A DNA stretch of 64,000 bases from Pseudanabaena cinerea FACHB-1277 (GTDB lineage Bacteria; Cyanobacteriota; Cyanobacteriia; Pseudanabaenales; Pseudanabaenaceae), in NCBI RefSeq assembly GCF_014696345.1, contig NZ_JACJPY010000014.1, positions 1 through 64,000 of the forward strand, written 5' to 3'. The translations under genes and the position numbers were made by a program. Of this stretch, positions 1 to 64,000 are shown piece by piece; within the stretch, counting starts at the first letter, position 1, and each line of letters starts with the position of its first letter. Under the pieces are notes generated by a model. The model was given only the letters and a program-made list of their open reading frames with translations, did no database searches and was not told the DNA's origin.

Positions 1-60
1 CAGGATTGACAGAAATTTCTGTTGTGCCTTGGTTGCTACTTTCGGTAATATGTCATTAAT

Positions 61-118
61 GCTATTCATTTGGTGCTTTGATTCATTACTTGCACCTTAT
101 CTGATGAATAGCTTTTTT
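61..118 (+). terminator. Rho-independent terminator of an upstream gene outside the window
   Basis: GCTATTCAT (61-69) pairs with ATGAATAGC (104-112), with an inner GGTGC (72-76)/GCACC (92-96) stem, followed by six T residues at 113-118. The orientation fits a plus-strand gene ending before the window. Nothing coding is seen in 1-201. Confidence 0.5.
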
Positions 119-201
119 GTTCCCCTTTTTTTATGTCCGAAGTATTGGTTTATGTTAAAAATTAATTAATCGCCGCTAAACCTGCTGTGACCATAGAGTC
201 T

Positions 202-1047
202 TTAGCTCAACCCAAACCACTTTAGATAGGTTGAAATAATTGGATTTCCAAAAAACAAGGAAAGTCCGCCCCCTAAAGCTAAAAAAGGACCAAAGGGAAT
301 TGGCTGCTGTTTTTGATGATTACTACAAATCATTGCGATCGCGCCAATAGCAGTACCAATTGCCGAAGCCAGCAAAATTGTAAGTAAGATGTTTTGCCAA
401 CCTAACCACATTCCCATCATTGCCGCTAACTTGGGATCGCCGCCGCCCATCGCTTCCTTCTGCAAAAATATTCGCCCCGCAATTCGCATAATATCCAACA
501 ACCAAATCCCCAAAACCGCTCCACCAATCCCTCCTATCAACATTTTGGCGATAGAACTATCACTAGATGTCATTGCTAAGCTTCCTTGATAAAGGATTCC
601 TAAAACCAACCCAGACTGTGTAAGCGAATTTGGCAATGTCATCGTATCAATATCAATCATTGCCAGCGCCAATAACCAACTAAGGAACAAAGCATAAAAA
701 CATAAAACTAGAATAGGTTGTGAAGTTCCGAAATAGGCTGCTACACACCAAAATAGAAATGCCGTAAAAGCCTCGATCGCTGGATAACGCCATGACACAG
801 GCGTATGACAATAGCGACATTTACCCTTGATCAAAAACCAACCAATCACAGGAATATTGTCGCGGGGCGCAAGTTGCCGCAAGCAATGGGGACAACGGGA
901 TGGCGGGTATAGGATCGACAATCCCGCAGGTATGCGATAGATTACCACATTTAAAAAGCTGCCAATGCAAGCACCTATGGTAATTGCTAAGGCTTGAATG
1001 AGAAGGGATTCGATAAATAACACAGGCTTGGGAGATGCAAGTGACAC
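202..1047 (-). CDS. pilD: Type IV prepilin peptidase / N-methyltransferase (PilD)
   Basis: This inner-membrane aspartyl protease cleaves the leader of type IV prepilins and methylates the new N-terminus; in cyanobacteria it is needed for pili, twitching motility and DNA uptake. Two CxxC pairs (about residues 52/55 and 77/80) form the zinc-binding cytoplasmic loop of the methyltransferase part. The catalytic aspartates sit in MIDID (about 130-134) and GGGD (201-204), as expected for the family. Several hydrophobic segments fill the rest, and 281 residues is full length. No pilin genes are adjacent; the CheW-like and ComFB genes 4-6 kb away are possible functional partners only. The identification is firm. 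Confidence 0.95.
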   Translation of the reverse strand: MSLASPKPVLFIESLLIQALAITIGACIGSFLNVVIYRIPAGLSILYPPSRCPHCLRQLAPRDNIPVIGWFLIKGKCRYCHTPVSWRYPAIEAFTAFLFWCVAAYFGTSQPILVLCFYALFLSWLLALAMIDIDTMTLPNSLTQSGLVLGILYQGSLAMTSSDSSIAKMLIGGIGGAVLGIWLLDIMRIAGRIFLQKEAMGGGDPKLAAMMGMWLGWQNILLTILLASAIGTAIGAIAMICSNHQKQQPIPFGPFLALGGGLSLFFGNPIISTYLKWFGLS

Positions 1048-1054
1048 AATTATA

Positions 1055-1090
1055 CAATTACACCAATTACACCAATTACACCAATTACCG
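1055..1090. repeat. Four 9-bp tandem repeats upstream of pilD
   Basis: CAATTACAC is repeated three times and followed by the variant CAATTACCG. The array lies just upstream of the pilD start. A plus-strand reading frame runs through it but looks spurious. Confidence 0.7.
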
Positions 1091-1272
1091 ATCAGACTAG
1101 CCGCAGGACAAATTTTGAGCGCAAAGCGTTGTCGAGTTTTAAGACAACAAGCAAATTACATCTTAGCAATGGGCAATCGAGTTGCTGCCGAAAGTTTTTT
1201 AGAATCTTTTGCGTGTCCTACATGGTGCAAGAGATCTAGAAAAGATTATGGATTTTATTTGATTAAAAAGAG

Positions 1273-1300
1273 AAGCACCCATTGGGTGCTTTCTTCGTTA
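1273..1300 (-). terminator. Terminator of the ndhC-ndhK-ndhJ operon
   Basis: AAGCACCC (1273-1280) and GGGTGCTT (1284-1291) form an 8-bp stem with a 3-nt loop, directly after the ndhJ stop. Read on the minus strand it is followed by a T-rich run (complement of 1265-1269). Confidence 0.6.
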
Positions 1301-1846
1301 ATATGCGTCTTGTAGCTCGTAAAAATCTGGCGTGACATAATCCTTTCGCATCGGATAGCCGATCCAGTCTTCAGGCATTAAAATCCGCTTAAGATTGGGA
1401 TGTCCTTCATAAACAATGCCATACATATCAAAGGTTTCACGCTCCTGCCAATCGGCAGTCTTCCAGATCCAATAGACCGAAGGACAACGAGGATCGACAC
1501 GGGGTAAAAATACCTTCACGCGCACTTCTTCAAGGCGATCGCTCTTGTTTATCCCTTCATCCGTGATCTTCGCCAAATGATACATACTCACCAAGCTATC
1601 ACCAGCCCCTGCATCATAACCACATTGACACATCAAGTAGTTAAAGCCATAGGCATAGAGCGCTGTGGAGAAAGGTAACAAAAACTGGCGATCAATCTTG
1701 AGAATGGGAACGCCCTGATGATCGAGACCCAAAAATTCATGGTCAAAACCATTGCTAGTCAACCATTGTGATATGGGGGCGCTGACTTCCGTAGTTGCTA
1801 GGGCAGCTTCCGTTTGAGTTGATTTATCCAAAGTATTATCTGCCAA
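1298..1846 (-). CDS. ndhJ: NAD(P)H-quinone oxidoreductase subunit J (NdhJ)
   Basis: NdhJ is a peripheral-arm subunit of the thylakoid NDH-1 complex, which works in respiration, cyclic electron flow around photosystem I and CO2 uptake. It is the homologue of the 30-kDa (NuoC) subunit of complex I. The 182 residues match the family length, and the C-terminal region (about 115-170) shows the typical [18 protein letters not shown] and [10 protein letters not shown] blocks. It is the last gene of ndhC-ndhK-ndhJ. Its start codon lies inside the end of ndhK (11-bp overlap), so the two are probably translationally coupled. A terminator hairpin follows. Confidence 0.97.
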
Positions 1847-2582
1847 CGGTTTCTACCTCCTTTGGAGCCATTTGCAAAGCGGGTAAAGGAATACCTGATT
1901 CCACCAATTCTTTAGGCGGAGTCATACGGCTAGGCATTTCTAGATATTGTCCAGTCAAAATTGGATCGACCACCTTCATTTCATGCTTTACGGCATAATA
2001 GCGATGGGTGCGATTGAGATTTGCCCTTTCTTGAAAGCCTTCTGCACCAATCTTTTTGCGAAGCTTAATGATCGCGTCCATAATTGCTTCGGGGCGGGGA
2101 GGGCAACCAGGGATATAGACATCCACAGGGATCAACTTATCAACACCGCGTACCGTAGTGTAGGAGTCAGTGCTGAACATTCCGCCCGTAATTGTGCAAG
2201 CGCCCATGGCAATTACATACTTAGGCTCTTGCATCTGCTCATAGAGACGCACAAGGGCAGGAGCCATTTTCATTGTTACTGTACCTGCGACAATGATTAA
2301 ATCTGCTTGGCGAGGACTAGAACGGGGTAACAGACCAAAGCGATCGAAGTCAAAACGGGAGCCGATCATCGCGGCAAACTCAATGAAGCAGCAGCTAGTA
2401 CCATAGAGCATCGGCCAGAGGCTAGACATTCTCGACCAGTTGTAAAGGTCATTGAGGGTGGTCAAAATGACATTATTAGACAAGTCTTGAGTGACTTGAG
2501 GCTTTTCGACGGGGTTAATGAGGCGTTGGGTTTGTTCTTCGATACTAAAGTCCAAACCAACATTTTCAGCTTTCATGACCAT
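1836..2582 (-). CDS. ndhK: NAD(P)H-quinone oxidoreductase subunit K (NdhK)
   Basis: NdhK is the iron-sulfur subunit that carries cluster N2 in the NDH-1 peripheral arm, the NuoB/PSST homologue. The cysteine ligands are visible as [17 protein letters not shown] and [10 protein letters not shown] chose the ATG at 2582 because an AGGAG ribosome-binding site lies 7 nt upstream (about 2590-2594). A second ATG at 2576 overlaps the ndhC stop as ATGA, and a longer open frame to 2603 begins with a weak start codon. The gene sits between ndhC and ndhJ and overlaps both, which is the usual cyanobacterial and chloroplast order. Confidence 0.96.
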
Positions 2583-2932
2583 TCTAAGGCTCCTTTTCTC
2601 CAAGCGTAGACTAGACCTAGTACCAAAATGCCAATAAATATGATGGCTTCAACAAAGGCTAATAGCCCCAGTTTACTAAATGCCACCGCCCAAGGATACA
2701 AAAATACGGTTTCCACATCGAAGATCACGAAGGCAAGGGCAAACATATAGTAGCGAATATTAAACTGAATCCATGCGCCACCGATCGGTTCGCAGCCAGA
2801 TTCGTAGGTGGTGCGTCCTGCGGCTCCGCCTTGGGCAGGACTCAACAGCCCCGATAGAGCCAGTCCCGACAGGGGGACTAATGTACATACAATGATGAAT
2901 ACCAGTAAGTATTCGTATCCGCTTAAAACCAA
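2573..2932 (-). CDS. ndhC: NAD(P)H-quinone oxidoreductase subunit 3 (NdhC)
   Basis: NdhC is a small membrane subunit of NDH-1 (the NuoA/ND3 homologue) with three transmembrane helices. The conserved [20 protein letters not shown] and [12 protein letters not shown] blocks are intact, and the protein ends in [10 protein letters not shown] as in other cyanobacteria. The only reasonable start is a TTG codon at 2932. The codon before it is ATC, where relatives usually have Met-Phe, so the start is either a rare codon or altered. It is the first gene of the operon, which faces away from ho1 across a 442-bp gap. Confidence 0.95.
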
Positions 2933-3374
2933 GATGGATTACCTCTTCAAGCTATCTTGACTAAAATTCCAAAGGGAGATGCTAAGTACATTATATGGGT
3001 GAGGGGGTAGATGAAAATTTGTTACAGGCTAGAAATTTTTCTATGCTTTGACTTATATAATTAGAGCTTATGTCAAATCCTCAATTAAATACTGCTGGGC
3101 TTAGGTCTTTAGCAGCAATCATGGGATTTTGACGAGTCTGCAATTATATTTATTCATTCTTTATTTATTTCCAAAAATATTTCCAAAAATATTTCCAAAA
3201 GTTGACATTCAAAACCAAGGATTGGTGGTGTAAAACGCCGCAACTCTAATTCTTGGATGTGAATGGATGGTCAAATCTAGCTAATACAGCATTGTGGTAG
3301 CTAGATTATCCCAATCAAAACCAATTAAAAAACAATCAAAATAACAAAATAATCACAAAAATTTAGGAGAATCC
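2933..3374. other. Divergent intergenic region ndhC / ho1
   Basis: This 442-bp AT-rich gap must hold the promoters of both ndhCKJ (minus) and ho1 (plus). A TATAAT box is at 3056-3061, but without a properly spaced -35 box. Three 12-bp direct repeats lie at 3166-3201. A clear AGGAG ribosome-binding site for ho1 is at 3365-3369. I see no convincing gene here. Confidence 0.5.
3166..3201. repeat. Three 12-bp tandem repeats upstream of ho1
   Basis: TATTTCCAAAAA is repeated at 3166-3177 and 3178-3189, then as TATTTCCAAAAG at 3190-3201. The array lies about 170 bp before the heme oxygenase start, so it could affect ho1 regulation or be a neutral slippage product. Confidence 0.75.
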
Positions 3375-4112
3375 ATGAGTCAAGGTTTAGCAACGCTTTT
3401 GCGTGTTGGTACACAGAAATCTCACTCGGCGGCTGAGAGTACTGACTTTATCAAATGCTTTTTGAAGGGCGTGGTTGATAAGTCGTCTTATAGCAGACTG
3501 GTTGGCAATCTTTATTTTGTCTACAAGGCGATCGAGGCAGAATTTGAGGTTCACAAAAATGATCCCGTATTGAGCAAGCTCTATTACCGTGAGCTATGGC
3601 GCGAAAAGAGTCTTGAACTAGATATGTTGTTTTACTTTGGCTCCAACTGGCGCGAAGTGGTCAAGCCCACTCCTGCTTGTGAAAAGTATCTCGCTCGTAT
3701 TCGCGAGATTTCGGCTAATGATCCTGTGTTGCTAGTGGCTCACGCCTATACCCGCTACATGGGCGATCTGTCTGGTGGTCAAATCCTCAAGAAAATCGCC
3801 AAGGAGTCGATGGGCTTGGAAGAGGGCAATGGTACTGCTTTCTATGAGTTTGACGATATCCGCAATCATGGTGAATTTAAGAAGCGCTACCGTGAGGCTC
3901 TTGACACTTTGCCTGTAGATGCTGCCACGGCTGAGCGCATTGTCGATGAAGCTAATGCTTCTTTTCATATGAATATGGCGATGTTTCGGGAGTTGGAAGG
4001 TAATTGGTTGCTGGCGCTGACTAAGTTTGGCTGGAATTCTTTAGTTACTAAGCTTAAGGGTGAGCCGAAGGCTAACGGCACGATGCGCCGCGAGTCTAAG
4101 GCTGCCAGTTAG
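3375..4112 (+). CDS. ho1: Heme oxygenase (biliverdin-producing)
   Basis: This enzyme opens heme to biliverdin IX-alpha, CO and iron using ferredoxin, the first step towards phycocyanobilin and phytochrome chromophores. The proximal heme ligand is most likely His17 in TQKSHSAAE, and the heme oxygenase signature is at about 122-140 (LVAHAYTRYMGDLSGGQ). The 245 residues fit cyanobacterial HO1. The start is supported by AGGAG five bases upstream of the ATG. The C-terminal tail is short, basic and without a membrane anchor, so the enzyme is soluble. It is transcribed alone and ends at a shared bidirectional terminator with the RibD-type gene. I cannot tell HO1 from HO2 with certainty. Confidence 0.95.
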   Translation: MSQGLATLLRVGTQKSHSAAESTDFIKCFLKGVVDKSSYSRLVGNLYFVYKAIEAEFEVHKNDPVLSKLYYRELWREKSLELDMLFYFGSNWREVVKPTPACEKYLARIREISANDPVLLVAHAYTRYMGDLSGGQILKKIAKESMGLEEGNGTAFYEFDDIRNHGEFKKRYREALDTLPVDAATAERIVDEANASFHMNMAMFRELEGNWLLALTKFGWNSLVTKLKGEPKANGTMRRESKAAS

Positions 4113-4152
4113 TATTTTTAGTATTTACAGCGCTTTGCGTTTGTACCTCAAA

Positions 4153-4184
4153 AAAGGAAAGATAGCTTTGCTATCTTTCCTTTT
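4153..4184. terminator. Bidirectional terminator between ho1 and the RibD-type gene
   Basis: AAAGGAAAGATAGC (4153-4166), a TTT loop and GCTATCTTTCCTTT (4170-4183) form a near-perfect stem with A and T runs on either side. It overlaps the last codons of the minus-strand reductase gene and serves convergent transcription. Confidence 0.75.
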
Positions 4185-5010
4185 CTTTTGGCTTCACAAA
4201 TTGATAACGCAAAAATAGCTCTGAGTCATGGCTATAGACCGATCGCAATTCTAGTTTGGGGATGTCGCCGCCGCCCATGCCATAGTCAGAACCGCCGATA
4301 ATGGTCATGTTTTCGACACCGCCAACAACGTAGGGCGCGATACTGAGAAATATTTCATCGGCGAGATGTTGGGATATGAGGCTGTAGTTGAGGGATGCGC
4401 CGCCTTCGACTAAAAGCCGTTTAATACCAAATTGTTGCCATAGGATGGCTAGTACTGCTCGCAGATCGATCGCTTGATTGTGATGATCTTGGTTAGGCAG
4501 TCGCAGGATTTGGGCTTTTTGGCTTACCCAAGGGGCGATCGCTGCCTTCTCAGAGGTAATCACTAATCGTAATTCCTGACCTGCATTCCAAAAACGATGA
4601 TCTTCGGGGAGATTGCCTGAGTTGGTGATCACGATGCCGAGGGGCTGTGGTTGCGCGAAATGTCTCAGGCGATCGGTAACGAGATCGTCGGGTAATGTGG
4701 GAATGAAAGCATCGTGACGCAGTGTATTTGCCCCTGCGATTACGCCATCCACCTGCGATCGCAATCGTTTCATGAGGTAGCGATCGGGGCGTGAGCCTAA
4801 TTTACCTAGTTCTCCTTTAAAAGTTGTGGCTTTACCATCAATGCTAGACACCATATTAAAAATGACATAGGGGCGTTTAGAACCATCATGAAGGGAATTT
4901 AGAGAACTTAAAGAATTTATGGGGATCTCTAAATCAACACCCTCACAGGGAAAGCTGAGTTCATCAAAGTCATAAATGCGATCGCGGGAAGCAAACAGAC
5001 TTTTATACAT
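4171..5010 (-). CDS. RibD C-terminal-domain reductase (pyrimidine reductase / DHFR-like)
   Basis: The protein is a stand-alone RibD_C / dihydrofolate-reductase-like domain that would use NADPH, in riboflavin synthesis to reduce 5-amino-6-ribosylaminouracil phosphate. Visible family blocks are RPYVIFNMVSSIDGKAT (about 48-64), the SQVDGVIAGANTLRHD block (about 86-102), and the C-terminal LLVEGGASLNYSLI (about 201-214). The deaminase half of bifunctional RibD is absent. Plant and cyanobacterial genomes often encode separate reductases, so the riboflavin role is plausible but not proven. The roughly 45 N-terminal residues are not part of the domain. It faces ho1 and shares its terminator. Confidence 0.8.
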   Translation of the reverse strand: MYKSLFASRDRIYDFDELSFPCEGVDLEIPINSLSSLNSLHDGSKRPYVIFNMVSSIDGKATTFKGELGKLGSRPDRYLMKRLRSQVDGVIAGANTLRHDAFIPTLPDDLVTDRLRHFAQPQPLGIVITNSGNLPEDHRFWNAGQELRLVITSEKAAIAPWVSQKAQILRLPNQDHHNQAIDLRAVLAILWQQFGIKRLLVEGGASLNYSLISQHLADEIFLSIAPYVVGGVENMTIIGGSDYGMGGGDIPKLELRSVYSHDSELFLRYQFVKPKEKER

Positions 5011-5156
5011 AAAAATTGAGAATATAAATTGAGAATATAGTTTTAGTTATTACACATCTTCTTAATGGGCAAACCTTTTTTCAGCATGAATGCCGTATAC
5101 AAGCATTTGCTATTTAGTTATAACAAGATCGAGTCCCACAAAACTTAACCTAAGCT

Positions 5157-5669
5157 ATGCAAACGCTTTCCGAGAGAGCCGATTACCTTCAGAATTATGC
5201 CCCCGAAATGGGAGCAGAGCCAGCAACTGCTACTTGTCTCAAATTTGCCATTGATTTACAATCTGTTGGTCTGTTAGAAAGTGAATTTGTTCAGGAAGTC
5301 TTGACCATTAGATCAATTAATATCATCCCTGTACCTAACAAACCATCTTGTATTTTAGGGATTTTGAGCCGCCGTCGCCTTGTCTATTGGGGGGTTGACT
5401 TGGCAATGTTGTTGGGAATGCAGCCATTGAGCCAAAATATCTCACTTTATGAAGTAATTTTGATCTCGATGCAAAACTTGGCTTTAGCATTGGTTGTTCC
5501 CAAAATTATGGGTATAGTACATATTCCCCTTGGGCATATTGCCAATGATATTACCTTGATGCCAGCCCCATTAAAGCCCTATCTTAAGGGATATGCTAAA
5601 GAACAGAATCACATTGCCTATCTCCTCAAAGCTGAGAGTATTTTACAATCCAATATTTTGCATTCCTAG
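5157..5669 (+). CDS. CheW-like domain protein
   Basis: The 170-residue protein is probably a single CheW-like domain, an adaptor that couples receptors to CheA-type kinases. The opening beta strand with FAIDLQSVGLLESEFVQEVL and the block RSINIIPVPNKPSCILGIL match the usual start of CheW domains, including the position of the normally conserved Pro and Gly residues. Cyanobacterial CheW homologues work in the Pix, Pil and Tax systems that steer type IV pilus motility. The ComFB gene follows 91 bp downstream on the same strand. No CheA or receptor is in the window. Similarity is moderate, so the exact pathway is open. Confidence 0.65.
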   Translation: MQTLSERADYLQNYAPEMGAEPATATCLKFAIDLQSVGLLESEFVQEVLTIRSINIIPVPNKPSCILGILSRRRLVYWGVDLAMLLGMQPLSQNISLYEVILISMQNLALALVVPKIMGIVHIPLGHIANDITLMPAPLKPYLKGYAKEQNHIAYLLKAESILQSNILHS

Positions 5670-5760
5670 CCTTGGACATATCGTAGCTGCTGACCACAGA
5701 ATGCCTCAGCCCCAAAGTTAAAGTGCCATACCTAGATCTGATACAAAGTCAGTCAACACA

Positions 5761-6798
5761 ATGGAATCCTGTCGAAATGTTTTATTAGAATTTGTATATG
5801 AGGAGGCAAATGCTCAGATTCAGAGCTTAGGAATTGGTATTAGACATAAATATAATCTTGATGAAGTCATCGCCTATGCCTTAAATCGATTGCCCCCCAA
5901 GTTTGCTTCAACGGATGTTGATCTGCAAATTATGCGCCAGCAATGCGAGGCTATGCGTACTGATATAAGTAAGATGGTGCGTCAGGCGTTGCTCGGCGTA
6001 AGACGCGATCCCTTGCGGCAGCCAGAATCCCTTGAAGACATTGAGTTGGCAAATGCGCCCTATGCTTTGTTGCAGGTACAGGATATTTTAGGCAGGAAAA
6101 GCTTAATGTGGAGCGATCTTCCCAAAGCGCTAGAAGATGCTTTAGAGGCGGCGATCGCTAAATATAATTCTGGCAATTACTCCGCACAACTTAGAGGGAC
6201 TTTGGGGCAGAATCGCTTCAACGCTAGTATGTATTTAAAAAAGTCTGTACTACAAAGTCAGCCTCTGAGTGAGATTAAGCGCCGTGATTATGAAGTCTAT
6301 ATGCTAGAAAGTCGGCAGTTAGTACATTCCTTAGAAAGATTAGTAATTCGGATGGCGCAAAACCGTGCGGGGTCTTTTCCTCAGAATGAGTTACGGTTTA
6401 TTCGGCTTGAAGATGTCCTCGCTAAATCCTTAAATCGCCTACCGCCCTTATATGCAACCTCTAGTAAAGGGCTAGGTCATTTACGCCATTACGCTCAGAT
6501 GAATATTGGCTCAGAGGTATCAATTATTGTGCATGAAGCGATGCTAAAAACCCGCCAGCAAAATCTCCAGAGATGTGATCAACCAATGTTTTATAGAGTG
6601 CGCTATGAAAGGGAACAGGCTTTGTTGAAGTTGGGGCGGATGTTGAATCGTGAGGTGAGGTGGCAAAACGTTGTGGAAGTGGTTTCAAAATCCTTAGAGT
6701 TGGCAAAATCGGGGAAGGTTTGTTGGCAGCGAGAATGTGCTGCCTCACCAAATGCTGTCTCACCCAATCAAGAGGAATGGCGTAGCAATCCTCTTTAA
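5761..6798 (+). CDS. Protein with two ComFB domains
   Basis: Two copies of the ComFB (late competence) domain are visible, one at about residues 1-75 and one at about 195-275. Each has the YALNRLPP signature followed by a short acidic loop and a basic helix. Between them lies about 110 residues that I do not recognise. Single-domain cyanobacterial ComFB proteins have been described as cyclic-nucleotide (c-di-GMP or cAMP) receptors that affect cell size, motility and competence. A double-domain version could bind two ligands or form an internal dimer, which is inference. Its neighbour is the CheW-like gene. An AAGAGGA/TCCTCTT hairpin overlaps the stop codon. Confidence 0.75.
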   Translation: MESCRNVLLEFVYEEANAQIQSLGIGIRHKYNLDEVIAYALNRLPPKFASTDVDLQIMRQQCEAMRTDISKMVRQALLGVRRDPLRQPESLEDIELANAPYALLQVQDILGRKSLMWSDLPKALEDALEAAIAKYNSGNYSAQLRGTLGQNRFNASMYLKKSVLQSQPLSEIKRRDYEVYMLESRQLVHSLERLVIRMAQNRAGSFPQNELRFIRLEDVLAKSLNRLPPLYATSSKGLGHLRHYAQMNIGSEVSIIVHEAMLKTRQQNLQRCDQPMFYRVRYEREQALLKLGRMLNREVRWQNVVEVVSKSLELAKSGKVCWQRECAASPNAVSPNQEEWRSNPL

Positions 6799-6815
6799 TT
6801 GGTGAGATTTTAAAG

Positions 6816-7349
6816 TTAAGAAATGCGTAATAACTCAACGTCAAAGATTAAGGTGGCTTTTGGGGGGATCACGCCGCCAGCACCGCGATCGCCATAACCG
6901 AGTTCGGGGGGAATAATTAGTTTATAGCGATCGCCCACACGCATCAGAGCTAAACCTTCATCCCAACCTTTGATTACTTGACCAGCACCAAGCTTGAAGG
7001 AAAAAGGACTATTGCGATCGCGGGAGCTATCAAACTTAGAACCATCTTCGAGCGTGCCGATGTAATGCACTACCACGGTCTGCCCCGCTTTGGGTGAAGC
7101 CCCTGTGCCAGAGGTGATCACCTTATACTTAAGCCCTGTGCCAGTTTCTTTGATGTCGGAGTCATTCATACTAATTAATGGTACTGTTGCTATTTTTACT
7201 TGTTGAGGCGCACCAGTCGAGGGCTCACCCCCACTGGCGATCGCTGATTGACTACCTGTAATCTGGGCGACTACAATCACCAAAACCGCCACTGCCATAA
7301 TGCCAAAGCTAATCAAAATTCCTTTCAAGACTATCCCTCCAATCAACAT
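6816..7349 (-). CDS. FKBP-type peptidyl-prolyl cis-trans isomerase, membrane-anchored or exported
   Basis: The C-terminal 110 residues (about 65-175) are an FKBP domain with the usual core blocks [27 protein letters not shown] and [21 protein letters not shown] (given in parts). The N-terminus has a hydrophobic segment (about 10-30) that could be a signal peptide or anchor, so the enzyme probably assists folding in the periplasm or lumen. The start is uncertain: an ATG at 7349 gives 177 residues, while a TTG at 7328 is better placed behind a GGAGG sequence. It is a single gene converging with the ComFB gene. Confidence 0.9.
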
Positions 7350-7358
7350 TTTTATGAT

Positions 7359-7436
7359 ACAGCGCTTTACGCTGACTTAAAACCAAGAAATAATTTTGAA
7401 ATTGTCACTTTGTAACGGTTTCCAAATTATTGCCAA
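7359..7436. repeat. Dispersed intergenic repeat copy (ACAGCGCTTT family)
   Basis: It begins ACAGCGCTTTACGCT and continues with AAACCAAGAAATAATTTTGAAA, shown here in shortened form. A related, longer copy lies at 55270-55392. AATAATTT (7389-7396) pairs with AAATTATT (7424-7431). The corresponding bases differ in the other copy but still pair, so the foldback is conserved. Confidence 0.55.
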
Positions 7437-7514
7437 ATTGCTCAACCAATCTAAGGACAGCAACACAATTGCGATCGCTAGACCTTGCTTTGGAGAAATA
7501 TTGGAGTAAAGTTA

Positions 7515-7587
7515 TGCCAGGAACGAGATTTGAACTCGTGACACGTGGATTTTCAGTCCACTGCTCTACCAACTGAGCTATCCCGGC
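7515..7587 (-). tRNA. tRNA-Phe (GAA)
   Basis: Read on the minus strand, the 73-nt cloverleaf begins GCCGGGATAGCTCAG and closes with TCCTGGC plus discriminator A. The anticodon loop CTGAAAA gives anticodon GAA. The T-loop GTTCAAATC is canonical. The 3' CCA is not encoded, so it must be added by the tRNA nucleotidyltransferase, a candidate for which is at 32203. Confidence 0.97.
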
Positions 7588-7707
7588 TTATTGCTTAAAA
7601 TTGCTTTTGCGCGTTTGTTTTTTTGCGCTTTACTAACATAGCACTAAGGGGTAATTTTGATCAAGCCCAAATAAGATTTATTGAAAGAAAGTTTTTATCA
7701 GTGTCAA

Positions 7708-8259
7708 TTAGTTAGTGGTCATTAGCCAAAAAACAGATCTCAAGCCATCGCGCAGAGACTTCACAGGACTCTCAGGCTCAAACTTGGAAGGAATGGTTAC
7801 GGGCTGGATTTGAATACCCCGACTACCCAATACAATTTTGCCAATTACTAAGGCGCGGGACATATGATAATCGGAGGTTACTAAGTAAATATTGTTGATT
7901 TGGCGCTTTTCTAGCTCCTTGACCATCACTGTAAAATTGGAAACCGTGTCCACTGCACGATAGTCTAGGTGAATGCGATCGCGGTCTATACCTTCTTGGT
8001 CAAATACATATTCAGCATATTCTTCGGGGCTACCTGACGATACAAAAATAGGCAGTTGAGGATGTTGACGGGCAAACTTAGCGGCGAATTTTTCACGGGT
8101 GGGCGAGCCGCCTAATACTAAAATTGCTTGTGGCGTATTGATTTTGGGGCTGGTGCCTAATTGCGTCACGGCGGGAAGTCCAAAGATAATAGAACTAGAA
8201 CCAACTAACCCACATAAGGTTGTAATGCAAGTAATTTTTGATAGTGGGTTGATCATCAT
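7708..8259 (-). CDS. YdcF/ElyC-family (DUF218) protein
   Basis: The 183-residue protein has an N-terminal hydrophobic segment (about 8-30), then the DUF218 fold: AILVLGGSPTR (about 46-56), the FVSSGSPEEYA strand, the acidic NFTVMV block and the VTSDYHMSRA signature (about 127-136). Members such as SanA, ElyC and YdcF sit at the inner membrane and are linked to envelope polysaccharide assembly, but their chemistry is poorly defined. Here it lies between tRNA-Phe and recR on the same strand, with no operon partner that specifies a role. Confidence 0.85.
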   Translation of the reverse strand: MMINPLSKITCITTLCGLVGSSSIIFGLPAVTQLGTSPKINTPQAILVLGGSPTREKFAAKFARQHPQLPIFVSSGSPEEYAEYVFDQEGIDRDRIHLDYRAVDTVSNFTVMVKELEKRQINNIYLVTSDYHMSRALVIGKIVLGSRGIQIQPVTIPSKFEPESPVKSLRDGLRSVFWLMTTN

Positions 8260-8340
8260 CGTGGTGACGTTGGTGATTACGTTACAAATCAGAAGGATAG
8301 TAGCATCGAAAGGGCGATTATTTGAAGCACTTATGCTTAA

Positions 8341-8937
8341 CTAAAAGCTAAGCTCACGGCGACCCTCGATCGCTTTTGCCAGAGTTACTTCATCTGCATA
8401 TTCTAAGTCACCGCCCATCGGAATACCAAAGGCAATTCGCGTAACTTTTGTAAAAGGTTTGAGCAACCCGCCCACATACAAAGTTGTGGTTTCGCCCTCC
8501 ACACTAGGGGCGATCGCCATAATCACCTCTGCCACCTTTCCACCACTCACGCGCCGCACTAGTCCTTGAATATTTAAATGATCGGGTGTGATACCATCCA
8601 TCGGCGAAATCAAACCACCAAGGACATGATATTTGCCACGATATTCGCGGGTTTTTTCAAGGGCAATTAGATCGCGGGAGTCAGACACCACGCAAATCAC
8701 CGTATGATCGCGATTAGGATGGGCGCAAATCTCGCAAATTGGCTCTGCCGATAGATGTCCACATATAGAGCAGTTGCCCACTTGCTGCTTAGCCTGCACT
8801 AAAGACTGGGCAAGTGCCTCTATTTCTTCAGCAGGGCGTTTAATAATGTGCAAGGCTAGCCTTTGAGCAGTTTTTGCCCCTACCCCTGGCAGTCGTTGCA
8901 GTTGTTCGATCAGATTGGCTAAGGGGCGAGTATACAA
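8341..8937 (-). CDS. recR: Recombination mediator protein RecR
   Basis: RecR works with RecO and RecF to load RecA onto SSB-coated gaps. All elements are present in 198 residues: an N-terminal helix-hairpin-helix ([15 protein letters not shown], about 14-28), a four-cysteine zinc finger (CSIC and CEIC, about 56-71), and a Toprim domain starting at [10 protein letters not shown] with the GKYHVLGG motif. The length is normal. It is transcribed alone, about 80 bp upstream of the DUF218 gene on the same strand. Confidence 0.97.
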
Positions 8938-8984
8938 AACAGGGTTACTAAATAGCTAATTGACCTTGCAATTTTAGCTCATAC

Positions 8985-9088
8985 CAAATTAAAAAATTGC
9001 TACACCACTTTTTAATTTGTTGCAATTAATTTGTCGCAATTAATTTGCTGTAATTAACTTGCTGTAATTAACTTGCTGTAATTATTTG
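8985..9088. repeat. Hairpin followed by 14-bp tandem repeats between recR and trmB
   Basis: CAAATTAAAAA (8985-8995) and TTTTTAATTTG (9009-9019) form a perfect 11-bp stem. Directly after it, a 14-bp unit AATTAATTTGCTGT or AATTAACTTGCTGT is repeated about four times (9024-9079) with a partial fifth copy. The tract lies between the divergent starts of recR and trmB. Confidence 0.75.
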
Positions 9089-9194
9089 AGGGAGTATTGA
9101 GTCAAAGCAACGATGCTTCCAAAGTTTCTATGGGTATTAATTGGCGATCGCTATAATAGAAAGCCTTGTTTACATCTCAGCTAATCTTGCGAAT

Positions 9195-9917
9195 ATGTCC
9201 AACCCCGATCTCCCCCAGCCAGAGGCAAATCTGATTATTAACGTCACCAACGCCAATGTATCGCGGCGAGCAAGAGTGCGTGAACATGTCAACCCTTTAG
9301 CCAAAAAGTATAGTACGGCGATCGCCCCGCCCGTATGGACAGATATTTATGCAGACTGGTCAAAGCCCCTCAGCCTTGACATTGGCTCAGCAAGAGGGCG
9401 TTACATTTTACAAATGGCACAACTAAAACCACATTGGAATTTTTTGGGCTTAGAAATTCGGGAACCCCTAGTCGATCGCTGCAACCAAGTCCGCGATGAG
9501 TTGGGCTTATCCAATTTGCACTATATTTTTTGCAACGCTAATGTTTCCCTTGCAGGTTTGCTGAGCAAAAATACCTTGCACGAAGTCACAATTCAATTTC
9601 CCGATCCTTGGTTTAAGCGGCGGCAACAAAAGCGCCGTACTGTCCAGCCTGAACTAGTAGCAACCCTCGCTGAGCTATTAGTTGCCGATGCCCCTGTATT
9701 CCTGCAATCGGATGTTTATGAGGTGGCCCTAGATATGCGAGCAACCTTTGAGGCAAATGAAAATTTTATTAATCTCGCTGGAGTGGGAAATTTTGCCGAT
9801 GACCATACTTTTCCAGAGCATATTGCCACGGAGCGCGAAAACTCGGTAATTAGCCAAGGACTGCCAGTATATCGGGTCTATTTAAAAAGAAAGCCTGATG
9901 ATTTACTGATTGTGTAA
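9195..9917 (+). CDS. trmB: tRNA (guanine-N7-)-methyltransferase TrmB
   Basis: TrmB uses S-adenosylmethionine to methylate G46 in the tRNA variable loop. The SAM-binding motif is LSLDIGSARGRYILQMA, and the family motifs LGLEIREPLVDRC and VTIQFPDPWFKRRQQKRR are clear; the last carries the Pro-Asp-Pro-Trp signature. I took the ATG at 9195 as start because the upstream frame to 9141 begins with TTG, adds 18 residues not typical of the family, and overlaps a HIP1 site. That gives 240 residues, a normal length. The 3' end nearly touches the convergent HPt gene, whose stop lies within the last codons. Confidence 0.94.
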   Translation: MSNPDLPQPEANLIINVTNANVSRRARVREHVNPLAKKYSTAIAPPVWTDIYADWSKPLSLDIGSARGRYILQMAQLKPHWNFLGLEIREPLVDRCNQVRDELGLSNLHYIFCNANVSLAGLLSKNTLHEVTIQFPDPWFKRRQQKRRTVQPELVATLAELLVADAPVFLQSDVYEVALDMRATFEANENFINLAGVGNFADDHTFPEHIATERENSVISQGLPVYRVYLKRKPDDLLIV

Positions 9918-10274
9918 ACGAACTTTATCAATAATAAATAATTGCACTAAATTTAACGCCTCAATAATATCGTCAATCACTTTTAACACGGCGTTCAAGT
10001 CTGTTAGTGCCAGATGCTCGATCCTCAATACTAGGTTTCTGATTTGCACAGCGCCAACATTGCTGCTTGAGCCTTTGATGTGGTGTGCCTCTGCCATAAC
10101 CTGATGGCGATCGCCCATAAACGCCGCCGCACGCATACTATCTAGTCTTTGTGCCAGATCTTCTACATACACTTCCAACACTTCAATCTCAAACTCCAGA
10201 TCGCCTTCTGATATCTGATGAAGCTGCTCTAAATCTATTGGAGAATCAGATTGATGACTCATAAACAATGTCAA
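9903..10274 (-). CDS. Histidine phosphotransfer (HPt) domain protein
   Basis: This stand-alone 123-residue HPt domain would shuttle phosphoryl groups between receiver domains in a phosphorelay. The phosphoacceptor is the second His of AEAHHIKGSSSNVGA (about 61-75), with the basic and glycine residues that follow it in HPt proteins. It is encoded 3 kb from a large array of hybrid kinases (13.3-31.5 kb) that contain receiver domains but no HPt domain, so it may serve them; that link is inference. It converges with trmB with a 15-bp overlap. Confidence 0.85.
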   Translation of the reverse strand: MTLFMSHQSDSPIDLEQLHQISEGDLEFEIEVLEVYVEDLAQRLDSMRAAAFMGDRHQVMAEAHHIKGSSSNVGAVQIRNLVLRIEHLALTDLNAVLKVIDDIIEALNLVQLFIIDKVRLHNQ

Positions 10275-10627
10275 TAATATAAATATTTATAGCTGTCGTT
10301 AGAATTTTAGTATATAAACTCCCACGAAATTAATGGCACATACAGTCTTTTGAGGCTTTGAGTAGTACATAAACATTTTAAAAAGTGGGGCGAAGTGTCA
10401 CTTTTTAAAACGGGTGGTGCTGCAAAGAAATTTGTTGAATATGAATTACTAATGACAGATAGGGATCGGTGTTAGAATTAAAGCCTGAATGTAAAGATTT
10501 AAGAACCTCTCTATTAAAATAGATTAAGCATAAGGATCACATACATTAACTACCAAGTGCAGCGCTTGGCAAATCTAAATTCAATCCAAAACTATATTTC
10601 AAATCAGTTTATTAAATTAAATTAACC
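10275..10627. other. Divergent intergenic region HPt / ArsA-type ATPase
   Basis: This 353-bp region has no gene. It contains an 11-bp inverted repeat, TTTAAAAAGTG (10377-10387) and CACTTTTTAAA (10399-10409), similar in style to the hairpin at 8985-9019. Promoters for both flanking genes are presumably here, but I cannot place them. Confidence 0.5.
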
Positions 10628-11809
10628 ATGCGTATCATTTTGATGACAGGAAAAGGCGGAGTGGGCAAAACCTCCGTAGCAGCAGCCACAGGCTTACGCT
10701 GTGCGGAATTGGGTTATAAAACTCTCGTCTTGAGTACTGACCCTGCCCATTCTCTTGCGGATAGTTTTATGGTTGAGCTAGGGCATGACCCTAAGGAAGT
10801 CCGTCCAAACCTATGGGGGGCAGAGCTAGACGCATTGAGGGAGTTGGAAGGAAACTGGGGTGCGGTGAAGCGCTATATCAGTGAGGTTTTGCAGGCGCGA
10901 GGATTGGAAGGCGTACAGGCAGAAGAGCTAGCGATTTTGCCAGGGATGGATGAAATTTTTGGCTTGGTACGGGTGAAGCGTCATTATGATGAAAAGGATT
11001 TTGATGTATTGGTGATTGACTCTGCGCCAACAGGTACAGCTTTGCGGTTGCTATCTTTGCCTGAAGTGGCGGGTTGGTATATGCGAAAGTTTTACAAACC
11101 GTTACAGGGGATGGCGCAGGTATTGAGTCCAGTCTTTGAGCCAATTTTTAAGCGAGTGACGGGTTTCTCTTTGCCTAACAAAGAGGTGATGGATGCACCC
11201 TACGAGTTTTATGAAGAGCTAGAGGCTTTAGAAAAAATTCTGACGGATAATACAATTACCACGGTGCGGTTGGTGACGAATCCTGAAAAGATGGTGATTA
11301 ATGAGTCCTTAAGGGCGCATTCCTATCTCAGTCTTTACAATGTGGCTACGGATTTGGTGATTGCGAATCGGATTATTCCTGAAGAGGTGCAAGATCCTTT
11401 CTTTAAGGTTTGGAAGGATAACCAAAAGCAATATTGTGAACAGATTTATCGTGATTTCAGTCCATTGCCGATCAAGCAGATTCCACTTTATGCTGAAGAG
11501 ATGTGTGGCTTTGCGGCTTTGGAAAGGTTGAAAGAAACTTTGTTTGGGGATGAAGATCCTGCTCAGGTCTATTACAAGGAAAATACGATGCGGGTGGTGG
11601 AAGAGAATAAAGAATACCGTCTGGAGTTGTATCTTCCAGGCGTACCCAAGGAGGCGATCGAGTTAACAAAAACGGGTGATGAGCTAAATATTCGTATCGG
11701 TAATCATCGCCGTAATTTGGTGTTGCCACAGGCGCTGTCGGTGTTGCAAACCACTGGAGCAAAGATGGAAGATGATTATTTGAAAATTCGGTTTTCTACT
11801 CCCGTCTAG
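10628..11809 (+). CDS. ArsA/GET3-family ATPase with C-terminal Hsp20-like domain
   Basis: The N-terminal part (about 1-300) is an ArsA/GET3 P-loop ATPase with the deviant Walker [10 protein letters not shown] (8-16), the switch block [11 protein letters not shown] and [17 protein letters not shown]. The last 80 residues form an alpha-crystallin/Hsp20-like domain ([18 protein letters not shown]), a combination known in ArsA-like proteins of cyanobacteria and other bacteria. The sequence has one ATPase unit, unlike the duplicated arsenite pump ArsA. No arsenic genes are nearby, so a chaperone or protein-targeting role is more likely than arsenite export. It is monocistronic and ends at a strong hairpin. 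Confidence 0.88.
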
Positions 11810-11841
11810 TGTCCCCAGATACTCATCGTAATTAAAACCTA

Positions 11842-11890
11842 AAACTAGAAGCTGTTCCGCCTGTGTGGTGGCTGGGACAGCTTTCTAGGT
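11842..11890. terminator. Terminator after the ArsA-type gene
   Basis: CTAGAAGCTGTTCC (about 11845-11858) and GGGACAGCTTTCTAG (11874-11888) form a long stem with a 15-nt loop. There is a T-rich stretch after it, and it lies between two convergent genes, so it may serve both. Confidence 0.6.
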
Positions 11891-11980
11891 TTCTAGTTTA
11901 TTTGTGCTTAGCTACTTGTCAACCCAATTAGAACTTTGAAAGCGTTGTAAGGCAAGGATTTTAAGATTTTGATTGAGGGG

Positions 11981-12787
11981 CTATGGAGAATCTATGAGGG
12001 CAAAACTCTGGGCAAATTGATCAAAAGCTTCTGTATCTTTAGCCGTATTAGGTTGATAGTAACTAACGCTATAGGCGAATTGATCTGTAGTTAAAGTCAA
12101 AATTTTGACCTGCCAATTATCCGATGTAAATTCTTTTTGATTGGCGGATTTTGCGCCCTTGACCTGTGCGTCTAGGGGCGTGACCATCGCCTCTTTGCCT
12201 AACTCGTCAGGAATGCTGGCGATCGCGGGGGCATTGAGAGGTTGGCGCAACACGATCGCATAGGGTTGTTGATTTTGACGCAATTGCTGCCTGAGCTTAT
12301 CGAGATCTTGCACACCTCCCCCCAAGTCGCGACTGGGTGTAAATACCACCGTACTTACACCCGAATTCTCTAAGCCTAGATCGATCGCCCGCCATTGAGC
12401 AGGGTAGCGCAGACTATAGCCCGTCCCCATATACTTGGTGGTAGATTCTGGCTTAGCATCCTCAGAGCTACAAAGCTCCGCCCGACTGCCATCTTTATCG
12501 ACATGCAGAATATAACGAATATCTTCAGAAATCAGGGATACTTTTAAACCATCTTGGTTAGGTAAAGTCGTTTGGCAAAGGTCGCTGACATTGATTGATA
12601 GCGGCGACTTAGCCTCAATGGCGATCGCTGTCTGTGCAGAGATTTTTAACTGCGATCGCAGATGGTTGATGGCGACATCTTCAGCACGATTTGTAGATTG
12701 GTTGGGCTGACAACTGACGATGATCGCGGCGATCGCCACTATTGACAAGCCCAGCGTTAGGGGCGAATAAGTGATAAATTTTGGCAT
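11981..12787 (-). CDS. Predicted lipoprotein of unknown function
   Basis: The 268-residue product starts at ATG 12787, giving a typical lipoprotein signal: a basic start, a hydrophobic stretch and a lipobox ending IIVSC (Cys about 25). A longer frame to 12814 would put extra residues before the signal and is less likely. The mature part includes GYSLRYPAQWRAIDLGLEN, a pattern seen in PsbP-like or secreted proteins that resemble lipid- or ligand-binding folds, but I do not assign it to a family. The start lies only 31 bp from the divergent MAPEG start, so both promoters must overlap coding sequence or be very compact. Confidence 0.7.
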   Translation of the reverse strand: MPKFITYSPLTLGLSIVAIAAIIVSCQPNQSTNRAEDVAINHLRSQLKISAQTAIAIEAKSPLSINVSDLCQTTLPNQDGLKVSLISEDIRYILHVDKDGSRAELCSSEDAKPESTTKYMGTGYSLRYPAQWRAIDLGLENSGVSTVVFTPSRDLGGGVQDLDKLRQQLRQNQQPYAIVLRQPLNAPAIASIPDELGKEAMVTPLDAQVKGAKSANQKEFTSDNWQVKILTLTTDQFAYSVSYYQPNTAKDTEAFDQFAQSFALIDSP

Positions 12788-12818
12788 AACATAAACAGTA
12801 AATTTAGAACCCAACGAG

Positions 12819-13217
12819 ATGATGCAAACTTTGATTTTTCCTGCGATCGTGACTATTTTGGCATTGCTAGTTTACTTTGGATTAGGCATTGGTGTGGGCG
12901 TAGCTCGTGTTAAGTATAAAATTATGCCGCCACAAACCACAGGCAATGAAGACTTTGAGCGTGTATATCGCGCTCACCAGAATACCCTAGAACAAATTGT
13001 GATCTTTTTGCCTTGTCTATGGCTATTTAGTATTTTCGTCAGCCCGAATTTGGGGGCGATTTTGGGTGGTGTTTGGGTGATTGGGCGCATTGGTTATGCT
13101 TGGGGTTATTATGTCGAAGCCAGCAAAAGAGCCGCAGGCAATGCGATCGCTTCCCTTGCCACCCTTGCACTTATGTTTGGGACTCTCTATAACCTTACGA
13201 TGCGGCTGATTAATTGA
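12819..13217 (+). CDS. MAPEG family membrane protein
   Basis: This 132-residue protein has four hydrophobic helices and the MAPEG pattern FERVYRAHQNTLEQIVIF (about 46-63), followed by RIGYAWGYYVEASKRAAG. The family includes microsomal glutathione transferases and leukotriene C4 synthase. In cyanobacteria one homologue has glutathione transferase and peroxidase activity. The arginine and tyrosine residues of the glutathione-binding helices are present. The substrate is unknown. It is divergent from the lipoprotein gene. Confidence 0.88.
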   Translation: MMQTLIFPAIVTILALLVYFGLGIGVGVARVKYKIMPPQTTGNEDFERVYRAHQNTLEQIVIFLPCLWLFSIFVSPNLGAILGGVWVIGRIGYAWGYYVEASKRAAGNAIASLATLALMFGTLYNLTMRLIN

Positions 13218-13239
13218 TGCGCCAGGCAGGGCAAATACA

Positions 13240-13290
13240 GGGGGATAGCCCCTACCTGAATAATTCATATTTTGTAGGGGCTATGCTCCC
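13240..13290. repeat. Inverted repeat of the GTAGGGGC type
   Basis: GGGGGATAGCCCCTAC (13240-13255) is the near-perfect complement of GTAGGGGCTATGCTCCC (13274-13290). It lies between convergent genes and may also terminate transcription. A similar GTAGGG/CCCTAC foldback is at 40078-40104, so it may belong to a dispersed family. Confidence 0.6.
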
Positions 13291-13335
13291 GTGCTAGCCC
13301 GAAACCTTAGCGATCGCAGGAATTCTATCTGCGTG

Positions 13336-16300
13336 CTATATCAAGGTTTGCATCAATTGAGTCAGGCTTCTTAACTTAATTGGCTTGGATAGGTAGTCAT
13401 TTGCTCCAGCGTCTAGGCATCTCTCACGATCGCCTGTCATTGCCAGAGCCGTCAGGGCAATAATGGGAACATCAACCAAATCAGGATCGCAGCGAATTTG
13501 CCTGATTGCCTCTAGACCGTCCATGACAGGCATTTGAATATCCATCAAAATCAGATCAGGATGCTCAGCTTTGGCGATCGCGATCGCCTGCTGCCCATCG
13601 TTAGCCACAACTAAGCGGTAGCCCTTGGCTTGGAGATAACTGGAGAAGGTGGCAACATTAGCCTCGTTATCTTCTGCGAGTAAAATCAATGGCGAAACCA
13701 CTACGTCCATTGAGCATTGAGTTATTGGTAACTGTCCTGAGGCATCCTGCTCAGTTTGCGTTTCTATATCAAGATGATTGTTGGGGTCGATGGGAAGATT
13801 AATAGCAAAGCAACTGCCAACTCCCACTTCGCTGGTCAGTTCCACACTGCCGCCATGCAGCTCAACCAGATTCTTTACCAAAGCTAAACCCAAGCCAGTG
13901 CCATTGTATTGACGGTTTAACGCACTATCGATTTGGATAAATGGTTGGAATAGTTTCTGAATATTTTCGGCGGAGATCCCTATACCCGTATCAATTACAG
14001 CTATTTTTAGGAGGTTAGTATTCGGGCGGTGGGTGGCAGTTGTCTCAGACGAAACTAGGGATACTGCCAAAGTAATCGTTCCTCCCTCTAAGGTGAATTT
14101 CACCGCATTGTTTAGCAAATTGATCAAGACTTGACGAATTCGTCTCTCATCTACGATTATTTCTGGCAAATATTTGGGAATCTGAGGGATGATTTGGATA
14201 CGTTTTGTCAGTGCTTGCTGCTTAATAAATGCCAAACTAGATTTACATAAGCTTTCTATATCAGTAATCGCTAAATCTAGGTTAATCTGTCCCGATTCAA
14301 TCTTTGCGACATCGAGAATGTCATTGATCAATGCTAAAAGATGGGTGCTACTATTCTCAATGGTCTGCAATGCTTTGAGTTGTCGCTCATTAATATTGCC
14401 AAATATGCCCTCCTGTAGCGATTCGTTCATTCCTAAAATTGAATTGAGCGGTGTGCGGAGTTCGTGGCTCATATTGGCAAGAAATTCGTCCTTAAGGCGG
14501 GTGGCTCGCATCAGTTCTTGGTTCGCTAATTGCAATTTCGCTTCGGCAGATTTGCGATCGCTAATATCCTGTACGCTCGTCCAGATCAATAACTCTTCAT
14601 TCCGCAAAATCATTATTCCCGACAAAAGTACTGGCACAAGATGTCCGTCTTTATGGATATATTCCTTTTCATAGGGACCATAGCGACCCTCTGTTTGAAT
14701 TAACTGCATTTGTTCGGCTTCTTGCTCAGCATATTTAGCAGGCGTAATATCCCAATAACTGAGAGATAGAACTTCCTCAACCGTGCGTCCTAAGATTTGG
14801 GCAAAGGCAGCGTTAACAAATACCAATTGTCCATCTAGGCGACAGCTTGCTAAACCAATGGGAAACTCTGTGACTAACTGACGATTAAAGGCTTCACTTT
14901 CTGCGAGGTTTTCTTCGGCAATCTTGCGATCGCTAATATCTTGATATGTCCCTAAAACCCCTATCACATCTCCATTTAAGTCCCGTAACGGTATTTTATT
15001 GGTTTCCAACCAAATAGTTTTACCATTTTCCTGATATTGAGTCTCGATAATATTTAGTTTAGGTTTGCCAGAGGTTATAACTTGGCGATCGTCGCTTCTA
15101 TAGCTATCTGCTTCACTATTTCTCCAAGGCATCTCATAGTCAGTCTTGCCGACTATTTCCGATGACGAGTTTAATCCTGCGCTCACCGCAAAGTTCTGAT
15201 TGCAACCTAAATAGACTGACTGGCGATCTTTCCAAAATACAAATAGTGGAAATGTATCAAGCACTAGTTGTAGAAATTGTTTTGATTCAAAAAGTTCATT
15301 CTCTACTTTTTTCCGTTCGGTAATATCTCTAAAAATTCCTCTGGTGGCGATTGGTACGCCATCTTTTAGTTGACAGTTCACATTGCCTTCCACAACAATT
15401 GTTTGACCATCCTTAGTTACAAATCTAGTCTCGATCGCGATGCATTGTTCACCACAAAATAGATTTTGCATAGCGATCTGACAATGTTCAAGGTCTTCAG
15501 GATGGATGATTTGAAAAATCGATAAGTTTTTTAATTCAGCTTCGCTATAGCCTAAGGTGCTTTTCCATGCACGATTTACAAATGAGATATTTCCTTCTGG
15601 AGATATGCTCTGGATTAAATCAGTGGCATTGTCAAAAAAGTCTCGAAGTTGTTCCTCCCGTTCTTGTAGTGCTTGAGTCCGTTCTAGTACACGCTCCTCT
15701 AGCTCATGGTTGAGGCGATTGAGGGCTTCGTTGACATTTTTGCGCTGCAATTCTGCCGATGCTCTCGCGGCAAAGACCTGCAAAATGCCGATCGCTTCAA
15801 CCCTTGCAGTTTCCGACATTGGCTTTGTATCTAAAACACAAAGATTGCCAATGACGTTACCATCATCATCTTTTAAAACAATTCCTAAATAGCTTTCAGC
15901 TTGCATGGTCACAAGATCGAAATCTTCGGCAAATGCTGCTTGGACGGCTTCCTCGCAATGATATTGTCCTTCTATCATGCAACGCTCGCAGGGAGTCTTG
16001 GCGGGTAGATAGGAAATAGATGGTTGTAAGCTCCCATTTGCCCAAAACCCCAACGAAACCAATCGCTCATCCACCACTTCGGTCACGAGAGCATAGGCGA
16101 CATCAAGAGCCTCAGCAATGTGGCGCACCAATTCCACAAAAAAGTCTGCGCCTGTAACGGCGGCGGTTCCTGTTACGAGTTTTTGTAAGACTGTCTCGGC
16201 GCGTTTGCGATCGCTAATATCAGTAATTGTCCCCACATAGCCAATGATTTCGCCATAAATATCATATTCAGCACAGGCTCGTGAAAGTACCCAAGTTATA

Positions 16301-17862
16301 GAACCATCGGGCTTTTGAAAACGACATTCCAGTTCAAACGGGCGATTCTCCTGTACGGAGGCATACCATGCTGCGCCAACTTTTTCGCGATCTTCAGGAT
16401 GCAATGCTCTCGCCCAGTTAGGGCCAGACGCTTCTGCGGCGGTCAAACCTGCGATCTCACACCAGCGATCGTTGAGGTAGATCGCGTCACCAGTGGTATT
16501 AGTGCGGTAAATGCCCACAGGAGCAGATGCAGCTAGGGACTCAAAACGTTTCTGGCTCTCACTTAAGGAAATCTCGATCTGTTTTCGAGCCGTAATATTT
16601 ACGCCAACCCCCAAAACCCCATCTATACTACCAAAACTACCAAATATTTTAATCGGGCGCTTTTGCCATTGGAGCCATAGAAGACCAAGATCTGCATGAT
16701 GTATTTTCTCTTCGGGCAGGAACTTATCCTGTTGGCTGGAAATTATCTGACGATTTTCTTGGAGAAATCGCTCTGAATCTATAGGGTTGCGATGGAATTC
16801 AGCATCTGTCTTACCCCCCAGATTTTCAACTGTGGTGTTATAAAAATCAGCCATAGTTTGATTGGCAAGGAGATAGCGACCATCCCAATCTTTGACAAAA
16901 ATCATATTGGGATTGCTGTCAATGACTAATCTAAAAAATTCCTGTTGTTGCTGAATTTGATCCCGACTTGCCCGCAATGACTCCTCAATTTTTAAGCGTT
17001 CTTGATTTTCTTGTCTTAAATCGGCGATCGCTTGTTGGAGTTCGGCAGTTCGTTCTTTGACCGTATTTTCTAAACTCTCCTGAGCAAGTCTTAATTCTAG
17101 TTCAACTGTTTTGAGAGAAGTGACATCGCGGATCACCCCAATTCTGCTGAAGTGGGAGTTTTCGATAACGCAAGTTTCAGCGAGTAAAGCCAAATAATTT
17201 GTGCCATCGGCTCGACACATGATCATTTCCACTTCGAGGCTGCAAGTCTCATCGGCACAGGAAGGGCGCTGTTGCAACCATGCCTCTAGATAGGGTTGCT
17301 TTAATACTTGCACTGATTGCCCGATCGCCGCTTCAGGAGCAATATCACTAAACTCGGCAAGCGTATTGTTAATGTACTGGATATTTCCTCGGCAATCTAA
17401 AATATAGATGCCATCCTTGACGCTCTGGATCGCACGGTTGAGTAATTGTAACTGCCCTTCGGTTTGATGACGGCTTAGGGTTTTACTAATGGTTACGGGT
17501 AAAATTTTCAGATAGTTACGTTCGGGATCTTTGATCAAATAGTCCGCCGCCCCTTGGTTCATCAATCTTGCCGCCGTTTCCTCATCCCCACTACCTGTCG
17601 AGATCACAAACGGACAATTTTGTTCTTTTAGAATCGAAAATAGTTCGCTAGATTGACCATCGCCTAAGTTGTAATCGAGAATCGCAATTTGAAATCGGCG
17701 ATCGCTCAAGATTGCTAAAGCTTCTGTCAGAGAGCTTGCTAAGGAATAGTCATAGGGCAATCCATACTGCTTGACTGTGCGTGTGAAAGCGAGGCGATCA
17801 ATTTGATCGTCTTCGACAAGCAGAAGTTGAATTTTTTCTGAACTATTGGTAGTGGCTGCCAT
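13336..17862 (-). CDS. Multi-PAS hybrid histidine kinase REC-PASx3-GAF-PASx3-HisKA-HATPase-REC
   Basis: The largest gene of the window (1508 residues) encodes a soluble hybrid sensor kinase. Order, approximate: N-terminal receiver 10-125 (acceptor Asp in AILDYNLG), PAS 140-255, coiled coil, PAS 315-430, PAS 440-560, GAF 565-715, coiled coil, PAS 745-865, PAS 870-995, PAS 1000-1120, HisKA with [13 protein letters not shown], HATPase with TGIGISAENIQKLFQPF and [10 protein letters not shown], and C-terminal receiver 1385-1505 (LILMDIQMPVMDG). There are no membrane segments, so signals must be cytoplasmic (redox, light, ligands). It lies 28 bp after a small response regulator gene, and its N-terminal receiver could accept phosphate from the upstream kinase. 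The signal is unknown. Confidence 0.93.
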   Translation of the reverse strand: MAATTNSSEKIQLLLVEDDQIDRLAFTRTVKQYGLPYDYSLASSLTEALAILSDRRFQIAILDYNLGDGQSSELFSILKEQNCPFVISTGSGDEETAARLMNQGAADYLIKDPERNYLKILPVTISKTLSRHQTEGQLQLLNRAIQSVKDGIYILDCRGNIQYINNTLAEFSDIAPEAAIGQSVQVLKQPYLEAWLQQRPSCADETCSLEVEMIMCRADGTNYLALLAETCVIENSHFSRIGVIRDVTSLKTVELELRLAQESLENTVKERTAELQQAIADLRQENQERLKIEESLRASRDQIQQQQEFFRLVIDSNPNMIFVKDWDGRYLLANQTMADFYNTTVENLGGKTDAEFHRNPIDSERFLQENRQIISSQQDKFLPEEKIHHADLGLLWLQWQKRPIKIFGSFGSIDGVLGVGVNITARKQIEISLSESQKRFESLAASAPVGIYRTNTTGDAIYLNDRWCEIAGLTAAEASGPNWARALHPEDREKVGAAWYASVQENRPFELECRFQKPDGSITWVLSRACAEYDIYGEIIGYVGTITDISDRKRAETVLQKLVTGTAAVTGADFFVELVRHIAEALDVAYALVTEVVDERLVSLGFWANGSLQPSISYLPAKTPCERCMIEGQYHCEEAVQAAFAEDFDLVTMQAESYLGIVLKDDDGNVIGNLCVLDTKPMSETARVEAIGILQVFAARASAELQRKNVNEALNRLNHELEERVLERTQALQEREEQLRDFFDNATDLIQSISPEGNISFVNRAWKSTLGYSEAELKNLSIFQIIHPEDLEHCQIAMQNLFCGEQCIAIETRFVTKDGQTIVVEGNVNCQLKDGVPIATRGIFRDITERKKVENELFESKQFLQLVLDTFPLFVFWKDRQSVYLGCNQNFAVSAGLNSSSEIVGKTDYEMPWRNSEADSYRSDDRQVITSGKPKLNIIETQYQENGKTIWLETNKIPLRDLNGDVIGVLGTYQDISDRKIAEENLAESEAFNRQLVTEFPIGLASCRLDGQLVFVNAAFAQILGRTVEEVLSLSYWDITPAKYAEQEAEQMQLIQTEGRYGPYEKEYIHKDGHLVPVLLSGIMILRNEELLIWTSVQDISDRKSAEAKLQLANQELMRATRLKDEFLANMSHELRTPLNSILGMNESLQEGIFGNINERQLKALQTIENSSTHLLALINDILDVAKIESGQINLDLAITDIESLCKSSLAFIKQQALTKRIQIIPQIPKYLPEIIVDERRIRQVLINLLNNAVKFTLEGGTITLAVSLVSSETTATHRPNTNLLKIAVIDTGIGISAENIQKLFQPFIQIDSALNRQYNGTGLGLALVKNLVELHGGSVELTSEVGVGSCFAINLPIDPNNHLDIETQTEQDASGQLPITQCSMDVVVSPLILLAEDNEANVATFSSYLQAKGYRLVVANDGQQAIAIAKAEHPDLILMDIQMPVMDGLEAIRQIRCDPDLVDVPIIALTALAMTGDRERCLDAGANDYLSKPIKLRSLTQLMQTLI

Positions 17863-17890
17863 AAACTTATTGGGATATATCTACATAAAA

Positions 17891-18313
17891 TCAAGAAGCA
17901 AAACTCGGAATTTCGCTTAATCGCCAATATTGGTAAAGAATCTGTAACTTCTCAACAAAAGCGGGATATTCTAGCGGTTTGACAATATATCCTGCCGCAC
18001 TTAATTCAAAACTAGCAAGACGATCCTGCTCTTCTTGAGAAGTCGTCAAAATGACTACGGGGATTTTGCACCAATCAGGATCGGACTTGAGGATTTTGAG
18101 AAATTCTAGCCCATTCATCCTTGGCATATTTAGATCTAATAAGATTAATGCAGGGACTGGATTGTTAGGATCTCGTAAAAAATCTAGAGCAGATTCACCA
18201 TCGGATCTGACATGGAGAGGATTATTGGCACTTATATCCCTTAACCCACGTTTGAGGGTCATAATATCCAAAAGATCATCTTCTACAAGCAAAATTGGGT
18301 CGAAACTTCTCAT
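17891..18313 (-). CDS. Rcp1-like single-domain response regulator
   Basis: The 140-residue protein is a receiver domain with nothing attached. It shows the acidic pair in LLVEDDLLD, the phosphoacceptor in LILLDLNMPRMNG, the Thr of VILTTSQEEQD and the Lys of YIVKPLE. This type resembles Rcp1, the partner of cyanobacterial phytochromes, and usually acts by protein contact or as a phosphate shuttle. It overlaps the stop of the preceding REC-kinase gene by 4 bp (ATGA type), so the two are likely translated together and to interact. Confidence 0.93.
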   Translation of the reverse strand: MRSFDPILLVEDDLLDIMTLKRGLRDISANNPLHVRSDGESALDFLRDPNNPVPALILLDLNMPRMNGLEFLKILKSDPDWCKIPVVILTTSQEEQDRLASFELSAAGYIVKPLEYPAFVEKLQILYQYWRLSEIPSFAS

Positions 18314-19458
18314 GATTCTTGCACCTCAACCATGGATTCTGACATGGAATTTGGCATAGATCCTGACATAGGTAATGTAAACCAAAATGTACTACCCTTA
18401 GCAACTTCAGAATGCAACCAAATTTTACCACCATAGGTTTCGACAATTTTTTTGACAATCGCCAAGCCTACTCCCGTACTCTCAGACTGATCTCGCGGCA
18501 CTAGGGTTTGAAAGATTTGAAACACTTTGTCAAAATGTCTAGAATCAATACCCATGCCTGTATCACTGACATAAAATTCCCAATAGTCATGTTTTTGTGA
18601 ATGACCGATGTGAATTTCACCTTCAGGCTTACCCATATATTTTACAGCATTACCAATCAAGTTTTGAAATACCTGTTGCATTCGGGTCTTTTCTGCCCAC
18701 AAGGTCGGCAACTCGCTATCGATCGCAATGTGAATTCCATTGGGTGCAGCAATTATATCAATGGTTTCATGCAGTAATCGTGCAAGATTTACTTGGGTCT
18801 TATTTTCCTTGACCCGACCAACGCGGGAATATTGCAATACGCCATCGATGAGATCGCTCATGCGCCTTACGCGCCCACTCATCAGCCTCAGCATATCGCG
18901 CCCTTCGTCATCAAGGCGATCGCCATAATCATTTTGCACCCAATCCGCCAAAGACGCGATACCGCGCAAGGGAGCCTTGAGATCGTGGGAGACTATATAG
19001 GCAAAGTCTTTCAGTTCTTGATTGACGGCGGCTAGTTCGGAAACTAATTTTAGCTGGCGATTTTCTGACAATTTCCGTTCAATCGCATGGAGAATGGAGC
19101 GCTCAAGTAAGGTGGCACTTAGAAAATTTCCCTTAACTAAGTAGTCCGATGCTCCTAATGCCATGGCTTTTTGATCGATTTCGCGATCGCCCACTCCCGT
19201 CAGCAAAATTATGGGCTTAGTACATCCTGTTTTAATCGCTGCTTGCAACAGTTCTAAGCCGTTTTCTTTGCCAAGGCGAAAGTCAAAAAGATAGACATCA
19301 TGGCAATTTTTGCCAATTTCGACCAAGCCGTCATCATAGTTGTCAACCCAAGTCAGTTTGAAGTCCAATAATTCGGCTTCGCTCAAAAAATCACGAGCCA
19401 CAATATAGTCATCTTCATCATCGTCAACGAGTAGAACTCGACAAGTATCTAAGGTCAT
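18310..19458 (-). CDS. Receiver-histidine kinase hybrid (REC-HisKA-HATPase)
   Basis: A receiver domain (about 5-125, acceptor in VYLFDFRLGKENG) is followed directly by a HisKA domain (AYIVSHDLKAPLRGIASL) and a HATPase domain (VGNAVKYMG-like N box, then DTGMGIDSRHFDKVFQIFQ and GVGLAIVKKIVE). There is no sensor domain, so its input is probably phosphorylation of the receiver by an upstream kinase. This makes it a natural middle member of a relay between the kinase at 20073 and the regulator at 17891. Its stop overlaps the next regulator's start. Confidence 0.93.
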   Translation of the reverse strand: MTLDTCRVLLVDDDEDDYIVARDFLSEAELLDFKLTWVDNYDDGLVEIGKNCHDVYLFDFRLGKENGLELLQAAIKTGCTKPIILLTGVGDREIDQKAMALGASDYLVKGNFLSATLLERSILHAIERKLSENRQLKLVSELAAVNQELKDFAYIVSHDLKAPLRGIASLADWVQNDYGDRLDDEGRDMLRLMSGRVRRMSDLIDGVLQYSRVGRVKENKTQVNLARLLHETIDIIAAPNGIHIAIDSELPTLWAEKTRMQQVFQNLIGNAVKYMGKPEGEIHIGHSQKHDYWEFYVSDTGMGIDSRHFDKVFQIFQTLVPRDQSESTGVGLAIVKKIVETYGGKIWLHSEVAKGSTFWFTLPMSGSMPNSMSESMVEVQES

Positions 19459-19492
19459 TGTTTTCTGGTGAATTAATGATTTATTTGGAAAG

Positions 19493-19591
19493 CCCTCACC
19501 CCCCAGCCCCCTCTCCCATTAAGGGAGAGGGGGAGTAAAACTAATTTCTTGTTCCCCTCTCCCTTTTTGGGAGAGGGGCTAGGGGTGAGGG
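19493..19591. repeat. G+C-rich inverted repeat (CCCTCACCCC...GGGGTGAGGG)
   Basis: The arms CCCTCACCCCCCAGCCCC (from 19493) and GGGGCTAGGGGTGAGGG (to 19591) are complementary, and the centre holds CTCTCCC/GGGAGAGG inverted motifs. The same pattern recurs at 37743-37844, so this is a dispersed element of this genome. It lies in the 163-bp gap between two signalling genes. Confidence 0.75.
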
Positions 19592-19621
19592 TCTTAAAAC
19601 CTTTTGCGAAACATGATCAAT

Positions 19622-20083
19622 TTATTTAGAAGCGCGATCGGGTAATTCCACAATTTCAAACCAATAGGTTCCCAGCATCTTCATGATTTGCACCATTGAA
19701 TCAAATACAACAGGCTTGGCAATAAAGGAACTCACCCCCAGATCGTAGGTGCGGAGGATATCTTCCTCTGCCTTAGAAGTTGTGAGGACGACGATAGGAA
19801 TTTGGCGAAGATCGGGATCGGCTTTGATCTCTTTGAGGGCTTCGCGACCATCCTTGCGCGGCATATTCAGATCTAATAGGATTAAGCTAGGACGAGGCGC
19901 ACTCGCGGGATCGCTGTAGTCGCCGCGACATTTGAGATAGTCTAACAACTCCACCCCATCACCCACAAAATGTAAATCATTGGCAAGGCGGTTTTCTTCG
20001 AGAGCCTCTTGCATGAGTAGGCGATCGTCCTCATCATCTTCCGCGACTAGAATCGTAACGCTTTTTACTTTTTTAGTAGGCAT
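19622..20083 (-). CDS. Rcp1-like single-domain response regulator
   Basis: This 153-residue receiver domain has LVAEDDEDDRLLMQEAL at its start, the acceptor Asp in LILLDLNMPRKDG, Thr in VVLTTSKAEED and Lys in FIAKPVVFDS. The extended loop between the third strand and helix (KCRGDYSDPASAPRP) is typical of Rcp1-like regulators. Its start overlaps the end of the preceding GAF-PAS kinase by 11 bp, which points to that kinase as its partner. Confidence 0.93.
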   Translation of the reverse strand: MPTKKVKSVTILVAEDDEDDRLLMQEALEENRLANDLHFVGDGVELLDYLKCRGDYSDPASAPRPSLILLDLNMPRKDGREALKEIKADPDLRQIPIVVLTTSKAEEDILRTYDLGVSSFIAKPVVFDSMVQIMKMLGTYWFEIVELPDRASK

Positions 20084-22520
20084 CCTGTAGATCTCCTTTA
20101 AGTTGGTGAGTTGGTAAGGTAAAAATAAAAGTCGCGCCTTGGTCGAGTTCGCCCTGTGCGATTAAGGTTCCATTGTGCCTCTCTGCAATCTTACGGCAAA
20201 TAGCTAGCCCAATCCCCGTACCTTCAAAAGTCTTTCGCCCATGCAGTCGCTGGAAAATCTGAAAAATGCGTTCAGCATATTGCTGTTCAAAGCCGATGCC
20301 ATTATCAATGACCCGAATTTCACACCATTCTTGCTCATTTTCCATGTAAACCCGCGATCTCACCTGCACCATTGGCGTAACCCCTTCGCGGATAAATTTC
20401 AAAGCATTGCCGATCAGGTTTTGCAAAATTTGCCGCATTTGTAGAGCATCAGCTTCAACAACAGGCAGAGGATCTACTTCAAGAATTACGCCTGACTTCT
20501 CGATCCGCACCTCTAGGTCAGAGAGCACTCCCTCCAAAACCTCAGATAAGTTGATCGGTTGAAAGGGCTGCGCCTTGGTCGTCACCCGCGAGAAGTCGAG
20601 CAGGTCATTGATTAAAATCTGGGCGCGACTCGCCGCATTTAACATTCGTTCTAAATAATCCAATCCTTTTTCGTTTAAGGAATCTTGGCAAGTTGATTTG
20701 AGGCGATCGCCAAAAGCCTGAATTTTGCGTAGGGGTTCCTGCAAATCATGGGAAGAAACATAGGCAAAGTCTAATAATTCGCGGTTACTAACTTCTAGAC
20801 GCTCATTCATCACGTTTAACTTTTTCATCGCCCCTTCCACTTCCTTTCGCAGCTTGATTTCGATTTCTTTGCGAGTTGTGATTTCACTTTCGAGCGCAAT
20901 GAACTGTATTAACTCCCCATCGTCATCGAAGACAGGGTTAATATTTAGCGATAGCCAATATGCTTTGCCATCCTTGCTGTAGTTCAAAATCTCCCCAGAA
21001 AATGGTTCATGCTTTGCCAGCGCCTCACGAATTGAGTTAACTGTCTCCTGTGAAGTTTTCTCTCCTTGCAAAAAATCCCCCGGCTTTTTACCAATGACTT
21101 CAGCCAAGGTATAACCCGTCAATTTATGGAAACTATCGTTAACCCATTCAATTTCGCCATGAGCATTGGTAACGATCGCCACATTATCAGTTTTACTCGC
21201 AATTACAGATAGCTTCTGCAACTCAATATCCGCCGCTTTACGAGCCGTGATGTCTTTGCGAATTGCCAAATATTGATAGGGCTTGCCATCTTCATTCAAG
21301 AAAGGCACGATAGTCGTATCAACCCAATAGAAGGTTCCATCCTTAGCGCGGTTTTTGATTTCAGCCCGCCAAGTTTGACCACTGGCGATCGTTCTCCACA
21401 TCTCCACAAAAAACGATCGCGGATGATGCCCCGAACTGAGAAGGCGATGATTTTGACCGATTAGCTCTTCACGGCTATATTGTGAGATTTCACAAAATTT
21501 ATCATTGACAAAGGTAATCGTTCCTTGGATATCGGTAATGGCAATAATTGCAGTCTGATCGAGAGCCGATGTGATATCTTTTACTTCCTTCTCTGCTTGC
21601 TTTTGGCTGGTAATATCTTTGGCGAACCCCATATACCCCGTTATTTCGCCGCTTTCGGTGCGAATCGCCGTAATCGTCAGCATGACAGGAAACTTCGAGC
21701 CATCTTTACGAATATAAGTCCATTCCCGTTCATACACCTGTCCCAATTTCGCCTTGGCAGTGAAGACTTCAAACCCAACAGGAATATCTGTATTTAGCTC
21801 CTGCGTTAAATGTTGGGCTTGGGAGGCAATTTCATAAAACTCATGAAAAATTGCTGGGCTAGTCTTGCCCACAATCTCCGATGCGTCATAGCCTAGCATC
21901 CTCTCTGCTGCCCTATTAAAGGACTGGATCGTGCCATTCAAATCGGTCGCAATGATCGAAAAGTTGGCGTTGTCTAAGATCGCCTGCTTGAGGGATAAGA
22001 CTGCATCTAGTTGTGATTCGGTGGAATTGCGATTAAGCCTTAACTCCAGTTGATTAACTACGAGACGGCTCAGGGCTTCTAACTGTCTGATTTGGGCTTC
22101 GGTGAGGTTGTGCGGTTGTGAATCGATCGCACATAGAGTTCCTAACGCATAATAATCATGGGTAATTAAAGGAACTCCCGCATAAAAGCGAATATTTGGA
22201 TCGTTTGTCACCAAAGGATTGTCGGCAAATCGGGGATCTTGACTCGCATCAGGGATATTTAAGGTTGCCTTGGCGGCAACGGCGTGACCGCAAAAGGAAA
22301 TATCGCGAGGGGTTTCCGTGGCATTTAGCCCAACACGAGATTTAAACCACTGGCGATCCCTGTCTACTAATGAAATGAGGGCGATCGGCGTGCCGCAGAT
22401 ATCCGCCGCAAGTTGCGTCAAGTCGTCATAGACTTGCTCTGGTAAGGTATCGAGAATATGGTAGCGATCGAGGGCAACTAGGCGATCGCTTTCATCGGCG
22501 GGAATTTCAGGTGTTTGCAT
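20073..22520 (-). CDS. GAF-PASx3 sensor histidine kinase
   Basis: The 815-residue kinase begins with a GAF domain (about 10-165; ILDTLPEQVYDDLTQLA, SFCGHAVAAKATL, FYAGVPLI), followed by three PAS domains (about 175-300, 310-430, 430-555). A coiled segment leads to HisKA with SSHDLQEPLRKIQAFGDRL and a HATPase ending in GTGIGLAICRKIAERH. No transmembrane segments are seen. The GAF domain is of the non-phytochrome kind and I see no bilin-type Cys-His motif. It has close paralogues at 25423 and 28887-31519. It overlaps the start of the Rcp1-like gene, a likely cognate pair. Confidence 0.93.
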   Translation of the reverse strand: MQTPEIPADESDRLVALDRYHILDTLPEQVYDDLTQLAADICGTPIALISLVDRDRQWFKSRVGLNATETPRDISFCGHAVAAKATLNIPDASQDPRFADNPLVTNDPNIRFYAGVPLITHDYYALGTLCAIDSQPHNLTEAQIRQLEALSRLVVNQLELRLNRNSTESQLDAVLSLKQAILDNANFSIIATDLNGTIQSFNRAAERMLGYDASEIVGKTSPAIFHEFYEIASQAQHLTQELNTDIPVGFEVFTAKAKLGQVYEREWTYIRKDGSKFPVMLTITAIRTESGEITGYMGFAKDITSQKQAEKEVKDITSALDQTAIIAITDIQGTITFVNDKFCEISQYSREELIGQNHRLLSSGHHPRSFFVEMWRTIASGQTWRAEIKNRAKDGTFYWVDTTIVPFLNEDGKPYQYLAIRKDITARKAADIELQKLSVIASKTDNVAIVTNAHGEIEWVNDSFHKLTGYTLAEVIGKKPGDFLQGEKTSQETVNSIREALAKHEPFSGEILNYSKDGKAYWLSLNINPVFDDDGELIQFIALESEITTRKEIEIKLRKEVEGAMKKLNVMNERLEVSNRELLDFAYVSSHDLQEPLRKIQAFGDRLKSTCQDSLNEKGLDYLERMLNAASRAQILINDLLDFSRVTTKAQPFQPINLSEVLEGVLSDLEVRIEKSGVILEVDPLPVVEADALQMRQILQNLIGNALKFIREGVTPMVQVRSRVYMENEQEWCEIRVIDNGIGFEQQYAERIFQIFQRLHGRKTFEGTGIGLAICRKIAERHNGTLIAQGELDQGATFIFTLPTHQLKGDLQDAY

Positions 22521-22573
22521 AATTAATTTACTGATACAATTATTCTTGAAATAAAAGAGATTGAGGGGGATCG

Positions 22574-24994
22574 CTAAAGCAAATCTTGGATTAAATGAAC
22601 TAATTGTTTGAGTTTAATCGGTTTGCTGACGTACTCATCTGCCCCAGCCGCCAAACAGCGATCGCGATCGCCTTCCATCGCCAAAGCAGTCAAGGCGATA
22701 ATGGGAATGTTAACTACACTAGGATCGAGACGTATTTGTTTGGTGGCTTCGAGTCCGTCCATCACAGGCATTTGCACATCCATGAGGATTAAGTCGGGCT
22801 GATGAGATTTAGCTAAGGCGATCGCCTCAGCCCCATCTTTTGCAGACACAATGCGATAGCCTTTTGCGCCAAGGTAGCTAGAAATCGTGGCAATATTTGC
22901 TTCATTGTCCTCTGCTAGTAAGATCAAAGGTGATCCTAATAGTGTGGAAGTGCTAGGCTGAGGGTAAAAAGCTGGATTGAGTTGAGACTCTGATTTAGGG
23001 TTAGCAAGAACGGTGCTTCCACAGGGTAGCTCAACAGTAAAGCAACTGCCCACGCCCAACTCACTGGTTAAACCCACATTGCCATTATGCATTTCCACGA
23101 TCCGTTTGACGAGGGCAAGCCCTAAGCCTGTTCCTTCATATTTTCGATTTAAGGCGCTATCAATTTGGATAAACGGCTGAAATAGTTTTGTGATGTTTTC
23201 TGGAGCAATGCCAATACCCGTATCCTTTACCGCAAATCTCAGAAAGGAATTCTCTCCATACTCTTCTCCTGACAATAGAGTGACAGTCAAAGTGATGCTG
23301 CCGCCAATATCAGTAAACTTGACAGCATTATTGAGTAGGTTAATCAGAACTTGACGGATACGCCGCTCGTCTATTATCAGGTCAGGCAGATTTTGAGGAA
23401 TCTGTTCGATGATTTGAATTTGTTTGCGGAGAGATTGTTGACTGACAAAGACAATGCTAGATTTACAGAGGTTTTGCACCGATGTGGCACTTAAATCTAA
23501 GACCATTTGACCAGATTCGATTTTGGCGACATCGAGAATGTCATTAATCAGCGACAAAAGATGATTACCGCTATTCTCTAAAGTTTTTAAGGCTCTGATT
23601 TGCCGATCGCTGACATCACCAAATACTCCTTCTAGCAATCCTTCCGTCATTCCTAAAATCGCGTTGAGGGGAGTCCGCAGTTCGTGGCTCATGCTGGCAA
23701 GAAACTCATCTTTGAGGCGCGTGGCGCGGACAAGTTCTTCATTGGTATGTTGCAATTGAAATTCAGCGAGTTTGCGATCGCTGATATCCATCAGAATCCC
23801 AAATAGCCGAATTACCTGCCCCTCTTCATTGGCGATCGCTTCCGCTTTGACAAACACATAACCCATAGAACCGTCGGCACGAATAATTTGTAAATCGCTC
23901 TCAAAGGCTTCCGTAAGCTGAATGGCTCTATCGATCAGGTGAACAATTCGTAGGCGATCGATTGTAGAAAAATATGCCACCATCTCTTCACATTTTGGCT
24001 CTGGGCAATCAGGATCGAGCCTGAAAATCCTAAAGATTTCCTCTGACCAAGAATTTTTTCTGGTTAGTACATCCAGATCCCAACTACCAAGATGGGCGAT
24101 TTGTTGAGCTTCACGGAGACGGCTCTCACTTTCTTGTAAAGCAGCCGTTCGCAATCGTACTTTCTCTTCTAAGGTTTGATTAAGTTGTTGCAACATCTCA
24201 ACGGATTGTTTGCGTCCACTGATGTCAAGATGAGTCCCCGTCATTCGCAAAGGCTTGCCATCCGCATCCCACTCCACCACCTTGCCACTCGCCAAAACCC
24301 ACACCCACCCGCCCAGCTTGTGACGCATCCTCATTTCACACTCGTAAGTCTCCTTTTCTTTACGAAAATGTTGTTCTAAGGCTAAGGTGACTGACTGGAA
24401 ATCATCAGGATGGATCTTTTCCTTCACTGTTTCCGCATTGAGAAATTCCAGTTCTTCGATGGTGTAGCCGATTATCTCTGCCCAGCGTTCGTTAAAAATC
24501 AAATTTCCAGATGGAACATCCCAATCCCATAAGCCAATACCCGATCCTGCGATCGCTAGTTGCAACCGTTCTTTGGTGCGAGCAAGTTCAAGAGCAGCTT
24601 GCTGACGCTCTAGATGAATTTCGGCTTCCCTAAGTTCTCGGCGCACCACCTCTGCTAGTCGGGTTAGTTTCCCCTTCATCAGATAGTCATTGGCTCCTTG
24701 GCGCATTAACTCGACTGCCGAGGCTTCACCAATAGTGCCTGATATGACAATAAAGGGTATATTAGGCTGGATTTGTTTGACAATTTGGAGAGCCATAGGA
24801 GCATTAAATTGGGGAAGATTGTAATCCGAAAGAACAATATCCCAAGGATGGTTTAATAGGGCATTACGAAGTGCCTCCGCAGTTTCCACGCGCTCCCAAA
24901 CAACATTAAAACCACCACGCTTTAGTTCGCGTAGGGTTAAAAGCGTATCATCTTCCAAATCCTCAACGATCAGAGCATTTAGTGGTTCGCTCAT
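22574..24994 (-). CDS. Hybrid histidine kinase REC-PAS-PAS-HisKA-HATPase-REC
   Basis: The 806-residue protein has a receiver (about 5-125, acceptor in [10 protein letters not shown]), two PAS domains (about 145-265 and 290-410), HisKA with [18 protein letters not shown], a HATPase with [18 protein letters not shown] and [14 protein letters not shown], and a C-terminal receiver (about 685-805, [13 protein letters not shown]). The last part, [17 protein letters not shown] and SKPIKLKQL, is nearly identical to the interrupted receiver of the neighbouring pseudogene, showing recent duplication. Its start overlaps the stop of the regulator at 24991 by 4 bp. A relay from the kinase at 25423 through that regulator to this protein is plausible. 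Confidence 0.93.
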
Positions 24995-25419
24995 GGGTGA
25001 TTAACTCCTGTTGGCAAGGGCTGATTGATCAAAGCCCAGTAAAGCCCCAGTTGGCTCACAGCTTCCGTAAAGCGATCAAACTCAACGGGCTTGCAGACAT
25101 AACTATTAGCCCCTAAGTTATAGCTCTCAATGATATCGCGATCTTCACTGGAAGATGTCAGCACCACGATTGGTAAAAAGCGAGTGCGATCGCTAGCTCT
25201 AATCTGTCGCAAGACTTCTAATCCGCTAATTTTGGGTAGCTTTAGGTCAAGGAGGATCACACTTGGCAATGGGTCAGCATTCAGCACCATCGCCAGAGCC
25301 TCTTCACCATTACGAGCGATGAGAATTTCATTGGCAATGTTTGCCTTTCGCAACGCCCGCAAAGTCAGCCTTTCATCATCAGGGTTGTCTTCAACCAAAA
25401 TAATTTTACTCATATTCAT
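24991..25419 (-). CDS. Rcp1-like single-domain response regulator
   Basis: The 142-residue receiver has [17 protein letters not shown], the acceptor Asp in [12 protein letters not shown], Thr/Ser in [11 protein letters not shown] and Lys in [10 protein letters not shown]. It lies only 3 bp after the kinase gene at 25423 and overlaps the hybrid kinase at 22574 by 4 bp, so the three genes form one translational unit. Function beyond phosphotransfer is not visible. Confidence 0.93.
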
Positions 25420-25422
25420 TAC

Positions 25423-28400
25423 CTATACTCCTTTCCTGATCGATGTATTGGGGACAGTAAAATAAATGGTTGCTCCTTGTTCTACAACTCCTTCAGCCCA
25501 AACTTTGCCACCGTGACGATGAATAGCACGTTGAACGGTGGCTAAACCAATACCCGTACCCGGAAATTCGTTAGTATTATGCAAGCGCTGGAAGACACCA
25601 AATAACATATTGGCAAAGGTCATATTAAACCCAGCTCCATCATCGCGTATAAAGTAGGTTAAACGATCTTCTTGTTGCAAAACTCCAAATTCGATCTGGG
25701 CTGAGTCATGGTGGCTGGTAAATTTCCAAGCATTCTGTACTAAATTGTTGATCACAACTTGCATCAATGTGCGATCGGCAGAGACGATAATATTGGGCGC
25801 GATCGCCAATTTAACCTGCCGTTCTGGATTGATTGCTTGCAATTCATCGATCTGCTCCTGTACCAAGGCACTGAGGTTAACAGCGCTATATTGCATTTCC
25901 GATCGCGATACGCGGGAGAGTCGCAACAGGTCATCGATCAGCATCCCCATGCGGTGAATATTGCGGCGGATGCGATCAAAATAATCTTTAGCCTCATCAT
26001 CAAAGCGATCGCCATAGTCCTCAATCAAGGCATTACTAAAGCCATCGATGGCGCGTAAAGGCGATCGCAAATCGTGGGATACAGAATAGGCAAAGGCTTC
26101 TAGCTCTCGATTGGAGGCTTCTAATTGGGCGGCAGTTTGTTGAATTGTGACTTCGGCTTGTTTGCGATCGCTAATGTCAAAGTTAGCCCCAATCATCTGA
26201 AGCGGTTCGCCGCGCTCATTGCGCTGCACTATGGCATAGGCTTGAATGAAGCGGATCGTGCCGTCAGGATGGATGACTCGAAACTCTTGGCAAAAGTCTT
26301 TTTCGCCTTTGAGGGCTTGTTGGATGGCTAATTCACTAGCTTGACGGTCATTTGGATGTAGGCTGTTTGACCAAGCATCGTAGGCACTTGAGAATTGATT
26401 GGAGGTGATGCCATAGAGTTCGTACATTCGATCATCCCAAGTAAGAATATTATGCACGACATCCCAATCCCAAATGCCCATAGCTGAGGATTTAGCGGCT
26501 AAGGAGAGGCGATCGGAGAGGTTTTGGAATTGTCTTTCCGCTTCTTTGCGATCGCTGATATCCTGTGCAGTCCCGATGGTTAATTTAATCTGTCCGCGAT
26601 CATCTCGACTAAATACTGTGTCTCGACTATAGAGCCATCGCCATTCACCGTTAGCATGACGCATCCGATATTCTATTTCAAAAATCTCTCCATCTTGAGC
26701 AATATCAATTTGTTGATAGTAGTCAGGCATTTTTGCAAGGTCTTCGGGATGCATCAAGTTTGCAAATAATGCCGCTCCCATCGCTTGAATCTCAGTGGGT
26801 GTGTAGCCAAGCACTGATGCAATCTCACGATTGCTGTAAACATTGCAATGTTCTTGTAGATCGTAGAGATAGAGAATGTTTGGCGATGCTTCAGCAATTT
26901 TCTCAATAAATCTTTGGCTTTCTAAAATCTCCTGTTCCGCCTGTTTGCGATCGCTGATATCTTGAGCAATGCCTAAGAAGCCAATAATTTCTTGATGGTC
27001 ATCCTTGAGAGCCGTAATAGATAGCAACACAGGAAACCGCGAACCATCTTTGCGGATGTAAGTCCATTCATTTTCACTAGCTAGACCTAAACGCGCTTTG
27101 GCGACAAACACCTCAAAACCGACGAGAATATTCTGCCCTAGCTCCACAGACAGGTTTGCCGCTCGGTTAACTATCTCCTGCGGATCGTGAATAATTGCGG
27201 GGGTGAATTGACCAATTAGTTCAGAGGCGCTGTAGCCCAACAGTCTCTCCGCCGCTTTGTTAAAGGTCTGGATTACGCCATTTAAATCGGTGGAAATTAA
27301 TGCATAATCAGCACCATCGAGAATGGCTTGATGGAGACTATTGACCTGCAACAGTGATTGGGTGCGTTCTGCAACCTTGGCTTCTAGATCTTGGTTGAGT
27401 TGTTGTAGAGAGGCTTCGGCTTGTTTGCGATCGCTAATATCTGTAATCGTGCCAACATAACCAACGGTTTCCCCAAACTGATTGCGCTCAGCCACAGCCT
27501 GACCATAGCCCCAAGTCGTCTGCCCTGCCTTATTTTGAAACCGATACTCCAGAAGAAACGGACGATTTTCGGCAACCGAAGTATTCCATTCCGTAAAAAC
27601 CAATTCGCGATCGTTGGGATGAATGCCATCAATCCAGCCAAAACCCAAAGCTTCAGACAGGGTTAATCCCGAAACTTGCAGCCAGCGTTCGTTCACATAT
27701 ATGCATCTGCCCTCAGCATCTGTCCGAAAAATTCCCACTGGGGCGGCGGAGGCTAGGGAGGCAAAACGCTCTTCACTATCTCTAAGTTCGACTTCACAAC
27801 GGTGACGTTCTGCCATCGCCTCAGCTTGCTGGATCGCGATCGCAATCTGTACTGTGATCTCATCTATCATTACCAGATCGGTATGCTGCCATTCCCGATA
27901 GTTTATACATTGATGCCCGTCTAGAAATCCCCATAACTTTCCAGACACCACCATCGGCACAACAAGATTTGACTTCACTTGATATGCTTGTAACCAATGC
28001 AGGTAAGCATCAGGATAGCCCGCAGTAAGAATGTTTTCTTTGGTGATCGCCCGACATTCTTTATGACGCAGGGCAATATCGCCACGAAAATTAGGATCTG
28101 AGATCGCCTCATTTAGAGCAACTCGCCAATCTGCGCCCACAGATTCTGCAATGACTAATCCACTACCATCAGATTGAAACTGCCAAATTAATAGGCGATC
28201 GCAACCAAGAAGCGATCGCAGTTTCTGCACAGATGTTTCGAGAATTTCTGGCAAAGGTAACAAAGCGGCGGTCTTATTGGCGATCATGGAGATCAATTGC
28301 TCCCGTTCGACTCTTGCCTTGAGGTTGGCGGTACGGTTTACGAGGTCTTCACCGCTTAGCCTGAGTTCTAACTGACCGACTGCCAAACGGCTTAGGGCTT

Positions 28401-28842
28401 GGAGTTGCTGGATTTGTTTTGGAGTAAGGGTTCTGGGTTGGCGATCGATCACGCACAAAGTCCCCAAAGCATAGAGATCTGGGGTCATTAAAGGGACACC
28501 AGCATAAAAGCGAATGTTAGGATCTTGAAGTACCAATGGGTTATCGGCAAAACGGACATCTTGAGTAGTGTCTGGAATATTCAAGATCTCGCCATCGGCA
28601 ACCGCATGACCACAAAAGGAAATATCGCGGGGTGTCTCCATAACGTCAATTCCAACACGCGATTTAAACCATTGGCGATCTTGAGCAACCAAAGATATTA
28701 AGGAGATCGGCGTTCCACAAATATCAGCCGCCAGTTGCGTCAAGTCATCATATTCTTGCTCAGGCAAGGTATCGAGAATATGGTAGCGCTCTAGTGCAAC
28801 TAGGCGATCGCTCTCATTGGCTGGGATTTCAGGATTTTGCAT
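25423..28842 (-). CDS. GAF-GAF-PASx4 sensor histidine kinase
   Basis: This 1139-residue kinase starts with the same kind of GAF domain as its paralogues (about 10-165). A second GAF domain follows at about 185-345 with the phytochrome/cyanobacteriochrome-like blocks VKSNLVVPM and LWGFLDGHQC, but the Cys-His pair that binds bilin is replaced (GYPDAYLHWL). Four PAS domains (about 355-475, 500-625, 635-760, 770-890) lead to HisKA (SVSHDLRSPLRAIDGF) and HATPase (GTGIGLATVQRAIHRHGG). It heads a tight three-gene unit with the regulator at 24991 and the hybrid kinase at 22574. Covalent bilin attachment looks unlikely; the signal is unknown. Confidence 0.92.
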   Translation of the reverse strand: MQNPEIPANESDRLVALERYHILDTLPEQEYDDLTQLAADICGTPISLISLVAQDRQWFKSRVGIDVMETPRDISFCGHAVADGEILNIPDTTQDVRFADNPLVLQDPNIRFYAGVPLMTPDLYALGTLCVIDRQPRTLTPKQIQQLQALSRLAVGQLELRLSGEDLVNRTANLKARVEREQLISMIANKTAALLPLPEILETSVQKLRSLLGCDRLLIWQFQSDGSGLVIAESVGADWRVALNEAISDPNFRGDIALRHKECRAITKENILTAGYPDAYLHWLQAYQVKSNLVVPMVVSGKLWGFLDGHQCINYREWQHTDLVMIDEITVQIAIAIQQAEAMAERHRCEVELRDSEERFASLASAAPVGIFRTDAEGRCIYVNERWLQVSGLTLSEALGFGWIDGIHPNDRELVFTEWNTSVAENRPFLLEYRFQNKAGQTTWGYGQAVAERNQFGETVGYVGTITDISDRKQAEASLQQLNQDLEAKVAERTQSLLQVNSLHQAILDGADYALISTDLNGVIQTFNKAAERLLGYSASELIGQFTPAIIHDPQEIVNRAANLSVELGQNILVGFEVFVAKARLGLASENEWTYIRKDGSRFPVLLSITALKDDHQEIIGFLGIAQDISDRKQAEQEILESQRFIEKIAEASPNILYLYDLQEHCNVYSNREIASVLGYTPTEIQAMGAALFANLMHPEDLAKMPDYYQQIDIAQDGEIFEIEYRMRHANGEWRWLYSRDTVFSRDDRGQIKLTIGTAQDISDRKEAERQFQNLSDRLSLAAKSSAMGIWDWDVVHNILTWDDRMYELYGITSNQFSSAYDAWSNSLHPNDRQASELAIQQALKGEKDFCQEFRVIHPDGTIRFIQAYAIVQRNERGEPLQMIGANFDISDRKQAEVTIQQTAAQLEASNRELEAFAYSVSHDLRSPLRAIDGFSNALIEDYGDRFDDEAKDYFDRIRRNIHRMGMLIDDLLRLSRVSRSEMQYSAVNLSALVQEQIDELQAINPERQVKLAIAPNIIVSADRTLMQVVINNLVQNAWKFTSHHDSAQIEFGVLQQEDRLTYFIRDDGAGFNMTFANMLFGVFQRLHNTNEFPGTGIGLATVQRAIHRHGGKVWAEGVVEQGATIYFTVPNTSIRKGV

Positions 28843-28886
28843 AGGACAAATTACTGTGACTTACAAGGGGGATTGAAGCGGAATCT

Positions 28887-29000
28887 CTACAGCAACTCTT
28901 GAATTAGTACAGCCAATTGCTTGAGTTTAATCGGTTTGCTAATGTACTCATTTGCCCCCACGCCCAAGCAGCGATCGCGATCGCCTTCCATTGCCAAGGC
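28887..29000 (-). pseudogene. Separated C-terminal end of a receiver domain
   Basis: On the minus strand from 28999 to the TAG at 28887-28889 the frame reads [20 protein letters not shown], then [16 protein letters not shown]. This is the fourth helix, the conserved Lys strand and the last helix of a receiver, matching the end of the kinase at 22574. It is cut off from the rest of its gene by the 211-bp insertion at 29001-29211. Removing the insertion and one 8-bp duplication joins it in frame. Confidence 0.85.
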
Positions 29001-29211
29001 GGCACTGGTTCCGCCCAGTGAGGAAGTAAAAGCCAAGCATAGCAAGGGTTATGGTTTTAATTAAAAGAATCTTGTATGGCAGTAACCTAACACAAAAACA
29101 GGGTGTACAGGCACTTTTTGCTCAAAAACCACGTTAACCAGCTTTGACAACAGATTCCTACACTCCTTGCTGAATAAGACTTTCTGCTCCTCATTGGGCG
29201 GAACCAGTGCC
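29001..29211. mobile_element. 211-bp MITE with 24-bp inverted repeats and 8-bp target duplication
   Basis: Left end 29001-29024 (GGCACTGGTTCCGCCCAGTG then AGGA) and right end 29188-29211 are inverted repeats with one mismatch in 24 bp. They are flanked by the direct repeat GCCAAGGC at 28993-29000 and 29212-29219, a target-site duplication. There is no room for a transposase, so this is a non-autonomous element that must be moved in trans. The 8-bp duplication and GGC ends would fit an ISL3-type parent, but that assignment is tentative. It disrupts the receiver domain of a histidine kinase. Confidence 0.9.
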
Positions 29212-30449
29212 GCCAAGGCAGTTAAAGCAATAATTGGTAAATCAGCCAGACCAGGATCGCGGCGAATTTGGGCGATCGCTTCGAGTCCATCCATCACAGG
29301 CATTTGGATATCCATGAGAATTAAATCAGGGCGTTCGGCTTTTGCAATAGCGATCGCCTCAACCCCATTTTTAGCAACAATCACCCGATAGGCTTTGGCT
29401 TCAAGATAACTGGAAATAGTCAAGATGTTGGCTTCGTTATCTTCCGCCAAGAGAATGATCGGGAGCGGGAGCGGAGTCGCCTTACTGTCATAAAACTCAC
29501 TCACAACCTGCTGCTCAGGTGAATTTTCAGTTATGGCTAACTGCTGATCTGCTTCTGAAATTGCTGATGAATGCGTTGGTGATATTTCTTGATTATGCAA
29601 CAAGGGAAAACTATATGGCAGACGCACAGTAAAGCAGCTACCCTGATTAAGTTCGCTCTGAAGCCCGACATTACCACCATGTAATTCCACAATTTGTTTC
29701 ACTAGCGCCAGCCCCAGCCCCGTTCCTTCATATTTGCGATTTAGCTTGCTATCAACCTGTACGAAGGGCTGAAAAAGTTTCTCTTGATCCTCAGGGGCAA
29801 TGCCAATGCCTGTATCAGTTATAGCAAAGCAAATATATCGACTGTCTGGGTATTCTGGGCGATCGCCAAAACCTACTTCTGAGGCTTCATAATAGACATC
29901 TAGGCTGACCTTACCACCCTTGGGGGTAAACTTGACCGCGTTGGTTAATAAATTAATCAGCACTTGTCGCATACGGCGCTGATCTAACAGCATTTCTCCT
30001 AGATCTGGAGGCAAATTCGCATTGATCTGAATCTGTTTTTTGAAAGCCTGTTGTTTGACAAAAACGATACTTGATTTACAAAGCTGCTCAATAGAAACTT
30101 GTTCGAGTTCCAATTCAAGTTTTCCCGAAGAAATCTTTGATAGTTCCAAAATGTCATTGATTAAGGCTAGCAGATGTTCTCCACTTTTCTCAATGGTGGC
30201 GATCGCTTCAGATTGACGCTGATTAATTGTGCCTAACACCCCTTCTTGCAAGCTCTCTGACATTCCCAAAATGGCATTGAGTGGAGTGCGTAGCTCGTGA
30301 CTCATATTTGCCAGAAATTCATCCTTGAATCGCAGAGCTTGCAGAAGTTGATCTTCATTGTTTTTGAGGTCGGTAATATCTTGACTAATGGCAATATATT
30401 GATAGAACTTCCCCCGTTCGTCAATAAACGGCAGAATCGTCGTGTTCAC
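29061..30449 (-). pseudogene. 3' fragment of a broken hybrid kinase (PAS end-HisKA-HATPase-truncated REC)
   Basis: The 462-codon open frame begins (GTG, 30449) inside the end of a PAS domain (NTTILPFIDERGKFYQYIAI). HisKA ([18 protein letters not shown]) and HATPase ([32 protein letters not shown]) are complete. The receiver starts normally ([29 protein letters not shown]) but then runs into the MITE, gaining about 49 unrelated residues before a stop, and lacks the conserved Lys. The frame is one gene with 30446-31519, separated by a deletion. A kinase core could still be made, but sensing and output are both damaged. Confidence 0.85.
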
Positions 30450-31519
30450 CCAATAGAAACTGTCATCTTTATATCCACAAAAAAATCGCGAGAATGATAT
30501 CCAGAGCTAATCATGCGATGATTTTGACCGATTAATTCTGCTCGACTATATTTAGAAATTTCGCAGAATTTATCATTAGCAAAGATAATGGAGCCATGCA
30601 CATCAGTGATTGCCACCATTGCGGTGTTATTTAAAGCATTGGTAATGTTGCGAAGTTGAGCTTGTGATTGCTTAATTGTGGTGATATCGCGGACAATTTT
30701 GGAAGCCCCAACAATTTCCCCTGTCGCATCAATTACAGGGGAAACTGTAAAAGATACATCTCTGGGACTGCCATCTTTGTGCAGACGAATACTTTCATAA
30801 TGTTCCATTCGTTCGCCCCGTTTGATATGATCGATAAATACCTCTTCTTCATGGACGCGATCGCTGGGAATCATCATGGAAATCGATTTTCCCAATACCT
30901 CATCCGCAGAATAACCAAACATTCTCTCGGCGGCTGGATTCCAACTGGTGATATTTCCATCAAACGTGTTTGTAACAATCGCATCGTTGGAGGACTCAAC
31001 CACCGAGACTAACAAACGGGAAGCTTGCTCAGCTAGTCTTAGCTCCAGTTGACTGACAACCAAATGCCCAAGTATTTCCAATTGTCTGATTTGGTGGGAG
31101 GTGAGTTGTTTGGGTTCACCATCGATAACACATAACGTACCCAAGGCATAATGATCGGGAGTGATTAAAGGTACTCCTAAGTAAAACCGAATTTTGGGAC
31201 CGCCAACCACTAAAGGATTATCCGAAAAACGCGGATCTTCTATGGCATCAGGAACGTGCAGAGTCTCTTTGGCTGCTACAGCGTGACCACAAAAAGAAAT
31301 TTCACGCGATGTCTCAGTTGCCTCAATTCCCACCCGCGATTTAAACCATTGCCGATCGCGATCAATTAAAGAAATTAAAGCAATCTTCGTTCCACAGATA
31401 TCCGAAGCCAGTTGAGTCAAGTCGTTATATATCTGTTCTGGTAACGTATCGAGAATTTTGTAGCGATTAAGGGCAGCTTGGCGATCGCCTTCATCGGCGG
31501 GAATTTCAGGTTTTTGCAT
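30446..31519 (-). pseudogene. 5' fragment of a broken hybrid kinase (GAF-PAS-partial PAS)
   Basis: This 357-residue frame has the GAF domain shared with the neighbouring kinases (RYKILDTLPEQIYNDLTQLA, SFCGHAVAAKETL), a PAS domain (about 170-290, SSNDAIVTNTFDGNITSWN) and the first two thirds of a second PAS. It ends HSRDFFVDIKMTVSIG. In the paralogue at 20073, FFVE is followed by about 19 residues (MWRTIASGQ...) that are missing here, and the frame shifts into the downstream fragment. The simplest reading is a deletion of about 55 bp near 30475. The start is a good ATG, conserved with the paralogues. Confidence 0.85.
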
Positions 31520-31629
31520 AAAATTGATTGACTGCTAATTGACTGACTGCTAATTGACTATCCAGATATTCTTAATAAACTGACTTCGCTGCTCCATCAA
31601 AAATTGATTTTTTACATTACGGCTCAGCC

Positions 31630-32019
31630 CTAGCTGCCGCGATAGGTGCTGTAAGACCAAGGGGAAACCAGTAAAGGTACATGGTAGCGATCGCTGGCAT
31701 CGGTGATGCCAAAGCGAATGGGAATTTGTCCGAGAAAATTAATTTTTGAATTGGTTGGATTAGCACAATCAGGGAACTTAGCGAAATAGTCGCTAACGTA
31801 AAAGCAAATCTCATAGATGCCGATCTTGATTTCTGTATCATTGAGCAGTAGCTCGTCAGTACGCCCATCTTGATTGGTGTAAAGGGTTTTTAATAAAACT
31901 TTATTTTGACCTTGACTGTGATCTGTATCGTCAGCGATCGCCCATAGCTCTAGCTTGACACTTTGAGCAGGACAGCCATGAACAGTATCTAGAACATGAG
32001 TTGATAGTTTTCCCGACAT
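31630..32019 (-). CDS. uraH: 5-Hydroxyisourate hydrolase (transthyretin-like)
   Basis: The enzyme hydrolyses 5-hydroxyisourate, the product of urate oxidation, to OHCU on the route to allantoin. The 129 residues contain both family signatures: N-terminal LSTHVLDTVHGCPA with the catalytic His, and the invariant C-terminal YRGS. The internal PLLVSPWSYSTYRGS block is classic. There is no signal peptide. No uricase or OHCU decarboxylase gene is adjacent, but a PuuE-type allantoinase gene lies at 36783. The gene stands alone after the kinase array, on the same strand. Confidence 0.93.
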   Translation of the reverse strand: MSGKLSTHVLDTVHGCPAQSVKLELWAIADDTDHSQGQNKVLLKTLYTNQDGRTDELLLNDTEIKIGIYEICFYVSDYFAKFPDCANPTNSKINFLGQIPIRFGITDASDRYHVPLLVSPWSYSTYRGS

Positions 32020-32202
32020 AATTGTTATGATACCCTTTGTGTATAAATACTTGCGCCATTGTTGCTCTTAGCATAACCTGATTACACCTATCCATAATAG
32101 CGTTGTCACACATTTGTGAATTAAACATCAAACCTATGCGGCTGGGGGGCGGCATTCAAATAAGCTATAACATGGTTATTTAGTTAGAGATTTAAGTATA
32201 TC

Positions 32203-33456
32203 TTGCAACAATTCCCCTTTGATTTTCACGAACTGCCGACACCAACCTATCTTGTAGGTGGATGGGTGCGCGATCGCTTGCTCAACCGCCAAGGTCGCTA
32301 TTTAGATTTAGATTTTGTATTGCCAGATCGCGCCATTGAGGTTGCCCAAGCGATCGCCCGTAAATATAAGGCGGGTTTTGTGGTGCTAGATGCAGAGCGC
32401 AAAATTGCTAGGGTCGTATTTGCCAATGCCACGGCAGACTTTGCCCAGCAAATGGGGCGCACAATTCGAGAGGATCTTGGGCGGCGCGATTTTTGTATGA
32501 ATGCGATCGCCATTGAATGCCATCAGCTTTTGGAGATTGAAGGATTGGGGATTGGGGATTGGGGATTGGGGATTGGGAAGCAAGTGGTGGAACTTTTGAT
32601 CGATCCTTTTGATGGTTTTGGGGATTTACAAAGTCAACAAATTAGAATGGTGGCTCCTGAAAATTTGGCGGAAGATCCATTGCGGATTTTGCGCGGCTAT
32701 CGGCAGGCGGCGCAGTTAGGATTTGCGATCGAGGACTTGACAAGGCAGGTAGCAATCAAGTTTGCACCGAGATTAAAGGCGATCGCCGCCGAACGAATAC
32801 GCACGGAATTAGGTTATTTATTGCATAGTAGCAATGGAAGTTATTGGATGATGGCGGCGGTTGAGGATCAGATCTTGGCAGATTGGCTGCCGCGCCAACA
32901 CCTCAATATCGCTCGCTTTAGGCAAATTGAGTCAGTAATTACGATGCTGCTCAAGGAATATCCAGATTTGGAATTATTTTTTAGCAAACACTTGGCAGCC
33001 GATCGCTATGCTCTGGTAATTATCAAACTTGCGGCTTTGACCAATAGCGCCAATGCCCTTGAGTCGTTGGGTTTGAGCCGTGCCGAACAACGCTGGCTGT
33101 TGGGAACCCTGCGTTATTTACCGCAGTTTATCGATCTCAGCGAGCAAGCGACCCTAACAGAGCAGTACAAATTTTTTCAAGCAACCCTAGAGTTTTTCCC
33201 TGCGATCGCTACCCTTGCCCTAGCTGCTGGTCTTGAGTTGCCCAAAGTTGCGCCTTGGCTAGAGCGGTGGCTTAATCCCCACGATGCGATCGCCTATCCT
33301 GTGGCACTGCTCACGGGCGATGATTTGCGCTATGAGTTAGGCATTGCCCCTAGTCCCAAGCTAGGCGAGCTTTTAGAAACCGTTAAGTTGGCACAGGTGG
33401 AAGGTCAAGTTAAAACCAGAGCCGCCGCGATCGCCCTAGTTAAGACCTTAATGTAG
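32203..33456 (+). CDS. CCA tRNA nucleotidyltransferase / poly(A) polymerase family
   Basis: The N-terminal head (about 1-150) has the nucleotidyltransferase signature VGGWVRDRLL followed by DLDFVLP with the two catalytic acids, and the RRDFCMNAIA motif. The body has the RNA-binding block PLRILRGYRQAAQLGF. The 417 residues fit the family. Cyanobacteria commonly split CC- and A-adding activity over two such proteins, so whether it adds CC, A or all three is open; the tRNA genes here need CCA addition. The start appears to be TTG (32203). A run of GGATTGG heptamers at 32542-32577 encodes an in-frame Gly/Ile/Trp-rich insertion (GLGIGDWGLGIG) between conserved blocks. It slightly overlaps the convergent gene at 33448. 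Confidence 0.85.
   Translation: MQQFPFDFHELPTPTYLVGGWVRDRLLNRQGRYLDLDFVLPDRAIEVAQAIARKYKAGFVVLDAERKIARVVFANATADFAQQMGRTIREDLGRRDFCMNAIAIECHQLLEIEGLGIGDWGLGIGKQVVELLIDPFDGFGDLQSQQIRMVAPENLAEDPLRILRGYRQAAQLGFAIEDLTRQVAIKFAPRLKAIAAERIRTELGYLLHSSNGSYWMMAAVEDQILADWLPRQHLNIARFRQIESVITMLLKEYPDLELFFSKHLAADRYALVIIKLAALTNSANALESLGLSRAEQRWLLGTLRYLPQFIDLSEQATLTEQYKFFQATLEFFPAIATLALAAGLELPKVAPWLERWLNPHDAIAYPVALLTGDDLRYELGIAPSPKLGELLETVKLAQVEGQVKTRAAAIALVKTLM
32542..32577. repeat. Heptanucleotide tandem repeat inside a coding region
   Basis: Four to five GGATTGG units lie head to tail inside the nucleotidyltransferase gene and are translated as GLGIGDWGLGIG. Short tandem heptamers are known from cyanobacterial genomes (STRR sequences). 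Copy number changes not divisible by three would shift the frame. Confidence 0.8.
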
Positions 33457-34257
33457 CGGCAGAGAAACCCTCGCCCGATATAACAGTCGCGCGCCCAATT
33501 TATAACCCACATAGCGCACTAATACGCGATCGCCCACCGCGATCGCCTGCTCTTGATCCATAGTCTGATCCATTAATTCATGCTCCTGCGGATCATAGGC
33601 AATCTGTTCGCCCACCGCACCGATGGGCTTGACTTGCCATTGCTGCAAAAGCAGATCGAGGGGACGTAATAGCGGCAAAATATTTTTAGCAGGTAATTGG
33701 GGATTTTGCTGTACTGCATAGATTGCTGATGGCAATTGCAAAATTAATGACTCAATCTGTTGCACCGCTTCACGGATTAACTGCGATCGCAAATCCTGTT
33801 TTTGCTGCTCTAAGCGATCCAGTAAAAGTTGGTATTCAGCTTGAAGGTCAAGGTTTCGCTCTTGATTTTGCCCTTGATTTTGCTTTTGATTTTGTTCAAC
33901 TAGATCATTCCCCATCCCTGACGGTAAATCATCAAAACAATCAACGGTAACATCATGGGTGATCCGATCATTAATTACCTCATGGGAATGCTCGGTTTGT
34001 TCATACAAATTATTAATAGATTCGCCAGTGAATTTATCAACAAATTCAGTCATGAAGTCAGTAATATTGGTTTGCAACACCGTAGCTAATTTAGCTAGAT
34101 CGGCATACTTCAAATTTGCGCCATTGCCCTTACGAAGGCTGTCAATAGCCCTGCGCGACACCCCTGCGCGATCGCTCAGCATTTGCCAACTTGCTATCCC
34201 CGCAGTTTGCATCATTTTTTTTAATGATTGCGTAAAATTTTCTGGGGAATCATTCAT
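33448..34257 (-). CDS. Helix-turn-helix protein with C-terminal GrpE-like region
   Basis: Residues about 8-70 form an XRE-type HTH (GIASWQMLSDRAGVSRRAIDSLRKG). A Gln/Asn-rich linker (about 120-140) encoded by 12-bp repeats is followed by a coiled-coil helix and a beta-rich end with GAVGEQIAYDPQEHEL and GDRVLVRYVGYK, which resembles the beta domain of GrpE. GrpE is the nucleotide exchange factor of DnaK. The combination suggests a DNA-binding protein with a DnaK-interaction module, but neither activity is shown by the sequence alone. It is divergent from the RelA/SpoT gene and overlaps the end of the nucleotidyltransferase gene by 9 bp. Confidence 0.7.
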   Translation of the reverse strand: MNDSPENFTQSLKKMMQTAGIASWQMLSDRAGVSRRAIDSLRKGNGANLKYADLAKLATVLQTNITDFMTEFVDKFTGESINNLYEQTEHSHEVINDRITHDVTVDCFDDLPSGMGNDLVEQNQKQNQGQNQERNLDLQAEYQLLLDRLEQQKQDLRSQLIREAVQQIESLILQLPSAIYAVQQNPQLPAKNILPLLRPLDLLLQQWQVKPIGAVGEQIAYDPQEHELMDQTMDQEQAIAVGDRVLVRYVGYKLGARLLYRARVSLPLH

Positions 34258-34387
34258 GGATAAATACCTGTATTTTAGGTTTTAGAAAACAGTTATAGCG
34301 ATCACTATAAAATTCGCTATAAGATAAAGTTTAAAATAAGATTATCAAAATCTGAATAAATATTTTCGCTAGGGCGCAGTAGAACAT

Positions 34388-36712
34388 ATGACTCCGATGA
34401 CACTAATAGCTGCTGAAGTTCCGCGTCTAGGGCAGTTGCTGGACTATCAAAAAGCAGAAGCCTGTAACGTAGCCGTAGACCTATGGATTCCAGATTGGTT
34501 AAGAAATTGCTGGGAAAAATTTCAGAAAGGAGAACCTCTAGATGCTGAAGATATAGTCGGACGCGCCCTAGGATTTGCCTACAGCCTCCATGACGGTCAA
34601 TGCCGTGCCTCAGGAGAGCCATATATTCTGCACCCGATCGCCGTTGCCGCAATCCTCAAAGATCTTGGCGCGAGTAATGCCATGATTGCCGCAGGTTTTT
34701 TGCATGACGTGGTGGAGGATACCACTGTTACCTGCGATGAAATTGAGGAGGTTTTTGGCAAGGAAATCAGGCAGTTGGTGGAGGGTGTCACCAAACTATC
34801 GAAGTTGAGCTTTGAGAATAAAACCGAAAGCCAAGCAGAAAACTTTCGGCGGATGTTTTTGGCGATGGCACAGGACATCAGGGTGATTGTGGTGAAACTT
34901 GCCGATCGCCTGCACAATATGCGAACCCTCGAACATTTACGTCCCGAAAAACAGGTAGCAATTTCACGGGAAACTAGGGAGATATTTGCGCCCCTTGCCA
35001 ATCGCCTTGGGCTTGGACAAATTAAATGGGAACTGGAGGATATTGCTTTCAAATATATTGAGCCTGAGCAGTATCGCACGATGGAGTCTTTGGTGGCAGA
35101 AACCCGCGAGAGCCGCCAAGAGCAATTGATTGAAGTTACTAGAGTCCTCAGCGATCGCCTAGAGGCAATGGGCTTGACCAACGTTGATATTAGCGGTCGC
35201 CCTAAGCATCTGTACGGTATTTACCGCAAAATGGAACGGCAGCGTAAACAATATAACGAAATTTACGATATTCAAGCGGTCAGGGTCATTGTCAATAGTA
35301 AGGATGAATGTTATCGCGTCCTCGCTGTCGTCCATGATCATTTCTGTCCGATTCCAGGCAGATTTAAAGACTATATCGGACTGCCCAAGCCCAACCAATA
35401 TCAATCACTGCACACCGCCGTAATTGGACCTAAGGGGCAACCCGTAGAAGTGCAGATTCGCACATGGGAGATGCACCACATCGCAGACTATGGCATTGCC
35501 GCCCATTGGAAATATAAAGAGAGCAATTCTGTTAGTAAGGCGCTGAAGGGAGATGATCAAAAATTTACTTGGCTGCGGCAGTTGGTCGAGTGGCAAAGGG
35601 ATATGAAAGATCCTCAGGAATATCTCGATAGCGTCAAGGAGGATTTATTTGATAGCGAAGTATATGTATTTAGTCCGAAGGGGGATGTGTACTGTTTGCC
35701 CAGGGGCGCAACGCCTGTAGATTTTGCCTATCGCGTGCATACGGAAGTGGGAAATCATTGTTCGGGGGCATTGGTAAATAATGTGATGGTTCCTTTGCAA
35801 AGGGCGCTGAAGCATGGTGATATTGTCACGATCCTGACCCAAAATAATGCCCATCCCAGTATCGACTGGATTAATTTTGTTGCTACCAATTCCGCTAAGA
35901 GTCGGATTCGTCAATGGTTTAAGCGATCGCGCCGTGATGAAAACATAGCCCTCGGTCGCAGTGCCTTAGAGCGAGAGCTAGGCAAAAACGGTTTAGAGGC
36001 TTTGCTCAAGTCCGATCAAATGCTGAAGCTGGCAGAAAAATGCAACTATCACAATGTGGAGGATCTTTTAGCAGGAATTGGCTATGGCGAAACCTCAATC
36101 AATGCGGTGGTCAATAAACTGCGCGAGCATCAACACCAACATCAACATCAACATCATTTCCATCACCTGCATCAACTTGCACCCGATGGCGATCGCACCC
36201 AATCCTTCAAATTTGATTCTCGCCATGATGCTAAACACGATCATGCCCATAGTTCTAAAGCGCCAATTTTGGGGCTAGAGGGCATGGTCTATTCGATCGC
36301 TGGCTGTTGTGCGCCCTTACCAGGGGAACCGATCACAGGAGTAGTTGCCCTCGGCAGCAATCGCGGTATTACCATTCACCGCCATGACTGCCATAATTTG
36401 CAAAATATTCCTAGTGATCGCCTGCTCCATGTGGCATGGAATCAACATAAAGAAACGGAACATCCCCAAACCTACCCCATTGACATCAGGGTAGAAACCA
36501 TTGATCGCGTGGGGGTACTGCGGGATATTTTAACCCGTCTATCCGACAACAAAATCAATGTGCGCCGCGCCAATGTCCAAACCAAAAAGGGCAAGGCAGC
36601 AATCATTGATCTCAGCATCGATATCAGCGATCGCCATCAATTTGATCGGGTCTGCAACCAGATCAATAAAATGTGCGACACACTATCTGTGTCCCGACTG
36701 GTCGGCGAATAG
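34388..36712 (+). CDS. Bifunctional (p)ppGpp synthetase/hydrolase, RelA/SpoT family
   Basis: The 774-residue enzyme makes and degrades the stringent alarmone. The HD hydrolase domain is intact (GFLHDVVEDT, about 102-111, and VKLADRLHNMRTL), the synthetase domain has DIQAVRVIV and RFKDYIGLPKPNQYQSLH, then TGS (VFSPKGDVYCLPRGATPVDFAY in part) and a C-terminal ACT domain (about 695-770). Both activities are therefore expected. A His/Gln-rich stretch (HQHQHQHQHHFHH) is inserted between the TGS/helical part and the ACT part, at about residues 580-595. It is monocistronic, ending at a strong hairpin shared with puuE. Confidence 0.95.
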   Translation: MTPMTLIAAEVPRLGQLLDYQKAEACNVAVDLWIPDWLRNCWEKFQKGEPLDAEDIVGRALGFAYSLHDGQCRASGEPYILHPIAVAAILKDLGASNAMIAAGFLHDVVEDTTVTCDEIEEVFGKEIRQLVEGVTKLSKLSFENKTESQAENFRRMFLAMAQDIRVIVVKLADRLHNMRTLEHLRPEKQVAISRETREIFAPLANRLGLGQIKWELEDIAFKYIEPEQYRTMESLVAETRESRQEQLIEVTRVLSDRLEAMGLTNVDISGRPKHLYGIYRKMERQRKQYNEIYDIQAVRVIVNSKDECYRVLAVVHDHFCPIPGRFKDYIGLPKPNQYQSLHTAVIGPKGQPVEVQIRTWEMHHIADYGIAAHWKYKESNSVSKALKGDDQKFTWLRQLVEWQRDMKDPQEYLDSVKEDLFDSEVYVFSPKGDVYCLPRGATPVDFAYRVHTEVGNHCSGALVNNVMVPLQRALKHGDIVTILTQNNAHPSIDWINFVATNSAKSRIRQWFKRSRRDENIALGRSALERELGKNGLEALLKSDQMLKLAEKCNYHNVEDLLAGIGYGETSINAVVNKLREHQHQHQHQHHFHHLHQLAPDGDRTQSFKFDSRHDAKHDHAHSSKAPILGLEGMVYSIAGCCAPLPGEPITGVVALGSNRGITIHRHDCHNLQNIPSDRLLHVAWNQHKETEHPQTYPIDIRVETIDRVGVLRDILTRLSDNKINVRRANVQTKKGKAAIIDLSIDISDRHQFDRVCNQINKMCDTLSVSRLVGE

Positions 36713-36746
36713 GCAAATATCGGCTTTGCCGAGAAATTTTGCCGAG

Positions 36747-36783
36747 AAATATAGTTGCGCGGCGAAGCCGCGCAACTATATTT
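36747..36783. terminator. Bidirectional terminator between relA/spoT and puuE
   Basis: AAATATAGTTGCGCGGC (36747-36763), loop GAA and GCCGCGCAACTATATTT (36767-36783) form a perfect 17-bp stem between convergent genes. It abuts the puuE stop codon. There is no long T run, but the AT-rich base of the stem can act in both directions. Confidence 0.7.
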
Positions 36784-37685
36784 CACAGGGGTTTATGATG
36801 TTTGTGCCAATGGTGAGCAATATCAATGCGGCGACAGAGCCACACCCGCTCATGACTCTGGACATAATCTAAAAATCTAGCCAATGCCGCCGCCCTGCCT
36901 GGTCTGCCGACTAGGCGACAATGCAAGCCGATACTCATCATTTTGGGAGATTCTTCCCCCTCCCCATAGAGAACGTCAAAGGCATCGCGTAGATAGGTAA
37001 AAAACTGTTCCCCAGAGTTAAACCCCTGTGGCGTGGCGAAGCGCATATCGTTATTATCGAGGGTGTAGGGAATTACTAAATGGGGTTTGCCATAGCTATA
37101 GTCCCAATAGGGTAGGTCATCGGCATAGCTATCGGAGTCATAGAGAAATCCCCCTTCCTCTATCACTAGGCGGCGCGTATGTTCGCTAGTGCGACCTGTG
37201 TACCAACCTAAAGGGCGCGATCCTGTAATCTCCGTATGAATGGCGATCGCTTTTTGTAAATGCTCCCGTTCCTGTTCAGGACTGAAATATTTATAATCAA
37301 TCCAACGATAACCGTGACTAGCAATTTCCCAATCTGCCTCCAGCATGGCAGCGACTGCCTCAGGATTGCGTTCCAATGCCATCGCAATTCCATAGACAGT
37401 CACAGGAATCTGGCGATCGCCAAACATCCGATATAAGCGCCAAAAGCCTGACCGACTGCCATACTCATAGCAAGACTCCATACTCATATGCCGCAGCCCC
37501 TGAAAAGGAACTGCACCCACAATTTCCGATAAAAATGTTTCGGAACTGCTATCCCCATGCAGGATGCAATTTTCGCCACCCTCTTCATAGTTAATTACAA
37601 ACTGCACAGCAATTCTGGCTTGATTTTGCCATTGGGCATGGGGCGGGGTGCGTCCATAGCCTGTCAGATCTCGCGGATATGTCAT
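36783..37685 (-). CDS. puuE: PuuE-type allantoinase (polysaccharide deacetylase fold)
   Basis: The 300-residue protein belongs to the NodB/polysaccharide deacetylase superfamily branch that contains PuuE allantoinase, which opens allantoin to allantoate without the metal centre of classic allantoinases. Typical blocks are PRDLTGYGRTPPHAQW at the start, VQFVINYEEGGENCILHGD, WEIASHGYRWIDY, GWYTGRTSEHTRRLV and MSIGLHCRLVGRPGR. The length fits. With 5-hydroxyisourate hydrolase at 31630 it points to urate breakdown as a nitrogen source. The genes are not in one operon, and the first enzyme is outside the window. Confidence 0.88.
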   Translation of the reverse strand: MTYPRDLTGYGRTPPHAQWQNQARIAVQFVINYEEGGENCILHGDSSSETFLSEIVGAVPFQGLRHMSMESCYEYGSRSGFWRLYRMFGDRQIPVTVYGIAMALERNPEAVAAMLEADWEIASHGYRWIDYKYFSPEQEREHLQKAIAIHTEITGSRPLGWYTGRTSEHTRRLVIEEGGFLYDSDSYADDLPYWDYSYGKPHLVIPYTLDNNDMRFATPQGFNSGEQFFTYLRDAFDVLYGEGEESPKMMSIGLHCRLVGRPGRAAALARFLDYVQSHERVWLCRRIDIAHHWHKHHKPL

Positions 37686-37715
37686 TACGGTTAATACCTC
37701 CTAGTTATTTGTGGT

Positions 37716-37862
37716 AACTGATGTTACGCGGAATTTGCCAAGACCCTCACCCCTAGCCCCTCTCCCAAAGGGCGAGGGGAACAAAAATTTTCTGGATTTT
37801 GCTCCCCCTCTCCTCTCTGGGAGAGGGGGCTGGGGGGTGAGGGGTTCCATGTAACATCAGTT
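37716..37862. mobile_element. MITE-like element with AACTGATGTTAC inverted ends
   Basis: AACTGATGTTAC (37716-37727) and GTAACATCAGTT (37851-37862) are perfect inverted ends, with similarity continuing inward (GGAA/TTCC). Inside lies the G+C-rich inverted repeat CCCTCACCCCTAGCCCC...GGGGTGAGGGG (37743-37844). TA dinucleotides at both edges could be a target duplication, as in IS630-type elements, but this is a guess. It accounts for most of the 310-bp gap between puuE and the ABC ATPase gene. An ACACAAAATGG/CCGTTTTGTGT hairpin follows at 37879-37905. Confidence 0.6.
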
Positions 37863-37995
37863 AACAACTTATACCAAAACACAAAATGGCTATACCGTTT
37901 TGTGTAGTAAAAACCTTTATACTAATCTGCAAAAGTGTGAACACACTCTTGTGCATTGACAAACAATATAGCGCTCTGTCCTTGGTAATAAATCT

Positions 37996-38952
37996 ATGAC
38001 CGCCACTCCCACAGTTCGGACATATCACCTAACCAAGCAATTTGATAATCATGTTGCGGTCAATCATCTAGATTTGCAGATTGAACGTGGTGAAGTTTAT
38101 GGATTAATAGGTCCCAATGGTGCGGGCAAAACCACATTAATTAGAATGTTAGCGGCGGCAGAAGAACCCACCGCAGGCGAAATCTATATCAATGGGGCAA
38201 GGTTTTTGCGTGGACAAAACAATCCTGAACTGAAGCGCCAATTGGGGTATCTGCCCGATGACTTCCCTCTCTATGACGATTTGACCGTCTGGGACTATTT
38301 AGATTATTTTGCGCGTCTATATTTCTTGCGTGACCCCCAGCGATCGCAGCGCTTGCACGAAGTGATCGAACTAGTGGAACTTGAGCAGAAAAAGGATGAG
38401 GCGATCGCCACCCTTTCACGGGGCATGAAACAAAGGCTAAGCCTTGCCCGTAGCATCATTCACAATCCCACCTTATTGCTATTGGATGAACCCGTATCAG
38501 GGCTTGATCCTCTAGCGCGGGTACAGGTTCGCAACATTATCAAATCTCTACAACAACAAGGGATGACGATTCTCATCTCTTCCCATATCCTCAGTGACCT
38601 TGCCGAAATCTGTACTTCCATCGGCATTATGGAATTAGGGAACCTCGTTGAAAGCTCACGCCTACAGGAACTCTACGATCGCACCAGTCAAGATCAACAA
38701 CAAATTCTGATCTCTACCCTCGGCAAAGTGGAAGATTTGCAAGCCGCCCTCAAGCGATCGCCACAAATCCAACAAGTAGAAGTTCTCACAGGTGTTCCCA
38801 GCGTGCGGGTAGAGATGACAGGCAACTTAGAGGACTGTGCCAACCTAATGAAGTTGTTGATTGATGCAGGTATTCCCATTTACAACTTCCATCGCACTCA
38901 AGAAACCCTAGAAAGTATATTTATTAAGCTTGGACATAAGCAAACCAGCTAA
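37996..38952 (+). CDS. ABC transporter ATP-binding protein
   Basis: The 318-residue protein is an ABC ATPase of the DrrA/NatA type. Walker A GPNGAGKTT (about 38-46), the signature LSRGMKQRLSLARS, and Walker B LLLLDEPVSGLDPLA are all complete. About 80 residues after the ATPase core form the extra C-terminal domain common in this group. The permease partner is not adjacent; the next gene encodes a secreted protein. The transported substrate cannot be inferred. Confidence 0.93.
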   Translation: MTATPTVRTYHLTKQFDNHVAVNHLDLQIERGEVYGLIGPNGAGKTTLIRMLAAAEEPTAGEIYINGARFLRGQNNPELKRQLGYLPDDFPLYDDLTVWDYLDYFARLYFLRDPQRSQRLHEVIELVELEQKKDEAIATLSRGMKQRLSLARSIIHNPTLLLLDEPVSGLDPLARVQVRNIIKSLQQQGMTILISSHILSDLAEICTSIGIMELGNLVESSRLQELYDRTSQDQQQILISTLGKVEDLQAALKRSPQIQQVEVLTGVPSVRVEMTGNLEDCANLMKLLIDAGIPIYNFHRTQETLESIFIKLGHKQTS

Positions 38953-39067
38953 TTCCCATCTAGCGCTTTGCGTTGTAAACTAATCAAGGTGATTGATTGA
39001 CAGCAATTCAGAGGCAACATTTATTGTTGGGTCTGATTTTTTTGTCTCTCTGATATTTAGTTTAACC

Positions 39068-39901
39068 ATGAAAATAACCATGAAAAGAATAAATTTGATA
39101 ACCAATTTGCGGTCTAGATTTAATGTTAGGTTTCCAGCTCAAACATTTGTAGTCATGTTTTTGGCGATCTCTGCCTTTGCATTGACAATTGGTCTGCCCC
39201 CCCAAGGTGTATATGCCCAGACCACTTCTCCCGATCTGATCAATAAATACAATCTTGCGGTTACCGATGCTAAAGTGGCTGAGCTAAATGAAGTTTCGCA
39301 AAAATTAGTGGCGATTACTGAAGATAATCCATCTTTAGTTTGGCAAAATAAGACTTCCCCTAAGGGCAAGGTTTTGGTGGCAACTTGGACAAGTTGGACA
39401 GGCTATGATAATCAAATCGGTCAGTCAGTCAATACATCTCGCCAAACATGGGTGACGACAGCCCCTGAAGTGCAAGAATTCTGTAAAAAGGAATTGAAAG
39501 GAGTCACCAATCAGAGCGATAGAAATTTAAGATTAGAGCAACTATTGGGATTGCCGCCCAATAATGGCAAAACTCGATTTGTCGAATTTTGGGTAAATCC
39601 TCAGGATCTATTTCGACCTAGCGCTGATGCTGAAATCAACGATCGCACCGCTTTTGGTGAGTTTACGCAATTACCCACAGTCCTTGCAGAAAAAGCCAAA
39701 CCCGAATACGTTAATTGGTTTGAGGATTTAAGATCCAAGTCCTATAATGCTGTGGGTGGTTATCCTTGGACAAGAATGGGCTACACCTACGATTGGGGCA
39801 ATCCTAAAAGCGAGATTGGCGTGAGTGAGTTTGTGATCAATTCTGGAGTCACCATTGATGTGAAATCAGTACAGCCCAACGATAAGTATTGCGTGAGCTA
39901 A
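39068..39901 (+). CDS. Secreted protein of unknown function
   Basis: I place the start at ATG 39068 (a second ATG is at 39080); the open frame reaches 38993 but the upstream residues do not fit a signal peptide. The N-terminus is basic with a hydrophobic core (TFVVMFLAISAFALTIGL) and a probable cleavage after VYAQ, so the protein is exported. The mature part of about 230 residues has LVATWTSWTGYD, RQTWVTTAPEVQEFC and FVEFWVNPQDLFRPSAD. I do not recognise a characterised family. The gene follows the ABC ATPase by about 115 bp on the same strand, but a functional link is unproven. Confidence 0.75.
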   Translation: MKITMKRINLITNLRSRFNVRFPAQTFVVMFLAISAFALTIGLPPQGVYAQTTSPDLINKYNLAVTDAKVAELNEVSQKLVAITEDNPSLVWQNKTSPKGKVLVATWTSWTGYDNQIGQSVNTSRQTWVTTAPEVQEFCKKELKGVTNQSDRNLRLEQLLGLPPNNGKTRFVEFWVNPQDLFRPSADAEINDRTAFGEFTQLPTVLAEKAKPEYVNWFEDLRSKSYNAVGGYPWTRMGYTYDWGNPKSEIGVSEFVINSGVTIDVKSVQPNDKYCVS

Positions 39902-39935
39902 ACCACCATAGCTGTAGCAGTTTTGATTTTGCCTA

Positions 39936-40045
39936 AGAGCCTGTTTGAGAAGTCTAGACATTCGCTTACGAAGGGGGGGACAGATTAAAAAAATAACCCT
40001 TTTTAAGGGGTATTTAGGGGGAACAAAACTTAGCAAACAGCCTCT
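39936..40045. mobile_element. Short MITE-like element with AGAGCCTGTTTG ends
   Basis: AGAGCCTGTTTG (39936-39947) and CAAACAGCCTCT (40034-40045) are inverted ends with one mismatch, flanked on both sides by TA. The 110-bp interior is purine-rich with CCCTTTTTAAGGGG. The end sequence resembles those of cyanobacterial IS5/IS630-type elements, which is an impression, not a match. Confidence 0.6.
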
Positions 40046-40077
40046 TACGCAAGAAACCTTGAAACCCTGATGCTAGC

Positions 40078-40104
40078 GTAGGGCAATTCATAAATTGCCC
40101 CTAC
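40078..40104. repeat. GTAGGGCAATT inverted repeat
   Basis: GTAGGGCAATT (40078-40088) and AATTGCCCCTAC (40093-40104) form a stem with a 4-nt loop. It is in the same style as 13240-13290 and may be a dispersed cyanobacterial foldback repeat. It lies before the convergent COP23 gene end. Confidence 0.65.
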
Positions 40105-40187
40105 TTTTGGTGGTTTTGCGTAAGTCCTAATTATGCTATCAACATGGGGGAATAAACCCAAATCTCTGATAAAGTCACTATGTTCGC

Positions 40188-41006
40188 TTAGCGAAAGTTT
40201 TCAGGATTGAGTCTTCTACCATTATTTAAGCTACTAAAACCATTGCCCAAATTTGCGCCTGTGCCACCATCACTAGGGTCAAGATAGGGCTTGAGATAAA
40301 GATTGCTGCTGCCGCTAGGGAGATTGGTAGAGCGATTAGAGGATGTCAATACAGAGTTCAATACCCCATTAACATCGCCTAAATCGATCCCTAAACCGAG
40401 ATCCGTAATGTCATTTAATTTACCTAAAGTGCTATTACCGCGACTGCCATAGGTGTTTACAGCCGTGGTTGTTTGTCCACTGTCGGCGGTGGCGAGATTA
40501 CCAAATACGCGATCGCGGGTGGCAATGGGGTCTTGTCCATTGGGAACCGTCAGGACAATGCGGCAACTAGAATTTTTATCGGTGGTGGCACAGATCACGT
40601 TATAGCCATTTTCCACACCTGTCCGCATTTCCACTAAACCATCAGGGCGGTATGACTCTAGGCGGCGACTAATTTCATTGCAACGGCGTTCAGGCGACCA
40701 GCCATCACCCATCGCACTAGGAGCCGCCCAAGGAAAATATTTTTGGGGTTGACTTTTGGGTTGATAGACCACGATGTACTGCCCATCGCGCATTTGACAG
40801 CTAAATCTAGCATTTTTATTATCGGTGGGGTTAGCGGCTTTATCGTTGGGGTTTTCCGCAGGGATCTGGCTAGGTGGGGTTTCTACAGGGATGATTTGAG
40901 CGCTGCTGGGCATGGCGATCGCCAAGGGGATTGCAAGGGCGATCGCTCCGCTTTGCATTAATTTTAATAATAGGGATTGGGATGCTTTGGGGATTAGGGA
41001 TTGCAT
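40188..41006 (-). CDS. COP23-domain secreted protein
   Basis: The 272-residue protein has an N-terminal signal peptide (hydrophobic LMQSGAIALAIPLAIAMPSSAQ, quoted only in part by position 14-36) and a COP23 (circadian oscillating protein) domain at about 67-180. Features are FSCQMRDGQYIVVYQ, GWSPERRCNEISRRLESY and CATTDKNSSCRIVLTV, with four regularly placed cysteines. The C-terminal 80 residues are Ser/Gly/Asn-rich and probably disordered. COP23 was described as a rhythmically produced membrane-associated protein in a unicellular cyanobacterium; its role is unknown. Confidence 0.82.
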   Translation of the reverse strand: MQSLIPKASQSLLLKLMQSGAIALAIPLAIAMPSSAQIIPVETPPSQIPAENPNDKAANPTDNKNARFSCQMRDGQYIVVYQPKSQPQKYFPWAAPSAMGDGWSPERRCNEISRRLESYRPDGLVEMRTGVENGYNVICATTDKNSSCRIVLTVPNGQDPIATRDRVFGNLATADSGQTTTAVNTYGSRGNSTLGKLNDITDLGLGIDLGDVNGVLNSVLTSSNRSTNLPSGSSNLYLKPYLDPSDGGTGANLGNGFSSLNNGRRLNPENFR

Positions 41007-41086
41007 AGGTTTGAACCAATGGTGTGTAAGGAGTTGCTGACTGCTGTATCAAGAAGTAAATGACGTTGTGTGTAAGCGATCGGTTC

Positions 41087-41905
41087 CTATTGAATTACGG
41101 TAATATCTTCATCCACGATCGCGGGTAAAGGTTCGCGTAAAATCACCGTGTTTTGCAATTTGCCGATGCCTTCAATTTCTATACATACGCGATCGCCTTG
41201 CTGCATTGGTCCCACCCCCTCTGGTGTCCCTGTCAACACAATATCCCCTGGCAATAAAGTCATAATTTGACTGATGTAAGCCACCAGGTAATCAGGGGAA
41301 AATACCATTTCATCGATCGCCGAGCATTGCAAAGGCTTTTTCGATTCATTCATGAAGGTTTGCAGCAAAGCCGAAGGGCTGACCTCACGCACCACCCAAG
41401 GGCCCAAAGGACAAAAAGTATCAAAGCCCTTACCCCTAGTCCATTGACTATCACTTCTTTGCAGGTCACGGGCGGTGACATCATTAGCGATCGTATAGCC
41501 CCAAATGGCAGTGATCGCCTGTTGAGGACTACGGTTAAAACAACGCTCCCCAATAACTAATGCCAGTTCGCCTTCATACTCCACGCGCTTGGACTGAGGT
41601 GGCAGGGCGATCGCCGCTTCGGGCGCAATAATTGTTGTCGTGGGTTTTAAAAATATAATCGGCTCCTTCGGCACTTCACCGCCCATCTCGGCAGCATGGG
41701 CTGAATAATTTTTGCCAACAGCCACAATTTTGCTAGGTTCACAGGGTGCTAAAAGCTGGTATGTATCTGGAGCTAGCAATTCACCGTTGGGTTCGCCGCC
41801 AAGCCAAGGGGCTGTATCAAGGATTTTTACTGATTGGTTTAGCTCTAGTAGCCCGTAATAGACTTTCCCTTGGGAAGCTTTCACGCGAACGTAACGATCC
41901 GCCAT
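41087..41905 (-). CDS. Fumarylacetoacetate hydrolase (FAH) family protein
   Basis: The C-terminal 200 residues form an FAH-type fold. The metal-binding acids are in VEYEGELALVIGERC (about 109-123), with the upstream VGKNYSAHAAEMG block and downstream YTIANDVTARDLQ, KGFDTFCPLGPW and TGTPEGVGPMQQGD. The family includes acylpyruvases and oxaloacetate decarboxylases, and the sequence does not separate these. The roughly 60-residue N-terminal part matches the small beta domain of such enzymes. It is a single gene next to the COP23 gene. Confidence 0.9.
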   Translation of the reverse strand: MADRYVRVKASQGKVYYGLLELNQSVKILDTAPWLGGEPNGELLAPDTYQLLAPCEPSKIVAVGKNYSAHAAEMGGEVPKEPIIFLKPTTTIIAPEAAIALPPQSKRVEYEGELALVIGERCFNRSPQQAITAIWGYTIANDVTARDLQRSDSQWTRGKGFDTFCPLGPWVVREVSPSALLQTFMNESKKPLQCSAIDEMVFSPDYLVAYISQIMTLLPGDIVLTGTPEGVGPMQQGDRVCIEIEGIGKLQNTVILREPLPAIVDEDITVIQ

Positions 41906-42105
41906 AAAGAGTTTTTTGTATCTAACTTGATCGTATTGTAGCCAAATTCAGCCCTGCAAATAATAAAAGCCTAAGGATTGGCTAAAGAAGCGATCGCCGC
42001 CAATCGCTAGCTGTCAGTCCTAGTTCATTTTGGACTTTATGAAAAACTTAACTAAACTAGCTTTAAAGCAATGTTAGTTTTTGTGTGTCATCTCAGCACC
42101 TTGCT

Positions 42106-43329
42106 ATGAACTTATCCACCTTAATTTTGCTGTCCCTTGGTCTTGGTATTGGTTTTGGGGCAATTCTGAATACTACATTTCCCACCTATATTGAGCTGAT
42201 AAATCTAAATATTTTGGTTCCCGTTGGGGAGTCATTTTTGCGCCTAATTCAGTTTGTGGTTGTGCCGATCGTGTTTTCTTCATTGATCATGGGCTTGACC
42301 AGAATCCAAGGTGCAGGGCAGGTGGGGCGCTATACCGCTAAGTTGGTGACTAGCTATGTAATTACTAGCACGATCGCCCTTGGGGTAGGCATGGCAACTG
42401 CTTACCTTTTGCAACCAGGGAGTGGGGTGGAGGGGTTTGCATTGCCCGAAAGTTTAGAGGTGACGGTGGCTCCTTCCCTAGTTACTTGGTTAGTTAGTTT
42501 GATTCCCACTAACCCCCTAGAGGCACTGAGTACAGGTAATTTGTTGCAAATAATTTTCTCGGCAGTACTTCTAGGGTTTGGCATCCAGTTAGCCCATGAG
42601 CAAGCCCAACCCTTTGTCAAACTCATTGAAAGCATTTATCACATCAGCGAAAAGACCCTATCAGTAATTTTGTATGTTGCGCCTTTGGGTGTGTTTGCAT
42701 TGATTAGCTCCGTGATTGCAGTGCAGGGTTTAGAACTAATTGCCAAATTATTTCTTTACGTGTTGGGTCTGTTCATTGCTTCCACGATCATGATTGCGAT
42801 CGATATGTTGATCTTGGCGACCCTCAAGGCAGACCCCCTGAGATTTTTACGCAGTCTCGCTGAGGCGATCGCCCTTGCCTTTGGTACGGCTAGCTCCAAC
42901 GCAGCGCTGCCTGTGGTATTGCAAAATATCCAAGAAAATTACGGACTGCGGGAAGAAATTGCCAGCTTTGCGATCCCCTTGGGAACGGCGTTAAAGCGGG
43001 ATGGGGCAGCAATTTTGCAGGGTTTCAATGCGTTGTTTGTGACCCAGATCTATCAAGTGCCGCTTACGCCTTCGCTATTATTGGCGATCGCCCTCAGTAG
43101 TTTATTAGTTTCCTTTAGTACCCCAGGCGTACCTGGTTCGGCAATTATCACCATGGCAACGGTACTATCTGCCGCAGGGTTGCCCCTAGAGGCGATCGCC
43201 CTAGTTGCAGGCATTGATCGACTGACCGATGGTTTTAAAACCGTTGTCAATATTATCGGTAACAGCACCAACGCGATTATCCTCAGCCATTGGGAATCCG
43301 AAGTTTTGACCGATACGATCGCCACCTAA
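42106..43329 (+). CDS. Dicarboxylate/amino acid:cation symporter (DAACS family)
   Basis: This membrane protein of about 407 residues takes up dicarboxylates or acidic amino acids with protons or sodium. Family features are the loop FGTASSNAALPVVLQNI (the serine-rich hairpin), the SFSTPGVPGSAII hairpin, and the last transport helix with GIDRLTDGFKTVVNIIGN. Eight hydrophobic segments can be traced. I prefer the ATG at 42106; the frame extends to a GTG at 42085. The substrate (glutamate, aspartate, malate or succinate) cannot be decided. It ends at a strong shared terminator. Confidence 0.9.
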   Translation: MNLSTLILLSLGLGIGFGAILNTTFPTYIELINLNILVPVGESFLRLIQFVVVPIVFSSLIMGLTRIQGAGQVGRYTAKLVTSYVITSTIALGVGMATAYLLQPGSGVEGFALPESLEVTVAPSLVTWLVSLIPTNPLEALSTGNLLQIIFSAVLLGFGIQLAHEQAQPFVKLIESIYHISEKTLSVILYVAPLGVFALISSVIAVQGLELIAKLFLYVLGLFIASTIMIAIDMLILATLKADPLRFLRSLAEAIALAFGTASSNAALPVVLQNIQENYGLREEIASFAIPLGTALKRDGAAILQGFNALFVTQIYQVPLTPSLLLAIALSSLLVSFSTPGVPGSAIITMATVLSAAGLPLEAIALVAGIDRLTDGFKTVVNIIGNSTNAIILSHWESEVLTDTIAT

Positions 43330-43378
43330 TTTTGGGGAGAATTGCAGTCCATTGCAGCTTTATGTATTAAAAACATAA

Positions 43379-43407
43379 AAAAGGGGCGCGAAGCGCCCCT
43401 TTTTTTA
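43379..43407. terminator. Bidirectional terminator between symporter gene and accC
   Basis: A run of A, then GGGGCGC (43383-43389), loop GAA, GCGCCCC (43393-43399) and eight T residues. This is a textbook intrinsic terminator working for both convergent genes. Confidence 0.9.
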
Positions 43408-44769
43408 GGATTGACTTTCTAACCTAGCCTGCAACAGAGGTACATAATTGGTATAAACATGACCCTGCCGAAAATCGTCATCATCTAACACCTTCTGATG
43501 AAAAGGAATCGTGGTAGGGACACCTGTAATCGCACATTCTCGCAAAGCTCGCTTCATCCGCAAAATTGCTGCATTGCGATCGCTGCCCCAAACAATCAAC
43601 TTCGCAATCAAAGAATCGTAGTAAGGCGGAATCACATAATCAGTATAAACATGGGAATCCATCCGCACCCCAGGACCACCTGGAGGCAAATAGCCACTGA
43701 TACGCCCAGGATTAGGACGAAAATTATGGTCAGGATCTTCAGCATTAATCCGACATTCGATCGCATGACCTCTTATCTCGACATCCTTCTGATGCATCTG
43801 CAACTTATCGCCTTGGGCAACCCGCAACTGCTCCGCAATTAGATCGATCCCCGTGATCATCTCCGTCACAGGATGCTCAACTTGAATGCGGGTATTCATT
43901 TCCATGAAATAAAACTTGCCATATTTATCCAGCAAAAACTCCACCGTCCCCACACCCACATAGTTAATTGCCTTAGCCGCCTTCACCGCCGCATCACCCA
44001 TTTTTTCCCGTAGTTTGGGGTTAACCGCACTGCTGGGCGCTTCTTCTAACAACTTTTGATGCCGTCGCTGAATCGAGCAATCCCGCTCACCCAAATGCAC
44101 CACATTGCCATGCATATCCGCCAAGATCTGAATCTCAATATGGCGCGGATCTTCAATCACCTTCTCGATATAGACCCCACCATTACCAAAAGCCGCCTCA
44201 GCCTCCCCTTGAGCCGCCCTCAGCAACCGCAATAAATCATCAGGATTGTTTACCAGACGCATCCCACGACCACCACCACCCGCAGTCGCCTTAATCATCA
44301 CAGGAAAACCAATGGCATGGGCAATCTTGATCGCCTGCTCCTCCGACTCAATTAAGCCCTCACTGCCTGGGATAGTCGGTACACCCGCCTTTTGCATCGT
44401 CTTTTTAGCAGTAGACTTATCGCCCATCGAGCGAATTGAGTTGGGACTAGGACCCACAAACAACAGGTTATGATCGGCACAAATTTCCGCAAATTTGGCA
44501 TTTTCAGAGAGAAAACCATAACCAGGATGGATCGCAGTAGCATTGTGGGTCAGGGCTGCGGAAATGATGTTAGGAATATTTAGATAACTTTTACTACTCG
44601 GTGATTCGCCAATGCAGACCGCTTCATGGGCTAGTTGCACGTGCAGAGAGTTGCGATCTATATCAGAATAAACAGCAACAGTGGGAATTCCCATCTCTTC
44701 GCAGGTGCGGATGATGCGGAGGGCAATTTCACCTCGGTTAGCAATTAGTAATTTGGCGATAGGAGCCAT
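43405..44769 (-). CDS. accC: Biotin carboxylase subunit of acetyl-CoA carboxylase
   Basis: AccC carboxylates the biotin of the carrier protein using ATP and bicarbonate, the first half of the acetyl-CoA carboxylase reaction in fatty acid synthesis. The 454 residues show the biotin carboxylase N-domain ([20 protein letters not shown]), the ATP-grasp core with the glycine loop [40 protein letters not shown] with metal ligands, and [12 protein letters not shown]. Length and motifs are complete. It is monocistronic here; accB is not in the window. Confidence 0.97.
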
Positions 44770-44984
44770 GTTTCAGCGTGGTAATAGGTGATCGGTAATG
44801 TGCTGCAAGCTTCGGTGGATAAATGACGACTTCCAAGCTTTTGAATTTTAACGTTATTTTGTAACTGATTGCTAAATTTTGGTGAGCATCCACAAGTTTT
44901 ACCCATCGCAATAACCGTACTTACCGAATTGTGACGATTGGTGACATAATAGGCGAGAAAACTTAAGGTAAAACTGATACTGCT

Positions 44985-45323
44985 ATGTCAGACGGAAAAG
45001 GATTCGGCTTTGGTTTAGGCAAAATGAAAGAAGCCTTCCAAAAAGCTCAACAGATTCAAGAAGGTGCAAAAAAGTTACAAGAAGAGCTAGATGAGCTGCG
45101 TTTGACTGGCGAAGCAGGCGGCGGATTAGTGAAGGTAACTCTGAGCGGCAACCAAGAACCCCATGATGTCGAGATTGCTCCTGAAGCTCTAAATCAGGGT
45201 GCTGAAGTTTTGTCGGATTTAGTGCTGGCGGCTCTCAAAGATGCTTATCAATTGTCAACTGGCACAATGAAGGAAAAAATGGAAGCGCTCACAGGTGGTC
45301 TGGGACTTCCTGGTGGTTTCTAA
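44985..45323 (+). CDS. Nucleoid-associated protein, YbaB/EbfC family
   Basis: The 112-residue protein has the family's helical hairpin start ([24 protein letters not shown] in parts), the [23 protein letters not shown] beta part and the helical end [14 protein letters not shown]. YbaB/EbfC proteins form dimers that bind DNA and influence nucleoid structure; cyanobacterial homologues are DNA-binding too. In many bacteria the gene is next to dnaX-recR, but recR here is 36 kb away. Confidence 0.93.
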
Positions 45324-45401
45324 ATTGGAATTTTAGGTTTGCATTTTGCTATTAGCAAAATGCAAATCGCTATATGTAATCGGACGGCTTTCTTAATTTT
45401 T

Positions 45402-45644
45402 ATGATAAATAACCCTGCATTGCGTGTACAGCGCCGTAATCAACCTGCGGCTGTTATTTCCACCGAACAGCAAGCATCAATCTTAGATTGGCTAGAGTCA
45501 ACAGGTCGCCTGATCGCTAGAGAAGGTACTGAGTCTAGCCTCAAGTTTGATGATGAGGCTGAAGAATTGAGTGAATTGATGCTAGGTGATGATTCTAGCT
45601 ATGGCGATGACGATGACGATGATGATGACGATGATATCGACTAA
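45402..45644 (+). CDS. DUF3134 family small acidic protein
   Basis: The 80-residue protein starts at ATG 45402 (MINNPALRVQRRNQPAAVI); the longer open frame from 45339 adds residues not found in the family. The conserved core ASILDWLESTGRLIARE is clear. The last 20 residues are almost all Asp/Glu because of GATGAC repeats. DUF3134 proteins are small cyanobacterial proteins without known function. The gene lies 78 bp after ebfC on the same strand and may be co-transcribed. Confidence 0.82.
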   Translation: MINNPALRVQRRNQPAAVISTEQQASILDWLESTGRLIAREGTESSLKFDDEAEELSELMLGDDSSYGDDDDDDDDDDID

Positions 45645-45742
45645 TTGGCTTGGTTGAGTTGGCTTGATTGAGCTGTTGCAAAGCTATTGTCACCCACTGG
45701 CAATAGTTTTGTTTGTCTTTTATTTATTTTATTTTTTTAATT

Positions 45743-45817
45743 GCAGCGCTCCTGCGCTGACAAGAAGACCAGAAAGATCTTTTGAGGCTGTTATGCACTG
45801 CTTTCTAAGATCTTTCT
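45743..45817. repeat. Two consecutive foldbacks before the Trp-rich gene
   Basis: CAGCGC/GCGCTG (45744-45759) is a small hairpin. AGAAAGATCTT (45771-45781) and AAGATCTTTCT (45807-45817) form a perfect 11-bp stem with a 25-nt loop. They may terminate the ebfC-DUF3134 unit. Confidence 0.6.
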
Positions 45818-45844
45818 GCATTATTAAAAGCCTCAGTGGGTTGC

Positions 45845-46075
45845 ATGAGTAAAAAACAAAAATTTCCTTATCTTGTTGGCTCCAAATGGACAGCGATGCA
45901 AGAAACCTTTGGTTGGCGGCATTTTGTGGTGGTTAACCGCAAAAATGAAGGCGATCTAGTATTTGCCGAGATCAAGGCGGCTTGTGATGATTCGGTGCGT
46001 TTTTGGTTGAATGCCAACGCTTTGAAGCGGCGATCGCTATGGCAACCAGGCTGGAAAACTTTACAGGAGATGTAA
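45845..46075 (+). CDS. TIGR02450 family Trp-rich protein
   Basis: A 76-residue protein starting at ATG 45845, with the family pattern: VGSKWTAMQETFGWRHFVV, a central LVFAEIKAACD, and the end LWQPGWKTLQEM. It has five Trp residues. Family members occur in cyanobacteria and some proteobacteria and have no known role. The upstream in-frame ATG-like extension to 45836 is only three residues and less likely. Confidence 0.85.
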   Translation: MSKKQKFPYLVGSKWTAMQETFGWRHFVVVNRKNEGDLVFAEIKAACDDSVRFWLNANALKRRSLWQPGWKTLQEM

Positions 46076-46115
46076 CCCCAACAAAGTGCCGCAGAGCAGC
46101 AGCTTTTTACGGGGG

Positions 46116-47219
46116 CTATACGGCGGCTAGTGCCTTAATGTTCATGAGCTTTAAAAAACGCTCGAAATGAAAATATTTAGACATCATTTCGCAAATACTA
46201 GTCACCTTTATGCCCTCATGGAGACGCACTTGACCCAAGCAAGCCTCAATTACACTGACCGTACTGAGGGTGTCACGGCTAACTGACAAAATTGGTACGC
46301 CTAACTCCATTGCTTTGCTGGCGACATCATCATTAACAAACGGACGACCCGTGAGAATTAGACAGTTAGTTGATGTTTCGAGGGCGGCAAATTGGAGGTC
46401 GATGCGGCTACTGCCTGTAATGACGGCTTTGTTATAGGACTTGCGGAAATAGCTCTGGGCGGAGTTGACATCCATTGCGCCAATCTTTAATTCCTCTACC
46501 ATCAGTTTGTCTAGGTCGATATTGTCAGGGTGGCAAAGCATGGTTGCGCCTAACTGCTCAATGATTTCCGAGACGCTGACACTGCGGAGGGTACGATTTT
46601 CGGGCATGAGGGCAAGAACGGGGATACCTTGATTTTCAAGGTATGGGTGTAATACTTCGATCGCACTTTCGTACTGTCCATCAGGAATATCGTTAATGAC
46701 TACCCCCAAGAGGCGATCGCCAAAGCGCTGTTTTGCCATCAAAATATGGTCAACCACCAGCAAGGAGCCGAAGCGCATTACCAACAAAATTGGCGCATCC
46801 AACTGAGCAGACATTTCCTCTAGGGATAGCCCAAAAATTGCACCTTCGGCGGTGTTGGCTGGCGCTTCTACTAGCACTAAATCCGCTTCTACCAGTTTCT
46901 TATATTCATCGAGCTTACCCGTATAGTCCTGTCGATCTTCGCCAGACAAACGACGCTGAAGTGCATTGCGATCAAGATTGAGCAGTGTGGGACGCAAAAG
47001 TTCTGGAGGCAGGTTTAGGGCTTGACGAATAAAATCCACATCAGCCTCGCTATGCTCAGCCGATTCTGGCAAGCTTTTGGAGGTAAAAGTGCCAATAGGC
47101 TTGCCATAGCCAACCTTAAACCCTTTGACCTGTAAGTTGTATGTCAAACCTAAAATTGTTGCCGATTTCCCACTGCCTGACCTAGTAGAACCAATCAACA
47201 GATGCTTAGCCTGTGGCAC
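46116..47219 (-). CDS. Phosphotransacetylase-like P-loop protein with DRTGG domain
   Basis: The N-terminal part (about 1-200) is a dethiobiotin-synthetase-like P-loop domain with Walker A STRSGSGKSATILG (about 11-24). It resembles the regulatory N-terminal domain of long phosphotransacetylases. A DRTGG domain follows at about 215-330 (GAMDVNSAQSYFRKS, CLILTGR). The phosphate acetyltransferase catalytic domain is absent, so it is probably regulatory or has another ligand. Nothing nearby clarifies the role. Confidence 0.82.
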   Translation of the reverse strand: MPQAKHLLIGSTRSGSGKSATILGLTYNLQVKGFKVGYGKPIGTFTSKSLPESAEHSEADVDFIRQALNLPPELLRPTLLNLDRNALQRRLSGEDRQDYTGKLDEYKKLVEADLVLVEAPANTAEGAIFGLSLEEMSAQLDAPILLVMRFGSLLVVDHILMAKQRFGDRLLGVVINDIPDGQYESAIEVLHPYLENQGIPVLALMPENRTLRSVSVSEIIEQLGATMLCHPDNIDLDKLMVEELKIGAMDVNSAQSYFRKSYNKAVITGSSRIDLQFAALETSTNCLILTGRPFVNDDVASKAMELGVPILSVSRDTLSTVSVIEACLGQVRLHEGIKVTSICEMMSKYFHFERFLKLMNIKALAAV

Positions 47220-47380
47220 GTCTTGCCCTCTAACCCTATTACAAAATTTACAGGAGTGTAAATAAATTCAAATAAATTTAGATCCTGATTTGGATATTGT
47301 AGCTGATGCTTTGCAGTTGTTACATTTTGTGTTGACTAATTTGTGCATAGTAAATATGCGTTTTGTGCAATCGAGTTATG

Positions 47381-48232
47381 CTAAATGTCACGAAATATGG
47401 CATCACTGATGCGACAGGCATCAAAAATTTCTTTGGGGTCATGGACACGCAAGATGTCGGCTCCACCACTGATGCAGGCTGTACAGGCGGCAATCGTGCC
47501 GAAGAGCCGATCGCTGGGGTTGGGGCGATCGCAAATTGTGCCGATAAAGCTTTTGCGGGACACACCCATTAATAAGGGTGCTGGCAATGTTTTTAATGCT
47601 GATAAATTTCTAATTAGCTCTAAATTGTGATCGAGGGTTTTGCCAAAACCGATGCCAGGATCGATCGCCACAAGATGGGGCAGCACCCCGCAAGCTTTGG
47701 CAATATGGATGGCATCGGTCAAAAATTGCTTAACCTCTTTTAGCACATCTTGATATTGCGGGTTGGCTTGCATGGTTTGCGGTTCCCCCTGCATATGCAT
47801 CAAAAAAATTGGCACTTGCAATCTACCTGCAAGTAAGAGCATTTCTGAATCAAAACGCCCTGCGGAAACATCATTGATCATGTCTGCCCCTGCGGCGATC
47901 GCCTGTTGTGCCACTGCGGATTTGATCGTATCTACGGAGATGGGCAGATGCGGATATTCGGCACGAAGGGCGGTGATGATGGGCAAGATGCGATCGCTTT
48001 CTTCTTGAATGCTGACGGGCTGGGCATGGGGGCGCGTGGATTCGCCACCGACATCAAGGATGTCGATATAGGGCAGCATTTGGGCGACCTGTTGCAGGGC
48101 AGCATCGCGTGAATTGAACTTACCGCCATCACTAAAGCTGTCGGGGGTAATATTCAAAATCCCCATGATGTAGGTGCGATCGCCCCAGATAAATTGGCGA
48201 TCGCGTATTTGCCAAGGGGTTAGCTTAGTCAT
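47381..48232 (-). CDS. folP: Dihydropteroate synthase
   Basis: FolP condenses p-aminobenzoate with dihydropterin pyrophosphate in folate synthesis. The 283 residues form a TIM barrel with both family signatures: MGILNITPDSFSDGG (about 23-37) and DILDVGGESTRPHA (about 57-70). Later blocks SVDTIKSAVAQQAIAAGADMINDVSAG (in parts) and DPGIGFGKTLDHN are complete. It lies 3 bp downstream of the peroxiredoxin gene on the same strand, so they are likely co-transcribed. Confidence 0.96.
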   Translation of the reverse strand: MTKLTPWQIRDRQFIWGDRTYIMGILNITPDSFSDGGKFNSRDAALQQVAQMLPYIDILDVGGESTRPHAQPVSIQEESDRILPIITALRAEYPHLPISVDTIKSAVAQQAIAAGADMINDVSAGRFDSEMLLLAGRLQVPIFLMHMQGEPQTMQANPQYQDVLKEVKQFLTDAIHIAKACGVLPHLVAIDPGIGFGKTLDHNLELIRNLSALKTLPAPLLMGVSRKSFIGTICDRPNPSDRLFGTIAACTACISGGADILRVHDPKEIFDACRISDAIFRDI

Positions 48233-48235
48233 TAG

Positions 48236-48703
48236 TTAGCCACCGCTTAGGATATCTTCTAAAACTTGAGCAGGGTGCAGATCTGCCTTAACTAATCGAT
48301 AAATTTTTTCGATATTTCCTTCAGCATCAATTACAAAAGTATTCCGAAAAATACCCAGATATTCCTTGCCCATCATTTGCTTTTTGCCATAGCTCTCATA
48401 GGCTGTAGCAACGGATGCGTCAACATCACAGAGTAAAGGAAAATTTAGTTCAAATTTTTCGACAAATTTTTGATGAGACTTGGCATCATCGGTGCTAATG
48501 CCAAAGATGAGGGTGTTATGGTCTTGAAATTGGGCATAGCGATCACGAAAGCCACAGGCTTCTTTGGTGCAGCCTGGGGTATTGTCGCGGGGATAAAAGT
48601 ACAGGATCACCCGTTTGCCCTTAAGGGCGGATAGGGTGACACTATTGCCATAGGTGTCTAATAAACTAAAATCTGGGGCGCGATCGCCAATTTCTAAAGC
48701 CAT
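48236..48703 (-). CDS. bcp: Thioredoxin-dependent peroxiredoxin (Bcp/PrxQ type)
   Basis: The 155-residue enzyme reduces peroxides with thioredoxin. The peroxidatic Cys is in DNTPGCTKEACGFRD, and the second Cys five residues later is the resolving Cys of PrxQ/Bcp enzymes. The start motif GDRAPDFSLLDTYG and the IYRLVKADLHPAQVL end fit the family. There is no transit signal. It is followed by folP after 3 bp. Confidence 0.95.
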   Translation of the reverse strand: MALEIGDRAPDFSLLDTYGNSVTLSALKGKRVILYFYPRDNTPGCTKEACGFRDRYAQFQDHNTLIFGISTDDAKSHQKFVEKFELNFPLLCDVDASVATAYESYGKKQMMGKEYLGIFRNTFVIDAEGNIEKIYRLVKADLHPAQVLEDILSGG

Positions 48704-48822
48704 ATTGTTAAATTTGATTGCTAACAGCTATCACAATATTACAGCGCTTTGCCCTCATCCCCAATTAATGAGTGGCTCAGCCATTTACAAGCCATTTACA
48801 AGCTCATTTACAGAGTTTTGCC

Positions 48823-49617
48823 CTATATGCCGCCACCCTCAGAAAAACCTTCATATTCTTCGGGTCGATCAAAATGGTCAGAGGGAATGAGATGGCGAGG
48901 GCGCACATTTTTGAGCAGTTCTGCATCAATTAGATAGCTATTGAGTGGGTGCAAAGCATGGGCTTCGCTAGATCTTTCTAACTGCTCAACCCGCCCAATC
49001 AAAGAGCGAATTACATCCCCTTCTGGGTCAGGGGTTTGGCTATGATCGAGGGCAGAGACCTTTACGCCATGACGATGTACAATGCGTCCAGGAATGCCAA
49101 CTACGGTACAGTCAGGGGGGACAGCCTTTAGCACGACTGAGCCAGCACCAATGCGGCAGTTACTGCCAATTTCAATATTGCCTAATACTTTTGCACCCGC
49201 ACCGATTACCACATTGTCGCCAAGGGTGGGATGACGCTTGCCCGACTGTTTACCAGTGCCTCCAAGGGTTACGCCTTGATAAATCAGTACATATTCACCT
49301 ACGATCGTGGTCTCGCCAATGACCACACCCATCCCATGATCGATGAAAGCTCCCATGCCGATCCTTGCTCCTGGGTGAATCTCGATGCCTGTCAAAAATC
49401 TGGCAAATTGGGAGATCATGCGCGGGATCACGGGTAACTTAAGTTGATGTAGCCAATGGGCAAAGCGGTATAGCCAAATGGCATGAAGCCCAGGGTAGCA
49501 TAGCAGCACTTCTAGCCAGTTACGCGCAGCAGGGTCGCGCTCAAAAATGATTGCGAAGTCAGCTCGCAGTGTTTTGATGATACTTTTCAACGGTTTTAAA
49601 ACCTTTTTTATTTGCAA
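48823..49617 (-). CDS. cysE: Serine O-acetyltransferase
   Basis: CysE acetylates serine for cysteine synthesis. The N-terminal helical part (about 1-70) is short, as in plant-like and Gram-positive enzymes, and is followed by a left-handed beta helix: [24 protein letters not shown] in parts, with the catalytic His-Asp, then [23 protein letters not shown]. The C-terminal extension after residue 190 (about 70 residues, [11 protein letters not shown] onward) is longer than usual. It may influence complex formation with cysteine synthase, which is inference. Confidence 0.94.
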
Positions 49618-49755
49618 CTGCTGATTTTAAAATCCTAGCGGATATTTTGTATCAAAAGAAACTACTTTTGGGGTGAATCTTTAAATTCATTCACAAATGG
49701 TTATTACCTTTAATTTCTCTCTGAATAAAGGGGAAAGCCCACAAGTGAGGGGGAA

Positions 49756-50388
49756 CTAAATCGTAAGGAACCGCTTTAAATCTTGCCAATAGCTCTCAAG
49801 ATCCTTGCCTAGAGCGTGATCATCTTCGACTAATTTTAAATCTACTAGCGATCGCCCCTTAACAAACTTTTCGCTTAGCACAGATGGTACGACATCATCG
49901 TGAATGCCATGAATAATTAAGATTGGCAGCGATCGCGTCAAGCTGTCTTCCGAAAATTTTTGGGCATCGGCAATGAACTCATAATGTAAATTTACATTGC
50001 GTTTCAATCCGTAATGATAGAACTGTCGCACACCTGACTGTTGCCACTCTGACATATTTTCTATACCGATCGCCGCCGCAACCCTCTGACCAAAACCAAA
50101 GGCGGGGGCGAATAGGACTAATTTCTGGACAAGGGGACTGAGGGCGGCGAGTTGCACGGCTAGAAAGCCGCCCAAGCTAGAGCCAATCACGATGGTTGCT
50201 TGCCCTTCCGCAAAATATGCACTTTGCAAATAGTCCAACTGCTGCGAAAGTGTCACCGTTGCAAAATCCGTAAGATTGAGATCGGGGATATGCAGGGTTA
50301 AGCCTAGTTCAGAAAATTTCTGCTGCATATATTGCGCTTTGTAAGAGTTGGGGCTAGAAGCAAATCCGTGAAGGTAGAGATATTGCAT
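49756..50388 (-). CDS. YqiA-like alpha/beta hydrolase (esterase)
   Basis: The start is ATG 50388 (MQYLYLHGFASSPNSYKAQ); the open frame to 50445 has no better start. The 210-residue protein has the nucleophile elbow VIGSSLGGFLA (Ser about 70), the oxyanion LHGFASSP loop and a C-terminal IIHGIHDDVVP with the acid residue. The final His is in VEDDHALG. This is the UPF0227/YqiA esterase family; the substrate is unknown. Confidence 0.88.
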   Translation of the reverse strand: MQYLYLHGFASSPNSYKAQYMQQKFSELGLTLHIPDLNLTDFATVTLSQQLDYLQSAYFAEGQATIVIGSSLGGFLAVQLAALSPLVQKLVLFAPAFGFGQRVAAAIGIENMSEWQQSGVRQFYHYGLKRNVNLHYEFIADAQKFSEDSLTRSLPILIIHGIHDDVVPSVLSEKFVKGRSLVDLKLVEDDHALGKDLESYWQDLKRFLTI

Positions 50389-50702
50389 AGTGATGGACTT
50401 ACTGAAAAAATACAGCACATTGAGGTGATGTACCCATATGAACAAGAAAATTATCTCATGTAATTCTTGCTGTAAATAATTCGTTGAGGGAAAAGTAGGT
50501 TATAACAATAAATTCCAATTTTGCTTGCGAAAGTGCCCAATTAACAAAGAAGAAGTGAACCATAGCGGTTTTCACTTTGTCTGTACTAAGGTGAAAACTG
50601 TGATCAAAGAGATTCCTGTTTATTTAGAGAAACACCAGTATTTCCCTTCTCAATCTATTTAGTCATCAACAAATTATTTATGGCAAGAACTTTTCTGCAC
50701 CA
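50389..50702. other. Intergenic region before the defence island
   Basis: This 314-bp AT-rich gap holds GTTTTCAC (50568-50575)/GTGAAAAC (50591-50598), an 8-bp hairpin, and a short open stretch after it that ends at 50661 and may be a gene relic. I see no complete gene. It is the border between housekeeping genes and the McrB-like gene. Confidence 0.4.
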
Positions 50703-52385
50703 CTAAGACCCATTAGTCAGTTTTAACAACGCATTTCTAAATTCATTGGATTCTAGTTCTTTTATTTCATACTGAGGTTCAGAGGGAAAGAAATTACCGA
50801 GTGCTTTTTGCAAGGTGGGATCTACGGTCATCTTTGGCATAAATTGCTCGCCGATTGCTACTCTCAGCATTTCACTGTTGTGATAGAAATATTCTTGCAT
50901 TAGGGGAATGATACGGTGATACCAAGTAAATCGCAGGGATTCGAGTGTATCAACATTCATGAAGTAGCTATGCCCAATTTGGTAATCGCGTCCGATGAGG
51001 AGGGTGATGCGTTGGTTGAGTTGGATGAGCAGTTGATCTAGTTTGATGCCATCTATAATTTTTTCTTTGAGAAGTTCAGGATCGGGTTTGAGTTCGATAA
51101 AGGTAAATCGGCGGCGGAGGGCGATGTCTAACAGGGCGATCGAGCGATCGCTTGTGTTCATTGTTCCTAATATATAGAGATTTTTCGGTACGCCAAATTC
51201 TTCTTGGGAGTAAGGCAAGGTAACTTTTAATTCGTTACGCGCTCCAATTCTTTTGTCATCTTCAATCAGCGTAATCAATTCACCAAAAACTTTAGCAATA
51301 TTTGCTCTGTTGATTTCATCAATAATAATCAAATATTTGTTTTTAGAATCATTCTTTGCTTGTGTACAAATTTCTTTAAATACACCATCTTTAATGGTAT
51401 ATGACATTCCTCCACTTCCATCTGGAATTGGTTTTATGCCTTCTACAAATTCTTCATAAGCAAATGACTGATGAAAAGTTACAAACTTAATATTGTGTGA
51501 TATATCAAAATTAGCTAATGTTTTAATTCCTGCAAATTGTTTGATTAATTGATTTTCTACATATTCTTTTCCACTATTCGTAAGCGTCCAATAATCTGTA
51601 CGTTTTTCATTAAATAGATTCGTAAATAATGTATGTGGATTACTTCTACTATAAACGTTTAATCTATTAGAGATTTCATTGATATCTATCTGATTTCCAT
51701 ATTTTGTAATTAAACTACTTGCTAATAAATCTGAAACTTTAAATATTCTTTTCTTATTTAAGTACATTTCAAGAGCAATTAGATTTTGAGATTCAAGATT
51801 ACACAAAATATCTCGTAAATCTTTATGATCGCTTAAATTAAGTTCAAAGTTTCTACCAAAAATTATTTTTCTTATAAATCTAGAAGCAATTTTTCTCACT
51901 GTATAAGTTTTACCTACTCCAGGGGAGCCATATAAAATAAGATTTTTGCTACCATTTTCTAACCGATTTATTATAGATGTTACAAATAAATCTTCATTGG
52001 CAACTAAATTGTCATACTCAATTAGCTCCTTTCTTGGATTTCCATCAGAAATATTTGTTATGAATTTATATTTTTTGTCATTTGATTTTATTTCGCATGA
52101 TTCTATAGATTTAGAGTTAAAAGTTAATCCTCCTGACATATTCAAAAGATTTTTGCGTATATTTTTGACTTGTGAAATATTAAGCCATAGCTCTCCATCC
52201 TGAGACTCATTAACTGGATATGAAAATCTTGTGCTATCAGAATAAGAAATTGACAGTACATTATTACTAACTTTTAGTAATACAATATTTTCATCCTTGT
52301 TTAATCGATTTTGAGAGGTATTTAGAACAGAACCTAAACTATCAAAAAGCTTCAGTAATATTGATGAATTAATTGAAAATCTCAT
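50703..52385 (-). CDS. mcrB: McrB-like AAA+ GTPase with N-terminal sliding-clamp-like region
   Basis: The AAA+ core is McrB type: Walker A GSPGVGKT (about 153-160), Walker B LIIIDEINRAN (about 352-362) and the GTPase signature MNTSDRS (about 409-415), followed by LDIALRRRF. McrB recognises modified DNA and drives translocation while McrC cuts. The first 118 residues are not a known McrB DNA-binding domain. They look like one domain of a DNA polymerase sliding clamp: MRFSINSSILLKLFDSL, then LLKVSNNVLSISYSDSTR, a hydrophobic LNISQVKNIRKNLL and SNDKKYKFITNI follow the clamp pattern. About 100 extra residues between Walker A and B (183-283) resemble a winged helix (DYWTLTNSGKEYV). The first part is AT-rich. 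mcrC is 1.6 kb upstream, with antitoxin-like genes between. Confidence 0.82.
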   Translation of the reverse strand: MRFSINSSILLKLFDSLGSVLNTSQNRLNKDENIVLLKVSNNVLSISYSDSTRFSYPVNESQDGELWLNISQVKNIRKNLLNMSGGLTFNSKSIESCEIKSNDKKYKFITNISDGNPRKELIEYDNLVANEDLFVTSIINRLENGSKNLILYGSPGVGKTYTVRKIASRFIRKIIFGRNFELNLSDHKDLRDILCNLESQNLIALEMYLNKKRIFKVSDLLASSLITKYGNQIDINEISNRLNVYSRSNPHTLFTNLFNEKRTDYWTLTNSGKEYVENQLIKQFAGIKTLANFDISHNIKFVTFHQSFAYEEFVEGIKPIPDGSGGMSYTIKDGVFKEICTQAKNDSKNKYLIIIDEINRANIAKVFGELITLIEDDKRIGARNELKVTLPYSQEEFGVPKNLYILGTMNTSDRSIALLDIALRRRFTFIELKPDPELLKEKIIDGIKLDQLLIQLNQRITLLIGRDYQIGHSYFMNVDTLESLRFTWYHRIIPLMQEYFYHNSEMLRVAIGEQFMPKMTVDPTLQKALGNFFPSEPQYEIKELESNEFRNALLKLTNGS

Positions 52386-52462
52386 TTTTTGAATGGTTAT
52401 ATATTAAATATCTAAAGTAATTGGAGATTTTAAAAATAGAATAAAAAAGCTTTTATTGTGAA

Positions 52463-52789
52463 TTACTTAGATTTTTCAACTAATTCATATTTTAAATATT
52501 TATGAATAATATCCTCAGCAAAATTAGATGCAGAAAAACCAAGTTGATTAGCTAACCTGTAAATTTTATCTGAGTCTTGTATTGAAACCTGTAACTTAAT
52601 TTTTTGCATTGAAACTTGACGTTTAGCTATATCTTGAAAACGTTGAATTTCTAATTTAGAATCAGGAATACTCACCCAATTATCATTTTCAATACTGTCT
52701 AACAACTCCTGCTCGTCTTTATCTAAATTTTGCATAATATCGCCCTTTGACAACTTATAAGCCTGTTCCTTGAGTTCTTGCAGCAACAT
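52463..52789 (-). CDS. Antitoxin-like protein (ribbon-helix-helix type) without visible toxin
   Basis: The 108-residue protein starts LLQELKEQAYKLSKGD, as many cyanobacterial antitoxins do. It has the acidic middle DNWVSIPDSKLEIQRFQDIAKRQ (in parts) and ends with a strand-helix-helix segment (KIKLQVSIQDSDKIYRLANQLGFS, in parts) like BrnA/CopG-type antitoxins. No partner toxin lies next to it; the next gene downstream is mcrB, 77 bp away, possibly in one transcript. It may be an orphan, or regulate the island. Confidence 0.6.
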   Translation of the reverse strand: MLLQELKEQAYKLSKGDIMQNLDKDEQELLDSIENDNWVSIPDSKLEIQRFQDIAKRQVSMQKIKLQVSIQDSDKIYRLANQLGFSASNFAEDIIHKYLKYELVEKSK

Positions 52790-52925
52790 CGTGAATGCTC
52801 CTAAACAATACCGAATTATATTCTAATGTATATTTTGAACCTAACAACCGCCATGATAACTCATACCCAGCCTGATAGAGTAAAATCAAATCAGACAAAT
52901 CAAAGCTTACCAAAACTCTAAACTT

Positions 52926-53159
52926 ATGCCTCAAGTTGTCACCCTAGAGCAGGTTTTAGAACTAGCCAAGCAACTTTCGCTTGTAGATAAAATTAACTTA
53001 ATCGAAAAAATAACCCCCGAAATTAAGCGTGAACTGTACATAAAACCTAAGCCCCGTAGATCTTTGCGTGGTTTGTGGCGTGGCGCTAACATCAGCGATG
53101 AAGACATTGCTGAAGTCAGACAAGAGATGTCAGCAAACTTTCCCCGTGAGAGTGTTTGA
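52926..53159 (+). CDS. VapB-like antitoxin of a broken VapBC pair
   Basis: The 77-residue protein has the pattern of cyanobacterial antitoxins placed before PIN-domain toxins: TLEQVLELAKQLSLVDKINL, then RRSLRGLWRGANISDEDI and VRQEM at the end. Its TGA stop overlaps the ATG of the next frame (TGATG), a normal antitoxin-toxin coupling. The toxin frame, however, stops after 12 codons. It is the only plus-strand gene in the island. Confidence 0.65.
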   Translation: MPQVVTLEQVLELAKQLSLVDKINLIEKITPEIKRELYIKPKPRRSLRGLWRGANISDEDIAEVRQEMSANFPRESV

Positions 53160-53215
53160 TGAGCAACGCAGTAACCGATACCCATGCCTTAATCTGATAT
53201 TTAGAAGACAACTAA
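53159..53215 (+). pseudogene. VapC (PIN-domain toxin) remnant
   Basis: The frame reads MSNAVTDTHALI, a stop (TGA, 53195-53197), then YLEDN and another stop (TAA, 53213-53215). PIN toxins of this group start VTDTHALIWYL, so the TGA is where TGG (Trp) is expected. The first catalytic Asp is present; everything after the first strand and helix is missing. The remnant runs into the end of the opposing mntA gene. Confidence 0.7.
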
Positions 53216-53544
53216 ATTTTTTCATAAAAAACAACGCCAACTCGATTAATATGATCGACTAAATCAGGATTGTCAATATCCTTGAAAATCGATATATCAA
53301 AAGAATAAGGCAACAACAAATCATCAATATCTAACTCAATACTACCTAAATGTGAATAACTAAGTTGATCACCAATTAAAGTCAAATCAATATCCGAGCC
53401 ATTACGATAATTACCCTTAGCTCGTGAGCCATATAATAATGCTTTTTCGATTTTAGGATGCTTTGTAAACACAGAAATAATTTTATGAATCGTTGATTCC
53501 TTTAGACCAAATCGTTTTATAGTTTCATCAGTTTGCATCATCAC
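53212..53544 (-). CDS. mntA: MNT-type nucleotidyltransferase (MntA antitoxin)
   Basis: A minimal nucleotidyltransferase of 110 residues. The catalytic motif GSRAKGNYRNGSDIDL (39-54) gives GSx10DxD, and a third acid is probably Asp83 in YSFDIS. In characterised pairs MntA adds AMP groups to a tyrosine of HepT and thus neutralises it. The gene overlaps the end of hepT by 17 bp in the usual toxin-antitoxin arrangement. Confidence 0.85.
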   Translation of the reverse strand: MMMQTDETIKRFGLKESTIHKIISVFTKHPKIEKALLYGSRAKGNYRNGSDIDLTLIGDQLSYSHLGSIELDIDDLLLPYSFDISIFKDIDNPDLVDHINRVGVVFYEKI

Positions 53545-53938
53545 TTAACTCCTGCATCTTTTTCCCTAACGCCACAAACAAAGCAAAAAATCTTGTCTCA
53601 ATATTCGTAATAATTGCCTCAGCCGTAGCTTCATTATAAGTATGCACCGTCTGATTGCGATCCTTAATCATATCCATCCAACTTTCTCCATCCTCAATCA
53701 ACCCCACCTTAAAAGCAGCCCTCACCGAATCCTTAGAACCAGTTATATTTTGGATTCCTTGATCCTGTAAATAATCTTTTAATAAATTCCATGCTAACTC
53801 ATGAGTATATTCAAAAGCTTGAATTAAACCCTGCTTTTCCAGTTCATTCAAATCGCCTTTGTTAATAAACTTAGTTAACTGTAAGAGCGCTTTTTTATAA
53901 TTAGAAAATCTTTGCTTCCAGCGAATATCTTCATTCAT
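53528..53938 (-). CDS. hepT: HEPN-domain RNase toxin (HepT, HI0074 type)
   Basis: The 136-residue all-helical protein belongs to the HI0074/nucleotidyltransferase substrate-binding family. The HEPN active site RNQTVH (Arg94 to His99) is followed by TY, giving the Rx4HxY motif; Tyr101 is the expected AMPylation target. HepT cleaves RNA or trims tRNA ends in studied systems. Together with the overlapping mntA gene it forms a complete toxin-antitoxin pair located between mcrC and mcrB. Confidence 0.85.
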   Translation of the reverse strand: MNEDIRWKQRFSNYKKALLQLTKFINKGDLNELEKQGLIQAFEYTHELAWNLLKDYLQDQGIQNITGSKDSVRAAFKVGLIEDGESWMDMIKDRNQTVHTYNEATAEAIITNIETRFFALFVALGKKMQELSDDAN

Positions 53939-53965
53939 AATTATTACAATTACCTTTAACTATAC

Positions 53966-55228
53966 TTACTCAAAAAGTGCCTTCAACCGCCTTACTAGCT
54001 TATCACGCTCTTCCTGCTTGCTCAAATCACCACAAAGATCAATCGTCGCCGCCGTAATCGTTCCGCCCTCTATGGCAAAACTAGCCCTAAGCTCTGACAT
54101 CCCCACAACTTGCGGATAAATCAACAACACATTTGCACAATTGTAGCGTTGAGCATAGGCATACATTTGATAGAAATCTGCCTGTGAAACACCCAACTTG
54201 CGATCGCCTTCTTGCAATCTCTTATACTTCGTATCTATGATCAAAGGAAAAATGCCCTTTTGGCGGATCACCAAATCGGGCTTAAGTTGAAATATTGGCT
54301 GTTGATTACTTGTCTTTGCCAGATAGCGCACCGCACCAGATGACTGTGGCAACAATTCACAATCCTGTAGTTCAGTTGGTAAAATTTCGTGACGATGGCG
54401 ATCGATAAAGGCGATCACGAACTCCTCAAACAGCTTATTCATATCCAAAGCAAAAGCAAAAGTCTGGAAATTGCCACTGGATAATTGCAAACTCTCGTTT
54501 TCTAGAAATAAACGCGCCAGATTTAAAAGCGGCTCAAAGCGTTGATTTAAGCGGGTAATGGCAATTAATCGCAAATCTTCAACATTTACCTTTGGCAATA
54601 AAATCACCTCTTCCATCCATTGCTGCAACTCATGCAACATTTGGCGATTATGGAAATTGCGCGTTAACTGATACAGCCGCTCCACCACATAGCGCAAAAC
54701 CCGATTCAGTTGATTATCGGCAGTGAATTCATCAAACGTCACTGCGAATAAATGCTTGCGTTCAGGACGGCGTAGCTGCTCCGTCAAATTCCACTTCCCT
54801 TTGAGAACGGGTAAAGTATCACTCACCCCTTGATAATTCCGAAAAGCGCCCCTTTGCCATTCTTCCAGAAGATTCATTGCGAATAATCTTGTCAAAATCT
54901 CAAACCAATCGAGATCCTGTTGTGATAGAGAAGCCAGTGCATATTGCTTAACGTTCAACTGGTGCGTATATTCCAGCATATACAGCAAATTTCGTACCGA
55001 GTCTTGTTTTGGTGTTGCCGTATTATCTCGATACATTTTCGGCAAAACTTCGACCGTGCGATCGCCTAATCGAAATACTCCCACATATTGCCGCGCTTGA
55101 ATTTCTCGACCTAAAAAATCAAATAAGCGATCGCCAAGGATTTTTTCTAACTTAGCGATCGCCCCTTGCTCTTGATTTGTCCAATTAAAGCCTCTACTCA
55201 CTTCGTATTCAAATAGGGATAGTTTCAC
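53966..55228 (-). CDS. mcrC: McrC-like restriction nuclease subunit
   Basis: McrC is the endonuclease partner that docks on the McrB ring and stimulates its GTPase. The 420-residue protein has an N-terminal domain (about 1-150, with YVGVFRLGDRTVEVLPKM) and a C-terminal PD-(D/E)xK nuclease. The catalytic pattern is PD at 317-318 and DTK at 332-334 in LIIDTKYKRL, followed by the DFYQMYAYAQRY helix. The gene is transcribed before hepT, mntA and, 1.6 kb on, mcrB. The usual order is mcrB then mcrC. Confidence 0.88.
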   Translation of the reverse strand: MKLSLFEYEVSRGFNWTNQEQGAIAKLEKILGDRLFDFLGREIQARQYVGVFRLGDRTVEVLPKMYRDNTATPKQDSVRNLLYMLEYTHQLNVKQYALASLSQQDLDWFEILTRLFAMNLLEEWQRGAFRNYQGVSDTLPVLKGKWNLTEQLRRPERKHLFAVTFDEFTADNQLNRVLRYVVERLYQLTRNFHNRQMLHELQQWMEEVILLPKVNVEDLRLIAITRLNQRFEPLLNLARLFLENESLQLSSGNFQTFAFALDMNKLFEEFVIAFIDRHRHEILPTELQDCELLPQSSGAVRYLAKTSNQQPIFQLKPDLVIRQKGIFPLIIDTKYKRLQEGDRKLGVSQADFYQMYAYAQRYNCANVLLIYPQVVGMSELRASFAIEGGTITAATIDLCGDLSKQEERDKLVRRLKALFE

Positions 55229-55269
55229 AATTTTTTACAGGCTGCTTTAGTCCAGACGCAATTAATGTA

Positions 55270-55392
55270 GATTACAGCAATTACAGCGCTTTGCGCTCAA
55301 ATCCAAACCAAGAAAAAGTTTTGAAATCTTTGCATCGCAACGCCTTCAAAACTCTTTCTTGTGGTCCGTTTGATCGGTAGTAGCTGTAAATC
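55270..55392. repeat. Dispersed foldback repeat, longest copy (ACAGCGCTTTGCGCT family)
   Basis: Outer ends GATTACAGC (55270-55278) and GCTGTAAATC (55383-55392) are inverted. The conserved motif ACAGCGCTTTGCGCT is at 55283-55297, and AGTTTTGAA (55317-55325) pairs with TTCAAAACT (55345-55353), a stem that continues through AAGAAA/TTTCTT. A related copy is at 7359-7436. It lies between mcrC and holB, at the edge of the island. Confidence 0.7.
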
Positions 55393-55408
55393 ATTGTTCC
55401 CAATTCTC

Positions 55409-56404
55409 TCAAATAATCAAACCTGCTATTTGTAGTAGAGTGACTTCCCATACTAACCTTGGCTGCACATATCGAGAAATTAGTTCTCTAGCCTTATCGA
55501 GATGTTGCAAATGTTGAAGAACCTTAGGGAGATGGTGGGATGCGTTTGGGGCAATGGTGGTTAGATTCCAAAAGTAGTTTTGTAAATAATCGATTAGCCA
55601 TAATTGCCGATCCACTTCTAATTCCTTCGTGATTTGCTTGGCGATCGCCATAGCAGTTCTGGCATCTTGCGGAATCTTCCGCACCGCAATCATTAACTCG
55701 GCGGGAATACTTTGGAAACGCTCAAAGGACTCGATCGCCTGACCTGCGGAGCCTTGGGCGAGGGCAATCACCTCTGGGGGAATATCCGTATGTCCTTCCC
55801 GCGCTAGGACTAACTGCATTTGCTCTTGGTTGAGCCTTGTAAAGGGAATGCGTTGACAGCGCGAAACTAGGGTGGAGAGAATTGTGCCAGCATCGGGAAC
55901 GATCAAAATAATGGTGGCATAGAGGGGTTCTTCTAGGGTTTTGAGAAGACTATTAGCGGCTGACTCTGCCATAGACTGCGCCTCTTCAATGATCACGACC
56001 GATCTCTGACATTCTAGGGGCGCACGGCTGACAAATTCACGAATTTCCCGCACCTGTTCAATTCTAATTTGCGGTAAAGCCTTACGTTTGAGTCCTGCGG
56101 CTTCGGCTTCCTTGGCGGTGAGCATTTTGCCTTTGTCTAGGTAGGTTGGCTCTACCCACAGCAAATCTGGATGATTGCGATCGCTGATACGGTTGATAGA
56201 TTTGCGATCATCTAAGAGGAGTGTAGCAAAAGCAAGGGCAGTTTTGCTGCGCCCGATGCCACTGGTTCCTGCAAATAGGTAGGCAGGGGCTATCCGATCG
56301 CGTTTGATGGCAGATTTGAGTAAGGCGATCGCCTGTTGCTGTCCCACCACCATCGCAAAAGGATCATAATCTATGTCCACACTATGATTGACTTTAGCAA
56401 TCAT
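55409..56404 (-). CDS. holB: DNA polymerase III delta-prime subunit
   Basis: HolB is a clamp-loader subunit. The 331 residues have the AAA fold: VVGQQQAIALLKSAIKRDR, a degenerate P-loop GTSGIGRSKTA in place of the GxxGxGKT of active subunits, ANSLLKTLEEP, and the sensor block LSTLVSRCQRIPF with the trans-acting SRC motif. The altered P-loop is normal for delta-prime. It lies immediately after the two small paralogous genes (1-bp junction), so it is probably in an operon with them. Confidence 0.9.
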   Translation of the reverse strand: MIAKVNHSVDIDYDPFAMVVGQQQAIALLKSAIKRDRIAPAYLFAGTSGIGRSKTALAFATLLLDDRKSINRISDRNHPDLLWVEPTYLDKGKMLTAKEAEAAGLKRKALPQIRIEQVREIREFVSRAPLECQRSVVIIEEAQSMAESAANSLLKTLEEPLYATIILIVPDAGTILSTLVSRCQRIPFTRLNQEQMQLVLAREGHTDIPPEVIALAQGSAGQAIESFERFQSIPAELMIAVRKIPQDARTAMAIAKQITKELEVDRQLWLIDYLQNYFWNLTTIAPNASHHLPKVLQHLQHLDKARELISRYVQPRLVWEVTLLQIAGLII

Positions 56405-56994
56405 TAATCATTCCAAGATTCTTCTAAGGATTTCCATGAACGATGGGAACGTAGCCCTAAGCGATCGCGGCGATCGTTAACAGAGTTTATGGTATCTAGA
56501 GTACGACGGCGCAACCACCAGCGAATTGCTTCATCGACTGTTGCCGCAGGATTATTAGAAATTTCTAACAGTTCCTTAAACAACTCAGGGGAAATCTCGA
56601 CACTATAGGATGTATCCGCCTCTGATAATGGTTTTGATAATGGGTTGGTTGATAAGTCTACATTTAGCGAAGGGGATTCACTTGCAGCAGTAGCGATTTT
56701 GCCATCGGCGATCGCCATTGGATCGTTATTTGTTTCGCCATTTGCATCACCATTTGCATCACTATCATTTGCGCTCATGGGTTGCGGCAATTGTTTAGCA
56801 ATTAAATGGGAACTTTGCTCAGACATGGCATTAGATTTATCTTGGGTGATGGGTTTCATGATGGATTGATCGGAAACCTTGGGTTGATTACGATTGAAGA
56901 TAAAGGACATAAGTAAGATGATTCCAAACTGGAATAGTCCAATCACCAGTATGAGTTTATCCTGTTGCCACAATTCATCCATAAAATTTTTCAA
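56404..56994 (-). CDS. Membrane-anchored protein with a short conserved C-terminal domain
   Basis: The 196-residue protein has one transmembrane helix near the N-terminus (about 14-34), a long low-complexity linker (Asn/Asp/Ala/Ser-rich, about 40-125) and a C-terminal domain at about 130-196: ISPELFKELLEISNNPAATV, EAIRWWLRRRTLD and SWND at the very end. The same domain makes up the neighbouring protein at 56991. I do not know a characterised homologue. The helix-rich pattern could be a small DNA- or protein-binding domain. Confidence 0.75.
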   Translation of the reverse strand: MKNFMDELWQQDKLILVIGLFQFGIILLMSFIFNRNQPKVSDQSIMKPITQDKSNAMSEQSSHLIAKQLPQPMSANDSDANGDANGETNNDPMAIADGKIATAASESPSLNVDLSTNPLSKPLSEADTSYSVEISPELFKELLEISNNPAATVDEAIRWWLRRRTLDTINSVNDRRDRLGLRSHRSWKSLEESWND

Positions 56995-57239
56995 TCATTC
57001 CATTCGCCACGGGGCGGCACAACGGGATTCATCGTGAGGGGACGTGAGCGATCGGCTTCTTTGATTGCCCGTCTCTGTAGCCATTGGCGAATGGCAGTGT
57101 CGATCGCCTGACTAGGATCATTGGTGACTTCACCAAGTTCGGCTAATAAAGCAGGATCGATCTCGACACTTTTAAGTATTTCATTAAATCTTGCTTCATC
57201 TATGGATTGGGCTTGGGGCAATGCGTTGTCTTCAGGCAT
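56991..57239 (-). CDS. Small soluble protein related to the neighbouring C-terminal domain
   Basis: This 82-residue protein has VEIDPALLAELGEVTNDPSQ, then AIDTAIRQWLQRRAIKEAD and ends in GEWND. The order and spacing match the C-terminal domain of the next gene (ISPELFKELLEI, AIRWWLRRRTLD, SWND), so the two are paralogues. The two genes overlap by 4 bp and are followed by holB. Unknown function. Confidence 0.75.
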   Translation of the reverse strand: MPEDNALPQAQSIDEARFNEILKSVEIDPALLAELGEVTNDPSQAIDTAIRQWLQRRAIKEADRSRPLTMNPVVPPRGEWND

Positions 57240-57432
57240 ATTGACTATTTAAGTTACTTAAGTTGTTGCAAATTTATCGAAAATTGACTGACTCTATGTA
57301 GATCTTACCCAGATTTGTGCCTTTCTGAATGTGCATTGCGATCGCAATCTTGTAGGACTTACGCCTTAGCCTTGTAATAAACTAGGAGCTGAAAGCTTAA
57401 ATCCGTGATAAAATAGAACCAAGCGGAGTTGA

Positions 57433-57757
57433 AAAGAGTAGCCGTGGTGGGCGAACTTTCCGTTGTATAAAGGCTAGACATCACCTATTAGTTATGCACT
57501 AATAGCCCCAATATCCCACTAAGCCGTAAAAGAGCTTATGGATGGGTGAAAAATAAAAAACAATATTCACTCCTTGGGACACAGGGAGTCTGCCTCGAAG
57601 ATAGGAAACTATCTTGCCAGTTAGTACTCAGTGAGTAAAACCTGCGGATGCTGAGTAAGACCAAAACTGAGTTTGCTTAGTTTTGGCTTTAGCAAATGAA
57701 AGAGGAAGCCCGTACTCTATTTTTTGTTTACAGAAAAAATGAATGTCGGGTATGTCA
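57433..57757 (+). ncRNA. Structured RNA upstream of hisS, HEARO/omega-RNA-like, without an IscB gene
   Basis: About 320 nt carry at least six stems: GTGGG/CCCAC (57447-57451/57515-57519), CTATTAGT/ACTAATAG (57485-57505), GTGAA/TTCAC (57546-57570), AAGATAG-GAAA-CTATCTT (57598-57615, a GNRA loop), TACTCAG/CTGAGTA (57625-57657) and CCAAAACTGAG/CTTAGTTTTGG (57661-57686). It ends GAGGAAGCCCGTAC, then a TTTTTT/AAAAAA hairpin flanked by CCCG and CGGG and ATGTCAC, as at IS200/IS605-type right ends. The beginning GTGGTGGGC and GGCTAGACAT recall IscB omega-RNA scaffolds. No protein gene is between it and hisS. A -10-like TAAAAT is at 57409-57414. It is not RNase P RNA, tmRNA or 6S RNA by their conserved motifs. 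Confidence 0.5.
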
Positions 57758-57787
57758 CCTAAGCTCACAATAGGCTCACAAAGATCA

Positions 57788-59041
57788 ATGTCTTCACTTC
57801 AGGTTACACGCGGGACTCGCGACATCACTGCCCCCGAAATTTATTATTGGCAGCAGTTAGAAACAACTGCAAGGCAAATTTTGCAGCAGGCTGCCTATAC
57901 CGAAATTCGCACACCTATTTTTGAGGCGACCGAGCTATTTTCGCGGGGCATCGGCGAAGCGACGGATATCGTTGGTAAGGAAATGTATACCTTTAATGAT
58001 CGCGGCGATCGCTCTTTGACATTACGCCCAGAGGGGACAGCAGGGGTGGCGCGTTCCTATATTGAGAATGGACTATTTGCCCAAGGGGGCGTGCAGCGTC
58101 TTTGGTATATGGGAGCAATGTTTCGTTATGAGCGTCCACAGGCGGGGCGACAGCGCCAGTTTCATCAGTTGGGGGTGGAGGTGTTAGGTAGTGCCGATGC
58201 CCGTGCTGATGCCGAAGCGATCGCGATCGCCAGTGACTTTTTGCAAGCTTTGGGGCTGACGGATTTGGTGGTAGACCTGAATTCGGTGGGCAGTGCCGAG
58301 GATCGTGTTAACTATCGTCAGGCATTGGTGGATTATTTCACGCCCTTTATTGATGATCTGGATGCTGATTCTCGCGATCGCCTCACCCGTAACCCTTTGC
58401 GAATTCTCGACAGCAAAGACAAGCGCACCCAAGAGATCTGCCAAGATGCCCCCAGTATTTTGGATTATCTCAGTACCGACTCCCAAGAACATTTTGCCAA
58501 GGTGCAATTATTACTTAGCGATCTCCAAATTAGTTATCGTCTGAATCCGCGCCTAGTCAGAGGCTTAGACTATTACACCCGCACCGCCTTTGAAATTCAA
58601 TCCACCGCTTTGGGCGCACAGTCCGCAGTTTGTGGTGGTGGACGTTACGATCGCCTGATTGCCGAGCTTGGTGGCGCTGATGTACCTGCGGTGGGCTGGG
58701 CGATCGGCTTAGAGCGGTTGGTAATCCTGTTACAACAGATCGCCACTGCGCCTAAAGCCAATGTTGATTTTTATATCGTGTCACGGGGTGAGGCGGCGGA
58801 GATCAAGTCCTTGGCGATCGCCCAGATCCTCCGCAAGGCAGGTTTTGTTACAGAGCTAGATATCACAGGTTCTAAGTTTGACAAGCAACTCAAACGAGCA
58901 AGTAATGCTGAAGCAAAAGCTGCGATCATTATCGGTGATGCGGAAATTGCCGCCGCACAGGTACAGATTAAATGGCTTGCCACTGGCGATCAAGAGGCGA
59001 TCGCGATCGCTGACCTAGTGACCCACTTGCAATCAAACTAA
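57788..59041 (+). CDS. hisS: Histidyl-tRNA synthetase
   Basis: This class II synthetase charges tRNA-His. I take ATG 57788 (MSSLQVTRGTRDI) as start, since relatives begin here and the longer frame to 57743 runs into the RNA element. Motif 1 lies around IRTPIFEATELFSRG, motif 2 is YMGAMFRYERPQAGRQRQF, the histidine-specific blocks are LVRGLDYYTRTAFEI and CGGGRYD, and motif 3 is GWAIGLERL. The C-terminal anticodon-binding domain starts about residue 330. The roughly 417 residues are normal. The next gene follows after 5 bp. Confidence 0.96.
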   Translation: MSSLQVTRGTRDITAPEIYYWQQLETTARQILQQAAYTEIRTPIFEATELFSRGIGEATDIVGKEMYTFNDRGDRSLTLRPEGTAGVARSYIENGLFAQGGVQRLWYMGAMFRYERPQAGRQRQFHQLGVEVLGSADARADAEAIAIASDFLQALGLTDLVVDLNSVGSAEDRVNYRQALVDYFTPFIDDLDADSRDRLTRNPLRILDSKDKRTQEICQDAPSILDYLSTDSQEHFAKVQLLLSDLQISYRLNPRLVRGLDYYTRTAFEIQSTALGAQSAVCGGGRYDRLIAELGGADVPAVGWAIGLERLVILLQQIATAPKANVDFYIVSRGEAAEIKSLAIAQILRKAGFVTELDITGSKFDKQLKRASNAEAKAAIIIGDAEIAAAQVQIKWLATGDQEAIAIADLVTHLQSN

Positions 59042-59046
59042 TTCCT

Positions 59047-60174
59047 ATGCGTTATCGTCGTTTTGGCAAAACTGAAATGCTGCTCTCCGTATTTTCTTTG
59101 GGGACGATGCGTTATCTATCCTCAGCCGAAAATGCCCATAAAACGATTGACCGTGCCTTAGAAGTGGGGATTAATCACATCGAGACGGCTGAAGGCTATG
59201 GCAAGAGTGAAGAATTTATTGGTCTGGCGATGGGAAATGGCTTGAGTAAGCAACGCGATCGCTTTTTTTTGACCACTAAAATTTCACCCACTGACAGCGC
59301 CGATGCCATGTGGCGACGCATCGAAAAATCCTTAAAAAGAATGCAGGTGGATTACATCGATAACTTCGATATTCATGGCATTAACTTAAGGGAACATCTC
59401 GAACTGGTGACAAATCCCCACGGCTGCATGAAAGCCGTTAGACAAGCGATCGATCAAGGCATTATCGGTCACGTGGGCTTTTCCACCCATGCGCCCCTAG
59501 ACGTGATTCTCGATACAATCAGCACCGATTTATTTGCTTCTGTTAACCTGCATTACTATTACTTCAATCAGCGCAATGAGCCTGCGGTGCAGCTCGCCCA
59601 CGAAAAGGACATGGGCGTATTTATCATTTCGCCATCAGATAAAGGTGGCAGACTCTATCAACCTTCTGAAGAATTAGCAGGGGTCAGCTATCCCTTTACA
59701 GCGCTATATATGGGCGATCGCTTTTTACTGAGCGATCAGCGTGTGCATACCCTCAGCCTCGGAGCCGCCAACCCCGCCGAGATCGACTCCCACCAAGACG
59801 CATGGGATCATGACGAGCCATTGTCAGAATTAGAGCAAGCCGTCCTTGACTGCATGAATCGCCGTTATACAGCCCTCGGAGACGATCTATGTTCGCAGTG
59901 CTATAAGTGTTTGCCCTGCCCCGAAGAGATTAATATTCCTGAAGTGCTACGGCTGCGAAACCTAGCGATCGGCTTTGACATGGTGGAATATGGCAAGTAT
60001 CGCTACAAAATGTTTGAAAATGCGGGGCATTGGTTCCCTGGCAGCAAAGCGATCCGTTGCACTGACTGCGGTGACTGCTTACCCCGATGTCCTGAAAATC
60101 TCGATATTCCCAAGCTATTGCGCGATACCCACGATCGCCTGCATGGTGAGGAGGGGCGGCGATTATGGGAGTAG
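59047..60174 (+). CDS. Aldo/keto reductase with C-terminal 4Fe-4S domain
   Basis: The N-terminal 280 residues are an aldo/keto reductase barrel (RRFGKTEMLLSVFSLGTMR, HIETAEGYGKSEEFIG, DYIDNFDIHGI). The C-terminal 90 residues have two cysteine clusters, CSQCYKCLPCP and CTDCGDCLPRCP, as in ferredoxin-like 4Fe-4S domains. It is a common cyanobacterial type, probably a redox enzyme using both NADPH and an iron-sulfur cluster, but the substrate is unknown. It follows hisS by 5 bp and may be co-transcribed. Confidence 0.92.
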   Translation: MRYRRFGKTEMLLSVFSLGTMRYLSSAENAHKTIDRALEVGINHIETAEGYGKSEEFIGLAMGNGLSKQRDRFFLTTKISPTDSADAMWRRIEKSLKRMQVDYIDNFDIHGINLREHLELVTNPHGCMKAVRQAIDQGIIGHVGFSTHAPLDVILDTISTDLFASVNLHYYYFNQRNEPAVQLAHEKDMGVFIISPSDKGGRLYQPSEELAGVSYPFTALYMGDRFLLSDQRVHTLSLGAANPAEIDSHQDAWDHDEPLSELEQAVLDCMNRRYTALGDDLCSQCYKCLPCPEEINIPEVLRLRNLAIGFDMVEYGKYRYKMFENAGHWFPGSKAIRCTDCGDCLPRCPENLDIPKLLRDTHDRLHGEEGRRLWE

Positions 60175-60219
60175 GTTTTGGTATACTGAAATACTAAACT
60201 AGGTAAAAGGTGAATTTAT

Positions 60220-60711
60220 ATGGCTTCCAGCTATTCCTTTGACATTGTGAGCGACTTTGATCATCAAGAATTAGTCAATGCGATCGATCAAACCCGCCGC
60301 GAAATCGTGAGCCGTTATGACCTCAAAAGTACAAATACTGAGGTAGAACTTGATAAGGAACTAATCACCATCAAAACTAACAGTGAGATGACCCTCACCG
60401 CAGTGGTGGATGTGATGCAGTCTAAGGCAATTAAGCGCAATCTCTCCCTCAAAATTTTTGACTATGGCGATATCGAATCCGCTAGTGGTAATCGGGTGGT
60501 TCAAAAGATCAAGCTCAAACGCGGCATTGAACAAGAGCAAGCAAAAAAGCTTTCTAAAACCATACGCGATCGCTTTCCCAAGGCACAGGCATCAATCCAA
60601 GGCGATGCCCTGCGCGTAACTTCCAAATCTAAAGATGAGTTACAAGACATTATCCAAGCGGTCAAAGGCGAAGATTTTCCCCTTGCCTTGCAGTTTACTA
60701 ACTATCGTTAG
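60220..60711 (+). CDS. YajQ family nucleotide-binding protein
   Basis: The 163-residue protein has the YajQ/DUF520 pattern: [22 protein letters not shown] (in parts) at the start, [14 protein letters not shown], and the final [11 protein letters not shown]. The family has two ferredoxin-like domains and binds nucleic acid or nucleotides; one member in Xanthomonas binds c-di-GMP and acts on transcription. Whether this applies here is open. It ends in a strong terminator. Confidence 0.92.
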
Positions 60712-60720
60712 TACATTCCC

Positions 60721-60753
60721 AAAAAAAGCCCTGCGAAGCAGGGCTTTTTTTTT
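60721..60753. terminator. Bidirectional terminator after yajQ
   Basis: Seven A residues, GCCCTGC (60728-60734), loop GAA, GCAGGGC (60738-60744) and nine T residues. It serves yajQ and the convergent DUF4079 gene. Confidence 0.9.
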
Positions 60754-60766
60754 GGGAAGATGCAAA

Positions 60767-61291
60767 CTATGCCACTTTAAACATGGATTCCAAAATTCTC
60801 TGGACGATTTGCCAGCCCGTGAGGGTCTGCCAAGCAAACACACCCACCAAAACCGTGTTTACCGTAATATGCGTAACCCTTGCCCATTCTTTGCCCTGCT
60901 GCATAATCGGCGCAAGTGCCGCCGATAGCGCCGCGAGAAAGGCTAGACCTAGACCCGCAAGTAAGTGAGGACCCACAAATAATTTGCCACTATCGTTATA
61001 GGTTGCCGCCATGCCACCCACAGCACCTGCCACCATCAAGACCAAAAATATTGATCCCAACTTATGATGCAAAATGTTGTAACGCTTGGCGATGAGGGCT
61101 TTGCGTTCTTCGCCTTCGGTGCTGCGAATGCGGCGATATTGCCAACCCACATATCCAGCATAGAGGGCTAAAAATAAGGTCAGCAGCATGAGGACAGGAT
61201 GGGCAAAGGTGGCGATGGATTTGAAAGGTTCTGATAAGCCAAGAATTGATGCAACAATCATAGTTCTTTGTTGGTTGGTAGCTTTTAGCAA
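60767..61291 (-). CDS. DUF4079 family membrane protein
   Basis: Four transmembrane segments can be traced in 174 residues, with conserved HPVLMLLTLFLALYAGYVGWQ (in parts), RRIRSTEGEERKAL, a central helix with HHKLGSIFLVLMVAG and GPHLLAGLGLAF. The paired histidines in membrane helices resemble those of cytochrome b561-type haem proteins, but haem binding is not established. A later ATG at 61261 (MIVASILGLSEPF) may be the true start. Unknown function, seen mainly in cyanobacteria and plastids. Confidence 0.8.
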   Translation of the reverse strand: MLKATNQQRTMIVASILGLSEPFKSIATFAHPVLMLLTLFLALYAGYVGWQYRRIRSTEGEERKALIAKRYNILHHKLGSIFLVLMVAGAVGGMAATYNDSGKLFVGPHLLAGLGLAFLAALSAALAPIMQQGKEWARVTHITVNTVLVGVFAWQTLTGWQIVQRILESMFKVA

Positions 61292-61368
61292 TTGTAAACA
61301 ATTGTAATATATCGCTTTGCGCTATATTGCAACCGAAAGAAATGGCTACGCCATTTCCTAATTTGGCA

Positions 61369-61860
61369 TCACAGAAATTGCCAATCTTTAAAAGTGGCAG
61401 CCTGTCCCCAAAGACTGCCATCTTGGTCGATAACATTCCAAATAATGGCTGCGTTGATATAAAAGCGATCGCCATTACTAGCAATTCTGACACCACGATA
61501 GTTAGAGATATAACCCTGAGCCTGAGCCTGAGCTAGTAGTTGCGCCCTCTCGCTGCGTTCCATTGGCTCAGCCGTGTAACGGGAGGGGGTGGCGGTGAAG
61601 GTTTGCCAATCCATTTGCCAGAGTTCCAAAGCCTTTTGATTGCCATAGTTGAGAATCGGGTCAGCTTCAGTGCCGTGAGAAACAATGACAAAATCGGCTT
61701 GAAATAATAAATTGGCGACTTCTATGGGGGATAGGCGATCGCTGATATTATCGCTGATATTAATTAAAGGGTAGCCCGTCCAATGCTGAAAGCTATACAG
61801 CAATCGCTGGATATGCTGAATTAAATCTGCTTGCAACCAAGGCGATGATAAATCAATCAC
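61369..61860 (-). CDS. MEKHLA-domain protein
   Basis: The 163-residue protein is a stand-alone MEKHLA domain, a PAS-like fold first seen at the C-terminus of plant HD-ZIP III factors and in algae and cyanobacteria. Conserved blocks are ADPILNYGNQKALELWQMDW, PSRYTAEPMERSER, GYISNYRGVRIAS and the final GQAATFKDW. It may sense a small molecule or redox state. No partner gene is next to it. Confidence 0.86.
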   Translation of the reverse strand: MIDLSSPWLQADLIQHIQRLLYSFQHWTGYPLINISDNISDRLSPIEVANLLFQADFVIVSHGTEADPILNYGNQKALELWQMDWQTFTATPSRYTAEPMERSERAQLLAQAQAQGYISNYRGVRIASNGDRFYINAAIIWNVIDQDGSLWGQAATFKDWQFL

Positions 61861-61881
61861 GGTGTTTAAAATCTTCTTTAC

Positions 61882-61920
61882 GAGTTTCTTTGCAAGTTTC
61901 TTTGCAAGTTTCTTTGCAAA
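61882..61920. repeat. Three 12-bp tandem repeats
   Basis: TTTCTTTGCAAG is repeated twice followed by TTTCTTTGCAAA, preceded by a partial unit. It lies between the MEKHLA gene and tRNA-Tyr. Confidence 0.75.
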
Positions 61921-61975
61921 TTAAAGGCAACCTCAAATCATTAATGCTATGTGCCTGTGCCAAAATTTTCTCTAC

Positions 61976-62012
61976 AAAAAAGAGGAAAATAGCCATGCTA
62001 TCCTCCTCTTTT
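61976..62012 (-). terminator. Terminator of tRNA-Tyr
   Basis: AAAGAGGA..ATAGC (61979-61994) and GCTAT.CCTCCTCTTT (61997-62011) form a stem with a 2-3-nt loop. On the minus strand it follows the tRNA and ends in a T run (complement of 61976-61981). Confidence 0.7.
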
Positions 62013-62020
62013 ACTTTAGA

Positions 62021-62102
62021 TGGGCCGAGCTGGATTTGAACCAGCGTAGGCGTAGCCAGCGGATTTACAGTCCGCCCCCATTAACCACTCGGGCATCGAC
62101 CC
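62021..62102 (-). tRNA. tRNA-Tyr (GTA)
   Basis: Read on the minus strand, an 82-nt class II tRNA begins GGGTCGATGCCCGAGTGG and closes TCGGCCC plus discriminator A. The anticodon loop ACTGTAAATC gives GTA, and the long variable arm (about 12 nt) is as expected for bacterial tRNA-Tyr. CCA is not encoded. Confidence 0.95.
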
Positions 62103-62197
62103 TTAACCTAATGTTTGTTTTTTTGCAGCCTAGTCACTAACGGATTAATTTCTAAGCGAAACTAACTATATACACTTATGGCGATCATGGCAATAGG

Positions 62198-63076
62198 TTA
62201 GAGCAACTTTTGTGGTAATTTTTTTAGGGCATAGGCGATCGCCCATAAAAAAGCGATACCCACAACACCAGCGATCGGGTTGCCACTAATGCCCGTCACC
62301 CATTCAGGCACAGTGCCTGTGGGTTTAAACCAATGGGTAGTATTGACGATGTAATAGCCCCAAATTAGACCGCCATGCAACCCGATCGCCATGCCTAGAC
62401 GGTTGCCACATCGCCGCCGCGCCAACACCAACACGATCGCCATCGTCACTAGACCTGCAAATTGGCTCCATGTTGCCAGAATTACAGCGAGTGGTTTGAT
62501 GAAATGCAGGACGGCAAAAACTAGGCTGGCGCTAATCAAAGCTTGCCTCGGCGCATAGTCGCGATCTAGCTCCGACAATAACCAACCGCGAAAAAGGATT
62601 TCTTCTGCCAGACCCACCCCGAAGGAGGTCAACAACCCAGGCGCGATCGCCCCTTGCCAATCCACAAAATGCACACCGATCGCTGGCAATAGTCGCTGCG
62701 GCAATGTGCCATTCCCTAAAGGTAGATCGATAGCTTGTGATGATAGCCAACCTAAGCTCAGTTGCAAGCCATAAAACAGCAGCAAAGTAACACAGCCTAG
62801 CCCCCAACCCTGCAAAAACTCATTGAAACTGCGCGGACTAAATTCTAGTCCATAGTGACGATAGGGCTGTTTGTAACCAGAGATTTTGCTGCCCCACAAT
62901 CCAATCAAGGCAACAAAGCCAACATATAGCAAGACTGTTAACAGTACTGCCACGGATTCTCCAAAAGCTAGGTACATGGGCGCAGCGATCGGCAACCATA
63001 GGAGTAGGAGAGTTAATAAAAATGCGGGAATGCGGATGGGTGCAGGTAAGGAATTGAGGCGATCGGCAAATTTCAT
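62198..63076 (-). CDS. CPBP family intramembrane metalloprotease
   Basis: The 292-residue membrane protein has seven or eight hydrophobic helices. The Abi/CPBP motifs are present: EEILFRGWLLSEL (Glu-Glu and Arg, about 156-168), a His in VFAVLHFIKPL, and the last motif HGGLIWGYY. The family contains CAAX proteases and bacteriocin-immunity proteins; in cyanobacteria the substrates are unknown. It is a single gene between tRNA-Tyr and clpS. Confidence 0.9.
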   Translation of the reverse strand: MKFADRLNSLPAPIRIPAFLLTLLLLWLPIAAPMYLAFGESVAVLLTVLLYVGFVALIGLWGSKISGYKQPYRHYGLEFSPRSFNEFLQGWGLGCVTLLLFYGLQLSLGWLSSQAIDLPLGNGTLPQRLLPAIGVHFVDWQGAIAPGLLTSFGVGLAEEILFRGWLLSELDRDYAPRQALISASLVFAVLHFIKPLAVILATWSQFAGLVTMAIVLVLARRRCGNRLGMAIGLHGGLIWGYYIVNTTHWFKPTGTVPEWVTGISGNPIAGVVGIAFLWAIAYALKKLPQKLL

Positions 63077-63124
63077 AGTTAATCTTAATCAACGTTAAGG
63101 CTCACCATTGGTGAGCCTCAGCAT

Positions 63125-63406
63125 TTAGTCTTCGGGTTCAATCGTACTAGTTAAGCCTTTGCTTTGCAGTCCATCGCAATAAAATTCCGCGTGTTCTTGC
63201 ACGCAGGTAATTACGAGCGCACAGCCATTGGCATGAGCCGCCATCATAATATCAACAGCCTGTGGCTGCGTTAAGCTGTTGACGACCTCCATGAGGCTCT
63301 GCACAACATATTCCATAGAGTTAAAGTCATCGTTATGCAGGAGAACACGATATCTGGGTGCGATTTTGCGTATGGTTGTGGGGCGCGTAATTGTTTCTGT
63401 TGCCAT
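63125..63406 (-). CDS. clpS: ATP-dependent Clp protease adaptor ClpS
   Basis: ClpS brings N-degron substrates to the ClpA/ClpC-ClpP machine. The 93-residue protein shows the substrate-pocket motif LLHNDDFNSMEYVVQSL (about 23-39) and the AHANGCALVITC helix followed by AEFYCDGLQ. Cyanobacteria usually carry ClpS1 and ClpS2; I cannot say which this is. A small hairpin (GCTCACCATTGGTGAGC) lies just downstream at about 63100-63117 and may be its terminator. Confidence 0.92.
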   Translation of the reverse strand: MATETITRPTTIRKIAPRYRVLLHNDDFNSMEYVVQSLMEVVNSLTQPQAVDIMMAAHANGCALVITCVQEHAEFYCDGLQSKGLTSTIEPED

Positions 63407-63565
63407 AGCTGGTTGGCCTCCGATGATAGTTTAAGTATGTGTTTGATTATATTTTGATATATTTTTCTAGATTTGAATATGCACTAGATTACGGATCTTG
63501 CGCCTCAGCCGTGAAATATTGTTTTTTGGGATTATGATTTTGGGATTTTTGGGATTATATATAAG

Positions 63566-64000
63566 TTAACCCCTGATCACCGTGATCATTCTACCATCGG
63601 GACTCTGAGCAATTTCGGCCGTGGTGCGATCGCTGATTGGTGGCAAATTAGGGCGGCGATCGAATATTACTAACCAACCCGAATTTAAATTCAATCCTGA
63701 TAGATATTTATCCAATTGCTTTAATCCTTCCGCTAACGGATCGGGTCTGCCCTCGCGCCATACCTTTAGTTCCATTCCCAAAATCACATCACCATACCGT
63801 AAACAAATATCCATCCGCCCAGAACCGATCGCATATTCTCTCTCTAACGTACCGCCACCATTGACCACGCGATGCAAAAAAGCCATCAATACCAGATGCG
63901 GCGCAATCTCAGGATAGGGCGTACTTTTAAATAAGGGTTCGCCATGTTGCCGCCAAAAGTCGAGAAATGTATCTAATAAAATATGAGGATTGAGTCTACC
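63566..64000 (-). CDS. C-terminal part of an AAA-ATPase/PD-(D/E)xK protein, running off the window
   Basis: The frame is open through the window edge at 64000 and ends at 63566, giving at least 145 residues. The end contains a nuclease-like strand set: EREYAIGSGRMDICLRYGD, then GMELKVWREGRPDPLAEG, QLDKYLSGLNL and SGWLVIFDRRP. The D...E-x-K arrangement fits a PD-(D/E)xK fold as found at the end of many cyanobacterial AAA-ATPase proteins of unknown role. The ATPase part would be outside the window, so the assignment is partly inferred. The internal ATG at 63886 is not the start. Confidence 0.7.
   Translation of the reverse strand, partial: GRLNPHILLDTFLDFWRQHGEPLFKSTPYPEIAPHLVLMAFLHRVVNGGGTLEREYAIGSGRMDICLRYGDVILGMELKVWREGRPDPLAEGLKQLDKYLSGLNLNSGWLVIFDRRPNLPPISDRTTAEIAQSPDGRMITVIRG

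Follow-up and report, generated by a model that had tools for sequence, protein, structure and literature searches.

The question raised by this locus is what a large structured RNA is doing directly ahead of hisS, with no nuclease gene at its side. The window, meaning the whole 64,000-nucleotide stretch of DNA analysed here, had been given a sequence-only reading in which the RNA was of the kind used by RNA-guided nucleases, possibly an orphan IscB/HEARO omega RNA, and either worked with a distant nuclease or had been recruited as the hisS leader. The evidence points to a different identity, in which positions 57400–57758 are probably a stranded copy of an IS200/IS605-type element that encodes no protein, carries a TnpB-type omega RNA and belongs to a family borrowing both TnpB and TnpA in trans.

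The hisS locus

The features that place the element are listed here.

57281–57352, plus strand: native intergenic flank upstream of hisS, about 80–90% identical to 17 relatives without the element
57400–57758, plus strand: left-truncated protein-less IS200/IS605-type element, RNA body and right end, delimited by homology among copies
57788–59041, plus strand: hisS, histidyl-tRNA synthetase (Pfam tRNA-synt_His), with a start conserved in 23 relatives

The element lies in the sense orientation of hisS, 29 bp ahead of it. No nuclease gene stands in cis and hisS comes next, about 30 bp on, as had been read from the sequence. An element directly before hisS is absent in 23 of 23 relatives, and the native DNA just before the gene is not recognisable in the window. 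The conserved hisS start and native flank, together with the absence of the element from the 23 relatives, indicate a lineage-specific insertion.

This arrangement could also mean that the element forms the 5' end of the hisS mRNA and may regulate hisS. Its orientation, its short distance from the gene and the disappearance of recognisable native DNA favour such a leader, and a parallel exists in three genomes, where a related RNA precedes a phosphoribulokinase-like gene. Against this stand the relatives, all 23 of which lack the element at hisS, and the other copies, which sit beside unrelated genes. In addition, neither a T-box nor any other regulatory Rfam family is found at the gathering threshold, and no riboswitch matches, making a recruited hisS leader distinctly improbable.

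The RNA beside the phosphoribulokinase-like gene is a longer relative (about 600 nt, ending ...GGGAGTACGTCAC) that lies about 30 bp upstream of the gene at three loci (L148, L208 and L143, from genomes G120, G056 and G256). The three genomes belong to one genus, and the RNA is about as conserved among them as the gene (90–96%). This copy has possibly been recruited.

Two other regions of the window, both on the minus strand, contain small genes. Those adjacent to each other at 53212–53938 resemble, by eye, a nucleotidyltransferase (GSRAKGNYRNGSDIDL) and HEPN-type pair. At 56404–57239, an 82-aa and a 196-aa gene share a similar segment, which suggests duplicated small proteins; the 82-aa product has no Pfam match.

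Copies, borders and ends of the element

Copies of the window element occur in its own genome, where four further partial copies were found, and in other genomes of the genus, so that the proposed search for further copies succeeded; six of the 58 searched genomes have matches, all six from the same genus. Alignment with copies in G003, G006, G012 and the window genome shows homology from 57400 to 57758 between unrelated flanks. The structure placed earlier at 57433–57757 is indeed there, with borders that shift slightly outwards. The right border is sharp at ...CGGGTATGTCAC (57758); other copies share this terminus, and the DNA beyond differs between sites.

57704–57758, plus strand: right end, consisting of GGAAGCC, an imperfect hairpin at 57709–57751 and the terminus GTATGTCAC, which is common to other copies

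The GAGGAAGCCC...GGGTATGTCAC end that had been likened to IS200/IS605 right ends is present, and its layout recurs at the right ends of tnpB ISs from the genus (...CTGGTAGTTCAC). Longer copies carry about 95 bp more on the left, beginning TTTAAC TAATGTGAGTGAGAAGTCCCGCACTCTATCCGTTTACAGGGATGAGTGGCGGGATG... and containing a hairpin end that resembles the right-end hairpin. TTTAAC directly precedes the left end of intact copies, which thus combine subterminal imperfect hairpins with a fixed left target motif. The window copy has no left end, and for the DNA 5' of 57400 alignment to the left end is no better than for shuffles. Such a copy should no longer move, and the hisS copy is probably immobile.

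No copy of the window-type element contains a reading frame of note. The window copy and the own-genome copies inspected are intergenic, and the neighbours of other copies are unrelated genes. Some copies carry internal deletions (L007, L008, L009 and L016). In G012 (contig C226, L023 1487–1549), an element of about 60 bp is a single hairpin in which left and right ends are fused, as in palindrome-deleted PATEs from Haloquadratum. A pattern scan of genome contigs returned same-genus or close copies only, and viral contigs, plasmids and phages gave zero exact-pattern matches. An autonomous partner sharing the right end GTATGTCAC was not found in the genus, where only left-end-sharing tnpB ISs occur. 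A same-genus genome holds a CRISPR array (L014, about 1498–1532; G022:C2:51993-52024; repeat GTTTCAATCCCTAAAAGGGTTTCAGAGGCTTTGAATC) in which a 35-nt spacer is identical to the element right end together with 3 flanking nt.

Structure of the RNA

The RNA that the element would encode is predicted to comprise two domains, and the features within and around them are the following.

57409–57414, plus strand: TAAAAT, a possible -10 of an internal promoter, noted on sequence inspection only
57421–57565, plus strand: 5' structured domain with GTGGTGGGC and GTATAAAGGCTAGACATCACC (model R3, 177.8 bits)
57566–57712, plus strand: 3' domain, homologue of TnpB omega RNA by model match, core CTGCGGATGCTGAGTAAGACC-hairpin-GGCTTTAGCAAATGAAAGAGGAAGCC (R1/R2, 161.6 and 88.2 bits)
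57600–57613, plus strand: GATAG-GAAA-CTATC stem-loop, with the stem kept among copies
57759–57778, plus strand: predicted guide CTAAGCTCACAATAGGCTCA, the host DNA that directly follows the right end, placed from TnpB biology

The structured strand at 57421–57758 folds into a series of stems at -103.5 kcal/mol, compared with -87.5 for dinucleotide shuffles (z -2.96), and the predicted fold beats 99 of 100 such shuffles. A large structured RNA of the RNA-guided-nuclease type therefore stands up, with its stems present, its folding above that of shuffles and its pairs covarying, and the GTGGTGGGC and GGCTAGACAT blocks singled out at its start are both there. The helix described as GNRA-capped has a GAAA cap at 57600–57613 in the window; G012:C39 has TTTC as the loop and G000:C136 has GCAA, which means that the cap is not strictly GNRA. 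Consensus scans gave no sigma-70 promoter in the region of 57409–57414, no clear promoter for the element and no site supporting a terminator.

The 5' domain, about 145 nt long, is missing from the tnpB ISs tested and is found in copies of family f29 and in family f27, where it matches L194 (E 1e-9) with TGTATAAAGRCTAGACAYCNCC nearly unchanged. This block, which surrounds GGCTAGACAT, is thus conserved into another cyanobacterial family. In alignment A10 of the domain, 11 of 32 pairs show changes on both sides, a result reached by 0 of 500 shuffles; most of these changes come from the one distant sequence, L194, and covariation without it gives modest support. Other protein-less types have different 5' parts. 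TATAAAG was considered as a general 5'-half motif of all types and rejected, as it is present in some types only.

A 5' RNA domain before an IS right end recalls IStrons, in which an IS is paired with a ribozyme (PMC4227781), and on that model the domain could be a group I intron able to remove the element from RNA by splicing. Rfam searches for group I and group II introns gave no match at relaxed thresholds, and the own-genome copies inspected are intergenic. An IStron-like element is hardly credible here.

Homology to TnpB omega RNAs

The 3' domain resembles the sequence found at tnpB 3' ends within the genus. These read CTGTGGA(G)...GTAAGNC...hairpin...GGC...GAA(Y)CAGGAAGCC, after which come a right-end hairpin and TCA(C). 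The order is repeated in the element, CTGCGGA-TGCTGAGTAAGACC-hairpin-GGCTTTAGCA-AATGAAAGAGGAAGCC-hairpin-GTATGTCAC, and the best pairs in the alignment of element to tnpB 3' ends reach z 3–6 over dinucleotide shuffles. The hairpin before the core, ACTCCTTGGGACACAGGGAGTCTGCC, has a counterpart within tnpB, ATCTCGTTAGGAACTAGCGAGTCTGCC.

Covariation extends the likeness to structure. The helix TGCT/AGCA (57649–57652 with 57691–57694) covaries with GGGA/TCCC and GCGAC/GTGC types. In helix 1, compared across elements and tnpB ISs, all three of three pairs show both-side changes, with U-A, G-C and C-G combinations by family, and the covariation score is reached by 0 of 500 shuffles; paired cells make up 97%, and sliding the partner makes the pairing collapse. 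Across families (alignment A8, 25 sequences), both-side changes occur in 30 of 36 pairs and 94.7% of cells pair, versus about 40% when slid, although these pairing and covariation figures are inflated by an alignment fitted to the structure. Covariance model R1, built from protein-less copies only as an unbiased test, matches tnpB 3' ends with roughly calibrated E-values of 7.9e-6 (L058), 1.1e-5 (L055), 1.5e-5 (L060) and 7.3e-5 (L063 and L104). The stems thus covary, as the proposed conservation check had sought, and the models built here match other loci, while no Rfam family covers the RNA in scans run on the window, on the locus and on related loci.

Judged on sequence and predicted structure, 57566–57712 is homologous to TnpB omega RNAs. 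It has their conserved core and helices at an IS right end, and no tnpB adjoins or overlaps it in the window copy. The cargo of the element appears to be a structured RNA of about 300 nt, whose 5' half would stand where tnpB stands in related ISs.

These results leave little room for the IscB/HEARO identity, under which the RNA would be an orphan omega RNA with a 5' guide. A large, structured RNA associated with an element of IS200/IS605 type is what such an identity predicts. However, the proposed search with Rfam HEARO (RF02033) gave no match at E<=10, either here or in related loci; the RRXRR domain of IscB was not found in the genome, with a profile that was silent in control genomes too; and the homology is of TnpB type. 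The bases put forward as a 5' guide, 57428–57443, hardly vary between copies inserted at different sites and cannot be a site-derived guide. An IscB/HEARO RNA is accordingly very improbable.

In TnpB reRNA, the last 16 nt correspond to the DNA that flanks the right end; a target-adjacent motif is also required (PMC8612924). The segment 3' of GTCAC differs between copies of the element at different sites, and by analogy the guide, if any, would be the 16–20 nt after 57758.

Distribution across cyanobacteria

Among 292 cyanobacterial genomes, 23 contain a match to model R1; for R2, built from 25 sequences, the figure is 71 of 386. Of 76 matched loci examined with a TnpB profile, 17 had a tnpB frame lying over the RNA (22 when five at contig ends are added), and the other 59 had no tnpB in the flanks examined; these proportions are skewed to the protein-less form by a model built mostly from it, by the choice of the best-scoring loci and by a few contexts that end at contig ends. 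Protein-less copies occur in several cyanobacterial families. In G144, a protein-less element of about 400 bp is 100% identical at two sites, with TTTAAC before each, and further sets in G144 and G400 have the same kind of ends. Identical copies at different sites indicate that protein-less elements are mobile.

Could these elements be ordinary deletion derivatives of tnpB ISs, PATE- or MITE-like, in which the omega-RNA part is functionless and carried along as right-end overlap? The shorter deletion copies and the single-hairpin copy (L007, L008, L009 and L023) would fit, as would the hisS copy without its left end, and PATEs of such origin are known in Haloquadratum (PMC3119063). On the other side, several cyanobacterial families retain the protein-less form, with dense compensatory change, and its 5' domain is not in tnpB ISs yet is conserved in another family. 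Neutral deletion products are not expected to keep both stems and a 5' domain, which counts against this origin and makes it unlikely, if the most serious of the alternatives.

A candidate TnpB partner and a proposed mechanism

A protein-less element that moves would depend on proteins made elsewhere. Three full-length TnpB genes are present in the window genome, together with fragments, so a likely candidate exists for the partner nuclease that had been supposed to lie elsewhere in the genome; the element RNA would use it in trans. The IS at G000:C90 encodes a 397-aa TnpB (PF01385 and PF07282), and its left end is 80% identical to that of the element (L010) over 93 bp. Close TnpBs of this type (>85% identity) occur in 9 of 26 same-genus genomes, where the element-like left end is mostly shared and TTTAAC precedes nearly all copies. 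All four genomes with the extended element (G000, G003, G006 and G012) hold a left-end-sharing TnpB, for which a hand-computed hypergeometric gives a chance of about 0.008. At the right end, the hairpin sequence of the element is not the one found in the left-end-sharing tnpB IS, which leaves this pairing a guess. More broadly, tnpB genes are present in 12 of 12 tested RNA-bearing genomes, which is weak evidence because tnpB is so common in cyanobacteria. Y1 transposase has six matches in the window genome, none linked to element ends.

Five contig ends of the window genome (G000:C31, C36, C61, C151 and C129; L210–L214) break off within the 3' end of a repeated tnpB gene that has an omega RNA of its own, and it seems that this multi-copy IS interrupted the assembly there.

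In the proposed cycle, TnpA acting in trans would peel the element out as a single strand at its hairpins. The element RNA would be transcribed, reading 16–20 nt into the 3' flank, and loaded into the TnpB of another IS, here perhaps that of G000:C90, which shares the left end. TnpB with this RNA would then cut the emptied donor site at TTTAAC plus guide, and repair from a sister copy still holding the element would restore it. A role of TnpB in transposon retention has been published (PMC11870625); we infer that TnpB is used in the same way with the RNA of the protein-less element.

Taking cyanobacteria as a whole, we lean somewhat towards a widespread and old class of omega-RNA-only transposons that have their own multi-domain guide-RNA gene and hijack TnpB and TnpA. 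Each insertion would add a trans-acting guide, and some copies would have settled upstream of housekeeping genes (hisS and the phosphoribulokinase-like gene). Such a class would account for a set of dispersed, unannotated intergenic repeats in cyanobacteria. An element keeping the guide-RNA gene only would be a parasite, gaining TnpB-driven retention without the cost of a nuclease. Should the RNAs act in trans, many guides would be served by one TnpB. In that case the system would form a natural intermediate between cis omega RNAs and CRISPR-like guide libraries, and the elements could supply guide scaffolds that carry an extra domain.

Comparison with known systems

Transposase-free relatives of IS605 are already known in the form of PATEs (PMC3119063). 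No report of TnpB-type omega-RNA-only elements was found in the literature searched, with most subscription papers outside its reach. TnpB omega RNAs, or reRNAs (Karvelis et al. 2021, PMC8612924), share with the element the core CTGYGGA...GTAAGNC...GGC...GAA..AGGAAGCC, the stems, the position at the right end and flanking DNA as the would-be guide. The element differs from them in having no cis tnpB, an added 5' structured domain of about 145 nt and, as a type, a further stem-loop inserted after the first hairpin and ahead of the core.

Stand-alone IscB omega RNAs with no adjacent nuclease gene, thought to act in trans, were reportedly described by Altae-Tran and colleagues in 2021. They are alike in being guide RNA copies that lack a neighbouring nuclease gene; those are of IscB type with a 5' guide, whereas the RNA here is of TnpB type and a 3' guide is expected. 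IStrons (PMC4227781) likewise combine, within a transposon, a 5' RNA domain with an IS right end, but no group I intron is detected in the element, and its 3' part is an omega RNA.

A further parallel in form is with the Haloquadratum PATEs, which are transposase-free, carry near-terminal palindromes related to IS605-type ends and likewise include core-deleted and fused-palindrome derivatives. PATEs were described from their ends, some of them as degenerate, core-deleted IS605-type elements (PMC3119063). The elements described here differ from them in keeping, across families, a covarying gene of omega-RNA type.
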